From IMG/VR virus record IMGVR_UViG_3300027659_000083, positions 1 through 39,225 of that record: a stretch of 39,225 nt of DNA; one strand, given 5' to 3'. Positions 1 through 39,225 of this stretch are shown here, piece by piece. The notes under the pieces are model-generated. The model was not told where the DNA came from. It saw nothing but the letters and a program-made list of their open reading frames with translations, and made no database searches. The first letter of the stretch is position 1. Each line of letters begins with the position of its first letter. Made by a program: the position numbers and the translations under genes. The stretch is from a virus.

Positions 1-1
1 C

Positions 2-2866
2 AGAGGTAATGTTCCTCAAGCATTTGCTGCCTATAATGCAGGGCCGGGTGTAGTAGCAGATTATTTAAACGGCACAAACAAATCAGGAAAAAATCCTAAC
101 AAACGAACTACGACAGATGGGATCCCACCATTCCCGGAAACACTAAACTATATTAACAGGTTTGTTCCCGACAATGGTTCTAATGTACCCGATGTAAGTA
201 CAAGGATGGCAGACACTGCCAAAACTGTTGCAACAAAATCTGTAGCGGCGGCCACAGTATCTAAGTCTGCTAATGCAGAAACACCACCAAAGGCACAAGG
301 AGAAAAAATGGCAAACAATACTACACAACAGCAACAGGCCCTGGATGCCAAAGATCCGCGTAGTAGTACACAACAAAAAGCAGACAGGTTGGTACACCCT
401 TATAGTCCTACCGCCGGATTTTTATCTGCTGCGCTTGGATCAGATTGGCGGACTAATCCTAACGCATTTACTTCAAAAAATTCATTAGTACAGGCCGCAA
501 ATACTAAGGGATTGCCCTTACCTATGAGAGCATTATTAGGAACGGCGGCAGCGGCTATTGATGACAAGAAAACTACAGGGGAACCTGCGATTGCTAAAAA
601 TGGCGACAATAAAACACCTGCAAATAATACAGGAGTTGCTCCCGGAACTAAGGCCGACCTAGGTTTTGACAGTAGTATGTTGTGGGGAACAGCTGAAAAA
701 AAACAAGACGGTAAATGGTACGACGGTTTAGGAAGAGTATTACCTGCTGAAAAATCAGCAGAAGCTGAAAAGAGAGCAGGGGCTGACCAGGCACAAGCGG
801 CTGCGGCAAAAACAGCAGATGCACAATCATCACAACAAACTGTTAGATTGGGTTTTGGTGATCCGGGATATACTCCATTTGTTGGTAATAAAGTAGAAAA
901 GAGAAGTGACGGTAATTGGTATCGTCCTGGAGGCGATATGCCGGTTCCGTCTAATGTAGCAAAACATGCCGAAACACAACTAGCACAACAAAATAAAGGA
1001 CAGAATGTAGCAGGCAGTCAGCAACCCCCTGCAGATCAAACTGCCACAGCTCGGTCTATTGATACAGCAAAATCAGTGGGGGATAATACTGCGGCGGCTG
1101 CGACAAATTCTGCAAATGCAGCTACTCAAAACAAAGCGGCAGCTACACCGTCTGCTAAGGCAGAACCGGTAGCACCTGCGGCCGCCGCGCCTGTTAAATC
1201 TGTCAACACACCGGCAGCGGCTACAACTGCTGAACCTAAACCAGTAAGCTGGCAAGAAATAGCAAAACTGAATAATATTACCGATCCTACTAAATTACGT
1301 GCCGGGAGTCATATTGAACTTCCAAACGGTCAAGGCAGTTATTATGTTACCAAAGGTGATACACTTAGTGGTATTGCACAAAAACTAAACACAACAGGCG
1401 ATCCTCAACTTAATCAGCCTGGGTCAGTTAACAAACCATCAGTAGAACCTGCAGTATCATCTCCGGCGGCTGTAGTTAAGCCTGCAGATTCAACAACACC
1501 TGCTGTGTCTGCGGCCACATCAGTTGGGTCAATAGCAAATGATAAAGCGGCCACAAATTATGGCACAGAACAAAAAGATGCTCAGAATAGGATAGATGCT
1601 AGAACAGATCAGCTGGCAAGAATTGAAAAATGGAAAAATGAGCTGCCTAATACACTAGCTGGCACAAGTGACCGCACAGGTGGCAACGGAACAGTACCAT
1701 CAAATAATGAGCTGAGTGTTGATAGACTAAAAACTTTGGCGGGGAATAACAATAACCCAATTAGTGTTTCGGCAGACAATAAACCAAACCAAACAGTGAG
1801 TCAACCAGGTGATGCTGGCCTGATTGGGAACGCTTTTCAAATGGCGCAAGATGCCAATCAAAAAAGAATAAATGATAGAGCAGCAATGGCTGCAGACTCT
1901 CCTACTGATGCTAAACAAATGAAACTAAATTATCAGAACAGTATTGTCAACCCAGAGTTCATGAATGATTTAACAGACCCTGGTCCAGAACCTGTCACTC
2001 CAGCAAAACCTGTGACCTCAACTGCCCCAGTTCCAGTCGCGGAACCTCAAACAAATGCCAGTGTAACGGCAAACACCCCAGGTGTTAAATCTGTTGAACC
2101 CGCTAATCCTATTAGAGCTGACTTAAATAAACTCGATAACATACAATCTTCTCCTCCGGCAGCGGCTGCTAAAGAACCAGCAAATGGAAATACGTCTGAC
2201 TCAGATGCCATACTTCCTAATGTGATTGCAACTGCCAAACCAGAAAAACCCAATGTTTGGAGAGACAGTTCTGGCAAGCCAGTAACTAACCGTTACGGGG
2301 AACCATGGGGTACTGGTACAAGCGACAAAGACGACACTGAAGCTGCCAAGATTGAACTGCAACGGCAAGCGGCACCTCAAACAACTGCCGTTGTAAAGGC
2401 AAACGACCCCGTTGATCTTGGTCCGGGGTATCGCGGATATAAAGGACCGCCTGTTGATCTTGGTCCGGAGTATCGCGGATATAAAGGACCGCCTGTTCAG
2501 TTGACGACGCCGGCTGCCTCAAATTCAACTGTAAAAATAACCACACCATCAGCCGTGGCCCCAACAGCGGCGACTTCGACTGCGGCACCTGCGGCGACTT
2601 CGACTGCGGCACCTGCGGCGACTTCGACTGCGGCACCTGCGGCGACTTCGACTGCGGCACCTGCGGCGACTTCGACTGCGGCACCTGCGCCAGCATCATC
2701 GGCGGCTGCGACAGCGGCATCCGGTGGGCCCTTTGATATATCCCCGGACTCTAAACAATCTATACCACCTCCTAAAATACCTGTTAACAGCGAGCCTGCA
2801 CCACCAGTACAGGGCGAAAGTATCAGCAAAGGCAATCGTTGGAGTTTTATATCAGGCTTAATATAA
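2..2866 (+). CDS. Virion-associated lytic transglycosylase with LysM-like region (5' end outside window)
   Basis: The frame is open from base 2, so the gene begins upstream and the ATG at 206 is not its start. The first codons give AAYNAGPGVVADYL and then PPFPETLNYINRF, matching the C-terminal half of the SLT/goose-lysozyme-type lytic transglycosylase fold, which cleaves peptidoglycan glycan strands. A long Ala/Thr/Pro/Gln-rich region follows. Around 1240-1395 lies a LysM-like region: a C-terminal LysM half (IAKLNNITDPTKLRAGSHIE) followed by an N-terminal half (YYVTKGDTLSGIAQ), so the repeat order looks rearranged. Two DGxWY segments (about 710-760 and 905-950) and two tandem DNA repeats mark the rest. 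The next genes look like head proteins, so I infer a virion component that helps the tail cross the cell wall. The catalytic Glu would be upstream of the window. Confidence 0.75.
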   Translation, partial: RGNVPQAFAAYNAGPGVVADYLNGTNKSGKNPNKRTTTDGIPPFPETLNYINRFVPDNGSNVPDVSTRMADTAKTVATKSVAAATVSKSANAETPPKAQGEKMANNTTQQQQALDAKDPRSSTQQKADRLVHPYSPTAGFLSAALGSDWRTNPNAFTSKNSLVQAANTKGLPLPMRALLGTAAAAIDDKKTTGEPAIAKNGDNKTPANNTGVAPGTKADLGFDSSMLWGTAEKKQDGKWYDGLGRVLPAEKSAEAEKRAGADQAQAAAAKTADAQSSQQTVRLGFGDPGYTPFVGNKVEKRSDGNWYRPGGDMPVPSNVAKHAETQLAQQNKGQNVAGSQQPPADQTATARSIDTAKSVGDNTAAAATNSANAATQNKAAATPSAKAEPVAPAAAAPVKSVNTPAAATTAEPKPVSWQEIAKLNNITDPTKLRAGSHIELPNGQGSYYVTKGDTLSGIAQKLNTTGDPQLNQPGSVNKPSVEPAVSSPAAVVKPADSTTPAVSAATSVGSIANDKAATNYGTEQKDAQNRIDARTDQLARIEKWKNELPNTLAGTSDRTGGNGTVPSNNELSVDRLKTLAGNNNNPISVSADNKPNQTVSQPGDAGLIGNAFQMAQDANQKRINDRAAMAADSPTDAKQMKLNYQNSIVNPEFMNDLTDPGPEPVTPAKPVTSTAPVPVAEPQTNASVTANTPGVKSVEPANPIRADLNKLDNIQSSPPAAAAKEPANGNTSDSDAILPNVIATAKPEKPNVWRDSSGKPVTNRYGEPWGTGTSDKDDTEAAKIELQRQAAPQTTAVVKANDPVDLGPGYRGYKGPPVDLGPEYRGYKGPPVQLTTPAASNSTVKITTPSAVAPTAATSTAAPAATSTAAPAATSTAAPAATSTAAPAATSTAAPAPASSAAATAASGGPFDISPDSKQSIPPPKIPVNSEPAPPVQGESISKGNRWSFISGLI
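2411..2494 (+). repeat. Two tandem 42-bp copies inside the lysin gene
   Basis: Two in-frame 42-bp copies (2411-2452 and 2453-2494) differ by one base and encode VDLGP(G/E)YRGYKGPP twice. The near identity means recent duplication or slippage. Confidence 0.95.
2567..2686 (+). repeat. Five tandem 24-bp copies coding AATSTAAP
   Basis: Five exact 24-bp units encode AATSTAAP five times in the low-complexity C-terminal part of the lysin. Identical DNA, rather than only identical protein, points to recent expansion. The copy number probably varies between related phages. The repeat also creates open minus-strand frames that are not genes. Confidence 0.95.
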
Positions 2867-2894
2867 AATAAATAATACTAGATGGAAATAACAC

Positions 2895-3263
2895 ATGCGG
2901 GCTAGAGAATTTATTAGAGAAGGATCAAGAGCACCTGTTCCTACACAGCTAGATCAAGCTAGTCAGGGCAGTATGCTCACTAGAGATATAGGCGGGTATG
3001 ATCGTACATATCATATGAATCGCCTGCTTATGGCCGCTGCCATGGCGGATGGATCTAGTAAAAAAGCCGTAAATATGGATACTGGTAGTTTTGTTGAGAA
3101 ATACAATGTTATTTTTCCGTACTCTGATTTAGAACATATGATGATTTTACAGGCAATGGCCACTATTCCCACAGACAGTCATGAATTAACTAAACGTAGC
3201 AAGAGTAAAGAGCCAGAGGATACACATACTGTAAGCCCTGTTAGTAATTGGAATAAAAAATGA
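2895..3263 (+). CDS. Small protein with T4-like capsid-targeting leader; candidate internal head protein
   Basis: A 122-residue protein starting MRAREFIREGSRAP. The leader resembles MKTYQEFIAE, the capsid-targeting sequence of the T4 internal proteins, which the gp21 prohead protease removes after an (I/L)-x-E site. Here the matching site would be I-R-E at residues 7-9. The rest, with an MNRLLMAAAMADG helix and a DLEHMMILQAMATI segment, is not a family I can name. The gene lies 28 bp after the lysin and overlaps the next gene in ATGA, so these genes are likely made together late in infection. A role inside the capsid is inferred from the leader alone. Confidence 0.65.
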   Translation: MRAREFIREGSRAPVPTQLDQASQGSMLTRDIGGYDRTYHMNRLLMAAAMADGSSKKAVNMDTGSFVEKYNVIFPYSDLEHMMILQAMATIPTDSHELTKRSKSKEPEDTHTVSPVSNWNKK

Positions 3264-3442
3264 AGATTAAAGACTTATTAGAATCAGTATCAGCAGGTAC
3301 CACTAACTCGAGTAGCATTGCAAGCGTATCATCTGGTGGTGGGGGTAATTTGTTAGGTGGGCCAGAATTTAAAAGACCTAGTCCTTTTAAGAAAGGTTCT
3401 AAAAAGAAAACAGAAAACATTATTAAGAGGACTGCACCATGA
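3260..3442 (+). CDS. Small basic protein with capsid-targeting-like leader
   Basis: Sixty residues starting MKIKDLLESVSAG, with ATGA overlaps to both neighbours (3260-3263 and 3439-3442). The leader has L-L-E at residues 6-8, again fitting a gp21-type (I/L)-x-E cleavage site. A Ser/Gly-rich linker and a strongly basic tail (KRPSPFKKGSKKK) follow, which is typical of small DNA-associated proteins packaged in T4-like heads. No known domain is visible. Two adjacent leaders of the same kind make chance less likely. Confidence 0.6.
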   Translation: MKIKDLLESVSAGTTNSSSIASVSSGGGGNLLGGPEFKRPSPFKKGSKKKTENIIKRTAP

Positions 3443-4242
3443 ACGAAGGCAAAAGAGGCTACAGAGAAATTAAACACGTGGCTGCACCAAGAAAACCAGT
3501 TAAGAAAAGAAATCCAGTTGCTCATGCGGCCCAGTCTGTTGCTAAAGGTTCGGGCACACACAAAGATAAAAAACGTGCAATTAAACACGGAGATACAAAG
3601 CATAAGAAGTCAGAATTTGCCATGATGGAAGGCGCCCAATACGCCCACAAATTAGATTTAATGTTAAAAATGGCTGTCATAGAAGACACATTATCAGAAA
3701 ATAAAATGGCAAGGGGATCTAATCCGGAGTACGACGACGAAGCAGGGATGGCTCGTAACAGTTTAAAAACTATGCACAGGGCTATTATAGGATTAGCCAA
3801 AACAATTAACCAAGGCGACAATCTCCCAGAATGGTGCCAGGAGAAACTAAGCCTAGCCGAAGACTACTTAGTTACAGTTTGGGATTACTTGCAAAGCGAA
3901 AAAGAGCAAGGTGTGGCAGAAGCTGGTTACGGTCGTAATAGGGGTTATACACAAGGATTTGCAAGCCCTAACGCACCAAGTCTAGGTGGCAACAATTATG
4001 ACAGCGACGGTAATCGATTAGGTGGCGGGCATGATGAATACCATGTTCCCGATCCCGTTGATACAAACACTTGGTATATTCGAGCAAATGGCAAGATCAT
4101 TAAAGACAGAGATGGTGAACCATTTCAATATCGTGATAAGTCGGCAGCAAACAAAGCCGCATTGACTATGATGACAAAACCTTTCAATGCTGGTAAGAAA
4201 TTTATGTTAACAACCAAAGCAGTAGATAAAGACGATACATAA
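3439..4242 (+). CDS. Conserved T4-like phage protein, probable virion component
   Basis: A 267-residue protein with a highly basic N-terminus (KRGYREIKH, RKPVKKRN, HKDKKRAIKHGDTKHKK over residues 5-55). A helical segment follows (MARNSLKTMHRAIIGLAKTI, then LPEWCQEKLSLAEDYLVTVW, about residues 105-150), of a kind I recognise from other marine T4-like phages without an assigned function. A Gly/Asn-rich linker then leads to a C-terminal segment with NTWYIRANGKIIKDRDGEPF. The gene closes the three-gene overlap group and has no terminator after it. The basic start could bind DNA. Function unknown; a structural role is inferred from the neighbours. Confidence 0.6.
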   Translation: MNEGKRGYREIKHVAAPRKPVKKRNPVAHAAQSVAKGSGTHKDKKRAIKHGDTKHKKSEFAMMEGAQYAHKLDLMLKMAVIEDTLSENKMARGSNPEYDDEAGMARNSLKTMHRAIIGLAKTINQGDNLPEWCQEKLSLAEDYLVTVWDYLQSEKEQGVAEAGYGRNRGYTQGFASPNAPSLGGNNYDSDGNRLGGGHDEYHVPDPVDTNTWYIRANGKIIKDRDGEPFQYRDKSAANKAALTMMTKPFNAGKKFMLTTKAVDKDDT

Positions 4243-4265
4243 AAACTAATAATTTAAAAAAAGAC

Positions 4266-4294
4266 TTGACATTCTCCTTATAGGTATGTATACT
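4266..4294 (+). promoter_or_regulatory. Sigma-70-like promoter for the DsbA-like gene
   Basis: TTGACA at 4266-4271, a 17-bp spacer, and TATACT at 4289-4294. Transcription would start near 4301, leaving a very short leader with AGGAG (4304-4308 region) before the ATG at 4315. Confidence 0.8.
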
Positions 4295-4308
4295 ATATCT
4301 ATAAGGAG
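4274..4308 (+). promoter_or_regulatory. Perfect 10-bp inverted repeat over promoter and ribosome-binding site
   Basis: CTCCTTATAG (4274-4283) and CTATAAGGAG (4299-4308) are exact reverse complements, 15 bp apart. The left arm lies in the promoter spacer and the right arm holds the ribosome-binding site. RNA reading in from upstream could fold this hairpin and hide the site, whereas RNA starting near 4301 lacks the left arm. T4 uses this arrangement for genes such as e. A DNA operator is the alternative. Confidence 0.7.
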
Positions 4309-4314
4309 TTTTTT

Positions 4315-4590
4315 ATGAGTAAAGCATTTGGCGCACCCGAACAAGCAAAGATTAAACAAATCATATCAGAAGGCGTTACTGTGATGCAAGAAATTCAAGA
4401 CCTATCCGAAGGATTGAACGATACCATCAAAGCTGTTGCAGAAGAATTAGAAGTTAAGCCGAGCGTTATTAAAAAAGCAATCCGCATTGCACAAAAAGAT
4501 CAATGGGACCAAGTGTTCCGTGAGTTTGACGATCTTGAAACTATTGTCGATATTAGTGGTCACGCTAATCGACGCCAAGACACTCCATGA
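4315..4590 (+). CDS. dsbA: Probable DsbA-like double-stranded DNA-binding protein
   Basis: A 91-residue helical protein. The segment LNDTIKAVAEELEVKPSVIKKAIRIAQKD (residues about 33-61), followed by an acidic end (REFDDLETIVD), matches in length and layout the T4 DsbA protein, a small dsDNA-binding protein that acts at late promoters. T4 DsbA has the same order: a helix with AKDELGVD, then FNRLLALYHKDN, then an acidic tail. Here the gene has its own strong promoter and a GGAG site; its stop overlaps the next start (ATGA). The similarity is by pattern only, so another small DNA-binding protein is possible. Confidence 0.6.
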   Translation: MSKAFGAPEQAKIKQIISEGVTVMQEIQDLSEGLNDTIKAVAEELEVKPSVIKKAIRIAQKDQWDQVFREFDDLETIVDISGHANRRQDTP

Positions 4591-4883
4591 TAGGTGTAGT
4601 ATTTGGTCCAACTATACAATGGATTAGAGACGATTGGCGCAGTCATCCTCTACGTTTTTGCGTTGAGTTAATTGCCTGGGCTATTAGTGTTGGCTGTTCA
4701 ATTACCATGGCACTTACCGTCCCAACTCCTCCTCTTCTTGCCATGTATCCTATTTGGATTGCTGGTTGTGCGTTGTATGCGTGGGCCGCTTGGACTAGAA
4801 AGAGTTTCGGCATGTTGGCTAACTATATTTTGTTGACCACTATTGATACAATAGGGTTACTAAGAATGTTAAATATTATTTGA
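4587..4883 (+). CDS. Small membrane protein with three transmembrane segments
   Basis: Ninety-eight residues, starting in an ATGA overlap with the DsbA-like gene. Three hydrophobic stretches are clear: about residues 24-46 (FCVELIAWAISVGCSITMAL), 48-70 (LLAMYPIWIAGCALYAWAAW) and 76-96 (MLANYILLTTIDTIGLLRML). The N-terminus (IRDDWRSHPLRF) is polar and probably cytoplasmic. Similar small membrane proteins occur in other aquatic T4-like phages, but I know no function. The link to a replication-gene promoter suggests early expression. Confidence 0.65.
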   Translation: MIGVVFGPTIQWIRDDWRSHPLRFCVELIAWAISVGCSITMALTVPTPPLLAMYPIWIAGCALYAWAAWTRKSFGMLANYILLTTIDTIGLLRMLNII

Positions 4884-4892
4884 GAAAGGTCG

Positions 4893-4938
4893 GCGGGCCA
4901 TAATCCGCAAGTTAGGTATTTGTGAGCCAGAAATCACA
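4893..4938 (+). promoter_or_regulatory. Tandem hairpins with matching 8-nt loops: candidate polymerase autoregulatory operator
   Basis: Hairpin 1: GCGG (4893-4896), loop GCCATAAT, CCGC (4905-4908). Hairpin 2: TGTGA (4921-4925), loop GCCAGAAA, TCACA (4934-4938). Six of eight loop bases agree. Hairpin 2 ends one base before the AGGAG site (4940-4944) of the polymerase gene. T4 gp43 represses its own translation by binding a hairpin with a 5-bp stem and an 8-nt loop next to its ribosome-binding site, the same geometry. The stems are short, so folding should be tested. Confidence 0.6.
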
Positions 4939-4949
4939 TAGGAGAAAAT

Positions 4950-7619
4950 ATGAGTTATGTAGATGCCATGTGGGATCGCGACACTGACGCTGTTCATGTT
5001 GTAGAACGAGATCCTAAAAAAGGTAGGTTATTTCAAACTTTCCCGGCCAGGTATATGTTTTACTATCCCGACAGCAAGGGCAAGTATCGTTCAATTTTTA
5101 ACGAACCGTTAAACAAGGTCTCGTGTAAAAATTATAAAGAATTCCAAAAAGAATTAAGAATACATAATGGGCAGAAGTTGTACGAAAGTGACATTAAGCC
5201 CGTGTTCCGCTGCCTTGAAGAAAACTACCTAAATAAAGATGCGCCTAAATTAAATGTAGCATTTTTTGATATTGAGGTAGATTTCGATCCTGAAAGAGGA
5301 TACGCTAGCCCGGATGATCCTTTTATGAAGATTACTGCTATTGCTGTTCACTTGCAATGGTTAGATACAATGATCTGTTTGGCTATTCCTCCCAAAACAT
5401 TAACCATGGAAGAAGCTAAAGAGCAGGTTAAAGAGTTTCCCAACACACACCTGTTTATTAGCGAAGCAGAAATGTTAGATACATTCTTAAACTTGTTAGA
5501 AGATGTAGATGTATTAAGCGGATGGAATAGTGAAGGTTTTGATATTCCGTACACTGTTAATCGTGTTATTAAAGTGTTAAGCAAAGAGGATACACGCAGA
5601 TTTTGTCTGTGGGACAAATTCCCTAAGAAGCGTGAATACGAGAAATTTGGAAAGCAGGCCGAGACATATGATTTAATTGGCCGTGTACACGTTGATAGTT
5701 TAGAATTATATCGCAAATATACATACGAAGAACGCCATAGCTATCGACTAGATGCCATTGCTGAATACGAGTTAGGCGAAACTAAAACAGTATATGAAGG
5801 TACATTGGATCAGTTATATAACAATGACTTCCGTAAGTTTATTGAATACAACAGACAAGACTGTGCGTTGTTAGACAAATTAGATAAGAAACTAAAATTC
5901 ATCGACCTAGCCTCAACAGTGGCACACGAAAATACAGTATTAATACAAACTACAATGGGTGCTGTTGCTGTGACCGAACAGGCAATTATTAACGAAGCAC
6001 ACCATAGAGGATTAATTGTTCCAAGTCGAATCAACAGAGATGACATTACAGATACACAGGCAGCAGGTGCCTATGTTGCTTATCCCAAGAAAGGACTACA
6101 TGATTACATAGGGTCAATGGATATTAACTCACTGTATCCGTCTGTGATTCGTGCGCTTAATATGGGTCCAGAAACTATTATTGGACAGTTAAGACAAGAT
6201 TATACTAAATCTGAAATTGAAACCAAAATTGCCAAAGGTTCTAGCTTTGCGGCGGCATGGGAAGGTAAGTTCGGCAGTAATGAATATGAATTTGTCATGA
6301 GCAAAGATATAGCCAACGATATTACTGTAGATTGGGAAAATGGAGAAACTACTATTTTTAGTGGTGCCCAAATATATGAAATGATTTTTGAAAGTAATCA
6401 GCCTTGGATGCTTTCAGCAAATGGAACTATTTTTACACATGAGTTTGAAGGTGTTATTCCTGGATTATTAAAACGGTGGTATGCTGAACGTAAAGAGATG
6501 CAGACTAAACTTAAAGAAGCAATTAAAGCGGAGAATAAAATTGAAGAAGAATATTGGGATAAACGACAATTGGTTAAGAAGATTAATCTTAACAGCCTAT
6601 ACGGTGCTATTCTTAACGCTGGTTGCAGGTTCTTTGATAATCGTATTGGGCAATCCACAACTCTTACCGGAAGAAGCATTGCTAGGCATATGGCCGGGAA
6701 AATAAATGAAGTGATTACCGGTGAATATAATCACCTAGGTAAAAGTATTATATACGGAGACACTGACTCTGCATATTTCTCAGCATACACAACACTGCGG
6801 AAAGAAATCGATAAAAAAGAAATTTCCTGGACTAAAGAGTCAGTGGTCCAACTGTACGATACTATCGCTGAAGAAGTTAACAGTACATTCCCACAGTTTA
6901 TGCTTGATGATTTTCATTGCCCAAAATCACGTGGAGAAGTTATTAAGGCCGGACGTGAACTTGTTGCCATTAAAGGATTATTCATTACTAAGAAGCGTTA
7001 TGCTGTATTGTATTATGACAAAGAAGGCAAGCGTAGTGATATAGACGGTAAGCCGGGTAAGATCAAAGCTATGGGCCTAGATTTGAAACGTAGTGATACT
7101 CCAGAATTTATGCAAAAGTTCTTAGAAGAAGTACTAACTCGTGTACTAAATGGTTCAGAAGAAACTGAAATTCTTGATATAATCAGTGAATTTAGAACTG
7201 AATTTAAGAATAGACCGGGTTGGGAGAAAGGTAGTCCAAAACGTGCTAACAACATTGCGGAATATCAAGAGAAGGAAAAGAAAGCAGGTAAGGCCAATAT
7301 GCCAGGCCATGTACGTGCAAGTATTAACTGGAATACATTAAAGCGTATGAACGGTGACAAATATAGTCAGCAGATTGTTGACGGTATGAAAGTTATTGTT
7401 TGTAAGGTAAAAGATAATCCGTTAGGCTATACTAGCGTAGCATATCCTGTAGACGAACTTCGATTACCTAAATGGTTTCAAGAACTACCGTTTGATCATG
7501 CCGAGATGGAATCTACTATTATTAACAATAAAATCGAAAACCTTATCGGAGTACTAGAATGGGATTTAGATTCAACTACTCAAAATAACACATTTGGAAA
7601 TTTATTCAGTTTTGAATAA
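4950..7619 (+). CDS. 43: Replicative DNA polymerase, family B (T4 gp43 type)
   Basis: An 889-residue polymerase, close to the roughly 900 residues of T4 gp43. The 3'-5' exonuclease motifs are intact: FFDIEVDF (Exo I, D107 and E109), NSEGFDIPYT (Exo II, D198) and YNRQDC (Exo III, D304). The polymerase motifs are DINSLYPSVI (motif A, D391), KKINLNSLYG (motif B, 543-552) and IYGDTDSAYF (motif C, D604 and D606). The C-terminal QNNTFGNLFSFE resembles the clamp-binding tail of RB69/T4 polymerase. The AGGAG site is 5 nt before ATG, directly behind the hairpin pair, suggesting translational self-control. No promoter stands directly before the gene, so it is probably read from the one at 4266. The clamp gene follows under its own promoter. 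Confidence 0.97.
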   Translation: MSYVDAMWDRDTDAVHVVERDPKKGRLFQTFPARYMFYYPDSKGKYRSIFNEPLNKVSCKNYKEFQKELRIHNGQKLYESDIKPVFRCLEENYLNKDAPKLNVAFFDIEVDFDPERGYASPDDPFMKITAIAVHLQWLDTMICLAIPPKTLTMEEAKEQVKEFPNTHLFISEAEMLDTFLNLLEDVDVLSGWNSEGFDIPYTVNRVIKVLSKEDTRRFCLWDKFPKKREYEKFGKQAETYDLIGRVHVDSLELYRKYTYEERHSYRLDAIAEYELGETKTVYEGTLDQLYNNDFRKFIEYNRQDCALLDKLDKKLKFIDLASTVAHENTVLIQTTMGAVAVTEQAIINEAHHRGLIVPSRINRDDITDTQAAGAYVAYPKKGLHDYIGSMDINSLYPSVIRALNMGPETIIGQLRQDYTKSEIETKIAKGSSFAAAWEGKFGSNEYEFVMSKDIANDITVDWENGETTIFSGAQIYEMIFESNQPWMLSANGTIFTHEFEGVIPGLLKRWYAERKEMQTKLKEAIKAENKIEEEYWDKRQLVKKINLNSLYGAILNAGCRFFDNRIGQSTTLTGRSIARHMAGKINEVITGEYNHLGKSIIYGDTDSAYFSAYTTLRKEIDKKEISWTKESVVQLYDTIAEEVNSTFPQFMLDDFHCPKSRGEVIKAGRELVAIKGLFITKKRYAVLYYDKEGKRSDIDGKPGKIKAMGLDLKRSDTPEFMQKFLEEVLTRVLNGSEETEILDIISEFRTEFKNRPGWEKGSPKRANNIAEYQEKEKKAGKANMPGHVRASINWNTLKRMNGDKYSQQIVDGMKVIVCKVKDNPLGYTSVAYPVDELRLPKWFQELPFDHAEMESTIINNKIENLIGVLEWDLDSTTQNNTFGNLFSFE

Positions 7620-7626
7620 ATTTTAT

Positions 7627-7655
7627 TTGACATTAACCAAAAACCTAAATATAAT
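7627..7655 (+). promoter_or_regulatory. Consensus sigma-70 promoter for the sliding clamp
   Basis: TTGACA (7627-7632), 17-bp spacer, TATAAT (7650-7655): both boxes exact. The start near 7662 gives a leader of about 12 nt that contains AAAGGA before the ATG at 7674. Confidence 0.88.
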
Positions 7656-7673
7656 TAAACAAAGGATATAACC

Positions 7674-8408
7674 ATGCAAGACTTATTAAAAGATATCGTA
7701 GGACATACACACAATCTTGGCTTTTTAAATATTGTTAAGATCTCGGGTGATGATTCTAAAACCTCGATCGATTCAATGGCTGACGATAGATCAGTTATTA
7801 TGCAAGCAGAAACTGCCGATCCACATCCAGACATGATAGGAGTGTTTGGTATGCCACAACTTAACAAACTTAAATACCTTTTAGATTGCCCGGAATATAA
7901 AGAAGGTGCTTCAATTGAAGTTGTAAAAGCAATAAGAAATGACGAAGAACTTCCAGTTGGACTTCACTTTGAAAATGCAGGCAAAGATTTTAAGAATGAC
8001 TATCGGTTTATGAATACCGAAATTATTAACGAAAAACTTAAAACTGTTAAGTTCCGCGGAGTTAAATGGGATGTTGAAGTTAGTCCTACTGTACAGTCTA
8101 TTCAACGGTTTAACTTCCAAGCAGGTGCCAATAACGAGCACACAACTTTCTTGGCTAAAACAGATGGTGCAAATCTAAAATTTATTTTTGGCGATCAGGC
8201 AACACACGGTGGCGAATTTATTTTTGCAACCAATGTAGTAGGTAGCCTAAATAAAGCATGGACATGGCCAGTAGCCAGTGTATTAGGTATTTTAAAAATT
8301 GCAGATGCTAACAATGCTAAAATCAGTTTTAGTAATGAAGGTGCTATGCAAATTACACTAGATAGCGGTATTGCTACTTACAAGTATATTATTCCAGCTA
8401 ACGCATGA
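7674..8408 (+). CDS. 45: Sliding clamp, DNA polymerase processivity factor (gp45 type)
   Basis: A 244-residue protein just after the polymerase, comparable with the 228 residues of T4 gp45, which forms a trimeric ring that holds the polymerase on DNA and also activates late transcription. It shows features of the gp45 fold: an N-terminal LLKDIVGHTHNLGFLNIVKI segment, an acidic VIMQAETADPHPDMIGVFGM region, TTFLAKTDGANLKFIFGDQ and a C-terminal GAMQITLDSGIATYKYIIP strand pair. It has its own consensus promoter and an AAAGGA site, and its stop overlaps the next start (ATGA). In T4-like phages the clamp binds partners through hydrophobic C-terminal tails; two such tails, on polymerase and DpdA, are seen here. 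Confidence 0.85.
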   Translation: MQDLLKDIVGHTHNLGFLNIVKISGDDSKTSIDSMADDRSVIMQAETADPHPDMIGVFGMPQLNKLKYLLDCPEYKEGASIEVVKAIRNDEELPVGLHFENAGKDFKNDYRFMNTEIINEKLKTVKFRGVKWDVEVSPTVQSIQRFNFQAGANNEHTTFLAKTDGANLKFIFGDQATHGGEFIFATNVVGSLNKAWTWPVASVLGILKIADANNAKISFSNEGAMQITLDSGIATYKYIIPANA

Positions 8409-8770
8409 TAAAAAGCCTTACACAACAGGGAATGTTTACACAGGTTAGCAATGGCTCTCCTGCTTCGACATTTTATCAAACTGGACAACCTATGTCCGGT
8501 CAGGTAAGATATTGTAATAACGAATTTGAAGTTTACGACGGCTCAATTTGGCATAAGATACAAGGTTCATATGCAAGTGTAGGATTAACATCAAGCGCCG
8601 AATCTGCAATAAATTGGGCATTAGGTAAAATGAACGAAGAAAATGAACTTAAAAAATTAAGTAATGAACACCCTGCTGTTAAGATTGCATATGAAAATAT
8701 GAAACGTGCCGCCGAACAATTAGAAATAACACAAATATTAAGCAAAGAAGAATATGAATCCACCAGTTAA
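8405..8770 (+). CDS. Conserved small T4-like phage protein of unknown function
   Basis: A 121-residue protein starting in an ATGA overlap with the clamp gene and ending 17 bp inside the DpdA gene, so all three are likely translated together. The N-terminal half is beta-rich, with GQVRYCNNEFEVYDGSIWHK, the same kind of YDGxxW strand pair seen in phage fibre proteins. The C-terminal half is helical (residues 64-115: SAESAINWALGKMNEENELK and on). I recognise similar proteins from other marine T4-like phages, without a function. Its place between the clamp and the DNA-modifying enzyme makes a replication role possible, while the YDG motif would rather suggest a virion role. Confidence 0.6.
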   Translation: MIKSLTQQGMFTQVSNGSPASTFYQTGQPMSGQVRYCNNEFEVYDGSIWHKIQGSYASVGLTSSAESAINWALGKMNEENELKKLSNEHPAVKIAYENMKRAAEQLEITQILSKEEYESTS

Positions 8771-10301
8771 TTTAACGCCCTTACAGAAAGACTATGCTGT
8801 CTATTTGCCAGCTATTAGTAGTTTCTATAGCACCTATGTTGCTAAACAGAGATTAGAAGAATTTGTACCAAAGGATCGTATTCCGGCAGATTTTGATCGA
8901 GGTATCGAAGGTATGAACTTTTTAAATCCTGAACAAGGATATTTTACCTACAAATATGGTCTGTACTCTGCGGGTCATGCACAACTAGACTTGAATAAAT
9001 CAATGACACAAGAGTCAATGATTCAACAGCGTGACAGAAATAACACAATGATCTTAGGTGACTCCGGCGGATATCAAATTGGTAAAGGTGTTCTTAAATT
9101 TGATTGGTTAGATTTTGAAGGTAAGAGTGCTAATAAAACTCGTCAAAATATTTTAGAATGGCTTGAATTAACTGCTGATTGGTCAATGATGCTAGACGTT
9201 CCTACGTGGGCTTGCGATCATATTCACAGTCCAAAGACAGGATTAAAAACATTTGAAGATTGTTTAGATAAAACTCGCTTTAACAACAAGTACTTCTTAG
9301 ATAATCGATTAGGTCAGACTAAATGGCTTAATGTTTTACAAGGTGGCGATTGGGATACTGCCGAACAGTGGTACCAAGGTGTAAAAGAATTTAGCGACCC
9401 AATTGGCCCATACGCAGGCAAGGAAGCAGAAGGTTGGGCTTTTGGTGGTGCCAATATGTGTAAAATGGATATTACTCTTAAGCGTCTAATGACACTTAGA
9501 GAAGACGATTTGCTCAAAGGCAAAAACTGGATCCACTTCTTGGGTACAGCTCAGTTAGACTGGTCATGTTATTTGACCCTTATTCAACGACAAATCAGGA
9601 AACATATCAATGAAGAAATTACCATATCTTTTGACTGCGCCTCACCGTTTATTGCAACAGCACACGGACTTGTCTACACCAACGCAGTCCACACACCCAA
9701 GCGGTGGAGTGTTATTATGGACAAAGCCCCAGATAATAAAGCCTTGTCAGGAAGCAACATACCTTTCCCATTCGAAAGTGAAATTGGCCGTAGGTTAACT
9801 ATTGGAGATATTTGTCACTATGCACCGGGCATGTTAAACAAAATTAACAAAGAAGGCAAAACAAGTTGGGATAGTTTTGCCTATGCGTTAATGATGGGGC
9901 ATAATGTATACTGTCACATTGTTGCCGTACAACGTTCTCAACAATTAATGGACATCGAAATTGCTAAAACCAAAGATAAACTTCATTGGAGTCATTGGAA
10001 GAAAGTTAAATCAGGAGATATGAGTGATGAATATTCAGATTGGGTTCCACGTAACATCCTGTATTTTTCTACACTAGTTGAAGATTTGTTTAATACCAAA
10101 AACAAAACTGAAGCATTTGAAATGATCGATAAAGCTATCCCGTTTTTAAAATCATTAGAAGGTGCTCGATTGCAAGGCGGTCCTGCTCAAAATACATTTG
10201 GTAGTTTGTTTGCATTTGAAGAAGTAACGAACGCAGACGAAGTTGATTTAGGAAATCCGGATGACGACGAGTTACGTGCTTTGGAAGAATCAATATCTTG
10301 A
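8754..10301 (+). CDS. dpdA: DpdA-type DNA guanine transglycosylase with clamp-binding-like tail
   Basis: A 515-residue relative of tRNA-guanine transglycosylase (TGT). The TGT-fold motifs are in order: LGDSGGYQIG (101-110, D103), MMLDVP (D148), VLQGGDW (194-200), AFGGANM (229-235) and ISFDCASP (291-298), where D294 matches the TGT nucleophile. The CxCxxC zinc site usual in tRNA enzymes is not evident. Phage DpdA proteins exchange guanine in DNA for a 7-deazaguanine base. FolE and QueE in this window would make the precursor, which supports DNA over tRNA as substrate. Residues 479-489, QNTFGSLFAFE, nearly copy the polymerase C-terminus and suggest sliding-clamp binding; an acidic tail follows. 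A tRNA-modifying enzyme is the main alternative. Confidence 0.82.
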   Translation: MNPPVNLTPLQKDYAVYLPAISSFYSTYVAKQRLEEFVPKDRIPADFDRGIEGMNFLNPEQGYFTYKYGLYSAGHAQLDLNKSMTQESMIQQRDRNNTMILGDSGGYQIGKGVLKFDWLDFEGKSANKTRQNILEWLELTADWSMMLDVPTWACDHIHSPKTGLKTFEDCLDKTRFNNKYFLDNRLGQTKWLNVLQGGDWDTAEQWYQGVKEFSDPIGPYAGKEAEGWAFGGANMCKMDITLKRLMTLREDDLLKGKNWIHFLGTAQLDWSCYLTLIQRQIRKHINEEITISFDCASPFIATAHGLVYTNAVHTPKRWSVIMDKAPDNKALSGSNIPFPFESEIGRRLTIGDICHYAPGMLNKINKEGKTSWDSFAYALMMGHNVYCHIVAVQRSQQLMDIEIAKTKDKLHWSHWKKVKSGDMSDEYSDWVPRNILYFSTLVEDLFNTKNKTEAFEMIDKAIPFLKSLEGARLQGGPAQNTFGSLFAFEEVTNADEVDLGNPDDDELRALEESIS

Positions 10302-10326
10302 CAGTTGTTAGAATTTATTGTATACT
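10298..10326 (+). promoter_or_regulatory. Sigma-70-like promoter of the QueD-like/glycosyltransferase operon
   Basis: TTGACA (10298-10303), 17-bp spacer, TATACT (10321-10326). The -35 box overlaps the stop of dpdA. Transcription would start near 10333, two bases before the ATG at 10335, giving an almost leaderless mRNA. It likely serves all genes to 13664. Confidence 0.82.
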
Positions 10327-10334
10327 AATAACAT

Positions 10335-10424
10335 ATGAATACGCCAGATCCTAAAGATATTCCTACTACTCCTGAAGAAGAAGAGTATTGGAAAGAATTA
10401 GAAAAAAAGCAGAAACAACAATGA
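10335..10424 (+). CDS. 29-residue leader-type ORF
   Basis: ATG at 10335 opens 29 codons (MNTPDPKDIPTTPEEEEYWK and on), ending KQKQQ, with a TGA that overlaps the next ATG (10421-10424). There is no ribosome-binding site, because the predicted RNA begins about two bases before this ATG; it would have to be translated leaderlessly. The next gene also lacks a good site, so this peptide may exist to carry ribosomes to it. The highly charged sequence has no known relative. Confidence 0.45.
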   Translation: MNTPDPKDIPTTPEEEEYWKELEKKQKQQ

Positions 10425-10960
10425 TACGTAATTACAGCACAGGCGAATCTCAAGAAGTAGTCTTCTTTACTGGTACAGAAATCGAGCATACACCTGCATA
10501 CGGAATGCCAACTCTGTTTGTCACAGGTGTACAGTCTACTCAAGAAATACAAGATTGGTTAGATGATTTTGCCAGTTACGAAGATGTATCCAAACATATC
10601 AAGCATATTTTCTTTGGTGCTAATCACAGTTTCAATCCTACAGACAGATTAAATTGGCAACGTTGGGAAACTATGATTGAGTATTTTCTTGAAAGAGGAT
10701 ACTTGTGTTCATTAGATATTCCGTTAAGTTCTGTAGAAGAGTTCAATGACGGTGGATTGAATGATTACGATAACTTTATTCCGCAGATAAGAGTTCCGAT
10801 TCCATATATTAAATTATGGAATTATAACACGATGCTTAAAATCGACGATAAAGATTTTAATGCTACTAATCCAGGCGTATGGTCCCACAGCCTGCACGAT
10901 TTAAAAGATCGTAGTAAATTTACAAGTTGGGACCAATATAAAAATGACGAGATTTTATGA
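10421..10960 (+). CDS. Conserved T4-like phage protein next to dpdA, function unknown
   Basis: A 180-residue protein from the ATG at 10421, chosen because it overlaps the preceding TGA; an upstream TTG at 10388 would add 11 residues. Recognisable segments are VVFFTGTEIEHTPAYGMPTL near the start, HIFFGANHSF (about 61-70), a helix with WETMIEYFLERGYLCSLDIP, and KIDDKDFNATNPGVWSH (about 143-160). I recall close relatives in marine T4-like phages without function. The alternating strands and helices suggest an alpha/beta barrel-like fold, but no cysteine cluster or cofactor motif is seen. It heads the operon with the QueD-like protein and follows dpdA, so a part in the deazaguanine pathway is a guess from position. 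Confidence 0.6.
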   Translation: MIRNYSTGESQEVVFFTGTEIEHTPAYGMPTLFVTGVQSTQEIQDWLDDFASYEDVSKHIKHIFFGANHSFNPTDRLNWQRWETMIEYFLERGYLCSLDIPLSSVEEFNDGGLNDYDNFIPQIRVPIPYIKLWNYNTMLKIDDKDFNATNPGVWSHSLHDLKDRSKFTSWDQYKNDEIL

Positions 10961-11160
10961 AAGAGTTTACTGTAAAAGAAGCCGTTGGCTTTAGACTTCG
11001 TGTTAAAAGCTGGAAATGTCTTAATCCTTCAGACCTTAACAGTCTTGAATTTATACAAGAATGCAAAGATACTGATGGTGGCATTATACATAGTTCAACA
11101 TACAATTTTTTTATGACCGACGACGAGATTAAAAAACTGTGTGAAGGGTTGTTAAAATGA
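10957..11160 (+). CDS. Small hypothetical protein
   Basis: Sixty-seven residues (MKEFTVKEAVGFRLRVKSWK and on), overlapping both neighbours in ATGA (10957-10960 and 11157-11160). It seems a small alpha/beta protein with a C-terminal helix (DDEIKKLCEGLLK). I do not recognise a family. The double overlap is good evidence that it is translated. Confidence 0.6.
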   Translation: MKEFTVKEAVGFRLRVKSWKCLNPSDLNSLEFIQECKDTDGGIIHSSTYNFFMTDDEIKKLCEGLLK

Positions 11161-11552
11161 TTATTAGACAAGATCAAAGACCGAACAAAATGATCTGGGT
11201 TACCTTACGCAAGGAAGGTATCCACTGCTACCCAGCAGCCGCAACAGATCCTAACTTAGCCACAGGAGATGAATATGATGTATCGTTCCTTGCTAATCCT
11301 CACCGCCACATCTTTCATTTCAGAGTGTGGATCAGTGTGCTCCACAATGATAGGGACATCGAGTTCATCCAATTCAAACGATGGCTCGAGTCGCTGTATA
11401 ATGGTCAAGGTTCCGTTTTGAGCCTTGACTACAAGAGTTGCGAAATGATGTCAGAGGATCTGTATAACATTATTGCACTGAAGTATCCAAGTCGCGAGAT
11501 ATGGATTGAGGTCTCCGAAGACGGAGAAAATGGTTCTTTTATCAAATATTAA
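11157..11552 (+). CDS. Divergent QueD/PTPS-like T-fold protein (candidate)
   Basis: A 131-residue protein whose landmarks follow the order of 6-carboxytetrahydropterin synthase (QueD): a first strand ending in His (H23), an HxH pair (PHRHIFHFRV, H49 and H51) where QueD has HGH, DIEFIQFKRWLESLY (67-81) where QueD has its DF-x2-LK helix, SCEMMSEDL (E96) where QueD has P-T-x-E-N, and a last strand IWIEVSEDGENGS (115-127) like the V-E-T end of QueD. The catalytic Cys just before HGH is missing. QueD would make carboxytetrahydropterin for QueE from the FolE product, and both other genes are present. The identification is by eye; an inactive or different T-fold protein is possible. Confidence 0.5.
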   Translation: MIIRQDQRPNKMIWVTLRKEGIHCYPAAATDPNLATGDEYDVSFLANPHRHIFHFRVWISVLHNDRDIEFIQFKRWLESLYNGQGSVLSLDYKSCEMMSEDLYNIIALKYPSREIWIEVSEDGENGSFIKY

Positions 11553-11564
11553 TAAGGAAGTAAA

Positions 11565-11810
11565 ATGGCAAATATTCCTGCCTATGTTCAAAAAACCCTT
11601 CGTATGAAGTCCGAAACTGCTAAAGTGTTTGACGACCTTGATGCTTGGTTGGATCATTGCAGATTTAATCTTCTTAACTACGATCCAAAAGATCTTTATA
11701 GATCCTTTGATTATAGAAACTTCCAGCGTGAGCAGGAATGGAAAGAACGCAAGGCCCGCAGAGAAGCTAATCCTAATAAGGAATATCGTGGCAAACGTTT
11801 TTCTAATTGA
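11565..11810 (+). CDS. Small conserved phage protein
   Basis: Eighty-one residues (MANIPAYVQKTLRMKSETAK and on), with an AAGGAAG site before ATG. The C-terminal half is rich in Arg, Glu and Lys (QREQEWKERKARREANPNK), probably a helix. The same N-terminus occurs in other T4-like phages without a function. Its last 23 bases overlap the glycosyltransferase gene, whose start lies inside it. Confidence 0.6.
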   Translation: MANIPAYVQKTLRMKSETAKVFDDLDAWLDHCRFNLLNYDPKDLYRSFDYRNFQREQEWKERKARREANPNKEYRGKRFSN

Positions 11811-12891
11811 TTTAGAAGCGGTATCAACCAGATACACGGGACAATGGCAGTCCCATGTACCTGCAATCTTACGGAAGAAAGGACACAATGTCAACATTAT
11901 ATCAGGTCCTACGGACATTCCTAGTGCTACCACTCCTGGAGCATTTCTCAACTTTGGCGGCACTAATATATACAAGGCTAGTCAAGTTGAGCAGATGGGT
12001 CGTTTATTTTGCTCCGGAGCAGTTAAGCCTGGCGATCATTTTTTGTTTACTGATGCTTGGCATCCTGGCATTATAAACTTAAAATATATGAGTGAGTTAT
12101 TGAATATTCCAATAGTCACACATGGATTATGGCATGCTGGCAGTTACGATCCTCAAGATTTCTTAGGTCGTCTTGTTGGCAACAAGCCTTGGGTACGTAA
12201 TGCGGAGAAAAGTTTCTTTCACGCATTTGATCATAACTACTTTGCTACAGATTTTCATATCAAAATGTTCTATACAAATTTACTAAATGATTATCCTACA
12301 GAGAATCCTTGGTATAGCGAACATTTAGAAGAAATACTAAACGGTGAAGAACCAAAGATTGTTCGTACGGGTTGGCCTATGGAGTATATGGATTCAACAC
12401 TAACAGCATATAAAAATATGCCCAAGCGTGATCTTATTGTATTCCCTCATCGCATTGCTCCAGAAAAGCAAGTTGAAATCTTTCGAGACTTAGCTACACA
12501 CTTACCGCAATACGAATTTGTTGTATGTCAGGATCAACAACTAACAAAGAATGAATATCATAATTTGTTAGGCGAGGCTAAAATTGTCTTCAGTGCTAGC
12601 CTGCAAGAAACATTAGGTATTGGTTGCTACGAAGGAGCCTTACTTGACGCAATTCCGATGGTCCCGGATCGCCTAAGTTATACAGAAATGTACTATGAAG
12701 GTTTTAAGTATCCAAGCGAATGGACTGAGTCATTTGCTCAATACGAATCATTTAGACTACAACTGTGTCACAATATTTTAACAACTATGACACATTATGA
12801 AAAACGATTACCACAATTAAAGAAACAGACAGCAGATTTGTCTAAATATTTCTTTTCGTCAGATAAATTATTGGAGAATATACACAAATGA
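11788..12891 (+). CDS. Glycosyltransferase, GT-B type (GTG start)
   Basis: The frame is open from 11629, but that part lies in the previous gene and reads as nonsense. The GTG at 11788 has AAGGA six bases upstream and opens with ANVFLIDLEAVSTRYTGQW, a typical N-terminal strand, giving 367 residues. SLQETLGIGCYEGALLDAIP holds the E-x7-E pattern (E274 and E282) of retaining GT-B enzymes such as GT4, and LIVFPHRIAPEKQ is the usual strand before the nucleotide-sugar site. Such enzymes move sugar from a nucleotide donor. A sugar-nucleotide dehydrogenase is encoded next in ATGA overlap. The acceptor could be modified DNA, a virion protein or host surface glycan; position with deazaguanine genes makes DNA worth testing. 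Confidence 0.75.
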   Translation: MANVFLIDLEAVSTRYTGQWQSHVPAILRKKGHNVNIISGPTDIPSATTPGAFLNFGGTNIYKASQVEQMGRLFCSGAVKPGDHFLFTDAWHPGIINLKYMSELLNIPIVTHGLWHAGSYDPQDFLGRLVGNKPWVRNAEKSFFHAFDHNYFATDFHIKMFYTNLLNDYPTENPWYSEHLEEILNGEEPKIVRTGWPMEYMDSTLTAYKNMPKRDLIVFPHRIAPEKQVEIFRDLATHLPQYEFVVCQDQQLTKNEYHNLLGEAKIVFSASLQETLGIGCYEGALLDAIPMVPDRLSYTEMYYEGFKYPSEWTESFAQYESFRLQLCHNILTTMTHYEKRLPQLKKQTADLSKYFFSSDKLLENIHK

Positions 12892-13664
12892 AAATCGGAA
12901 TCATCGGAGCTGGCTTTGTAGGTTCAGCTGTAAAAAACGCCTACGACACCTACGGAGTACCTGTAATTGTACATGATCCTGCTAAGGGTCTTGCATCTAC
13001 ATGGGAAGAACTTAAATCCTGTAACGGAGTATTTGTATGTGTTCCTAGCCCAACATTGCCGACTGGTGAATGTGACACAAGTATTTTAAAAGAAGTGCTT
13101 GTCAATTTATCCGGAATGGCTGGTGTTATTATCAGTAAAGTTACTGCACCTCCTAGTGTTTATGCATCGTTACATGTTCTATATCCTAATCTAGTTCATT
13201 CTCCAGAGTTTCTAGTTGCCGCTACTGCTAATGAAGATTACATTCATGGATTGTTTGGATTTGTCGGTGGCGACGAACACTACACTAAAATTGCCGAAGA
13301 AATTATCAGAGGCGGTCAAAGAAATATACAAGACGTCAAACATTGCTCTATTGCAGAGGCTGCTTTAGCCAAATACTCAATTAATTCATTCTTAGCATTA
13401 AAAGTATCTTATATGAATCAACTTTACGATATGTGTCAAGGATCAGGAATTAATTTTTCAAATATAGTAACCCTATTACAAGCTGAAAAACGATTAGGTA
13501 ATAGTCACTTTCATGTTCCCGGATCGGATGGTAAAAGAGGGTTTGGTGGGGCATGTTTTCCAAAAGATACTGCGGCGTTACACTTTGAAGCTAGTAGGTC
13601 AGATGTAGATTTATCAGTCCTTAAATCTGCAATTGACTATAATAAGTTAATTAGAAAAGATTGA
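12888..13664 (+). CDS. Truncated UDP-glucose/GDP-mannose dehydrogenase-like protein
   Basis: A 258-residue protein with the NAD-binding IGIIGAGFVGSAV (G7, G9, G12), SPEFLVAAT (E107), AKYSINSFLALK (K162, N166) and the active-site GFGGACFPKD (C223, K226, D227) of nucleotide-sugar dehydrogenases, which oxidise the sugar C6 alcohol to a uronic acid. Full enzymes have about 390-450 residues; the C-terminal nucleotide-sugar-binding domain is missing, ending soon after the central domain (DYNKLIRKD). The intact catalytic set argues against decay, and no frame continues the missing domain. The start overlaps the glycosyltransferase stop, so the two are probably a functional pair. A different substrate, or a partner supplying the third domain, is possible. 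Confidence 0.8.
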   Translation: MKIGIIGAGFVGSAVKNAYDTYGVPVIVHDPAKGLASTWEELKSCNGVFVCVPSPTLPTGECDTSILKEVLVNLSGMAGVIISKVTAPPSVYASLHVLYPNLVHSPEFLVAATANEDYIHGLFGFVGGDEHYTKIAEEIIRGGQRNIQDVKHCSIAEAALAKYSINSFLALKVSYMNQLYDMCQGSGINFSNIVTLLQAEKRLGNSHFHVPGSDGKRGFGGACFPKDTAALHFEASRSDVDLSVLKSAIDYNKLIRKD

Positions 13665-13689
13665 TATTAACCTAAATAGATTGTATAAT
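13661..13689 (+). promoter_or_regulatory. Sigma-70-like promoter for folE
   Basis: TTGATA (13661-13666), 17-bp spacer, TATAAT (13684-13689); the -35 box overlaps the stop of the preceding gene. RNA would start near 13696. Confidence 0.8.
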
Positions 13690-13700
13690 AATAAAAACAT

Positions 13701-13726
13701 GGCAATCCCCTGCCTTAACATCGGAG
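13701..13726 (+). promoter_or_regulatory. Small hairpin in the folE leader, possible contact with the ribosome-binding site
   Basis: GGCA (13701-13704), loop ATCCCC, TGCC (13711-13714). The loop TCC could pair with GGA of the CGGAG site (13722-13726) as a pseudoknot. A 10-codon ORF from ATG 13699 (MAIPCLNIGE) also crosses the leader. The structure is short and unproven. Confidence 0.3.
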
Positions 13727-13734
13727 AATAAAAA

Positions 13735-14478
13735 TTGACAAATAAAGAAACAGCACTAGACGCTATGTATGGCGACGGTGGCTATCAAGAAGCGTATCTC
13801 GGAGACCATCTTCGTTTTAAAATGAAACGTGAGGGCAAACGCTTCTGGGCAGGTGATAACATTAGTGATTACGTCAACGAAGCCGACAAAGCAAAACTAA
13901 TTCAAGAAACAACAGAAGCATTTGAGACAGTGCTTGATCGTTTGCTAATCGATCGAGAAACTGATCCAAACAGTAAAGGCACAGCCCGTCGATTAGCTAA
14001 AATGTATTTTAACGAAATAATGGCAGGAAGATATGAACCAGCACCAGACGCAACGGCATTCCCAAATGATAGTGAAGATAGGTACGAAGGTATGTTGGTT
14101 GTTCGCAGTGAGCTACGGTCCATGTGCTCTCATCATCACCAGCCTGTATCTGGGGTTGCCTACATCGGTATCATTGCCGCTAATAAACTCATTGGTCTTT
14201 CTAAATATACTCGTATCGCACAATGGTGTGCTCGTCGAGGAACACTACAAGAAGAACTCTGCAACGACATTGCTAGAGAAATAATGAAGGCAACTGATAG
14301 CGAGAATGTTGCTGTTTATATTCAAGCAACTCATGGATGTTGTGAAAATCGTGGCATTATGGCACACTCTAGTCTTACGCAGACTACAGTATTAAAAGGT
14401 GCGTTTAATACAGACGGTAATACTAAGAAAGAGTTTTTTGACAACATCAAACTACAACAGGAGTTTGCACCGCGATGA
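13735..14478 (+). CDS. folE: GTP cyclohydrolase I, divergent (FolE)
   Basis: A 247-residue protein beginning with TTG at 13735, supported by GGAG eight bases upstream and the promoter; the next in-frame ATG is ten codons later. The FolE signature is present in altered form: MCSHHHQPVSG (C131, H133, H134) in place of CEHHLLPF, LIGLSKYTRI (152-161), WCARRGTLQEELC (164-176) and THGCCENRGI (H200, C202, R206). These give the usual Cys/His/Cys zinc ligands. FolE turns GTP into dihydroneopterin triphosphate, the first step of folate and 7-deazaguanine synthesis. With QueE and DpdA in the window, base modification is the likelier use. It overlaps the next small gene in ATGA. Confidence 0.88.
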   Translation: MTNKETALDAMYGDGGYQEAYLGDHLRFKMKREGKRFWAGDNISDYVNEADKAKLIQETTEAFETVLDRLLIDRETDPNSKGTARRLAKMYFNEIMAGRYEPAPDATAFPNDSEDRYEGMLVVRSELRSMCSHHHQPVSGVAYIGIIAANKLIGLSKYTRIAQWCARRGTLQEELCNDIAREIMKATDSENVAVYIQATHGCCENRGIMAHSSLTQTTVLKGAFNTDGNTKKEFFDNIKLQQEFAPR

Positions 14479-14588
14479 AATATATTACAAATAAATTTGA
14501 AAATATCCGATTACCCGTGGAAGAAGGCCTGCTGGAATGGCTACAGGAAAATTATCCAGCTTCAAAATATTTTATAAAGGAAATTTAA
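14475..14588 (+). CDS. 37-residue ORF after folE
   Basis: ATG at 14475 overlaps the folE stop (ATGA) and opens 37 codons (MKYITNKFENIRLPVEEGLL and on, ending FIKEI), stopping just before the next gene. The overlap and lack of any other use of this 110-bp gap support translation. WLQENYP resembles an amphipathic helix. No known family. Confidence 0.5.
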   Translation: MKYITNKFENIRLPVEEGLLEWLQENYPASKYFIKEI

Positions 14589-14589
14589 A

Positions 14590-14802
14590 ATGGCAACAGT
14601 AAAAACAGTGAAATCGTTCGGCGATAAACTAATAAAGATCAGCGAATCATATACCATTAATCGTTATGATAACGGCTTTATGGTAGAAGCAGGCGGTCGC
14701 AACAAGAAAGGCGATTATGTCAATGCCAAGATTCTATGCAACACATTAGATGAAGTATTGTCGTTGGTTAAAGAAGCCGGCGAAATGGACTTAGACGTTT
14801 AA
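14590..14802 (+). CDS. Small conserved hypothetical protein
   Basis: Seventy residues (MATVKTVKSFGDKLIKISES and on) with AAAGGAAAT before ATG. The sequence alternates short strands (YTINRYDNGFMVEAGGR, DYVNAKILCNTLDEVLSLV), suggesting a compact alpha/beta fold. An AAGGAG site for the next gene lies just past its stop. Function unknown. Confidence 0.6.
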   Translation: MATVKTVKSFGDKLIKISESYTINRYDNGFMVEAGGRNKKGDYVNAKILCNTLDEVLSLVKEAGEMDLDV

Positions 14803-14812
14803 GGAGAAAATT

Positions 14813-15508
14813 ATGTTTGGTGCAAACTATACAGATGGCGGTATTTTAAATTATCGCTCAGCAGAAGAAATTAATTCAGCAATGGGTCGGGTCTACGGAC
14901 ATATGAGTCTAGCAGTAATAGTATCGATGCTAGTTAGTTACTGGGTTGGAACTACTCCAGAATTATTGCAGTTCTTTTTTACAGGCGTAACAAAATGGAT
15001 TGTAATCTTTTCACCGCTATTAGCAATATTTGGTATTTCTGCAGTATTGGCTAACAATCCTAGTAAAGGTGTAGCACAGTTATGTTTGCACGGATTTGCG
15101 GCACTTATGGGCTTGAGCTTTGCCACAATCTTTGCTGTGTTCACCATGGGGTCAATTGTGAGTGCATTCATGGGCGCGGCTGTACTGTTTGGTGTTATGA
15201 GTTTTTATGGATACTTTACCAAACGTAGTCTAGACAGCATGGGTAAGTTTATGTTTGTTGGATTAATTGCTATTGTTATCGCTAGCATTGTAAATATTTT
15301 TATTGGTTCTAGTGTAATGGCAATGGTCATTAGTGCCCTGGCAATCATTATCTTCTTAGGATTAACAGCATACGACACCCAAAAGATTCGTGAAGAACTT
15401 AGTGTAGACACAAGTCCTGCGGCGGAAGTTAGTGGTGCATTGACTCTTTATATGGACTTTATTAACTTGTTTATCAACTTGTTGCAGTTATTCGGCGATA
15501 GAAAATAA
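14813..15508 (+). CDS. Bax inhibitor-1/YccA-like membrane protein
   Basis: A 231-residue protein with about seven hydrophobic helices after a short polar N-terminus. The opening INSAMGRVYGHMSLAVIVSM and the C-terminal LGLTAYDTQKIREEL are characteristic of the BI-1 (TMBIM, YbhL/YccA) family, where the conserved TAYDTQ sits before the last segment; length agrees with the family (about 220-235). Bacterial members act in the inner membrane as pH-sensitive calcium leak channels or, for YccA, as inhibitors of the FtsH protease. A strong AAGGAG site precedes the ATG. In a phage it might protect phage proteins from FtsH or delay membrane damage; this is inference. Confidence 0.85.
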   Translation: MFGANYTDGGILNYRSAEEINSAMGRVYGHMSLAVIVSMLVSYWVGTTPELLQFFFTGVTKWIVIFSPLLAIFGISAVLANNPSKGVAQLCLHGFAALMGLSFATIFAVFTMGSIVSAFMGAAVLFGVMSFYGYFTKRSLDSMGKFMFVGLIAIVIASIVNIFIGSSVMAMVISALAIIIFLGLTAYDTQKIREELSVDTSPAAEVSGALTLYMDFINLFINLLQLFGDRK

Positions 15509-15510
15509 TC

Positions 15511-16008
15511 ATGTCAGTATACCTAATTAAACCTCTTGAAAAGAAAAGTGTTGTATACCACGTAGAAATGTTCCGTGAAAATGCGGACGGTTCTATCAGC
15601 TGGTTTAACATAGATGAAACGTATCGTTGGGGTCAAGGATTTATTGAAGCAGATATGGATTGTAACTTACCATATCAAGACAGTAATCTTGCCTATTGTG
15701 ATCCTAACGCAGGTTGGGGATCCGAATTAGACGATAGTTGTGCCTGCTGGTTTGAATACAGCGATGATATTCCTGAAGAAGAAAAAGAAGCAATTGAATC
15801 AGCTTACCACGAAGGTGGGGCTGGTTGGCTATTTGATGGCGAACATGATTGGCAAGAAGAAGATTCAGCTGTTCACGTACTAGCGCCTTTTCAAGTTAGT
15901 CTTGTTGAAGATGACGGAACAGTTATTGAAGAAAATGTTGAGCTAAAAGCTAGACCAAATCCAAGCACATCTTGGCCGTTTAGTCCGGAATTTCCTAAGG
16001 AAGATTAA
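15511..16008 (+). CDS. Acidic conserved phage protein, function unknown
   Basis: A 165-residue, strongly acidic protein two bases after the BI-1 gene. It contains YHVEMFRENADGSISWFNID, an aromatic/acidic centre (CACWFEYSDDIPEEEKEAIE, about residues 79-98) and GWLFDGEHDWQEED. I recall similar proteins in other aquatic T4-like phages, none with a function. The strong negative charge could mimic nucleic acid, but nothing shows this directly. Confidence 0.55.
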   Translation: MSVYLIKPLEKKSVVYHVEMFRENADGSISWFNIDETYRWGQGFIEADMDCNLPYQDSNLAYCDPNAGWGSELDDSCACWFEYSDDIPEEEKEAIESAYHEGGAGWLFDGEHDWQEEDSAVHVLAPFQVSLVEDDGTVIEENVELKARPNPSTSWPFSPEFPKED

Positions 16009-16009
16009 A

Positions 16010-16225
16010 ATGAACTCAGTTGACATGGCAAATAATTTAATTTTTAGAGCCAAAAATTTACAAGAATTTACAATAACAACAGAAGTACCGGATGATTTTA
16101 AATTTCACGGTACTATTCCGTTTGATATGGAAATTGTTGGAAGTATTTTAGAGGCCAAGGTGTGGGCTGTTGATTTCGACGAAGCCGTAAACAAACTCAA
16201 TTCATTTTTGGAGATTTGTAAATGA
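16010..16225 (+). CDS. Small hypothetical protein
   Basis: Seventy-one residues (MNSVDMANNLIFRAKNLQEF and on) with AAGGAAG before ATG and an ATGA overlap with the cupin gene. An alternating pattern (FTITTEVPDDFKF, GSILEAKVWAVDFDEAVNKL) suggests a small alpha/beta protein. No family recognised. Confidence 0.6.
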   Translation: MNSVDMANNLIFRAKNLQEFTITTEVPDDFKFHGTIPFDMEIVGSILEAKVWAVDFDEAVNKLNSFLEICK

Positions 16226-16677
16226 AATGGTTTTTAAATTGGTTAGACCAGTTAGGTCGTAGAAGAATTATTTACGACAGATTAGATGACGAGCCATATT
16301 TAGAACGATATTATATATTCCTTAAAGATAGAAATAAATTTCCATTTAACATTTTTTTACATAAATTTCTTAAATCAGATCCAGACGATGTACATGATCA
16401 TCCATGGCCCTATGCTTCACTAATTTTAAAAGGTGGATACTATGAATGGGTTCCTATTTTTAGTGACGGAAAGAAAATAGGAGAAATGTGTCATTGGAGA
16501 GGCCCTGGACATTTTCGAATCTGCAATGCCAATAGTTACCATCGTGTAGAACTTGATCCCGAAATTACTGCATGGACATTGTTTATGCCCGGTCCACAAC
16601 GTCGAGAATGGGGATTTTGGTTTAAAGATAACTGGGTGCATAACGAAACATATCTAAAAGAAAGAGCCAAAAAATGA
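16222..16677 (+). CDS. Cupin-fold protein
   Basis: A 151-residue protein with a cupin-like metal site: HDHPWPYASLILKGGYYEWV (H58, H60, E75) as the first motif and NANSYHRVEL (H107) as the second, then WTLFMPGPQRREWGFW (118-133). Cupins of this type bind a divalent metal and may act as dioxygenases, isomerases or sugar-binding proteins. The motif set has been seen in phage and bacterial proteins of unknown role. ATGA overlaps on both sides place it in the folE-queE operon, so a small-molecule role connected with nucleotide or sugar modification is plausible but unproven. Confidence 0.7.
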   Translation: MKWFLNWLDQLGRRRIIYDRLDDEPYLERYYIFLKDRNKFPFNIFLHKFLKSDPDDVHDHPWPYASLILKGGYYEWVPIFSDGKKIGEMCHWRGPGHFRICNANSYHRVELDPEITAWTLFMPGPQRREWGFWFKDNWVHNETYLKERAKK

Positions 16678-16862
16678 ATAAAGATAAAACAGTACAGCGA
16701 ATGATTGAGCTAATGGCGCCAGTTGAACAGCAAATTATGATGTGTGATAATAGTGAAGATTTGTTAATGATGGCCTGTGCCATGTTGACCACAGTTAAAG
16801 ATCTATTTGATTTGCATATTGGCGAAGATGGACGTAAAAAAATGTTTAAGGATTTTGTATGA
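16674..16862 (+). CDS. Small helical hypothetical protein
   Basis: Sixty-two residues (MNKDKTVQRMIELMAPVEQQ and on), predicted all-helical, with LLMMACAMLTTVKDLFDLHI in the middle and a basic end (GRKKMFKDFV). It overlaps both neighbours in ATGA. No family recognised; its size and helical nature would fit a partner of the MazG-like protein encoded next. Confidence 0.55.
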   Translation: MNKDKTVQRMIELMAPVEQQIMMCDNSEDLLMMACAMLTTVKDLFDLHIGEDGRKKMFKDFV

Positions 16863-17143
16863 ACACTAAAGAAAGAGAAGTGATGAATATCCTTAGTGAA
16901 GAATGTGCTGAGGTAATTCAAGCAGTTAGTAAATGTCATAGATTTGGCTTGAATAATTTTAAACCAGGTAAACCAAAAACAAACTGTGAACATTTAGAAG
17001 AAGAAATCGGTGACCTTTTAGCTATGGTAGATATTTTAGTTGACATCGGAGTGGTTGATCAAGTATCATTAGAAGTAGCAAAAATAGCTAAAATAGAAAA
17101 ACTAAAGAAATGGTCGAACATTTATGAAAATCAAAATCAGTGA
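16859..17143 (+). CDS. MazG-like nucleotide pyrophosphohydrolase
   Basis: A 94-residue all-helical protein with the metal-binding pattern of the MazG/all-alpha NTP pyrophosphatase group: EECAE (E14, E15, E18) and LEEEIGD (E49, D52). Such enzymes cleave NTPs to NMPs and pyrophosphate; phage members have been linked to nucleotide-pool or alarmone control. Length fits the single-domain phage type. Its last 20 bases overlap queE, so the two are translationally linked. It might remove unwanted dNTPs or handle a deazaguanine-pathway nucleotide; the substrate cannot be read from the sequence. Confidence 0.75.
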   Translation: MNTKEREVMNILSEECAEVIQAVSKCHRFGLNNFKPGKPKTNCEHLEEEIGDLLAMVDILVDIGVVDQVSLEVAKIAKIEKLKKWSNIYENQNQ

Positions 17144-17978
17144 AATTTTTTATTCCGCACAAGGTGAAGGACGCTTTATTGGCGTCCCATCAGTGTTTCT
17201 ACGCACCTTTGGGTGTAACTTTAAATGTGCCGGCTTTGGTTGTGCTCCGGGAGTTAAATCAGCAGAAGCAGATGATATTGCTAAACAAGTGCATCTATAC
17301 AAAGACTTTAACAGTCTTCCATTAGTTAATACAGGTTGTGATAGCTATGCTAGTTGGCATCCTGCATTTAAAGATTTAAGTCCTTCGTACAGTACAGACG
17401 AAATTGTACAAAAGATGCTGGCATTGACACCCAATAATAAATGGGTACAAGAAAACGGGAATGATGTACATTTGGTCATAACGGGTGGGGAGCCGTTACT
17501 AGGTTGGCAAAAGGGCTTTGAAGAAATCCTTGCTCATCCATTAATGCAGGATATTCGTAATGTGACATTTGAAACAAATGGTACACAACCACTTCATGAA
17601 AAATTTAAAAAGTTTCTAGAAGAATGGTATTTCTCTAAACGAGAAATTACATTTAGTGTCAGTGCTAAATTAAGTTCGTCTGGCGAGAAATGGGAAGAAG
17701 CAATTAAGCCCGAAATTGTGCAAGAGTATGCTTCATGGGGTCATACATACTTAAAGTTTGTTGTCGAAACAGAAGAACATTTTAAAGAAGTTGATGTGGC
17801 TGTTAAGGAATACCGAAACGCCGGATTTGACGGCAGTGTCTATGTTATGCCACAAGGCGGAGTTGTTGCACCTTATGCCGCTAATCGAGTGCGTGTTGCT
17901 GATTGGGCAGTTAGTAAAGGTTATTATTATAGTCCAAGGTTGCATGTTGATCTTTGGGGAAATGGATGGGGCAAATAA
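17124..17978 (+). CDS. queE: 7-carboxy-7-deazaguanine synthase (QueE), radical SAM
   Basis: A 284-residue radical SAM enzyme. The opening FYSAQGEGRFIGVPSVFLRT (9-28) is the QueE substrate-loop signature; LVITGGEPL (118-125) binds SAM and FETNGT is the next family motif. The cluster cysteines are C31 and C35 (GCNFKCAGFGC), but the third, in GCDSYASW (C72; usually C-D-T), is displaced by 36 residues, with C40 an alternative ligand. QueE turns carboxytetrahydropterin into 7-carboxy-7-deazaguanine, the core base for queuosine and for deazaguanine DNA modification. The gene begins inside the MazG-like gene and ends in TAATG with the next. QueC, needed for preQ0, is not in the window. Confidence 0.92.
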   Translation: MKIKISEIFYSAQGEGRFIGVPSVFLRTFGCNFKCAGFGCAPGVKSAEADDIAKQVHLYKDFNSLPLVNTGCDSYASWHPAFKDLSPSYSTDEIVQKMLALTPNNKWVQENGNDVHLVITGGEPLLGWQKGFEEILAHPLMQDIRNVTFETNGTQPLHEKFKKFLEEWYFSKREITFSVSAKLSSSGEKWEEAIKPEIVQEYASWGHTYLKFVVETEEHFKEVDVAVKEYRNAGFDGSVYVMPQGGVVAPYAANRVRVADWAVSKGYYYSPRLHVDLWGNGWGK

Positions 17979-18373
17979 TGTTTAATATAGTTAAAATTTG
18001 GACATCTTTTAAAGATAACCTCAGAAAAAATAGCGAAGCTAAAAAATATCAAACAGTTGAAAAGCCTCAAACTTCTAAAGATGCAAAAGAACTAGCAACC
18101 GCTAACAAAGAACCTTATATTGTTGTTTTAAATACTCATGTAAATCCAGAGAATGTACGAAATGGATTTTTTGAACTTGACTGGAATGAGTTTTTTGTGT
18201 TACAATTAACTAACTTCGGATATCAGGGTACAACTGAGGAAGAAATTGTCAATGCATGGTTTCAAGATTTGTGCCGTGGAATAGCAGACGAAGAAGGCAT
18301 TTCAATGGACCAACGTCCAATGGGATATATTAATGTTAAACCGTTAGCGGGCGGTAAGTCCGAGGTGAGTTAA
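17978..18373 (+). CDS. Conserved T4-like phage protein, function unknown
   Basis: A 131-residue protein starting at the ATG in TAATG (17976-17980); an upstream TTG at 17954 lies within queE and is less likely. Residues about 38-115 form a block I recognise from other marine T4-like phages: ATANKEPYIVVLNTHVNPEN, then FELDWNEFFVLQL and ending DQRPMG. The N-terminal 35 residues are basic and probably helical. The gene shares its stop region with the nuclease that follows (TAATG). No function is known. Confidence 0.6.
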   Translation: MFNIVKIWTSFKDNLRKNSEAKKYQTVEKPQTSKDAKELATANKEPYIVVLNTHVNPENVRNGFFELDWNEFFVLQLTNFGYQGTTEEEIVNAWFQDLCRGIADEEGISMDQRPMGYINVKPLAGGKSEVS

Positions 18374-19359
18374 TGACTTATATTATTGTCGATACAGCAA
18401 ATACATTTTTTCGTGCCCGTCACGTTGTTCGTGGTGATGCTAGTGAAAAAGTAGGCATGAGCTTACAAATTATTCTTAACAGTGTGCGAAAAGCATGGAG
18501 AGAATTTGGAGGCAAGCATGTTGTATTCTGTTTAGAGGGGCGTAGCTGGCGTAAGGATCATTACGAACCCTATAAGAGGAACCGCTCCGACGCTCGGGCC
18601 GCGCTGAGCCCTCGCGAGGCCGAGGAAGATAAACTATTCTGGGAAACATTTGATCAGTTTAAAGACTTTATTACAGATAAAACAAACTGTACAGTATTAC
18701 AACATAAACAATTAGAAGCAGACGATCTTATTGCTGGATTTATTCAAAGTCATCCAAACGACAGTCATGTTATCATTAGTACAGATGGCGATTTCGCACA
18801 ATTGATTGCTCCTAATGTAAAACAATATAACGGTGTAATGGAAATTACAACTACACACGAGGGCTATTTTGATGCTAAAGGTAAACCTGTTGTTGATAAG
18901 AAAACTAAACAAGTCAAGCCGGCGCCGAATCCGTCCTGGTTGTTATTTGAGAAGTGTATGCGTGGAGACACCTCCGACAACATCTTTAGTGCTTATCCGG
19001 GAGTACGTGAGAAAGGCACAAAGAATAAAGTTGGTCTCCGTGAGGCCTTTGCTGACAGGGGAACAAAAGGATACTCTTGGAACAACATGATGTTGCAACG
19101 TTGGTCCGATCACGAAGGTGTCGAGCATCGTGTATTAGACGATTATAATCGAAATGTTAAACTATGTGACTTAACAGCACAACCTGATGAAATTAAAGAA
19201 GTAATAAAAGATACAATTTCTAAGGCAATTACCGCAGAAAAAAGCATTCCGCAGGTAGGTGTTAGACTGTTAAAACTTTGTGCAGAATACGATTTGAATA
19301 AGATAAGTGAACAGGTACAAAGTTATGCAGAACCATTAAATGCGAGGTACGTAATATGA
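18373..19359 (+). CDS. rnh: RNase H-type 5'-3' exonuclease / flap nuclease
   Basis: A 328-residue member of the FEN/5'-nuclease family, near the 305 residues of T4 RNase H, which removes RNA primers of lagging-strand fragments. The metal-binding acidic residues are in place: IIVDTANTFFRAR (D7), LEADDLIAGF (E115, D117, D118), ISTDGDFAQL (D138, D140) and MRGDTSDNIF (D199, D202). YEPYKRNRSD (64-73) fits the DNA-contacting region. The DNA coding residues 70-85 is a sharp GC-rich island (18581-18625) in an AT-rich gene. It overlaps the previous gene in TAATG and the next in ATGA. With polymerase and clamp it completes part of a T4-type replisome; helicase, primase and clamp loader lie elsewhere. 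Confidence 0.9.
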   Translation: MTYIIVDTANTFFRARHVVRGDASEKVGMSLQIILNSVRKAWREFGGKHVVFCLEGRSWRKDHYEPYKRNRSDARAALSPREAEEDKLFWETFDQFKDFITDKTNCTVLQHKQLEADDLIAGFIQSHPNDSHVIISTDGDFAQLIAPNVKQYNGVMEITTTHEGYFDAKGKPVVDKKTKQVKPAPNPSWLLFEKCMRGDTSDNIFSAYPGVREKGTKNKVGLREAFADRGTKGYSWNNMMLQRWSDHEGVEHRVLDDYNRNVKLCDLTAQPDEIKEVIKDTISKAITAEKSIPQVGVRLLKLCAEYDLNKISEQVQSYAEPLNARYVI

Positions 19360-19835
19360 ATGCAGTTGCCAAAGTTCTTGTGCCAAATAAAATATGGATT
19401 GTCGAAGACAAGGGTATTAAATTAGGTACTTTAAATAAAGAAAAAAAAGGTTATAGTTTCTTTAGACAAGGCCAAAAAGTAAATCTAACAGACATTAGCG
19501 AGTTGAATAAACAATTTGGGCTAGCTCTTTTTGACGAAGGTATTAAAAAAGTTAAAGCGACTTCAACCCCAATTTCGAATCTAGTACATGATTTTCCATG
19601 TGGTAGTAAACCATTTAATCCTGTTTATAATATTAAAAAACGATTGCCTATATATGCAAAAAGCGGCAAAAGTAAGAGCTTATATTGCGCCGGGTACTAT
19701 GTTATACAATTCCGCAAAGGTTGGGTTAAAAGCTTCTGTCCAAAACTAATTACATTAGAAAGATATCCTTACCAGGGACCATTTAAAACTGAGGCAGAAA
19801 TGCGAACAGTCCTAAATGCAATGAGTAAACAATGA
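19356..19835 (+). CDS. Conserved T4-like phage protein, function unknown
   Basis: A 159-residue protein, ATGA-coupled to the nuclease. It opens with NKIWIVEDKGIKLGTLNKEK and KGYSFFRQGQKV, and later has HDFPCGSKPFNP and GYYVIQFRKGWVKSFCPKLI. I recognise this order from other aquatic T4-like phages, but have no function for it. The beta-rich N-terminal half and basic C-terminal half (high Lys/Arg) suggest a nucleic-acid or nuclease-associated protein. Its next neighbour overlaps its stop (ATGA at 19832). Confidence 0.6.
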   Translation: MNAVAKVLVPNKIWIVEDKGIKLGTLNKEKKGYSFFRQGQKVNLTDISELNKQFGLALFDEGIKKVKATSTPISNLVHDFPCGSKPFNPVYNIKKRLPIYAKSGKSKSLYCAGYYVIQFRKGWVKSFCPKLITLERYPYQGPFKTEAEMRTVLNAMSKQ

Positions 19836-20059
19836 AACCGTTAAACACCATTCCAATAGAAGACTTTCTAAATAAGGCACGAATTGCTGTAAAAAGTAAT
19901 CAGAAACAGGTTGTTTTAGACATTAAAGAGGTGCAATCATTGCATGATAGTCTAGCAATAGTAATGACTAGGCTAAGTGGTGAATTAGATCAAATACTTG
20001 GCTCTGCACAGTCAGCATCCGGTCCTGCCCAAGTTAAAATGGACGGCGGCAATTTTTAA
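19832..20059 (+). CDS. Small helical hypothetical protein
   Basis: Seventy-five residues (MKPLNTIPIEDFLNKARIAV and on), mostly helical in the first 55, ending in a flexible QSASGPAQVKMDGGNF tail. It overlaps the previous stop in ATGA and ends 42 bp before the next gene. No family recognised. Confidence 0.55.
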   Translation: MKPLNTIPIEDFLNKARIAVKSNQKQVVLDIKEVQSLHDSLAIVMTRLSGELDQILGSAQSASGPAQVKMDGGNF

Positions 20060-20072
20060 ATAACTCGATAAA

Positions 20073-20101
20073 TATATACGTACATTTGGAGTGCGTATAT
20101 A
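20073..20101 (+). promoter_or_regulatory. 8-bp hairpin abutting a start codon with the ribosome-binding site in its loop
   Basis: TATATACG (20073-20080) and CGTATATA (20094-20101) are exact reverse complements; the 13-nt loop holds TTGGAG, and ATG follows at 20102. The left arm overlaps GATAAATA (20067-20074), one base from the T4 late box; RNA starting there (near 20080) would lack the left arm, whereas read-through RNA would fold. Confidence 0.6.
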
Positions 20102-20389
20102 ATGAGTAGACCAAAACCTAAAGTGCTATTAGAAATTACAGATAAAAAGACTTACAAAACAGAACAGGTTTTAGAAGCTGATGCCATTTGGGCGGTATTT
20201 TATAAAGATCAGCCAGTCAATCTCAAAACATCAAGCATTGTTGCACAACAAATCGGCCCTAAGTATAAAAAGGTTAGTTTTTCAAATAGCGGACATGCAA
20301 TTAATCTAGCAGAAAAACTCAACAAACTGTTCAACTGTACAGACTTTTCCGTTTTTAAATTAACTACAGGTGAGCGTTTAATAGAATGA
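20102..20389 (+). CDS. Conserved small T4-like phage protein
   Basis: Ninety-five residues. MSRPKPKVLLEITDKKTYKT, then AIWAVFYKDQPVNLK, and GPKYKKVSFSNSGHAINLAE form a pattern I recognise in many aquatic T4-like phages without a function. The last part (KLNKLFNCTDFSVFKL) is helix-strand. Translation starts directly behind an 8-bp hairpin with its ribosome-binding site in the loop. Its stop overlaps the next start (ATGA). Confidence 0.65.
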   Translation: MSRPKPKVLLEITDKKTYKTEQVLEADAIWAVFYKDQPVNLKTSSIVAQQIGPKYKKVSFSNSGHAINLAEKLNKLFNCTDFSVFKLTTGERLIE

Positions 20390-20781
20390 TCGATAAAAGA
20401 GATCTGACAAAGAAGTTTATGGATCAGCTATCTTTGCCAATAGATGAAAAATCTTTTAGAAAACACCACATACTTTGGTGGATGAATCCCAGAAATGCCC
20501 ATTCGAATAGTCTTCGACTAACTGATGTAGGATTTAAAATCTTAACAGAAAAATTGGGCATGACAAAATATGATGTTATTTTTCCAGAAGATACTGAATG
20601 GAGTTCCGGGCTAATTCTTCGTTTAGATAAATTTTTGGAAAGTCCCTACTACATAGACAGAAAGTTTATTTCTGTTTTTAGAGAAAAAACAGCAGTTGAA
20701 CTTATCCTTTTCAGCGGAAATATCCAAAAATACACACAGGCTAAAGTAGCGTCGCAAAAAAACAACAAAGAATCTGCTTGA
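20386..20781 (+). CDS. Conserved T4-like phage protein, function unknown
   Basis: A 131-residue protein (MIDKRDLTKKFMDQLSLPID and on). Segments HHILWWMNPRNAHSNSLRLT (about 27-46), DVGFKILTEK and VFREKTAVELILFSGNIQKY recur in related phages in my memory, with no assigned role. The layout, a helical middle with a WW-containing strand, does not match a known enzyme. The basic and polar C-terminal tail may be flexible. The -35 box of the next promoter overlaps its stop. Confidence 0.6.
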   Translation: MIDKRDLTKKFMDQLSLPIDEKSFRKHHILWWMNPRNAHSNSLRLTDVGFKILTEKLGMTKYDVIFPEDTEWSSGLILRLDKFLESPYYIDRKFISVFREKTAVELILFSGNIQKYTQAKVASQKNNKESA

Positions 20782-20806
20782 CAAAGTGAACAAATGCCTG
20801 TATAAT
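20778..20806 (+). promoter_or_regulatory. Consensus sigma-70 promoter for the MoxR-type ATPase gene
   Basis: TTGACA (20778-20783), 17-bp spacer, TATAAT (20801-20806), both boxes exact. The RNA start near 20813 gives a leader of about 39 nt with an AT-rich hairpin TACAT/ATGTA (20816-20833) and an AGAAAGG site before ATG 20852. Confidence 0.87.
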
Positions 20807-20851
20807 TAATACTGTTACATAACACAACATGTATTTTTAGAAAGGTAAAAC

Positions 20852-21934
20852 ATGTCTGAAAAATTCTCCGCTAACCGAACCGTTAGTCCAAACGAAGCAA
20901 AACGTAGTCTTCGTAAATGTGTTAAAATTAAACGTCCAATTTTTCTCTGGGGAGCTCCGGGTATTGGTAAATCGGATATCGTTAAACAAATTGGTGACGA
21001 GCAAGATCGCGAAGTTATCGATGTTCGTTTAAGTCTTTGGGAACCTACTGATATTAAAGGTATCCCTTATTACAATGCTACTGCTAATACAATGACGTGG
21101 GCACCTCCTGCAGAATTGCCTACTGATCCAGAATCTACTGCAATTCTGTTTTTAGATGAATTGAACTCAGCGGCTCCTGCTACACAAGCGGCGGCATATC
21201 AACTTATCTTAAATCGTCGTGTAGGTACTTACAAATTGCCAGCAGGTGTTAGTATTGTTGCCGCAGGTAACCGTGAAACTGACAAGGGCGTAACTTATCG
21301 TATGCCTGCTCCGTTGGCAAATCGTTTCCTACATTTGGAATTGCGTACAGATTTTGATGACTGGCTCCAATGGGCTACCGCTAATAAACTGCACGAACAA
21401 GTTGTAGGTTATTTGGGTTTTGCTAAACAAGACTTGTACGACTTTGATCCAAAGTCTAGCTCACGTTCATTTGCTACTCCACGTAGCTGGTCGTTTGTTA
21501 GCGAACTGCTCGGCGACGAAGATTTGGACGAAAATACGTTGACCGATTTAGTGTCAGGTGCTGTTGGCGAAGGATTGGCTGTTAAGTTTATGGCTCACCG
21601 TAAAATTGCCAAACAGATGCCTAATCCTACAGACATTTTAGAAGGTAAGGTTGAGAAAATTAATATTAAAGAGATCAGTGCTATGTACTCGTTGAGTATT
21701 AGTATGTGCTATGAACTCCAAGAAGCAGACCGTAAAAAGGCTAAGAACTGGGATTTAATGGCTGATAACTTCTTTAAGTTTATGATGGAAAACTTTCCAA
21801 CTGAACTTGTTGTTATGGGTGCCAAAGTTGCTCTTACCAATTACCAGTTGCCGTTTGACGCTAGCAAATTGCAACATTTTGATCGCTTCCATGATAAGTA
21901 CGGCAAGTACATTATCCAAGCAATGGAAGGTTAA
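20852..21934 (+). CDS. MoxR-type AAA+ ATPase
   Basis: A 360-residue AAA+ protein: Walker A GAPGIGKS (34-41), Walker B AILFLDEL (98-105) and a sensor-1-like VAAGNRE in the centre, followed by PAPLANRF with the arginine typical of the MoxR arginine-finger region. MoxR ATPases work as chaperones or remodellers together with VWA-domain proteins, and a VWA protein is encoded next, 80 bp on. The pair is common in T4-like aquatic phages, with no proven role; it might remodel a host or virion complex. It has its own consensus promoter, and a terminator closes the unit, so the ATPase can be made in different amounts from its partner. Confidence 0.9.
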   Translation: MSEKFSANRTVSPNEAKRSLRKCVKIKRPIFLWGAPGIGKSDIVKQIGDEQDREVIDVRLSLWEPTDIKGIPYYNATANTMTWAPPAELPTDPESTAILFLDELNSAAPATQAAAYQLILNRRVGTYKLPAGVSIVAAGNRETDKGVTYRMPAPLANRFLHLELRTDFDDWLQWATANKLHEQVVGYLGFAKQDLYDFDPKSSSRSFATPRSWSFVSELLGDEDLDENTLTDLVSGAVGEGLAVKFMAHRKIAKQMPNPTDILEGKVEKINIKEISAMYSLSISMCYELQEADRKKAKNWDLMADNFFKFMMENFPTELVVMGAKVALTNYQLPFDASKLQHFDRFHDKYGKYIIQAMEG

Positions 21935-21959
21935 AAGGGGGCTCTTTGGAGCCCTTTTT
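21933..21959 (+). terminator. Rho-independent terminator after the AAA+ gene
   Basis: GGGCTC (21939-21944), loop TTTG, GAGCCC (21949-21954), then TTTTT (21955-21959). Six GC-rich pairs plus a U-run make a clear terminator. It is the only one I found in the window, and a new promoter starts three bases later. Confidence 0.92.
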
Positions 21960-21961
21960 AC

Positions 21962-21990
21962 TTGCTCTTTTGTATTTTTGAGTATATAAT
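21962..21990 (+). promoter_or_regulatory. Promoter for the VWA protein gene, with inverted repeat on the -10 box
   Basis: TTGCTC (21962-21967), 17-bp spacer, TATAAT (21985-21990). GTATATA (21982-21988) and TATATAC (21993-21999) form a 7-bp inverted repeat over the -10 box and start point, a possible operator. The -35 box is poor, so the promoter may need help. Confidence 0.65.
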
Positions 21991-22014
21991 AATATATACA
22001 CTGAAAGGAATATT

Positions 22015-23277
22015 ATGTCATCTGTAATGAAAGCTGAAAAAATTAAAAAGCCATTAAAAACTAAAGAATATTCTCAATCTGAAAAAAATAAGATTGTTGA
22101 AAAATTAATTCTTGCTAGAGTTGGTCTATTGCTTCGTCATCCGTTCTTTGGCAATCTTGCTACACGTATGAAGCTAATCGATGCAAGTGACTGGTGTGCT
22201 ACACTTGCCACTGACGGTCGTAATTTTTATTATAACTGCGAATTTGTAGATAAACTTAAACCTAAGGAAGCAGAGTTTGGCTTTGCTCACGAAGTCCTAC
22301 ATAACGTGTTTGACCACATGGGTCGTCGTGATGGACGAGATCCTCAGTTATCAAATATTGCCGCAGACTATGCCGCAAATCAAATTCTTGTAGATGAAAA
22401 AATTGGTGTAGTGCCTAGTTTTATTAAAATCTTCCAAGACAACAAATATCGTGGCAAAAGCTATGAAGAAATTTATTCAGAACTAGAAGAAAAAGCAATT
22501 AAAATTGACATTAGTTCACTCGGTGAATTGTTAGACGAGCACCTAGACGATGGGGACGGAGAAGGTGGGGACGGAGACGACGATAAAGAAGGCAATAAAG
22601 AAGGCCGAGGCCGTCCAAGACTCACAGCCGAAGAAAAGAAAAAAATTAAAGACGAAATTAAAGAAGCAATGGTTGCCGCCGCACAGGCCGCAGGCGCAGG
22701 TAAAGTACCTGCAGGTATTCAACGCATGATTAAAGACTTTACCGAGCCAAAAATGGATTGGCGTCAAATGTTGCGTATGAATATTCAGAGCATCATTAAA
22801 AGTAATTTTAGCTTCCAACGTCCAAATCGTAAAAGTCAACATTGCGGTGCTATACTTCCGGGTATGATGAACGAAGAAACTATCGATGTATCAGTTGCCA
22901 TTGATATGAGTGGTAGTATTTCGGACAAACAAGCTAAAGATTTCCTCAGTGAAGTTAAGGGTATCATGGAAGAATACACTGACTTTAAACTAGATCTCTG
23001 GACGTTTGACACAGAAGTTTACGGGTATAAACAATTTACAGGCGACAACGCTGATGAAATTATGGAATACGAATGTCAAGGTGGTGGTGGTACTGATTTT
23101 GAAGCCAATTATAACTTCATGAAAGAACAGGGCATTGAGCCAAAACGCTTTATTATGTTTACAGACGGATATCCTTGTGGTAGTTGGGGCGATGAAAATT
23201 ATTGCGAAGCCTTGTTTATTGTACACGGCAACGAAACCATAATTGCACCCTTCGGTCAGACTGCACATTATAAATAA
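22015..23277 (+). CDS. HExxH metallopeptidase-like plus VWA domain protein, MoxR partner
   Basis: A 420-residue protein. The N-terminal part contains HEVLHNVFDH (92-101), an HExxH motif with a further His, as in the putative metallopeptidase domain found before VWA-like domains (DUF2201 type). An acidic linker (about 172-190) and a Lys/Glu-rich segment lead to a VWA-like domain with the MIDAS motif AIDMSGSIS (D296, S298, S300) and later FTDGYPCGSW. VWA domains bind partners through a metal ion. AAGGA lies six bases before ATG. Encoded just after a MoxR-type ATPase, it probably forms an ATPase-adaptor pair; whether it cleaves protein is unknown. Confidence 0.87.
   Translation: MSSVMKAEKIKKPLKTKEYSQSEKNKIVEKLILARVGLLLRHPFFGNLATRMKLIDASDWCATLATDGRNFYYNCEFVDKLKPKEAEFGFAHEVLHNVFDHMGRRDGRDPQLSNIAADYAANQILVDEKIGVVPSFIKIFQDNKYRGKSYEEIYSELEEKAIKIDISSLGELLDEHLDDGDGEGGDGDDDKEGNKEGRGRPRLTAEEKKKIKDEIKEAMVAAAQAAGAGKVPAGIQRMIKDFTEPKMDWRQMLRMNIQSIIKSNFSFQRPNRKSQHCGAILPGMMNEETIDVSVAIDMSGSISDKQAKDFLSEVKGIMEEYTDFKLDLWTFDTEVYGYKQFTGDNADEIMEYECQGGGGTDFEANYNFMKEQGIEPKRFIMFTDGYPCGSWGDENYCEALFIVHGNETIIAPFGQTAHYK
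23269..23276 (+). promoter_or_regulatory. Late-promoter-like TATAAATA box
   Basis: An exact match to the T4 late -10 box, overlapping the stop of the VWA gene. The RNA would start near 23282, only about 8 nt before the ATG at 23290, leaving a poor ribosome-binding site. AT-rich coding DNA can give this match by chance. Confidence 0.35.
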
Positions 23278-23289
23278 AGTAGGTAGATA

Positions 23290-23565
23290 ATGGCACTAGC
23301 AAGAGGTAGAGTTAATCCGCTTAATGTACTTAACTTAAGAAAGCTCAAACACATACCTCCGCATTTTGCTAAAATGTCTGTACAGAGTGTAAGAAATGCC
23401 GATGCAATAGATGGGTGGATATATCATTATTTAGACAGCAGATATTGTATTAAAATTTCATACATTGTCGGACATGATAAAAAGTTAGTAGAAGTATGTG
23501 AAATTGGTGTTGAAGATCCTAAAGAACTTTCTATGTTGAGTTTAGGATGTCCACATCTAAATTAA
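23290..23565 (+). CDS. Conserved small T4-like phage protein
   Basis: Ninety-one residues with LRKLKHIPPHFAKMSVQSVR (about 16-35), WIYHYLDSRYCIKISYIVG and CEIGVEDPKELSMLSLGCPH, a pattern I recognise in marine T4-like phages without a function. The site before ATG (AGTAGGTAG) is weak. A TATAAATA box just upstream may allow late expression. Confidence 0.62.
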   Translation: MALARGRVNPLNVLNLRKLKHIPPHFAKMSVQSVRNADAIDGWIYHYLDSRYCIKISYIVGHDKKLVEVCEIGVEDPKELSMLSLGCPHLN

Positions 23566-23576
23566 AGGAAATATAA

Positions 23577-23816
23577 ATGGAAAACCAAGAACAACAAACA
23601 ACAGAAGCGACAGAAACAACAGGTCAAAATCCAGAATTGACTATTGTAGATTTACAAAATATCAAGGCAATTGTCGAAGTATGTGCTCGACGTGGTGCAT
23701 TTCAAGCAAATGAAATGGCCGCTATAGGTACAGTCTTCAATAAGTTGTCAACCTTTTTAGAAGCAGTTGCACCGCAATCTTCTGAAGAAACAACAGCAGA
23801 AACGCCATCTGCTTAA
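23577..23816 (+). CDS. Conserved small phage protein
   Basis: Seventy-nine residues: Gln/Glu/Thr-rich ends around a helical core, LTIVDLQNIKAIVEVCARRG then AFQANEMAAIGTVFNKLSTF (about 21-62). The core recurs in related aquatic phages, role unknown. An AAAGGAAAT site precedes ATG. Confidence 0.62.
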   Translation: MENQEQQTTEATETTGQNPELTIVDLQNIKAIVEVCARRGAFQANEMAAIGTVFNKLSTFLEAVAPQSSEETTAETPSA

Positions 23817-23828
23817 TAGGAGAAAATT

Positions 23829-24398
23829 ATGAAACACGTTGGCAAAATGAAAAACAACTCGGCTAGGGTTGTAGTTGCATATCGAACAGTTCCAGGCGAG
23901 CCCTTAAATTGTTTAATTATAGGAACCCAGGGACTCGGTGATAGCTATCATGACACACTTATGAATGTTGTCGACAGTGATAGCGGTCAACAGGCCAACG
24001 ATTTGGCCGATGTACTAGCAGCCAGGAGATTTCCAGATGGTAGTAACATGTTAGGGTATCTCCACTCAAATGGGCATCTTAGAAAAGTTTCCACTAACCT
24101 AGTACTAATGACTCCGGATACTAAGACTTCAATTCAACTAGATCAGTTAAATGCAATTATTGCAGAGCAACAAGGTAAAACAGTCGAAGACCTGGCAGTA
24201 GACAATACTACAATCCCCCCTACTCCTACTGAATCTAAAAAGACAGAAGCACAAGGAAAGGGATTTGAAATGTCGCCCTCCGAAATGCGATCACGTGCAG
24301 ATGCTTTATATAAGGAAGCCGCGAGGTTGCGAAAAGAGGCGGATGAACAAGATCCCCCTAAAAGTAAAACTAAGAAGGCTACTGCTACAACTGAATGA
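23829..24398 (+). CDS. Conserved T4-like phage protein with charged tail
   Basis: A 189-residue protein with AGGAGAAAATT before ATG. The N-terminal two thirds (MKHVGKMKNNSARVVVAYRT, then DSYHDTLMNVVDSD, QQANDLADVLAARRFPDGSN and LMTPDTKTSIQLDQLNAIIA) is a family I recognise from cyanophages and other marine phages, where it has no function. The C-terminal 45 residues are a charged helix (MRSRADALYKEAARLRKEAD) and a Lys-rich end. Its stop overlaps the ATG of the thymidylate synthase gene (ATGA). Confidence 0.65.
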   Translation: MKHVGKMKNNSARVVVAYRTVPGEPLNCLIIGTQGLGDSYHDTLMNVVDSDSGQQANDLADVLAARRFPDGSNMLGYLHSNGHLRKVSTNLVLMTPDTKTSIQLDQLNAIIAEQQGKTVEDLAVDNTTIPPTPTESKKTEAQGKGFEMSPSEMRSRADALYKEAARLRKEADEQDPPKSKTKKATATTE

Positions 24399-25357
24399 TT
24401 GGTTTCATAGTTAAGCAAGTCAAAGGCATAGGCCGAAAGGTCATGCCTTTTATTATACCCGAAGAGTACAAAGAAATGAAACACCCAGAATACGCATACC
24501 TAGATGTATTAAAAGATATTTTAGCAACAGGGGAACATCGTCCTGATAGAACCGGTGTAGGAACCATTAGTAAGTTTGGTCTGCAGATGAGGTTTGATCT
24601 TACCAAAGGATTTCCGGCTATTACTACAAAAAAATTAGCCTGGAAATCAGTTGTATCGGAATTGCTTTGGTTCATAAGCGGTAGTGGTGATGAAAGAAAA
24701 TTAAAAGAAATATTACACGGGGATTCTACCAGCGATAAAAAAACTATTTGGTCAGATAATGCCGAGTCCCAATATTGGCGACCAAGATCTAAATTTAAAG
24801 GAGATCTTGGTCGAGTATACGGGGTTCAATGGAGGACTTGGAGGGCTCCTGTGTTTGGTGCTAACAAAATGGGATTAAGACATGTAGATCAATTACAAGA
24901 TCTAATTAATAGTCTTACCAACGATCCCTACAGCAGACGCCATATTATAACAGCATGGAACCCGGGAGAACTAGATGCTATGGCACTTCCGCCTTGCCAT
25001 ATGATGTCTCAGTTTTATATTACTACAGACGGTAAATTAAATTGTCACATGTACCAACGATCGGCTGATATGTTCCTAGGAGTTCCATTTAATATTGCCA
25101 GTTATGCGCTACTTACTCATATGCTTGCACACGTTTGTAATTTATATGTAGGGGAGTTAGTTATAACATTTGGCGATGCACACATTTATGAAAATCATGT
25201 AGAACAAGTTAAAGAGCAATTAGAAAGAAAACCCTTAGATTTGCCTAATATTGTTCTTAATGCTGATGTTCAGAATATTAATAAGTTTACCATGCAAGAT
25301 ATCGAGTTAACTGACTACCAATCTTGGGATGCTATTAAAGCGGATATGGCTGTTTAA
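24395..25357 (+). CDS. td: Thymidylate synthase
   Basis: A 320-residue ThyA-type enzyme from the ATG overlapping the previous stop; a second ATG at 24476 (MKHPEYAYLDVLKDILATG) would give 293 residues and is where most relatives begin. Conserved parts are EHRPDRTGVGT (R52), ELLWFISGSG, DPYSRRHIITAWNP (178-190), MALPPCHMMSQFY with catalytic C201, QRSADMFLGVPFNIASYALL (221-240) and HIYENHVEQ. It methylates dUMP to dTMP using methylene-tetrahydrofolate, supplying thymidine for phage DNA. There is no intron, unlike T4 td. Its stop overlaps the stop of the convergent tail-fibre gene in TTTAAA, with no space for a terminator. Confidence 0.95.
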   Translation: MIGFIVKQVKGIGRKVMPFIIPEEYKEMKHPEYAYLDVLKDILATGEHRPDRTGVGTISKFGLQMRFDLTKGFPAITTKKLAWKSVVSELLWFISGSGDERKLKEILHGDSTSDKKTIWSDNAESQYWRPRSKFKGDLGRVYGVQWRTWRAPVFGANKMGLRHVDQLQDLINSLTNDPYSRRHIITAWNPGELDAMALPPCHMMSQFYITTDGKLNCHMYQRSADMFLGVPFNIASYALLTHMLAHVCNLYVGELVITFGDAHIYENHVEQVKEQLERKPLDLPNIVLNADVQNINKFTMQDIELTDYQSWDAIKADMAV

Positions 25358-27042
25358 ACTTTGATTTCAATTACTCCAGGGACATCACCCGAGTAATTTT
25401 CTAAAGCAATACCTAATACAGAATTAACTGAATCAAGTTGATCGTTAAATGCTGTTGCATGTCCCGGTAAAATACTGGTTGTTAATAGATCGCCTTTATT
25501 AATTGTTCCAGCTACTTTACAAGGAACTCGTCCTTTTAGAGCAATATATGGATGCGTATCATCAGTTCCGGCAGCATCGTTCATTGTATAGGCTGGATTG
25601 GTACTAACTACTCCTGCAACTCTTACATCACCACGTTGGTCAGTTGTTGTTACTTCTTTTCCTCCACCTATGATTAAAACGGTTCCAGGTCCGTATTCTG
25701 AATCTGCATGATATCGTTCAGCAAGATCGGCTGAGTAAGTAGCTCTTAATCTACTTGCGCCGACTAGATACCAATCTCCTTTAATATCTCCACGACTAGT
25801 AACTAGGTCACCAGTTGCTACTATTGAGCCAGTAATAACATTACCAGTATGTACTCCAGCTGTTGCTCCAATAAAAGCACCAGATGTACCGGTTGTTCTA
25901 AACGTAGTCGCTACAAGAGTAGTGGCTGTTATTATTGTTGCTACCACGTTTGTTGCTGTAAAGTTAATGCTATTTAAATTAGTTGCACTAATACGGGATG
26001 TTCCTAATATAGTTTCTGCAACTATACCATGTGTAACTGTAAGAGTGTTAATATAACTATAAGAAAATCTAGCGGCGGTTGTTCCTAGATCAATGCCTTG
26101 TCCAGCTGTATTAGGCAGAATTTGTCTATTAATTATTGAAAGAATGTTTGTTTCGGTATTATTAACGCCGTCGTTATATCTGATATTTAAATCTAATTTA
26201 TTTCCATTAATAACAGAAATTACTCCCTTTTCTGCTGCCTGGTCTGAATAAACCTTTATCATAGGCAACGGACTACCGATAGTAATACCTGCATCATTAG
26301 GGATAGTTAATCCATAATTAATAGCGTTATCAAAATCTGTTTTTAATACATATTCGTCGGCTTCGTGGTCGCCCAATCGCTCAGCATGTCTTGCTGTTCC
26401 CCAAAGAAAATATCCACTTTCACTAGATTTACCAGTAGTAGGGTGGGCGCCTTGAAGTGTAATACCTTGCTTAATTGTTAAGAAATTTTCAAAGTGAAGA
26501 TCATCTGCTATGTTAGGAGTATATTGGTCCCTAGAGAAAACTGCTACAACTTCCTTCTTTAGATCATCTTCAATTTTTGCCTTTAATACATAGTGCTGAT
26601 TATTACTATCGTCTGTAGTTAAACTAGCCTGTATATTAATTCCAGTAAATTCTGAACTCTGTGGTCCAATTAAAACATAACGTGTGCCGTTATTAAAATA
26701 TAATTTTTGCTCGTATTCGTTAAACCACAGATCCCCTTTAACTGCCCCGCGTGGCTGAGCCGTACCTAGATCAAAATTTTGTATACTTTTAAATCTAACA
26801 CCATCATAAACAGTTAAATGCTTATTTGCCGTATCATACCAAAGTTGCCCTATTAAGGGAATTGAAGGCTGTGAACTATTTGCAAAATTTTCTAACAATT
26901 TGACAAGGTCTTGATTTAATATTTCGCCATAGCCGGCATAATTTTTACCTACAAATGTTAGATCAGATGCTGTTCTATCAATAGAACCATCTCCGATAGT
27001 AGCTAATTTTGTACCGTTTGACTTATATAAAATGTAAGGCAT
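25354..27042 (-). CDS. Tail-fibre-like protein, paralogue 1
   Basis: A 562-residue protein. The N-terminal module (about 1-130) is LVGxxY-type: FVGKNYAGYGEILNQDLVKL, IPLIGQLWYDTANKHLTVYD, then KGDLWFNEYEQKLYFNNGTR, shared with the next three minus-strand genes. The middle is Thr/Val/Ile-rich and beta-repetitive, as in fibre shafts. The end (about 430-562) has SADLAERYHADSEYGPGTVL, GVVSTNPAYTMN and ALKGRVPCKVAGTINKGDLL, also present in paralogue 2 and similar to C-terminal domains of other phage fibres. It lies last in the block, with its own TATAAATA late box and AAGGG site. I infer a receptor-binding or decorating fibre. Confidence 0.75.
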   Translation of the reverse strand: MPYILYKSNGTKLATIGDGSIDRTASDLTFVGKNYAGYGEILNQDLVKLLENFANSSQPSIPLIGQLWYDTANKHLTVYDGVRFKSIQNFDLGTAQPRGAVKGDLWFNEYEQKLYFNNGTRYVLIGPQSSEFTGINIQASLTTDDSNNQHYVLKAKIEDDLKKEVVAVFSRDQYTPNIADDLHFENFLTIKQGITLQGAHPTTGKSSESGYFLWGTARHAERLGDHEADEYVLKTDFDNAINYGLTIPNDAGITIGSPLPMIKVYSDQAAEKGVISVINGNKLDLNIRYNDGVNNTETNILSIINRQILPNTAGQGIDLGTTAARFSYSYINTLTVTHGIVAETILGTSRISATNLNSINFTATNVVATIITATTLVATTFRTTGTSGAFIGATAGVHTGNVITGSIVATGDLVTSRGDIKGDWYLVGASRLRATYSADLAERYHADSEYGPGTVLIIGGGKEVTTTDQRGDVRVAGVVSTNPAYTMNDAAGTDDTHPYIALKGRVPCKVAGTINKGDLLTTSILPGHATAFNDQLDSVNSVLGIALENYSGDVPGVIEIKV

Positions 27043-27068
27043 TGTTTGTTAACCCTTGTTTCCTGTTA

Positions 27069-27076
27069 TATTTATA
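27069..27076 (-). promoter_or_regulatory. T4-type late promoter box TATAAATA before paralogue 1
   Basis: An exact late box on the minus strand, overlapping the stop of paralogue 2. RNA would start near 27063, giving a leader of about 20 nt with AAGGG before ATG 27042. Position and leader make this the best late-promoter candidate in the window. Confidence 0.65.
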
Positions 27077-28565
27077 GGACTATTGCTTCTATTAGTTTTA
27101 CACTAATATCACTATTTGTTTCTAATGCTACTGCAAATACTTTGTTAGAATGATAAACTCCCGATACTGCTACTCCGTTATTACTGGCAATTAATTCATC
27201 ACCCTTTTTAACAGAGCCTTCAACTTTGACAGGAACTCGTCCTTTTAGAGCAATATATGTACCGCCTTTTAGTGCGCTGTTCATCATGTATGCAGGATTA
27301 GCACTAACTACTCCGATTGCACGTTGTCCCCATGCGCAGGCAGTAACTTCTTTTTCTCCCCCAACAACTACTACCGTGCCTACCTCGTAGTCGTTATCTG
27401 CAAGATATTTTTCTGCAAGGTCGGCATAATAAGCACTGGTAGCTGTTCCTATAAAAAACGTAGCATTTACATTATTTGCAAAAATGTTACCGTCTACATC
27501 ACGCTCAACTATGGTAGATGCGTTAGATGATGTGTCAGCATATATATAATTTGCAGGTGCTACAGAACTTAATAAAGAATCAGCTCTTGTGGCAGTCATT
27601 GCAGTGCCGGCACCAAATTCATTTTCTGGTTTCCAATAAGGTGCATTATTTCCAGCAACTAAAACATGTCCGTTACCTATATAGGGTAAGAATGTAGATC
27701 GCCCGGCAGCAGTTTGGTATGCTATAGATCCGACTGCGCCCCCTGATAAATTAGTTGCTGTAGTAACATTACCTAATAAAATTTCATTTGGGGCAGACCA
27801 ATGAGGCGTAGAACCGCCAGATACCAGCACACTAGATGCTGTGCTAATAGATACAAATCCCGTATACCCTGGACTAGTTTGATAAAGAATTGCGCCCGAG
27901 GTGCCATTTCCTACGTTGGTTGCAGTTGTAGCAAGATTACTGTATGTGCTTCTTCCATGAAGCTCAACATCGCCCGTTGCATGATTTTTAAAAGTAATTC
28001 CTCTATATACATGAGGGATACCATTAATATAATTTTGTCCCGAATTAACATCAAAATCATCTGGGCTAATAATTCCTATTGTTTCATCGTTAACTGTAAG
28101 ATGTATTACTGCGTGAGGATTGTTATATAAATCATATGTTGCCGTTGAAACAAATCGAGTAGTTCCAAACCCTGTTGTACGTTCAGGACCTATTAAAATA
28201 TAATCAGTTCCATCGTGAATATTTAATTGCTTTTTGGCACTGTCGAACCAAATATACCCGCCGCGGCCAGTTGTGGGTTTGTCATTAGAAATTTCACTAA
28301 TAGCGTTATATAACCATTCGCCACCGGTGTATACTCTTAGATAGCGCTCTTCGCTATCATACCATAATTGTCCTTTAATCGGACTGCCGGGGGCAGATCC
28401 GCCTGTAAAATTTTGTAATAGCCATAAAAAATTTTCATTCTGGACTGTTCCAAAATTACTATAATTTCTTCCTATAAAGTTAAGGCTAGAGGACCCGGAA
28501 TCTACAACTCCATCTTCCAATTCTACCAGTATTGTCCCGTCATAATTTTTTATTTCATATGGCAT
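27072..28565 (-). CDS. Tail-fibre-like protein, paralogue 2
   Basis: A 497-residue paralogue of the neighbouring fibre genes. N-terminal module: FIGRNYSNFGTVQNENFLWL, SPIKGQLWYDSEERYLRVYT, then GGYIWFDSAKKQLNIHDGTD. The middle has repeats around AxxLSGGAVGSIAYQTAAG and GAILYQTSPG (about 225-320), typical of shaft sequence. The C-terminal domain (ADLAEKYLADNDYEVGTVVV, GVVSANPAYMMN, ALKGRVPVKVEGSVKKGDEL) matches that of paralogue 1. AAGGA lies seven bases before ATG. Probably an alternative or companion fibre on the same attachment module. Confidence 0.75.
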   Translation of the reverse strand: MPYEIKNYDGTILVELEDGVVDSGSSSLNFIGRNYSNFGTVQNENFLWLLQNFTGGSAPGSPIKGQLWYDSEERYLRVYTGGEWLYNAISEISNDKPTTGRGGYIWFDSAKKQLNIHDGTDYILIGPERTTGFGTTRFVSTATYDLYNNPHAVIHLTVNDETIGIISPDDFDVNSGQNYINGIPHVYRGITFKNHATGDVELHGRSTYSNLATTATNVGNGTSGAILYQTSPGYTGFVSISTASSVLVSGGSTPHWSAPNEILLGNVTTATNLSGGAVGSIAYQTAAGRSTFLPYIGNGHVLVAGNNAPYWKPENEFGAGTAMTATRADSLLSSVAPANYIYADTSSNASTIVERDVDGNIFANNVNATFFIGTATSAYYADLAEKYLADNDYEVGTVVVVGGEKEVTACAWGQRAIGVVSANPAYMMNSALKGGTYIALKGRVPVKVEGSVKKGDELIASNNGVAVSGVYHSNKVFAVALETNSDISVKLIEAIVL

Positions 28566-28581
28566 CTTCTATTCCTTAAAC

Positions 28582-30663
28582 TTACACGATTTCCCCGTCA
28601 TAGGTCCAAATCAATGTACTATCCACTCTAAATTGTCTAATCTTATATGTAATTGTTGGTACTAAAGTTTGTTGTGTTGATGTTCCAGCAACAGCAGTTA
28701 CTACCGACACAGAACTTGTAGCGTTGTTTTTATCTACAGTTTCAGTTGCCACATTTAAATTTAATAATGCAGAAGGTTTATTTATAGAAACACTACTGCA
28801 TAGTATACGAATTCTTGTTCCTGTTGAAATATTGTAAATATCGTCGCCTGTCTGATAAATGTCGCTTAACACAGCGTTCATTGTACCCGAAGCAGTTGTA
28901 AGAACAAAGACATTTCCTATAGTTGAAGTAGAAACGGTAAAATGTGTATTATCAACAACATCTTTTACATAGTATGTTGTAGCAGTTGTAATATTACCAA
29001 AAGTAGTTCCGAGGAAGGTTAGCACTGTTCCCGATGTAATTTGTGATGTTCCGTCACACGTGATCTGATTTGTTTCGCCTATTGTGTCAGAACATACCAT
29101 TATAATTTGTGTGTTCAAGATTGGCATTAATTTGTTAAGATAAGAAATAATACCGTTTTCTACAGGCTCTGCAAAATTAGTTACATCCATTGATAACACA
29201 GTAGTTGCGTTATTTTTTTGTTGAATTTGATCATCTACGTATTGTTTATTGGCCGCGTCGGTGCCTACACTCGGGGTTGCTAAACTAGATATAGTTTTAC
29301 TATTAACATCTATTGTGCCGGACCCAGTTGCGTTAAAATAAAGCGTCTGGTTAGTTCCAGTTACTCCTACAGTATTTCCAGATATAACAACATTAGTTAC
29401 TGTGAGAATATTCAATACACCTAACCTAGTAAGTCCCGGAGCAGTCTGTATTCCTTGTCCTAAACTGGTGTTGGTTAGTACTGTTGTTCCAGAAATTTGG
29501 TAATTTGTAGTTGTAGATGATAGATTAACGTTGTCATTAAAATTCCAACCAGTTCCATCATTCATCCACATTACGGTATGATCAGTGCTTCCGTGTAGTG
29601 TAATACCGCCGCCGTCAACTCCTGCATCGTTCCCTACATCATAACCCAATTCAATATTTTTATCATTTACCTGTAAATTAGTAGAAGTAATATTTGTTGT
29701 ATTTCCAAGTACAATAAGATTGCCTTGAATTCGTGTGTTACCAATAATGTCTACCGGGTACGCAGGATTTGTATTCCAAACTCCTAAATAAGAATCAGCC
29801 GCTTCAAAATGTAATGCTGTTTTTACTCCTATCAGTGTATCTGTAACGTTAATCCTAAATGTTCCATCAGGTCTATTATGTTGCAATACCGATCTATAAA
29901 TGGCGTTATCAACATACATAGTTAAATCTTGTTCGTTGCCGATTGCTAGACCCAAATTAGTAAGTATAGAAAAGGAACCAGTTGTTGCTTCGTTAATGTT
30001 GTTCCTTAACAATTTTGTTATATCTATTCCTTGAATAGAATCTGCACTTGTTGCTGTTCCGGCAAATCTTATATCACCATTCAAAGAATTTAATGTTATA
30101 CCTGCTGTTACACTGGTTATTCCTTCTACCGAAGTTTTTAGATCAAACGAAGAATCAGAAATAATACCTATTAAAGAATCATTATTATATAAAAAACCTA
30201 CATTATGGCCAGTATTGTCTATATCGTTAACTGTTTCCGGCATTATACCCATATTTCCAAAATCAGTGGGATACGCAGGACCAACTAAGTAAGTGTCTTG
30301 TCCGTCTGGAGAAAATCTAATTTGCTGATTATATACATCCCACCAAAATTCATTTTGAGCTAGTTCTATCGGTTGTGTTTCTCCGGATAGAACTCCTGTT
30401 ATAGGACGAAACGTGTCATTTAAGTCATAAACCATCATTCGACCAGATGCAATATCATACCACATCTGTCCCACTAACGGGCTCCTTGGCTCATCTACTG
30501 ATGCAAAATTTTGAAGAAGGGCTATATTATTATTATTATAATATTCCCCGTAGGTAGGAATATTCTTACCTATTAAAGTAAGACTTGTATTTCTTTCATC
30601 TACCTTACCATCACCTAATGTTAGTAAAGTTGTTCCGTCTGGATGTTTAATTGTATAAGACAT
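28582..30663 (-). CDS. Tail-fibre-like protein, paralogue 3
   Basis: A 693-residue paralogue. N-terminal module: LIGKNIPTYGEYYNNNNIAL, SPLVGQMWYDIASGRMMVYD, then EFWWDVYNQQIRFSPDGQDT. The central part has GGGITLHGSTDHTVMWMNDG and a typical fibre motif VGTDAANKQYVDDQIQQ (about 485-500), which occurs at the ends of many phage fibres. The C-terminal 190 residues differ from the other paralogues, with no ALKGRVP domain, ending in beta-rich sequence. It lies four bases from paralogue 4 and 16 bases before paralogue 2. The ribosome-binding site (AGACCT) is weak, suggesting coupling to the upstream gene. Confidence 0.75.
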   Translation of the reverse strand: MSYTIKHPDGTTLLTLGDGKVDERNTSLTLIGKNIPTYGEYYNNNNIALLQNFASVDEPRSPLVGQMWYDIASGRMMVYDLNDTFRPITGVLSGETQPIELAQNEFWWDVYNQQIRFSPDGQDTYLVGPAYPTDFGNMGIMPETVNDIDNTGHNVGFLYNNDSLIGIISDSSFDLKTSVEGITSVTAGITLNSLNGDIRFAGTATSADSIQGIDITKLLRNNINEATTGSFSILTNLGLAIGNEQDLTMYVDNAIYRSVLQHNRPDGTFRINVTDTLIGVKTALHFEAADSYLGVWNTNPAYPVDIIGNTRIQGNLIVLGNTTNITSTNLQVNDKNIELGYDVGNDAGVDGGGITLHGSTDHTVMWMNDGTGWNFNDNVNLSSTTTNYQISGTTVLTNTSLGQGIQTAPGLTRLGVLNILTVTNVVISGNTVGVTGTNQTLYFNATGSGTIDVNSKTISSLATPSVGTDAANKQYVDDQIQQKNNATTVLSMDVTNFAEPVENGIISYLNKLMPILNTQIIMVCSDTIGETNQITCDGTSQITSGTVLTFLGTTFGNITTATTYYVKDVVDNTHFTVSTSTIGNVFVLTTASGTMNAVLSDIYQTGDDIYNISTGTRIRILCSSVSINKPSALLNLNVATETVDKNNATSSVSVVTAVAGTSTQQTLVPTITYKIRQFRVDSTLIWTYDGEIV

Positions 30664-30667
30664 AGGT

Positions 30668-32458
30668 TTAGGTCTTTATGATATATTTAATAGGAGGTGG
30701 ATTTACTGTTGCTCCGGTTGCTGTACTAGCGTATAAAACATGAGGAATATTTAAATTAGGTATACTGAATGTGCTTAATGACAGGGCACCAAATTTTGTT
30801 CCTATTACTGAGTATAGTACGTTGTAAATACCATCTCTTGCAAATTCTGTTCCGTTACAAAATAACCAGCCAGTTGGTGCTGTATTTCCAGCAAATGGAA
30901 TAATAGCACCTGTAGTTAATATTCCGGGATATACATCGGCAAGGAAATTTGCTTTAGATATTTGTCGTATGCCATCAGTGGTTGCAATTACCATAGTTGC
31001 AGTCAATGCTGCAGATGTGGCAGTAGTTCTATCAGTGATTGCCTGTTTAGTAAGAGAAACATTTATAACATATTCGTTATTGATAGGAGAATTTGTAATT
31101 TCTCCGTTAAATCCTGTGCCCATTCCAGATACAGAGCCTGATACTTTAAAATAAGTTAAATTTTGTAACTTTACCGCATACCCATCTCTTGTATTTCCGT
31201 AAAGATTCACAGATGTATTAGTCGGGTTTGCAGGATCAGTACCTGCTCTAATCTCCCGAACATATAATGTTTGAAAAGGATTTTGTGCTGTTCCTAACAT
31301 ATATGTAGCTGTACTAGCTGGTATCATTGCTACTGAATTGTTAGGAGCTCCAGGGACTCCAAGAACTACAGTATTTGTAAATGTGGAGGTGCCAACTACT
31401 CTGATTCCGTTGGTCATTCTTAAATTACCAGAAATTAATCCGCCGCCTACTAGTGTAAGTGCATCAGTTGACGATGATTGAATTGTTAATCTATTTGAAA
31501 TAATTGCCGAACCTAACACATCAAGAGCCGCTGATGGAGTTTTGTTATTTTTACCTACTCCAACATAGTTGTTTGAAGAATCTAATGTTAGTACCGTGGA
31601 AACAATTGAGTTTTTAACCCCGTTAAAAGAAAATCTGCCGCCGTCCCATGCATTTAAAATAATTGCATCGTACCCTTGCCGCTGAAGAGCAAATGTTGCG
31701 GTAGTTTTTCCTATAGTAATACCGTTGTCATTATTAACAATTAATCTACCGTTAATTGATTGATCAATATCATTTCTAACAAAATTATTAGCACTTACCG
31801 TTTCTGTAGCAGGACTTGTTTGTTTTAATGCAAAAGCGGATAATGCAGTTCCATTAAATTTAGGAGCAATTGAATTAAATGTCTTGTTACTTAAATTAAC
31901 ACCTGGTACAATAGTTTCAAATCCTTCAATTAACTCAACAGGCCTAAATTGTTCCTTGGCAATAATTTCTAAAACATAGTCATTTAGGTACATTAAAATA
32001 ACATCATGAGTTTCTCCATCAGTTCCCAAAAGTTGAGAAGGATAACTTCCAGTCCGTAGTGTTGAACTAAATGAAGGGCCTATCTGCGTCCAATCAACTC
32101 CATTAAAAATGTACATTACTTGAGACTCTATATTAACCCAAATATCTCCAGTTTTTCTATTCTGTGGTTCTATTAATTGTTGGAAAACTCCATTAGTCGG
32201 GCGCCAAGAACCTGTATCAAATATTTTTAATTTATAATCACTAGTGTCAAACCAAAGCTGACCTTCTATAGGATCGTGAGGTTGAATTGTATTTGCAAAA
32301 TTTTCTAAAAGATGTAAAAAGTTTTCAGCTACAGATTGGCCATACCCCGGGTAATTTCTTCCTATAAGGGATAAACTAGTGTCGTCATTCTTTGTTTGAG
32401 AAACAACCTCTATAGGATTTTTGTTTTCATCTGAAAATTTTACAGTATAGTTAGTCAT
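30668..32458 (-). CDS. Tail-fibre protein with C-terminal phage collar domain, paralogue 4
   Basis: A 596-residue paralogue. N-terminal module: LIGRNYPGYGQSVAENFLHL, DPIEGQLWFDTSDYKLKIFD, then GDIWVNIESQVMYIFNGVDW. The C-terminus (from about residue 511) is a phage tail-collar domain: TTGAIIPFAGNTAPTGWLFC, NGTEF, YNVLYSVIGTKFG and FSIPNLN, the same domain as in T4 gp12 short tail fibres and many receptor-binding fibres. The beta-repeat middle includes SAALDVLGSAIISNRLTIQS. It begins two bases after the gene 32461-33123 ends. This is the best candidate for a gp12-like adhesin in the block. Confidence 0.8.
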   Translation of the reverse strand: MTNYTVKFSDENKNPIEVVSQTKNDDTSLSLIGRNYPGYGQSVAENFLHLLENFANTIQPHDPIEGQLWFDTSDYKLKIFDTGSWRPTNGVFQQLIEPQNRKTGDIWVNIESQVMYIFNGVDWTQIGPSFSSTLRTGSYPSQLLGTDGETHDVILMYLNDYVLEIIAKEQFRPVELIEGFETIVPGVNLSNKTFNSIAPKFNGTALSAFALKQTSPATETVSANNFVRNDIDQSINGRLIVNNDNGITIGKTTATFALQRQGYDAIILNAWDGGRFSFNGVKNSIVSTVLTLDSSNNYVGVGKNNKTPSAALDVLGSAIISNRLTIQSSSTDALTLVGGGLISGNLRMTNGIRVVGTSTFTNTVVLGVPGAPNNSVAMIPASTATYMLGTAQNPFQTLYVREIRAGTDPANPTNTSVNLYGNTRDGYAVKLQNLTYFKVSGSVSGMGTGFNGEITNSPINNEYVINVSLTKQAITDRTTATSAALTATMVIATTDGIRQISKANFLADVYPGILTTGAIIPFAGNTAPTGWLFCNGTEFARDGIYNVLYSVIGTKFGALSLSTFSIPNLNIPHVLYASTATGATVNPPPIKYIIKT

Positions 32459-32460
32459 AA

Positions 32461-33123
32461 TTACATTCCGTTAGTAAGACTTTGTATTCTTACTGTATAA
32501 TCTATTTGAATCATTCTGTTCAACGACTTCTGTACAGGATGGAAAATCACATGAGTTAACAATCTCCCCATCCCGGTTCCATCCGGACTGTATGCTCTCA
32601 ATCCTAGTTCGTCAAATACATAGTCGCTGTTCTGAGTTGAACTATTATCAAATGCTGCCTGGTCATTTGGCTCACCAAAATCTAATAAACAGGTTACCAG
32701 TAAATCAGTATAATATGTGCCTGTAACATGTCTTGGCTCCATAAAATTCCTACTAGGATCTCTATTTAAAGAATTGTTAGCATCTATAACCTTTGTGTAA
32801 GTTTGATTATACAACGCGGCGTTTAAACCAGATGTGTTTGGAGTAAGATACGTAATAATTCCTGTAGGATCTACTCGACTGCCTCCGTTACCAAACGACA
32901 TTTCACCGATGAATCCCTGTTGTTGGTTTCCTATGCTTTGTGCTAGGGCAAAACTAAAATTTTCATAATGAATTGCATTCCTTTTTTCAACAAAAACTTC
33001 TTTAGTTTTTGGATCAAAAATCTTAATATGGCCTTGAATACCCACTGTTCCGTGTTCATTAGGACGGGATTGCGGAGTATTTTTATTTTGTTCTTGTTGT
33101 GTATTCATTTCAAATTTGTCCAT
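32461..33123 (-). CDS. Probable baseplate or fibre-attachment protein
   Basis: A 220-residue protein. After a polar, Gln/Asn-rich N-terminus (1-25) come GTVGIQGHIKIFDPKTKEVF, NAIHYENFSFALAQSIGN, MSFGNGGSRVDPTGIITYLT and a C-terminal VQKSLNRMIQIDYTVRIQSL. Similar proteins lie between large structural and fibre genes in related phages, in my recollection, without a proven role. The start overlaps the giant tail gene by 14 bp; GATAAATA just upstream is one base from a late box. The gene order suggests a connector between baseplate and fibres. Confidence 0.55.
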   Translation of the reverse strand: MDKFEMNTQQEQNKNTPQSRPNEHGTVGIQGHIKIFDPKTKEVFVEKRNAIHYENFSFALAQSIGNQQQGFIGEMSFGNGGSRVDPTGIITYLTPNTSGLNAALYNQTYTKVIDANNSLNRDPSRNFMEPRHVTGTYYTDLLVTCLLDFGEPNDQAAFDNSSTQNSDYVFDELGLRAYSPDGTGMGRLLTHVIFHPVQKSLNRMIQIDYTVRIQSLTNGM

Positions 33124-36100
33124 ACTGGTATTTATCTGGAAGACCAGACTGTTGTTCTAACAAGAATTTAGCCTGCACAGTACTACTGTAAAGCAGGCTA
33201 CTTCCGTTTGTGGCTGCATCAACACCTTGATTGTACCAAATCTTACCTGTAGATTTAACAATCTTTATCTTTACGCCCACTTGTGGCTGGAAAGATAGTG
33301 TTAATGTGCAAGTTGTTCCTGTATTAATTGTAAATCCTGCAGGAATAACTATATCGCTGTTATTTTCGTTTGAGTCGTAAGCTAGATCAAAACTATGATA
33401 GGTAGTTGTATTTTTTGTTAATAATCTACCACCATAATATACACTAACCTGATCTTTAGGATCTATCTCACTATCAAATGTTACATAATTGCTATTAATT
33501 ATGTAAGTGGTAGTATTTACAGCAGTTGTAGAAGTAGAGAATAAAACATCGCCTGATGACGGAACAGTTTGTATATATCCTTGATCTGTAACAGGAGTTC
33601 CTATAGGATAAAGATCTTTTGCACCTGTTCCTAAGCTAGCCCGTTTAATTCTTCCTAAAAGATTTCCTGTTTTTTCCATATATTCAATTCGTTCGCCGTT
33701 AATTAAAATAACGCCTGGGATATTTTTAGATGGATTTGGTTCCGGAAAGGCCGATGCATCTACTACAGAAATTTCAGTATCTGTAATAGTTAAATCGGTA
33801 TTTAAATAGGTAGTATGTTTTTCACTAAGTCTCTTGTAATGTGTTCTGCCTAATATGTCTTTAAACAATCTAAACCCAATTGACTTATCTGCTGTGACAT
33901 CGCTAAAACTCATAACTTCAATTTTATCAGTAGTACTAAACGGATAGTCTTTATCAATTTCAATTGTCTGACTATCTGCCAAATTGTAATCTTCTTTATT
34001 TGTTAATATCTGACCATTGATAGAAACCCAAACATAACTATCGTCGAGAACTGATCGAGACATTTTGTAAGTTCTTGATGCGTGAGCATGAAACACTTCA
34101 GTTCTAATAAATGAACTGTCATGATTGTTATAGGTGATAACCTTAATTTTACTACCTAACAAAGGAACAGAATTAAATCTTATTTGGCCGTCAATAATTG
34201 AATAATCATTTTCGATTAATGCAGTTATGGCCATTACATCACCGATGTTTAAATATCCCGGATCAAAAATAATTTGATTATTTGTTTGATCTAAGAAAAA
34301 GTCTATACCATTTCGAATTCGTGTTCCGTTTACATATACTTCTATACTAGTAAGTGTAAAACGACCCGGATTGTAAGTATAGTCTTCATTTATATCAAAT
34401 ATCGTTTGATCATTTTCTATTGAATAATACGTGGTGTTGGGAGGTAGTGCCCTTAGTCCATCAATCTCAACTACGGCTTGAGCATGGAAAGGTCCAACTG
34501 TTCCTGGCATTTGAATTAAATTAAAACTAGTAGTTGTTCCATCGCCTATAATTATCTGTTCCTTAACTTCACTATATCCCTTATAAGATTCTTTAAAGAT
34601 CCAAGATTGTATTAAATTTGTTCCTGTACTAAGGTCATACACTTTTAATCTAGCTCGTTTGTTTTTCGAAGAAATTGGCGCAAGGGTATATGTAGAAGTG
34701 CTGATACTATTTCCGTTTACAGTAACATAGGCGCTGCCAACATCAGTGTATAATGCAACAGTATCAATCGTGGCTGACTCTACTCCTTCAACTGCAACGG
34801 CTCTATATCCTAATATTTCAGTTCCGCCAACGCCTATTACTGTAATTGCTACCTGACCAGTGACTGGTTGTGGTTTAATAGTTACTGTTTTATTATAAAC
34901 ATCAACGGTATAATCATCGGAGTAATATAATGAAATATTATTATAACTTATCATCACAGAAGAAGTATTACCTGGTCGATAATTTAACAATACCGTTGTT
35001 GAAGTTCCTATAGTATCTATAGGATATATTTGTGTAACAATTACAGGGGATCCTTTCTCTGCTCGAGTGAATACGTTAATTGCTAAACTTTCTTGCACCT
35101 GTCCTGGTAATAATTCTTCAGGGGCATAACTTGTATTCGGAGATATAAAAGCATCACCATCTAAAATTATATCAGAGATACCTGACCCCAATGCATTAGT
35201 ATAAGCTAATAACCCGCCATCGATAACAGTATCTAAATCAGTATCATCAGTAATATAATTGTAGGCAGTAACTACTTGACCTGTTGAAGTTGTACTAATA
35301 GGTAATCTATCAAATGTAATTATTGGGCTCGACGCTGTTCCCGTGTGGGTAACATTAGTTATTGTTCCATAGGTTCCAGTTGACACAACTGTAATATGTA
35401 AATTGTGTTCTGGTGTTTCTCCGCCTAGATGATCCCCAGTGATCAATAATACCGAACCTGCATCAACTGTACTATTATAACCTGTGCTTGTATTACTATT
35501 GGTAAGTTGCAAAGAATATATTCCGTTCGATTTAGTAACATCAAATCTTGCATTTACACCAGCCAGTGCTGTTCCTGTTGAGGTATAAGAAATAATTTCG
35601 CCACCAATTTTTCCACCAGAGCCTAAAATATAAGTTATCAATGAAAACTCGTTAGCAATAAATGATTGTTCAGTTATTGTGGCAGGCAAATAGGTAGTTG
35701 TATTCTGATTTACAATAGATTGATAACGAGTACCTGTACTATCATTTGCTACTATTTTTTGTGCAAGACCAGAAACATAATTGTTTAACGTTCTGATGGT
35801 CAATAGTGCTTGAGTAGCAAATGCATCTACATAACTTGTTTGAGACCAATATTGAATACCCACAAATGTTGACTGGGTTTCCTCCTCCATTAATAAGTCT
35901 TGTACAATTGCATCAACTATTAATCCCACATCTCTATTAAATCTACGAGTATCATATGTAAAATTAGGAAAAAATGGGTAAATGTTAAGTAACTTTTGGT
36001 CGGCAATCCAAGCATCAACTTCAGCAACAATAAATGCACGATTCATATGAATCATAGTGGCTGCATTAATTATATCTGTATTAATAGTACGTGCTAAACT

Positions 36101-39100
36101 AATTGCCTCACGAGGATTTGCTACAGCAGTACCATTAGTAATAATATCTGTAATTATATCAATTTTAGATTGTGCTGGACCAAAATTAGCAGAAGAACCA
36201 GTAGGACCGTCAATATACTGCTGTGCTACTGCCTGATAAGATGTTATATTAATACCTTCAATAATATCAGGCAATATAGATCTAATATAATTATATGCAA
36301 CCACAGACTGTGCCTGTTGGCCAGGCAATGTTGTTGAGCCTCCGCTAAAATTATAGTAATACAATCCGCTTTCAATTGCTTGAAGATTCCCGCCATATAA
36401 TAAATCATAACTAATGCTATCAATTATAAACCCAACATCTCGATACCATATTGCCTGGTCGTATACAAATTCAGACGGTTTGTTAACTTCAAAATATTCT
36501 ACAGCTTCTGCCTGAATATATGCTCTATTAATTTGTAAGTTATTATAGGCATTTACTGTACTAGTCGACACACTTGGTGTTATTCCATTTGGAGTAATCT
36601 TATCTGCTATTTTTGTAATGTCAGTTACTTGAAGAATAATATCATTGTCGGGTGTTCCTCCTAGTAAATTTCCATTAATAGTAAAGGCTGTACTAGTTGT
36701 ATATCCTGTACCAGTTGTTAGTGCAATAACATCATAATCAGCGTTGTATCTGTTAACTTGGAACACCGTACCCGATGTTACTGATGTTACTCCTTGATCT
36801 ATAACAAAGGTTGAAATCTCTCCTATTCCACCAGTGCCTACTACTCGAATAATAAGATCGTTCTCTGGTGTTATTCCGCCTAGTCGATTTCCTGTAATAG
36901 TTAATTCAGTTCCTTCGTCGTAGTCTTGTCCAGAATTAACTATACTAGCAACATACCCGTTAGTAAAATCTTGTCTGGCAATTGTAAATATTGCTCCGGT
37001 GCCTGTATTAAACGAAGTTGCAGTTGTCCATGTTGCTGTTAACGCCACGTAAGTTGTTACTCCGCTAGCAGTAACAATATAAGTTGCAACAGAAGTTGCA
37101 GTTAATGAACTGTAGGTTCCTGTAGAAAGATTAATGGCGGCAATAGCAGTTGGTATTGGCAATACATCTCGCACCACAATTGTTTGACCAACTGTCATTC
37201 CTGTTACAGAAGCAACAGATGCAGTATTAATAGAAGCATTAACAAATCTTGTGAGAACCGTTTCTACTTTAGAAGTAACAACATTTGAATCCCATGCAGA
37301 GTCAAAGAATGGCAACGCATCCCATCCTGCTGAATCAGAGAATGGTACGGTTTCAATTTTTACTCCGGGATACTCGGCACCAGACATCAGTTGTGCTAAT
37401 TCATTTCCGGGCATTCCATATCCAGGGTTATAGTAATCTCTAATTCTTTCAGATGCGCTGTAAAGATTAATATTCTTACTATAAATTACTGTTATCACCT
37501 GACCCTTCTTAGGTATATCAGCTAATGATATTTTGCTAATACGTTTATGGTATCCGAATGAGGTATCCACTTCAGATAAAATTTCGTAGTCAGTGTGAAG
37601 AACTAATATTCCGTCAAGTTTAACAGTAATATAATTTTTGTCAACAGTACTGTTCCATGTTAACTGGTATACAAAATCACTACCTGTTGCTATTATATCA
37701 TCTGTAAATGTATTAGATGTTATGGAGTATGTTGAGGTATTAACAGAAATTCTATCAAACTTAATACCGATAAAATTAGAACGAACTTTATTATTGCCCA
37801 ACTGTGCGTAAGCAACCGCAGGAACTAGCTCGCCATCTCCTCCACCATTAATTAATAGTGTGGGAGTTTTAGTATATCCAGTTCCTACATTTGTAATTTC
37901 TATTTCAGTTATTTTTCCTAAGCCTATATATGCCTTAGCGGTAGCTCCGGATCCGGTATCACCAAATGCAGGAATAATTTCTATAACCGGAACTGTTCTA
38001 TAGCCAGCACCGTGACTAGATAAAATTATATTTTCTACTCCGCATGTATAATTGTCTAGCCAACTCTTATAAGGATACTGATTAATTTTATCATTGTCAA
38101 TATTAATTACTTCAAATACTTTATTAGCAGGATCATAGCTAACTGGGAGATCAAAATCAGTATTGTAAGTTTTAGTTTCTTCAAATGCTTTATTTAATTT
38201 TCCAATCTGATAATTTAGCTGATAGTTCCTAATTTTAGTACGGAATGGTTTGACTTCATTTAAGTAATCTTCATACCACTGGCTATCTTGGAATCTATAT
38301 GTGGTTCTTTGATCTAATACTCCGGCAATATTTCTTACATTAATAAAAGATGTTTTAAATGCCCAATCTAAGAACCTCTGTTCAGTTATTGCATATTTTA
38401 CACATTTAAAAAACAACTGGTTCCAATATAATCTTAAAGTACCAGTAAATATATCTTCCCTGATTGTTTTAAGTATGTTGGCTAATTCAACCTCAGACGT
38501 TTCGCTGTACAATGTCTGATCAAATGTTGCCACTTCGTCAAAACCCAACTGTGCGCTACTTGTATTCCATATAGAATCTAATATCTGTATAGTACCATTT
38601 TCGCTGTAAACAATATTATAATTTTTGTCAAATGTGCCGACTTCTACACTGCTATCTATTTTTTCTAAAGTAATATACCTGTTGTCGCCGGCATTTTTAA
38701 CTTTAATATAATCACCCAGCGTCGAATTCAATGTGTCTAGTTGGTATAACTCGTCTACAGTAGCAAACACCGGTTTTAATTCATTAAATGTTTCAGCTTT
38801 CCAATCAATGTATTTCCAATATCTAGTAGTGTCAAATCGTTGAGTGTGAATTCTATCCCATGTAACACCTGACCAAGAATATTGAGTCCACTTACCTGGA
38901 AAACTTATATCAGCTAACACAATTACAGTGTATGGTCTTACCAACAATAACGGAGGAGTTACAAATCCATATCCGGGTTCAATAATCTCAGCAGAGATAA
39001 CTTGTCCGTTTTCATCAATTGATGTTTTAATCCTAGCTTCGTTGTTGTTGATAATTGAAACGCTAGGAGCTATTTTATAACCAAATCCTGGGTTAATAAT

Positions 39101-39225
39101 CTCAACTGAAACAATTTTTCCATTTAACACATCACAAGACAATTGTGCTTTTTTTAATTTTTTAGTTAAAATTACATCTCTACCTTCTATGTCTTCAACT
39201 AGTTGGTCATATTCTCCCAATAGTA
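33110..39225 (-). CDS. Giant tail/baseplate-associated structural protein (5' end outside window)
   Basis: At least 2038 codons; the frame is open to the window end, so the TTG at 39218-39220 is not the start. Repeats are evident: three GxGYxxxP-type elements near the start of the visible part (NPGFGYKIAPSVSI, EPGYGFVTPPLLLV, GTGYTKTPTLLI), three LGGxTPExxLxIxV elements (TGNRLGGITPENDLIIRV, GNLLGGTPDNDIILQV, TGDHLGGETPEHNLHITV), and two helical blocks with NRAYIQAEAVEYFE/MNRAFIVAEVDAW plus RDVGFIIDSISYDLLYGG/RDVGLIVDAIVQDLL. Similar giant proteins stand upstream of fibre genes in cyanophage-like myoviruses. The C-terminal third is beta-rich. Baseplate or proximal tail-fibre role is inferred. 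Confidence 0.75.
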   Translation of the reverse strand, partial: LLGEYDQLVEDIEGRDVILTKKLKKAQLSCDVLNGKIVSVEIINPGFGYKIAPSVSIINNNEARIKTSIDENGQVISAEIIEPGYGFVTPPLLLVRPYTVIVLADISFPGKWTQYSWSGVTWDRIHTQRFDTTRYWKYIDWKAETFNELKPVFATVDELYQLDTLNSTLGDYIKVKNAGDNRYITLEKIDSSVEVGTFDKNYNIVYSENGTIQILDSIWNTSSAQLGFDEVATFDQTLYSETSEVELANILKTIREDIFTGTLRLYWNQLFFKCVKYAITEQRFLDWAFKTSFINVRNIAGVLDQRTTYRFQDSQWYEDYLNEVKPFRTKIRNYQLNYQIGKLNKAFEETKTYNTDFDLPVSYDPANKVFEVINIDNDKINQYPYKSWLDNYTCGVENIILSSHGAGYRTVPVIEIIPAFGDTGSGATAKAYIGLGKITEIEITNVGTGYTKTPTLLINGGGDGELVPAVAYAQLGNNKVRSNFIGIKFDRISVNTSTYSITSNTFTDDIIATGSDFVYQLTWNSTVDKNYITVKLDGILVLHTDYEILSEVDTSFGYHKRISKISLADIPKKGQVITVIYSKNINLYSASERIRDYYNPGYGMPGNELAQLMSGAEYPGVKIETVPFSDSAGWDALPFFDSAWDSNVVTSKVETVLTRFVNASINTASVASVTGMTVGQTIVVRDVLPIPTAIAAINLSTGTYSSLTATSVATYIVTASGVTTYVALTATWTTATSFNTGTGAIFTIARQDFTNGYVASIVNSGQDYDEGTELTITGNRLGGITPENDLIIRVVGTGGIGEISTFVIDQGVTSVTSGTVFQVNRYNADYDVIALTTGTGYTTSTAFTINGNLLGGTPDNDIILQVTDITKIADKITPNGITPSVSTSTVNAYNNLQINRAYIQAEAVEYFEVNKPSEFVYDQAIWYRDVGFIIDSISYDLLYGGNLQAIESGLYYYNFSGGSTTLPGQQAQSVVAYNYIRSILPDIIEGINITSYQAVAQQYIDGPTGSSANFGPAQSKIDIITDIITNGTAVANPREAISLARTINTDIINAATMIHMNRAFIVAEVDAWIADQKLLNIYPFFPNFTYDTRRFNRDVGLIVDAIVQDLLMEEETQSTFVGIQYWSQTSYVDAFATQALLTIRTLNNYVSGLAQKIVANDSTGTRYQSIVNQNTTTYLPATITEQSFIANEFSLITYILGSGGKIGGEIISYTSTGTALAGVNARFDVTKSNGIYSLQLTNSNTSTGYNSTVDAGSVLLITGDHLGGETPEHNLHITVVSTGTYGTITNVTHTGTASSPIITFDRLPISTTSTGQVVTAYNYITDDTDLDTVIDGGLLAYTNALGSGISDIILDGDAFISPNTSYAPEELLPGQVQESLAINVFTRAEKGSPVIVTQIYPIDTIGTSTTVLLNYRPGNTSSVMISYNNISLYYSDDYTVDVYNKTVTIKPQPVTGQVAITVIGVGGTEILGYRAVAVEGVESATIDTVALYTDVGSAYVTVNGNSISTSTYTLAPISSKNKRARLKVYDLSTGTNLIQSWIFKESYKGYSEVKEQIIIGDGTTTSFNLIQMPGTVGPFHAQAVVEIDGLRALPPNTTYYSIENDQTIFDINEDYTYNPGRFTLTSIEVYVNGTRIRNGIDFFLDQTNNQIIFDPGYLNIGDVMAITALIENDYSIIDGQIRFNSVPLLGSKIKVITYNNHDSSFIRTEVFHAHASRTYKMSRSVLDDSYVWVSINGQILTNKEDYNLADSQTIEIDKDYPFSTTDKIEVMSFSDVTADKSIGFRLFKDILGRTHYKRLSEKHTTYLNTDLTITDTEISVVDASAFPEPNPSKNIPGVILINGERIEYMEKTGNLLGRIKRASLGTGAKDLYPIGTPVTDQGYIQTVPSSGDVLFSTSTTAVNTTTYIINSNYVTFDSEIDPKDQVSVYYGGRLLTKNTTTYHSFDLAYDSNENNSDIVIPAGFTINTGTTCTLTLSFQPQVGVKIKIVKSTGKIWYNQGVDAATNGSSLLYSSTVQAKFLLEQQSGLPDKYQYGQI

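Follow-up and report, generated by a model that had tools for sequence, protein, structure and literature searches.

A polymerase-like, putative clamp-binding tail on a phage DpdA-like protein

Introduction

DNMT1 is recruited to PCNA via a PIP box, so that new DNA gets modified. It is a eukaryotic methyltransferase with an N-terminal motif and serves pattern maintenance, in contrast to the bulk base exchange considered here for a phage DpdA. In phage T4, the C-termini of gp43, gp55, and gp33 carry similar hydrophobic-acidic gp45-binding motifs that are interchangeable, and an internal clamp motif is tolerated in gp55-gp33 fusions (PMC2988020). The C-terminus of T4-type polymerases is a known clamp-binding peptide (PMC2988020; PMC7892883, citing Shamoo and Steitz). 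The T4 alpha-glucosyltransferase (alpha-GT) also binds gp45, as found by pull-down in 2026 (PMC13216743) and earlier by Sommer 2004, as cited there; the alpha/beta ratio in T4 is set mainly by expression rather than by clamp binding of alpha-GT (PMC13216743).

By analogy, T4 alpha-GT is the closest precedent for a clamp-bound DpdA. Like the DpdA proposed here, it is a phage DNA-modifying enzyme bound to the sliding clamp, but enzyme and chemistry are unrelated, it is without a C-terminal polymerase-like tail, and its role in setting the modification level is contested (PMC13216743). The T4 sliding-clamp-binding motifs (SCBMs) resemble the DpdA tail in being short hydrophobic-acidic peptides on flexible tails, and within one phage those of the polymerase and of its fellow clients are alike; they differ in their known clients (polymerase, late sigma, coactivator, and ligase), and the tail letters of T4 gp43 (ASLDFLFG) and RB69 gp43 (KASLFDMFDF) are not those of the DpdA motif. 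The phage DpdA and DpdA2 proteins of 9g and nt-1 exchange bases in the TGT manner, as the present protein would, and a pathway supplying 7-deazaguanine probably accompanies them. In the mainly open-access literature searched, as far as its accessible text extends, we found no described DpdA with a clamp-binding tail, and the accessible open-access texts gave no link of DpdA or 7-deazaguanine to a sliding clamp. How every new phage genome copy is modified in time, before it meets host nucleases, is largely unexplained for post-replicative base exchange.

Results

A TGT-fold protein encoded beside a polymerase and a predicted sliding clamp

The window, that is, the whole 39,225-nucleotide stretch of viral DNA analyzed here (IMG/VR record IMGVR_UViG_3300027659_000083), contains the following features around dpdA.

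4950 to 7619, plus strand: family B DNA polymerase, 889 aa (phrog_262, E 7e-197; PF00136, PF03104)
7581 to 7616, plus strand: clamp-binding-like C-terminal tail of the polymerase, its last 12 residues, QNNTFGNLFSFE (conserved as FxxLFxF or xxFFEF in relatives)
7674 to 8408, plus strand: predicted sliding clamp, PCNA fold, 244 aa (AlphaFold2 pLDDT 91; Foldseek)
8405 to 8770, plus strand: 121-aa ORF lying between the clamp gene and dpdA, no tail motif (ORF list, domain searches, pattern scan)
8754 to 10301, plus strand: DpdA-like protein, TGT fold, 515 aa (ORF, AlphaFold2 model, Foldseek)
10188 to 10220, plus strand: clamp-binding-like motif QNTFGSLFAFE, DpdA residues 479-489 (pattern, conservation, codons, pLDDT)
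10221 to 10298, plus strand: acidic C-terminal part of DpdA beyond the motif, EVTNADEVDLGNPDDDELRALEESIS, containing a separate conserved block (conservation, model)

The AlphaFold2 model of DpdA (pLDDT 71, pTM 0.76) was compared with the PDB by Foldseek, and all six top matches were tRNA-guanine transglycosylases (TGTs), with E-values of 7.9e-7 to 1.9e-4 and TM-scores by target of 0.45-0.52. A profile of the DpdA sequence gave no useful match among Pfam and PDB profiles and no detectable similarity to TGTs. For the modeled clamp monomer, the best 50 PDB matches were all PCNA (best E 9.9e-12); the 244-aa protein belongs to no Pfam family, its PHROG match is unnamed, and its sequence profile found nothing useful in Pfam or PDB. 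Both proteins were therefore assigned by fold. The predicted model shows the two-domain fold of a clamp monomer and supports a PCNA-type clamp, the gene for which lies two genes upstream of dpdA, as an earlier note on this DNA had stated, with the small ORF between them.

Asp103 (in GDSGGYQ) and Asp294 (in SFDCASP) were invariant in 55 aligned DpdA sequences, as expected of catalytic residues, and their likeness to known TGT motifs makes them putative counterparts of the TGT catalytic aspartates. The enzyme probably exchanges guanine in DNA for a modified base. Many relatives (e.g., L040 and L055) have an insertion of ∼27 residues after the equivalent of residues 355-360, which the window protein does not have (around 356-371). 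In most relatives dpdA lies within the polymerase-clamp gene block. Several relatives have split or interrupted polymerase genes (L001, L085, L151, L021, L075, and L167): that of PA5oct is interrupted by a Hef-like homing endonuclease gene, the Atu_ph07 polymerase is encoded by two genes, and others show intein- or intron-like truncation. The ORF following dpdA (10388-10960) encodes a 190-aa protein with no Pfam or PHROG match. In L038 (6975-9008), DpdA runs in frame into a homologue of this next ORF, and the motif is kept between the two fused domains; a functional partnership between DpdA and the downstream protein is possible.

The DpdA tail resembles the C-terminus of the polymerase

The 10-residue segments NTFGSLFAFE of DpdA and NTFGNLFSFE of the polymerase are identical at eight positions. 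When the polymerase 10-mer was scored with BLOSUM62 against the window proteins, DpdA reached 46 and the next best protein 22, and in 3000 shuffles of the window proteome the maximum score averaged 22.9 and never exceeded 36. These values bear out the alignment of DpdA residues 479-489 with the polymerase C-terminus proposed in the earlier note, although the motif ends at 10220, two bases before the 10222 given there. The pattern F-x-x-L-F-x-F was found in only two of the 42 window proteins, DpdA and the polymerase, in agreement with the earlier reading; a looser pattern also matches a membrane protein at 14813-15508. The latter is a phage-encoded member of the Bax1-I family (PF01027). By itself, F-x-x-L-F-x-F is not very rare, with 0.09 occurrences expected in a shuffled window proteome, so the argument depends on the longer match together with conservation. 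The likeness to the RB69/T4 polymerase tail that had been suggested holds for RB69 gp43, by hydrophobic class rather than by letter; T4 gp43 is without the final FxF.

In the AlphaFold2 model, DpdA residues 471-497, motif included, have pLDDT values below 50, are predicted to be disordered, and lie outside the modeled barrel; a short helix is present at residues 505-514. The description of the motif as part of an acidic, probably flexible tail is consistent with this prediction, and burial of the motif in the TGT barrel, which would have spoken against it, is not seen in the model. As modeled, the DpdA motif resembles a T4-type SCBM in being a short hydrophobic-aromatic peptide in a disordered acidic tail, and the sequence comparison adds the likeness to the polymerase tail of the same phage. 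The polymerase tail probably serves to hold the phage sliding clamp.

The motif is under selection in close relatives

To describe conservation, we used 54 close DpdA relatives found by tblastn, most of them 81-91% identical to the window protein. Asn480 and Phe486 were retained in all 54, Phe482 in 53, and Leu485 in 51, whereas positions 481, 483, 484, 487, and 488 vary freely (entropy 1.3-2.2 bits in the same 54 sequences). Synonymous change was observed at the invariant codons: both TTT and TTC for Phe, both AAT and AAC for Asn, and five codons (TTG, TTA, CTA, CTG, and CTT) for Leu. Synonymous variation at invariant residues indicates selection on the residues and not recent DNA copying. 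By its sequence pattern, the tail motif is a conserved short linear motif. A second conserved block, acidic and located within 10221-10298, comprises Glu496, Asp498, Asn501, Pro502, Asp504, Leu507, Arg508, and Leu510 and is partly kept in PA5oct.

The motif follows the phage replisome, with exceptions

As controls, we assembled 44 DpdA-like proteins from cellular genome contigs, mostly 25-37% identical and not accompanied by polymerase or clamp genes of this kind in the vicinity. The strict motif was present in one of these 44 and in 105 of 131 phage-type sequences (p 1.5e-21, a value that ignores kinship). Some of the controls are approximately as similar to the window DpdA as is the Vibrio homologue described below, which argues that the motif tracks the phage replisome and not sequence distance. 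Most of the 26 phage-type sequences that fail the strict pattern keep xLF or MF. The DpdA proteins of Phosso and L136 end in VEGLF or IGGIFS, a weak form only and not FxxLF; the Phosso polymerase tail is FNDLFTF, and the Phosso dpdA gene is far from the polymerase and clamp genes. DpdA2 of the T4-like phage nt-1, which belongs to another subfamily and was examined as a further case, ends in YPDFKS with no motif, its polymerase ends in TLESFFG, and it is absent from the tblastn matches of the window DpdA at E 1e-5. Conservation of the motif in homologues encoded with the same polymerase and clamp, by which the earlier note had proposed to judge its reading, was found in most cases, down to ∼30% DpdA identity, and is not universal.

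Distant DpdA tails and the polymerase tails of their own phages

PA5oct encodes a 42% identical DpdA in the same gene order, with the tail NSNSFNSLFDVD; its polymerase end is HFDSLFGW. In Vibrio phage 2.275.O (DpdA identity ∼30%), DpdA terminates in NNNDLFGW and the polymerase in NNTDLFDW. This DpdA C-terminus is the best polymerase-tail match of 884 ORFs in that phage, with a score of 38 compared to 19 for the next, and 38 was reached by none of a million random 8-mers. When the PA5oct or Vibrio DpdA served as a single query, IMG/VR yielded no relatives; an alignment used as the query detected additional loci that are 40-52% identical to PA5oct DpdA. L214-L217 came from scanning cellular genome assemblies, and their contigs encode the same polymerase type. 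L214 pairs FSDLFDID in DpdA with FNDLFDWN in the polymerase, and the L215, L216, and L217 DpdA C-termini FANLFEEV, FNELFG, and FSNLFEEA accompany polymerases ending in FSTLFEF, FNSLFDFGT, and FNTLFDFGE, respectively. The position of the motif varies: it is at the extreme C-terminus in 2.275.O, L146, L147, and L215-L217 and usually 30-40 residues from the end elsewhere.

Matching variants were also found. Both L146 and L147 have DpdA proteins ending in NEFFEF, with polymerases ending in AFFEF and QFFEF, respectively, and FF is present in both the DpdA and polymerase tails of L145, L153, and L185. After the set was thinned to ∼85% identity, an FF polymerase was paired with an FF DpdA in five of five cases, compared to 1 of 44 others (Fisher p 3e-6). 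A tree of the DpdA core places the five FF cases in one clade, together with L151 (whose polymerase gene is interrupted), and they represent about one evolutionary event rather than five; we thus discarded the view of several independent cases of co-variation. In a swap test on the thinned set, the own polymerase tail was favored (23.7 versus 20.0; 0 of 20,000 permutations, kinship ignored). For the PA5oct pair (FDSLFGW and FNSLFDV), the match was not closer than in swapped combinations, and own-tail preference was not seen within the PA5oct group by itself.

A profile built from 108 polymerase tails only was run on the predicted genes of six genomes. It ranked DpdA first in PA5oct (416 genes), and in G001 (296 genes) and G010 (407 genes) only the polymerase stood above it. 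DpdA fell outside the top seven in G011 and G012, where the DpdA tails are divergent (Y-x-x-L-F and INAVFDF), and in 2.275.O, where the polymerase tail is of another type. Three other proteins were considered as tail cases and mostly set aside: a 71-aa G001 protein ending in RLFDF, which has a lipoprotein-type signal sequence, and two proteins with KFGxLF motifs, one a baseplate protein of PA5oct and the other encoded by a large Vibrio ORF.

Supply of 7-deazaguanine

Two further window genes bear on the supply of the modified base.

13735 to 14478, plus strand: FolE, the GTP cyclohydrolase I that begins 7-deazaguanine synthesis (PF01227, E 5e-40)
17124 to 17978, plus strand: candidate QueE-like protein of the radical SAM type (PF04055 at E 2e-5, a match weaker than the curated cut-off)

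In PA5oct, an annotated QueE-like radical SAM gene lies ∼3 kb downstream of dpdA. The QueD family is present in six of seven related genomes, and QueC is clear in Vibrio 2.275.O only and weak in G001. With FolE in the window and QueD in six of seven but QueC clear in one, the picture of the pathway is incomplete. The listing of PA5oct with a deazaguanine synthesis and DNA-incorporation system (PMC7824862) makes a DNA substrate plausible. At 24395-25357 the window also encodes a protein of the thymidylate synthase family (PF00303); in phages such proteins can be deoxynucleotide hydroxymethylases.

Discussion

Given the T4 and RB69 tails, a polymerase-type tail on a second protein encoded beside the clamp gene is best read as a clamp tether. 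On the basis of sequence comparison and predicted structures, we consider it likely that DpdA belongs to the clients of the phage sliding clamp and that base exchange is tethered to replicating DNA. The DpdA tail, like the polymerase C-terminus, would carry a short linear motif that binds the clamp, and the two proteins would use the same hydrophobic pocket of the phage PCNA/gp45-type clamp. Through the flexible acidic tail, the TGT-fold catalytic domain would travel with the loaded clamp, from which DpdA could swap guanine for 7-deazaguanine in freshly copied duplex DNA, such that progeny DNA would be modified behind the fork, before meeting host nucleases. We give an even chance to the broader proposal that replisome-coupled base exchange extends to an entire lineage of large phages, with DpdA competing with or following the polymerase on the clamp pocket, hypermodification kinetically coupled to fork passage, and both tails co-evolving with the clamp.

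A possible, though not the favored, alternative is that the tail binds the clamp for a reason other than modification at the fork: the clamp could be no more than a platform that tracks along DNA, making DpdA locally more concentrated or more processive at any site on the phage genome, or a place to park DpdA. T4 gp55 and gp33 use the same motif type for transcription rather than replication, and the alpha-GT/gp45 interaction hardly sets the T4 modification level, which follows expression (PMC13216743), a caution that by analogy would apply to DpdA. The location of dpdA in the polymerase-clamp block of most relatives makes modification soon after synthesis the obvious use of a tether, but the data fit both readings.

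We regard it as improbable that the motif of both proteins binds a third replisome protein, such as the clamp loader or single-strand binding protein, instead of the clamp. The polymerases here are only distantly related to RB69 gp43, and the clamp is proposed as the partner from sequence; on the other hand, the C-terminus of the related T4-type polymerase is a known clamp-binding peptide (PMC2988020; PMC7892883), and a PCNA-fold protein is encoded next door.

That the enzyme is a tRNA-type TGT with a tail unconnected with DNA seems very doubtful. Although tRNA TGTs are the closest solved structures and no assayed product was found for any member of the window DpdA family, PA5oct, with its 42% identical homologue, is listed with a deazaguanine synthesis and DNA-incorporation system (PMC7824862), and an enzyme acting on tRNA would have little use for a tail of the replisome type; the motif thus speaks for DNA as the target of this divergent TGT-fold family. 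We rejected chance likeness and also the view that the tail was once copied from the polymerase gene close by and persists as a neutral remnant: despite the proximity of the two genes and the expectation for the bare pattern given above, conservation contradicts both, as the invariant positions show synonymous change and the motif is kept at ∼30-50% DpdA identity, with matching variants and a moving position.

If the preferred reading, a clamp-tethered DpdA, is true, a base-exchange enzyme joins the clients of a phage sliding clamp. T4 alpha-GT provides precedent for a clamp-bound phage DNA-modifying enzyme. The peptide common to polymerase and DpdA makes replication coupling directly testable. 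As a general approach, phage proteomes could be searched with their own polymerase tails for other replisome clients.

In 2.275.O, the second-best polymerase-tail match of the 884 ORFs is the 74-aa cysteine-rich protein NVP2275O_204 (L142:2714-2938; MG592671 118713-118937), which ends in MLSSLFEW and is, by this tail, a candidate further clamp client of that phage.
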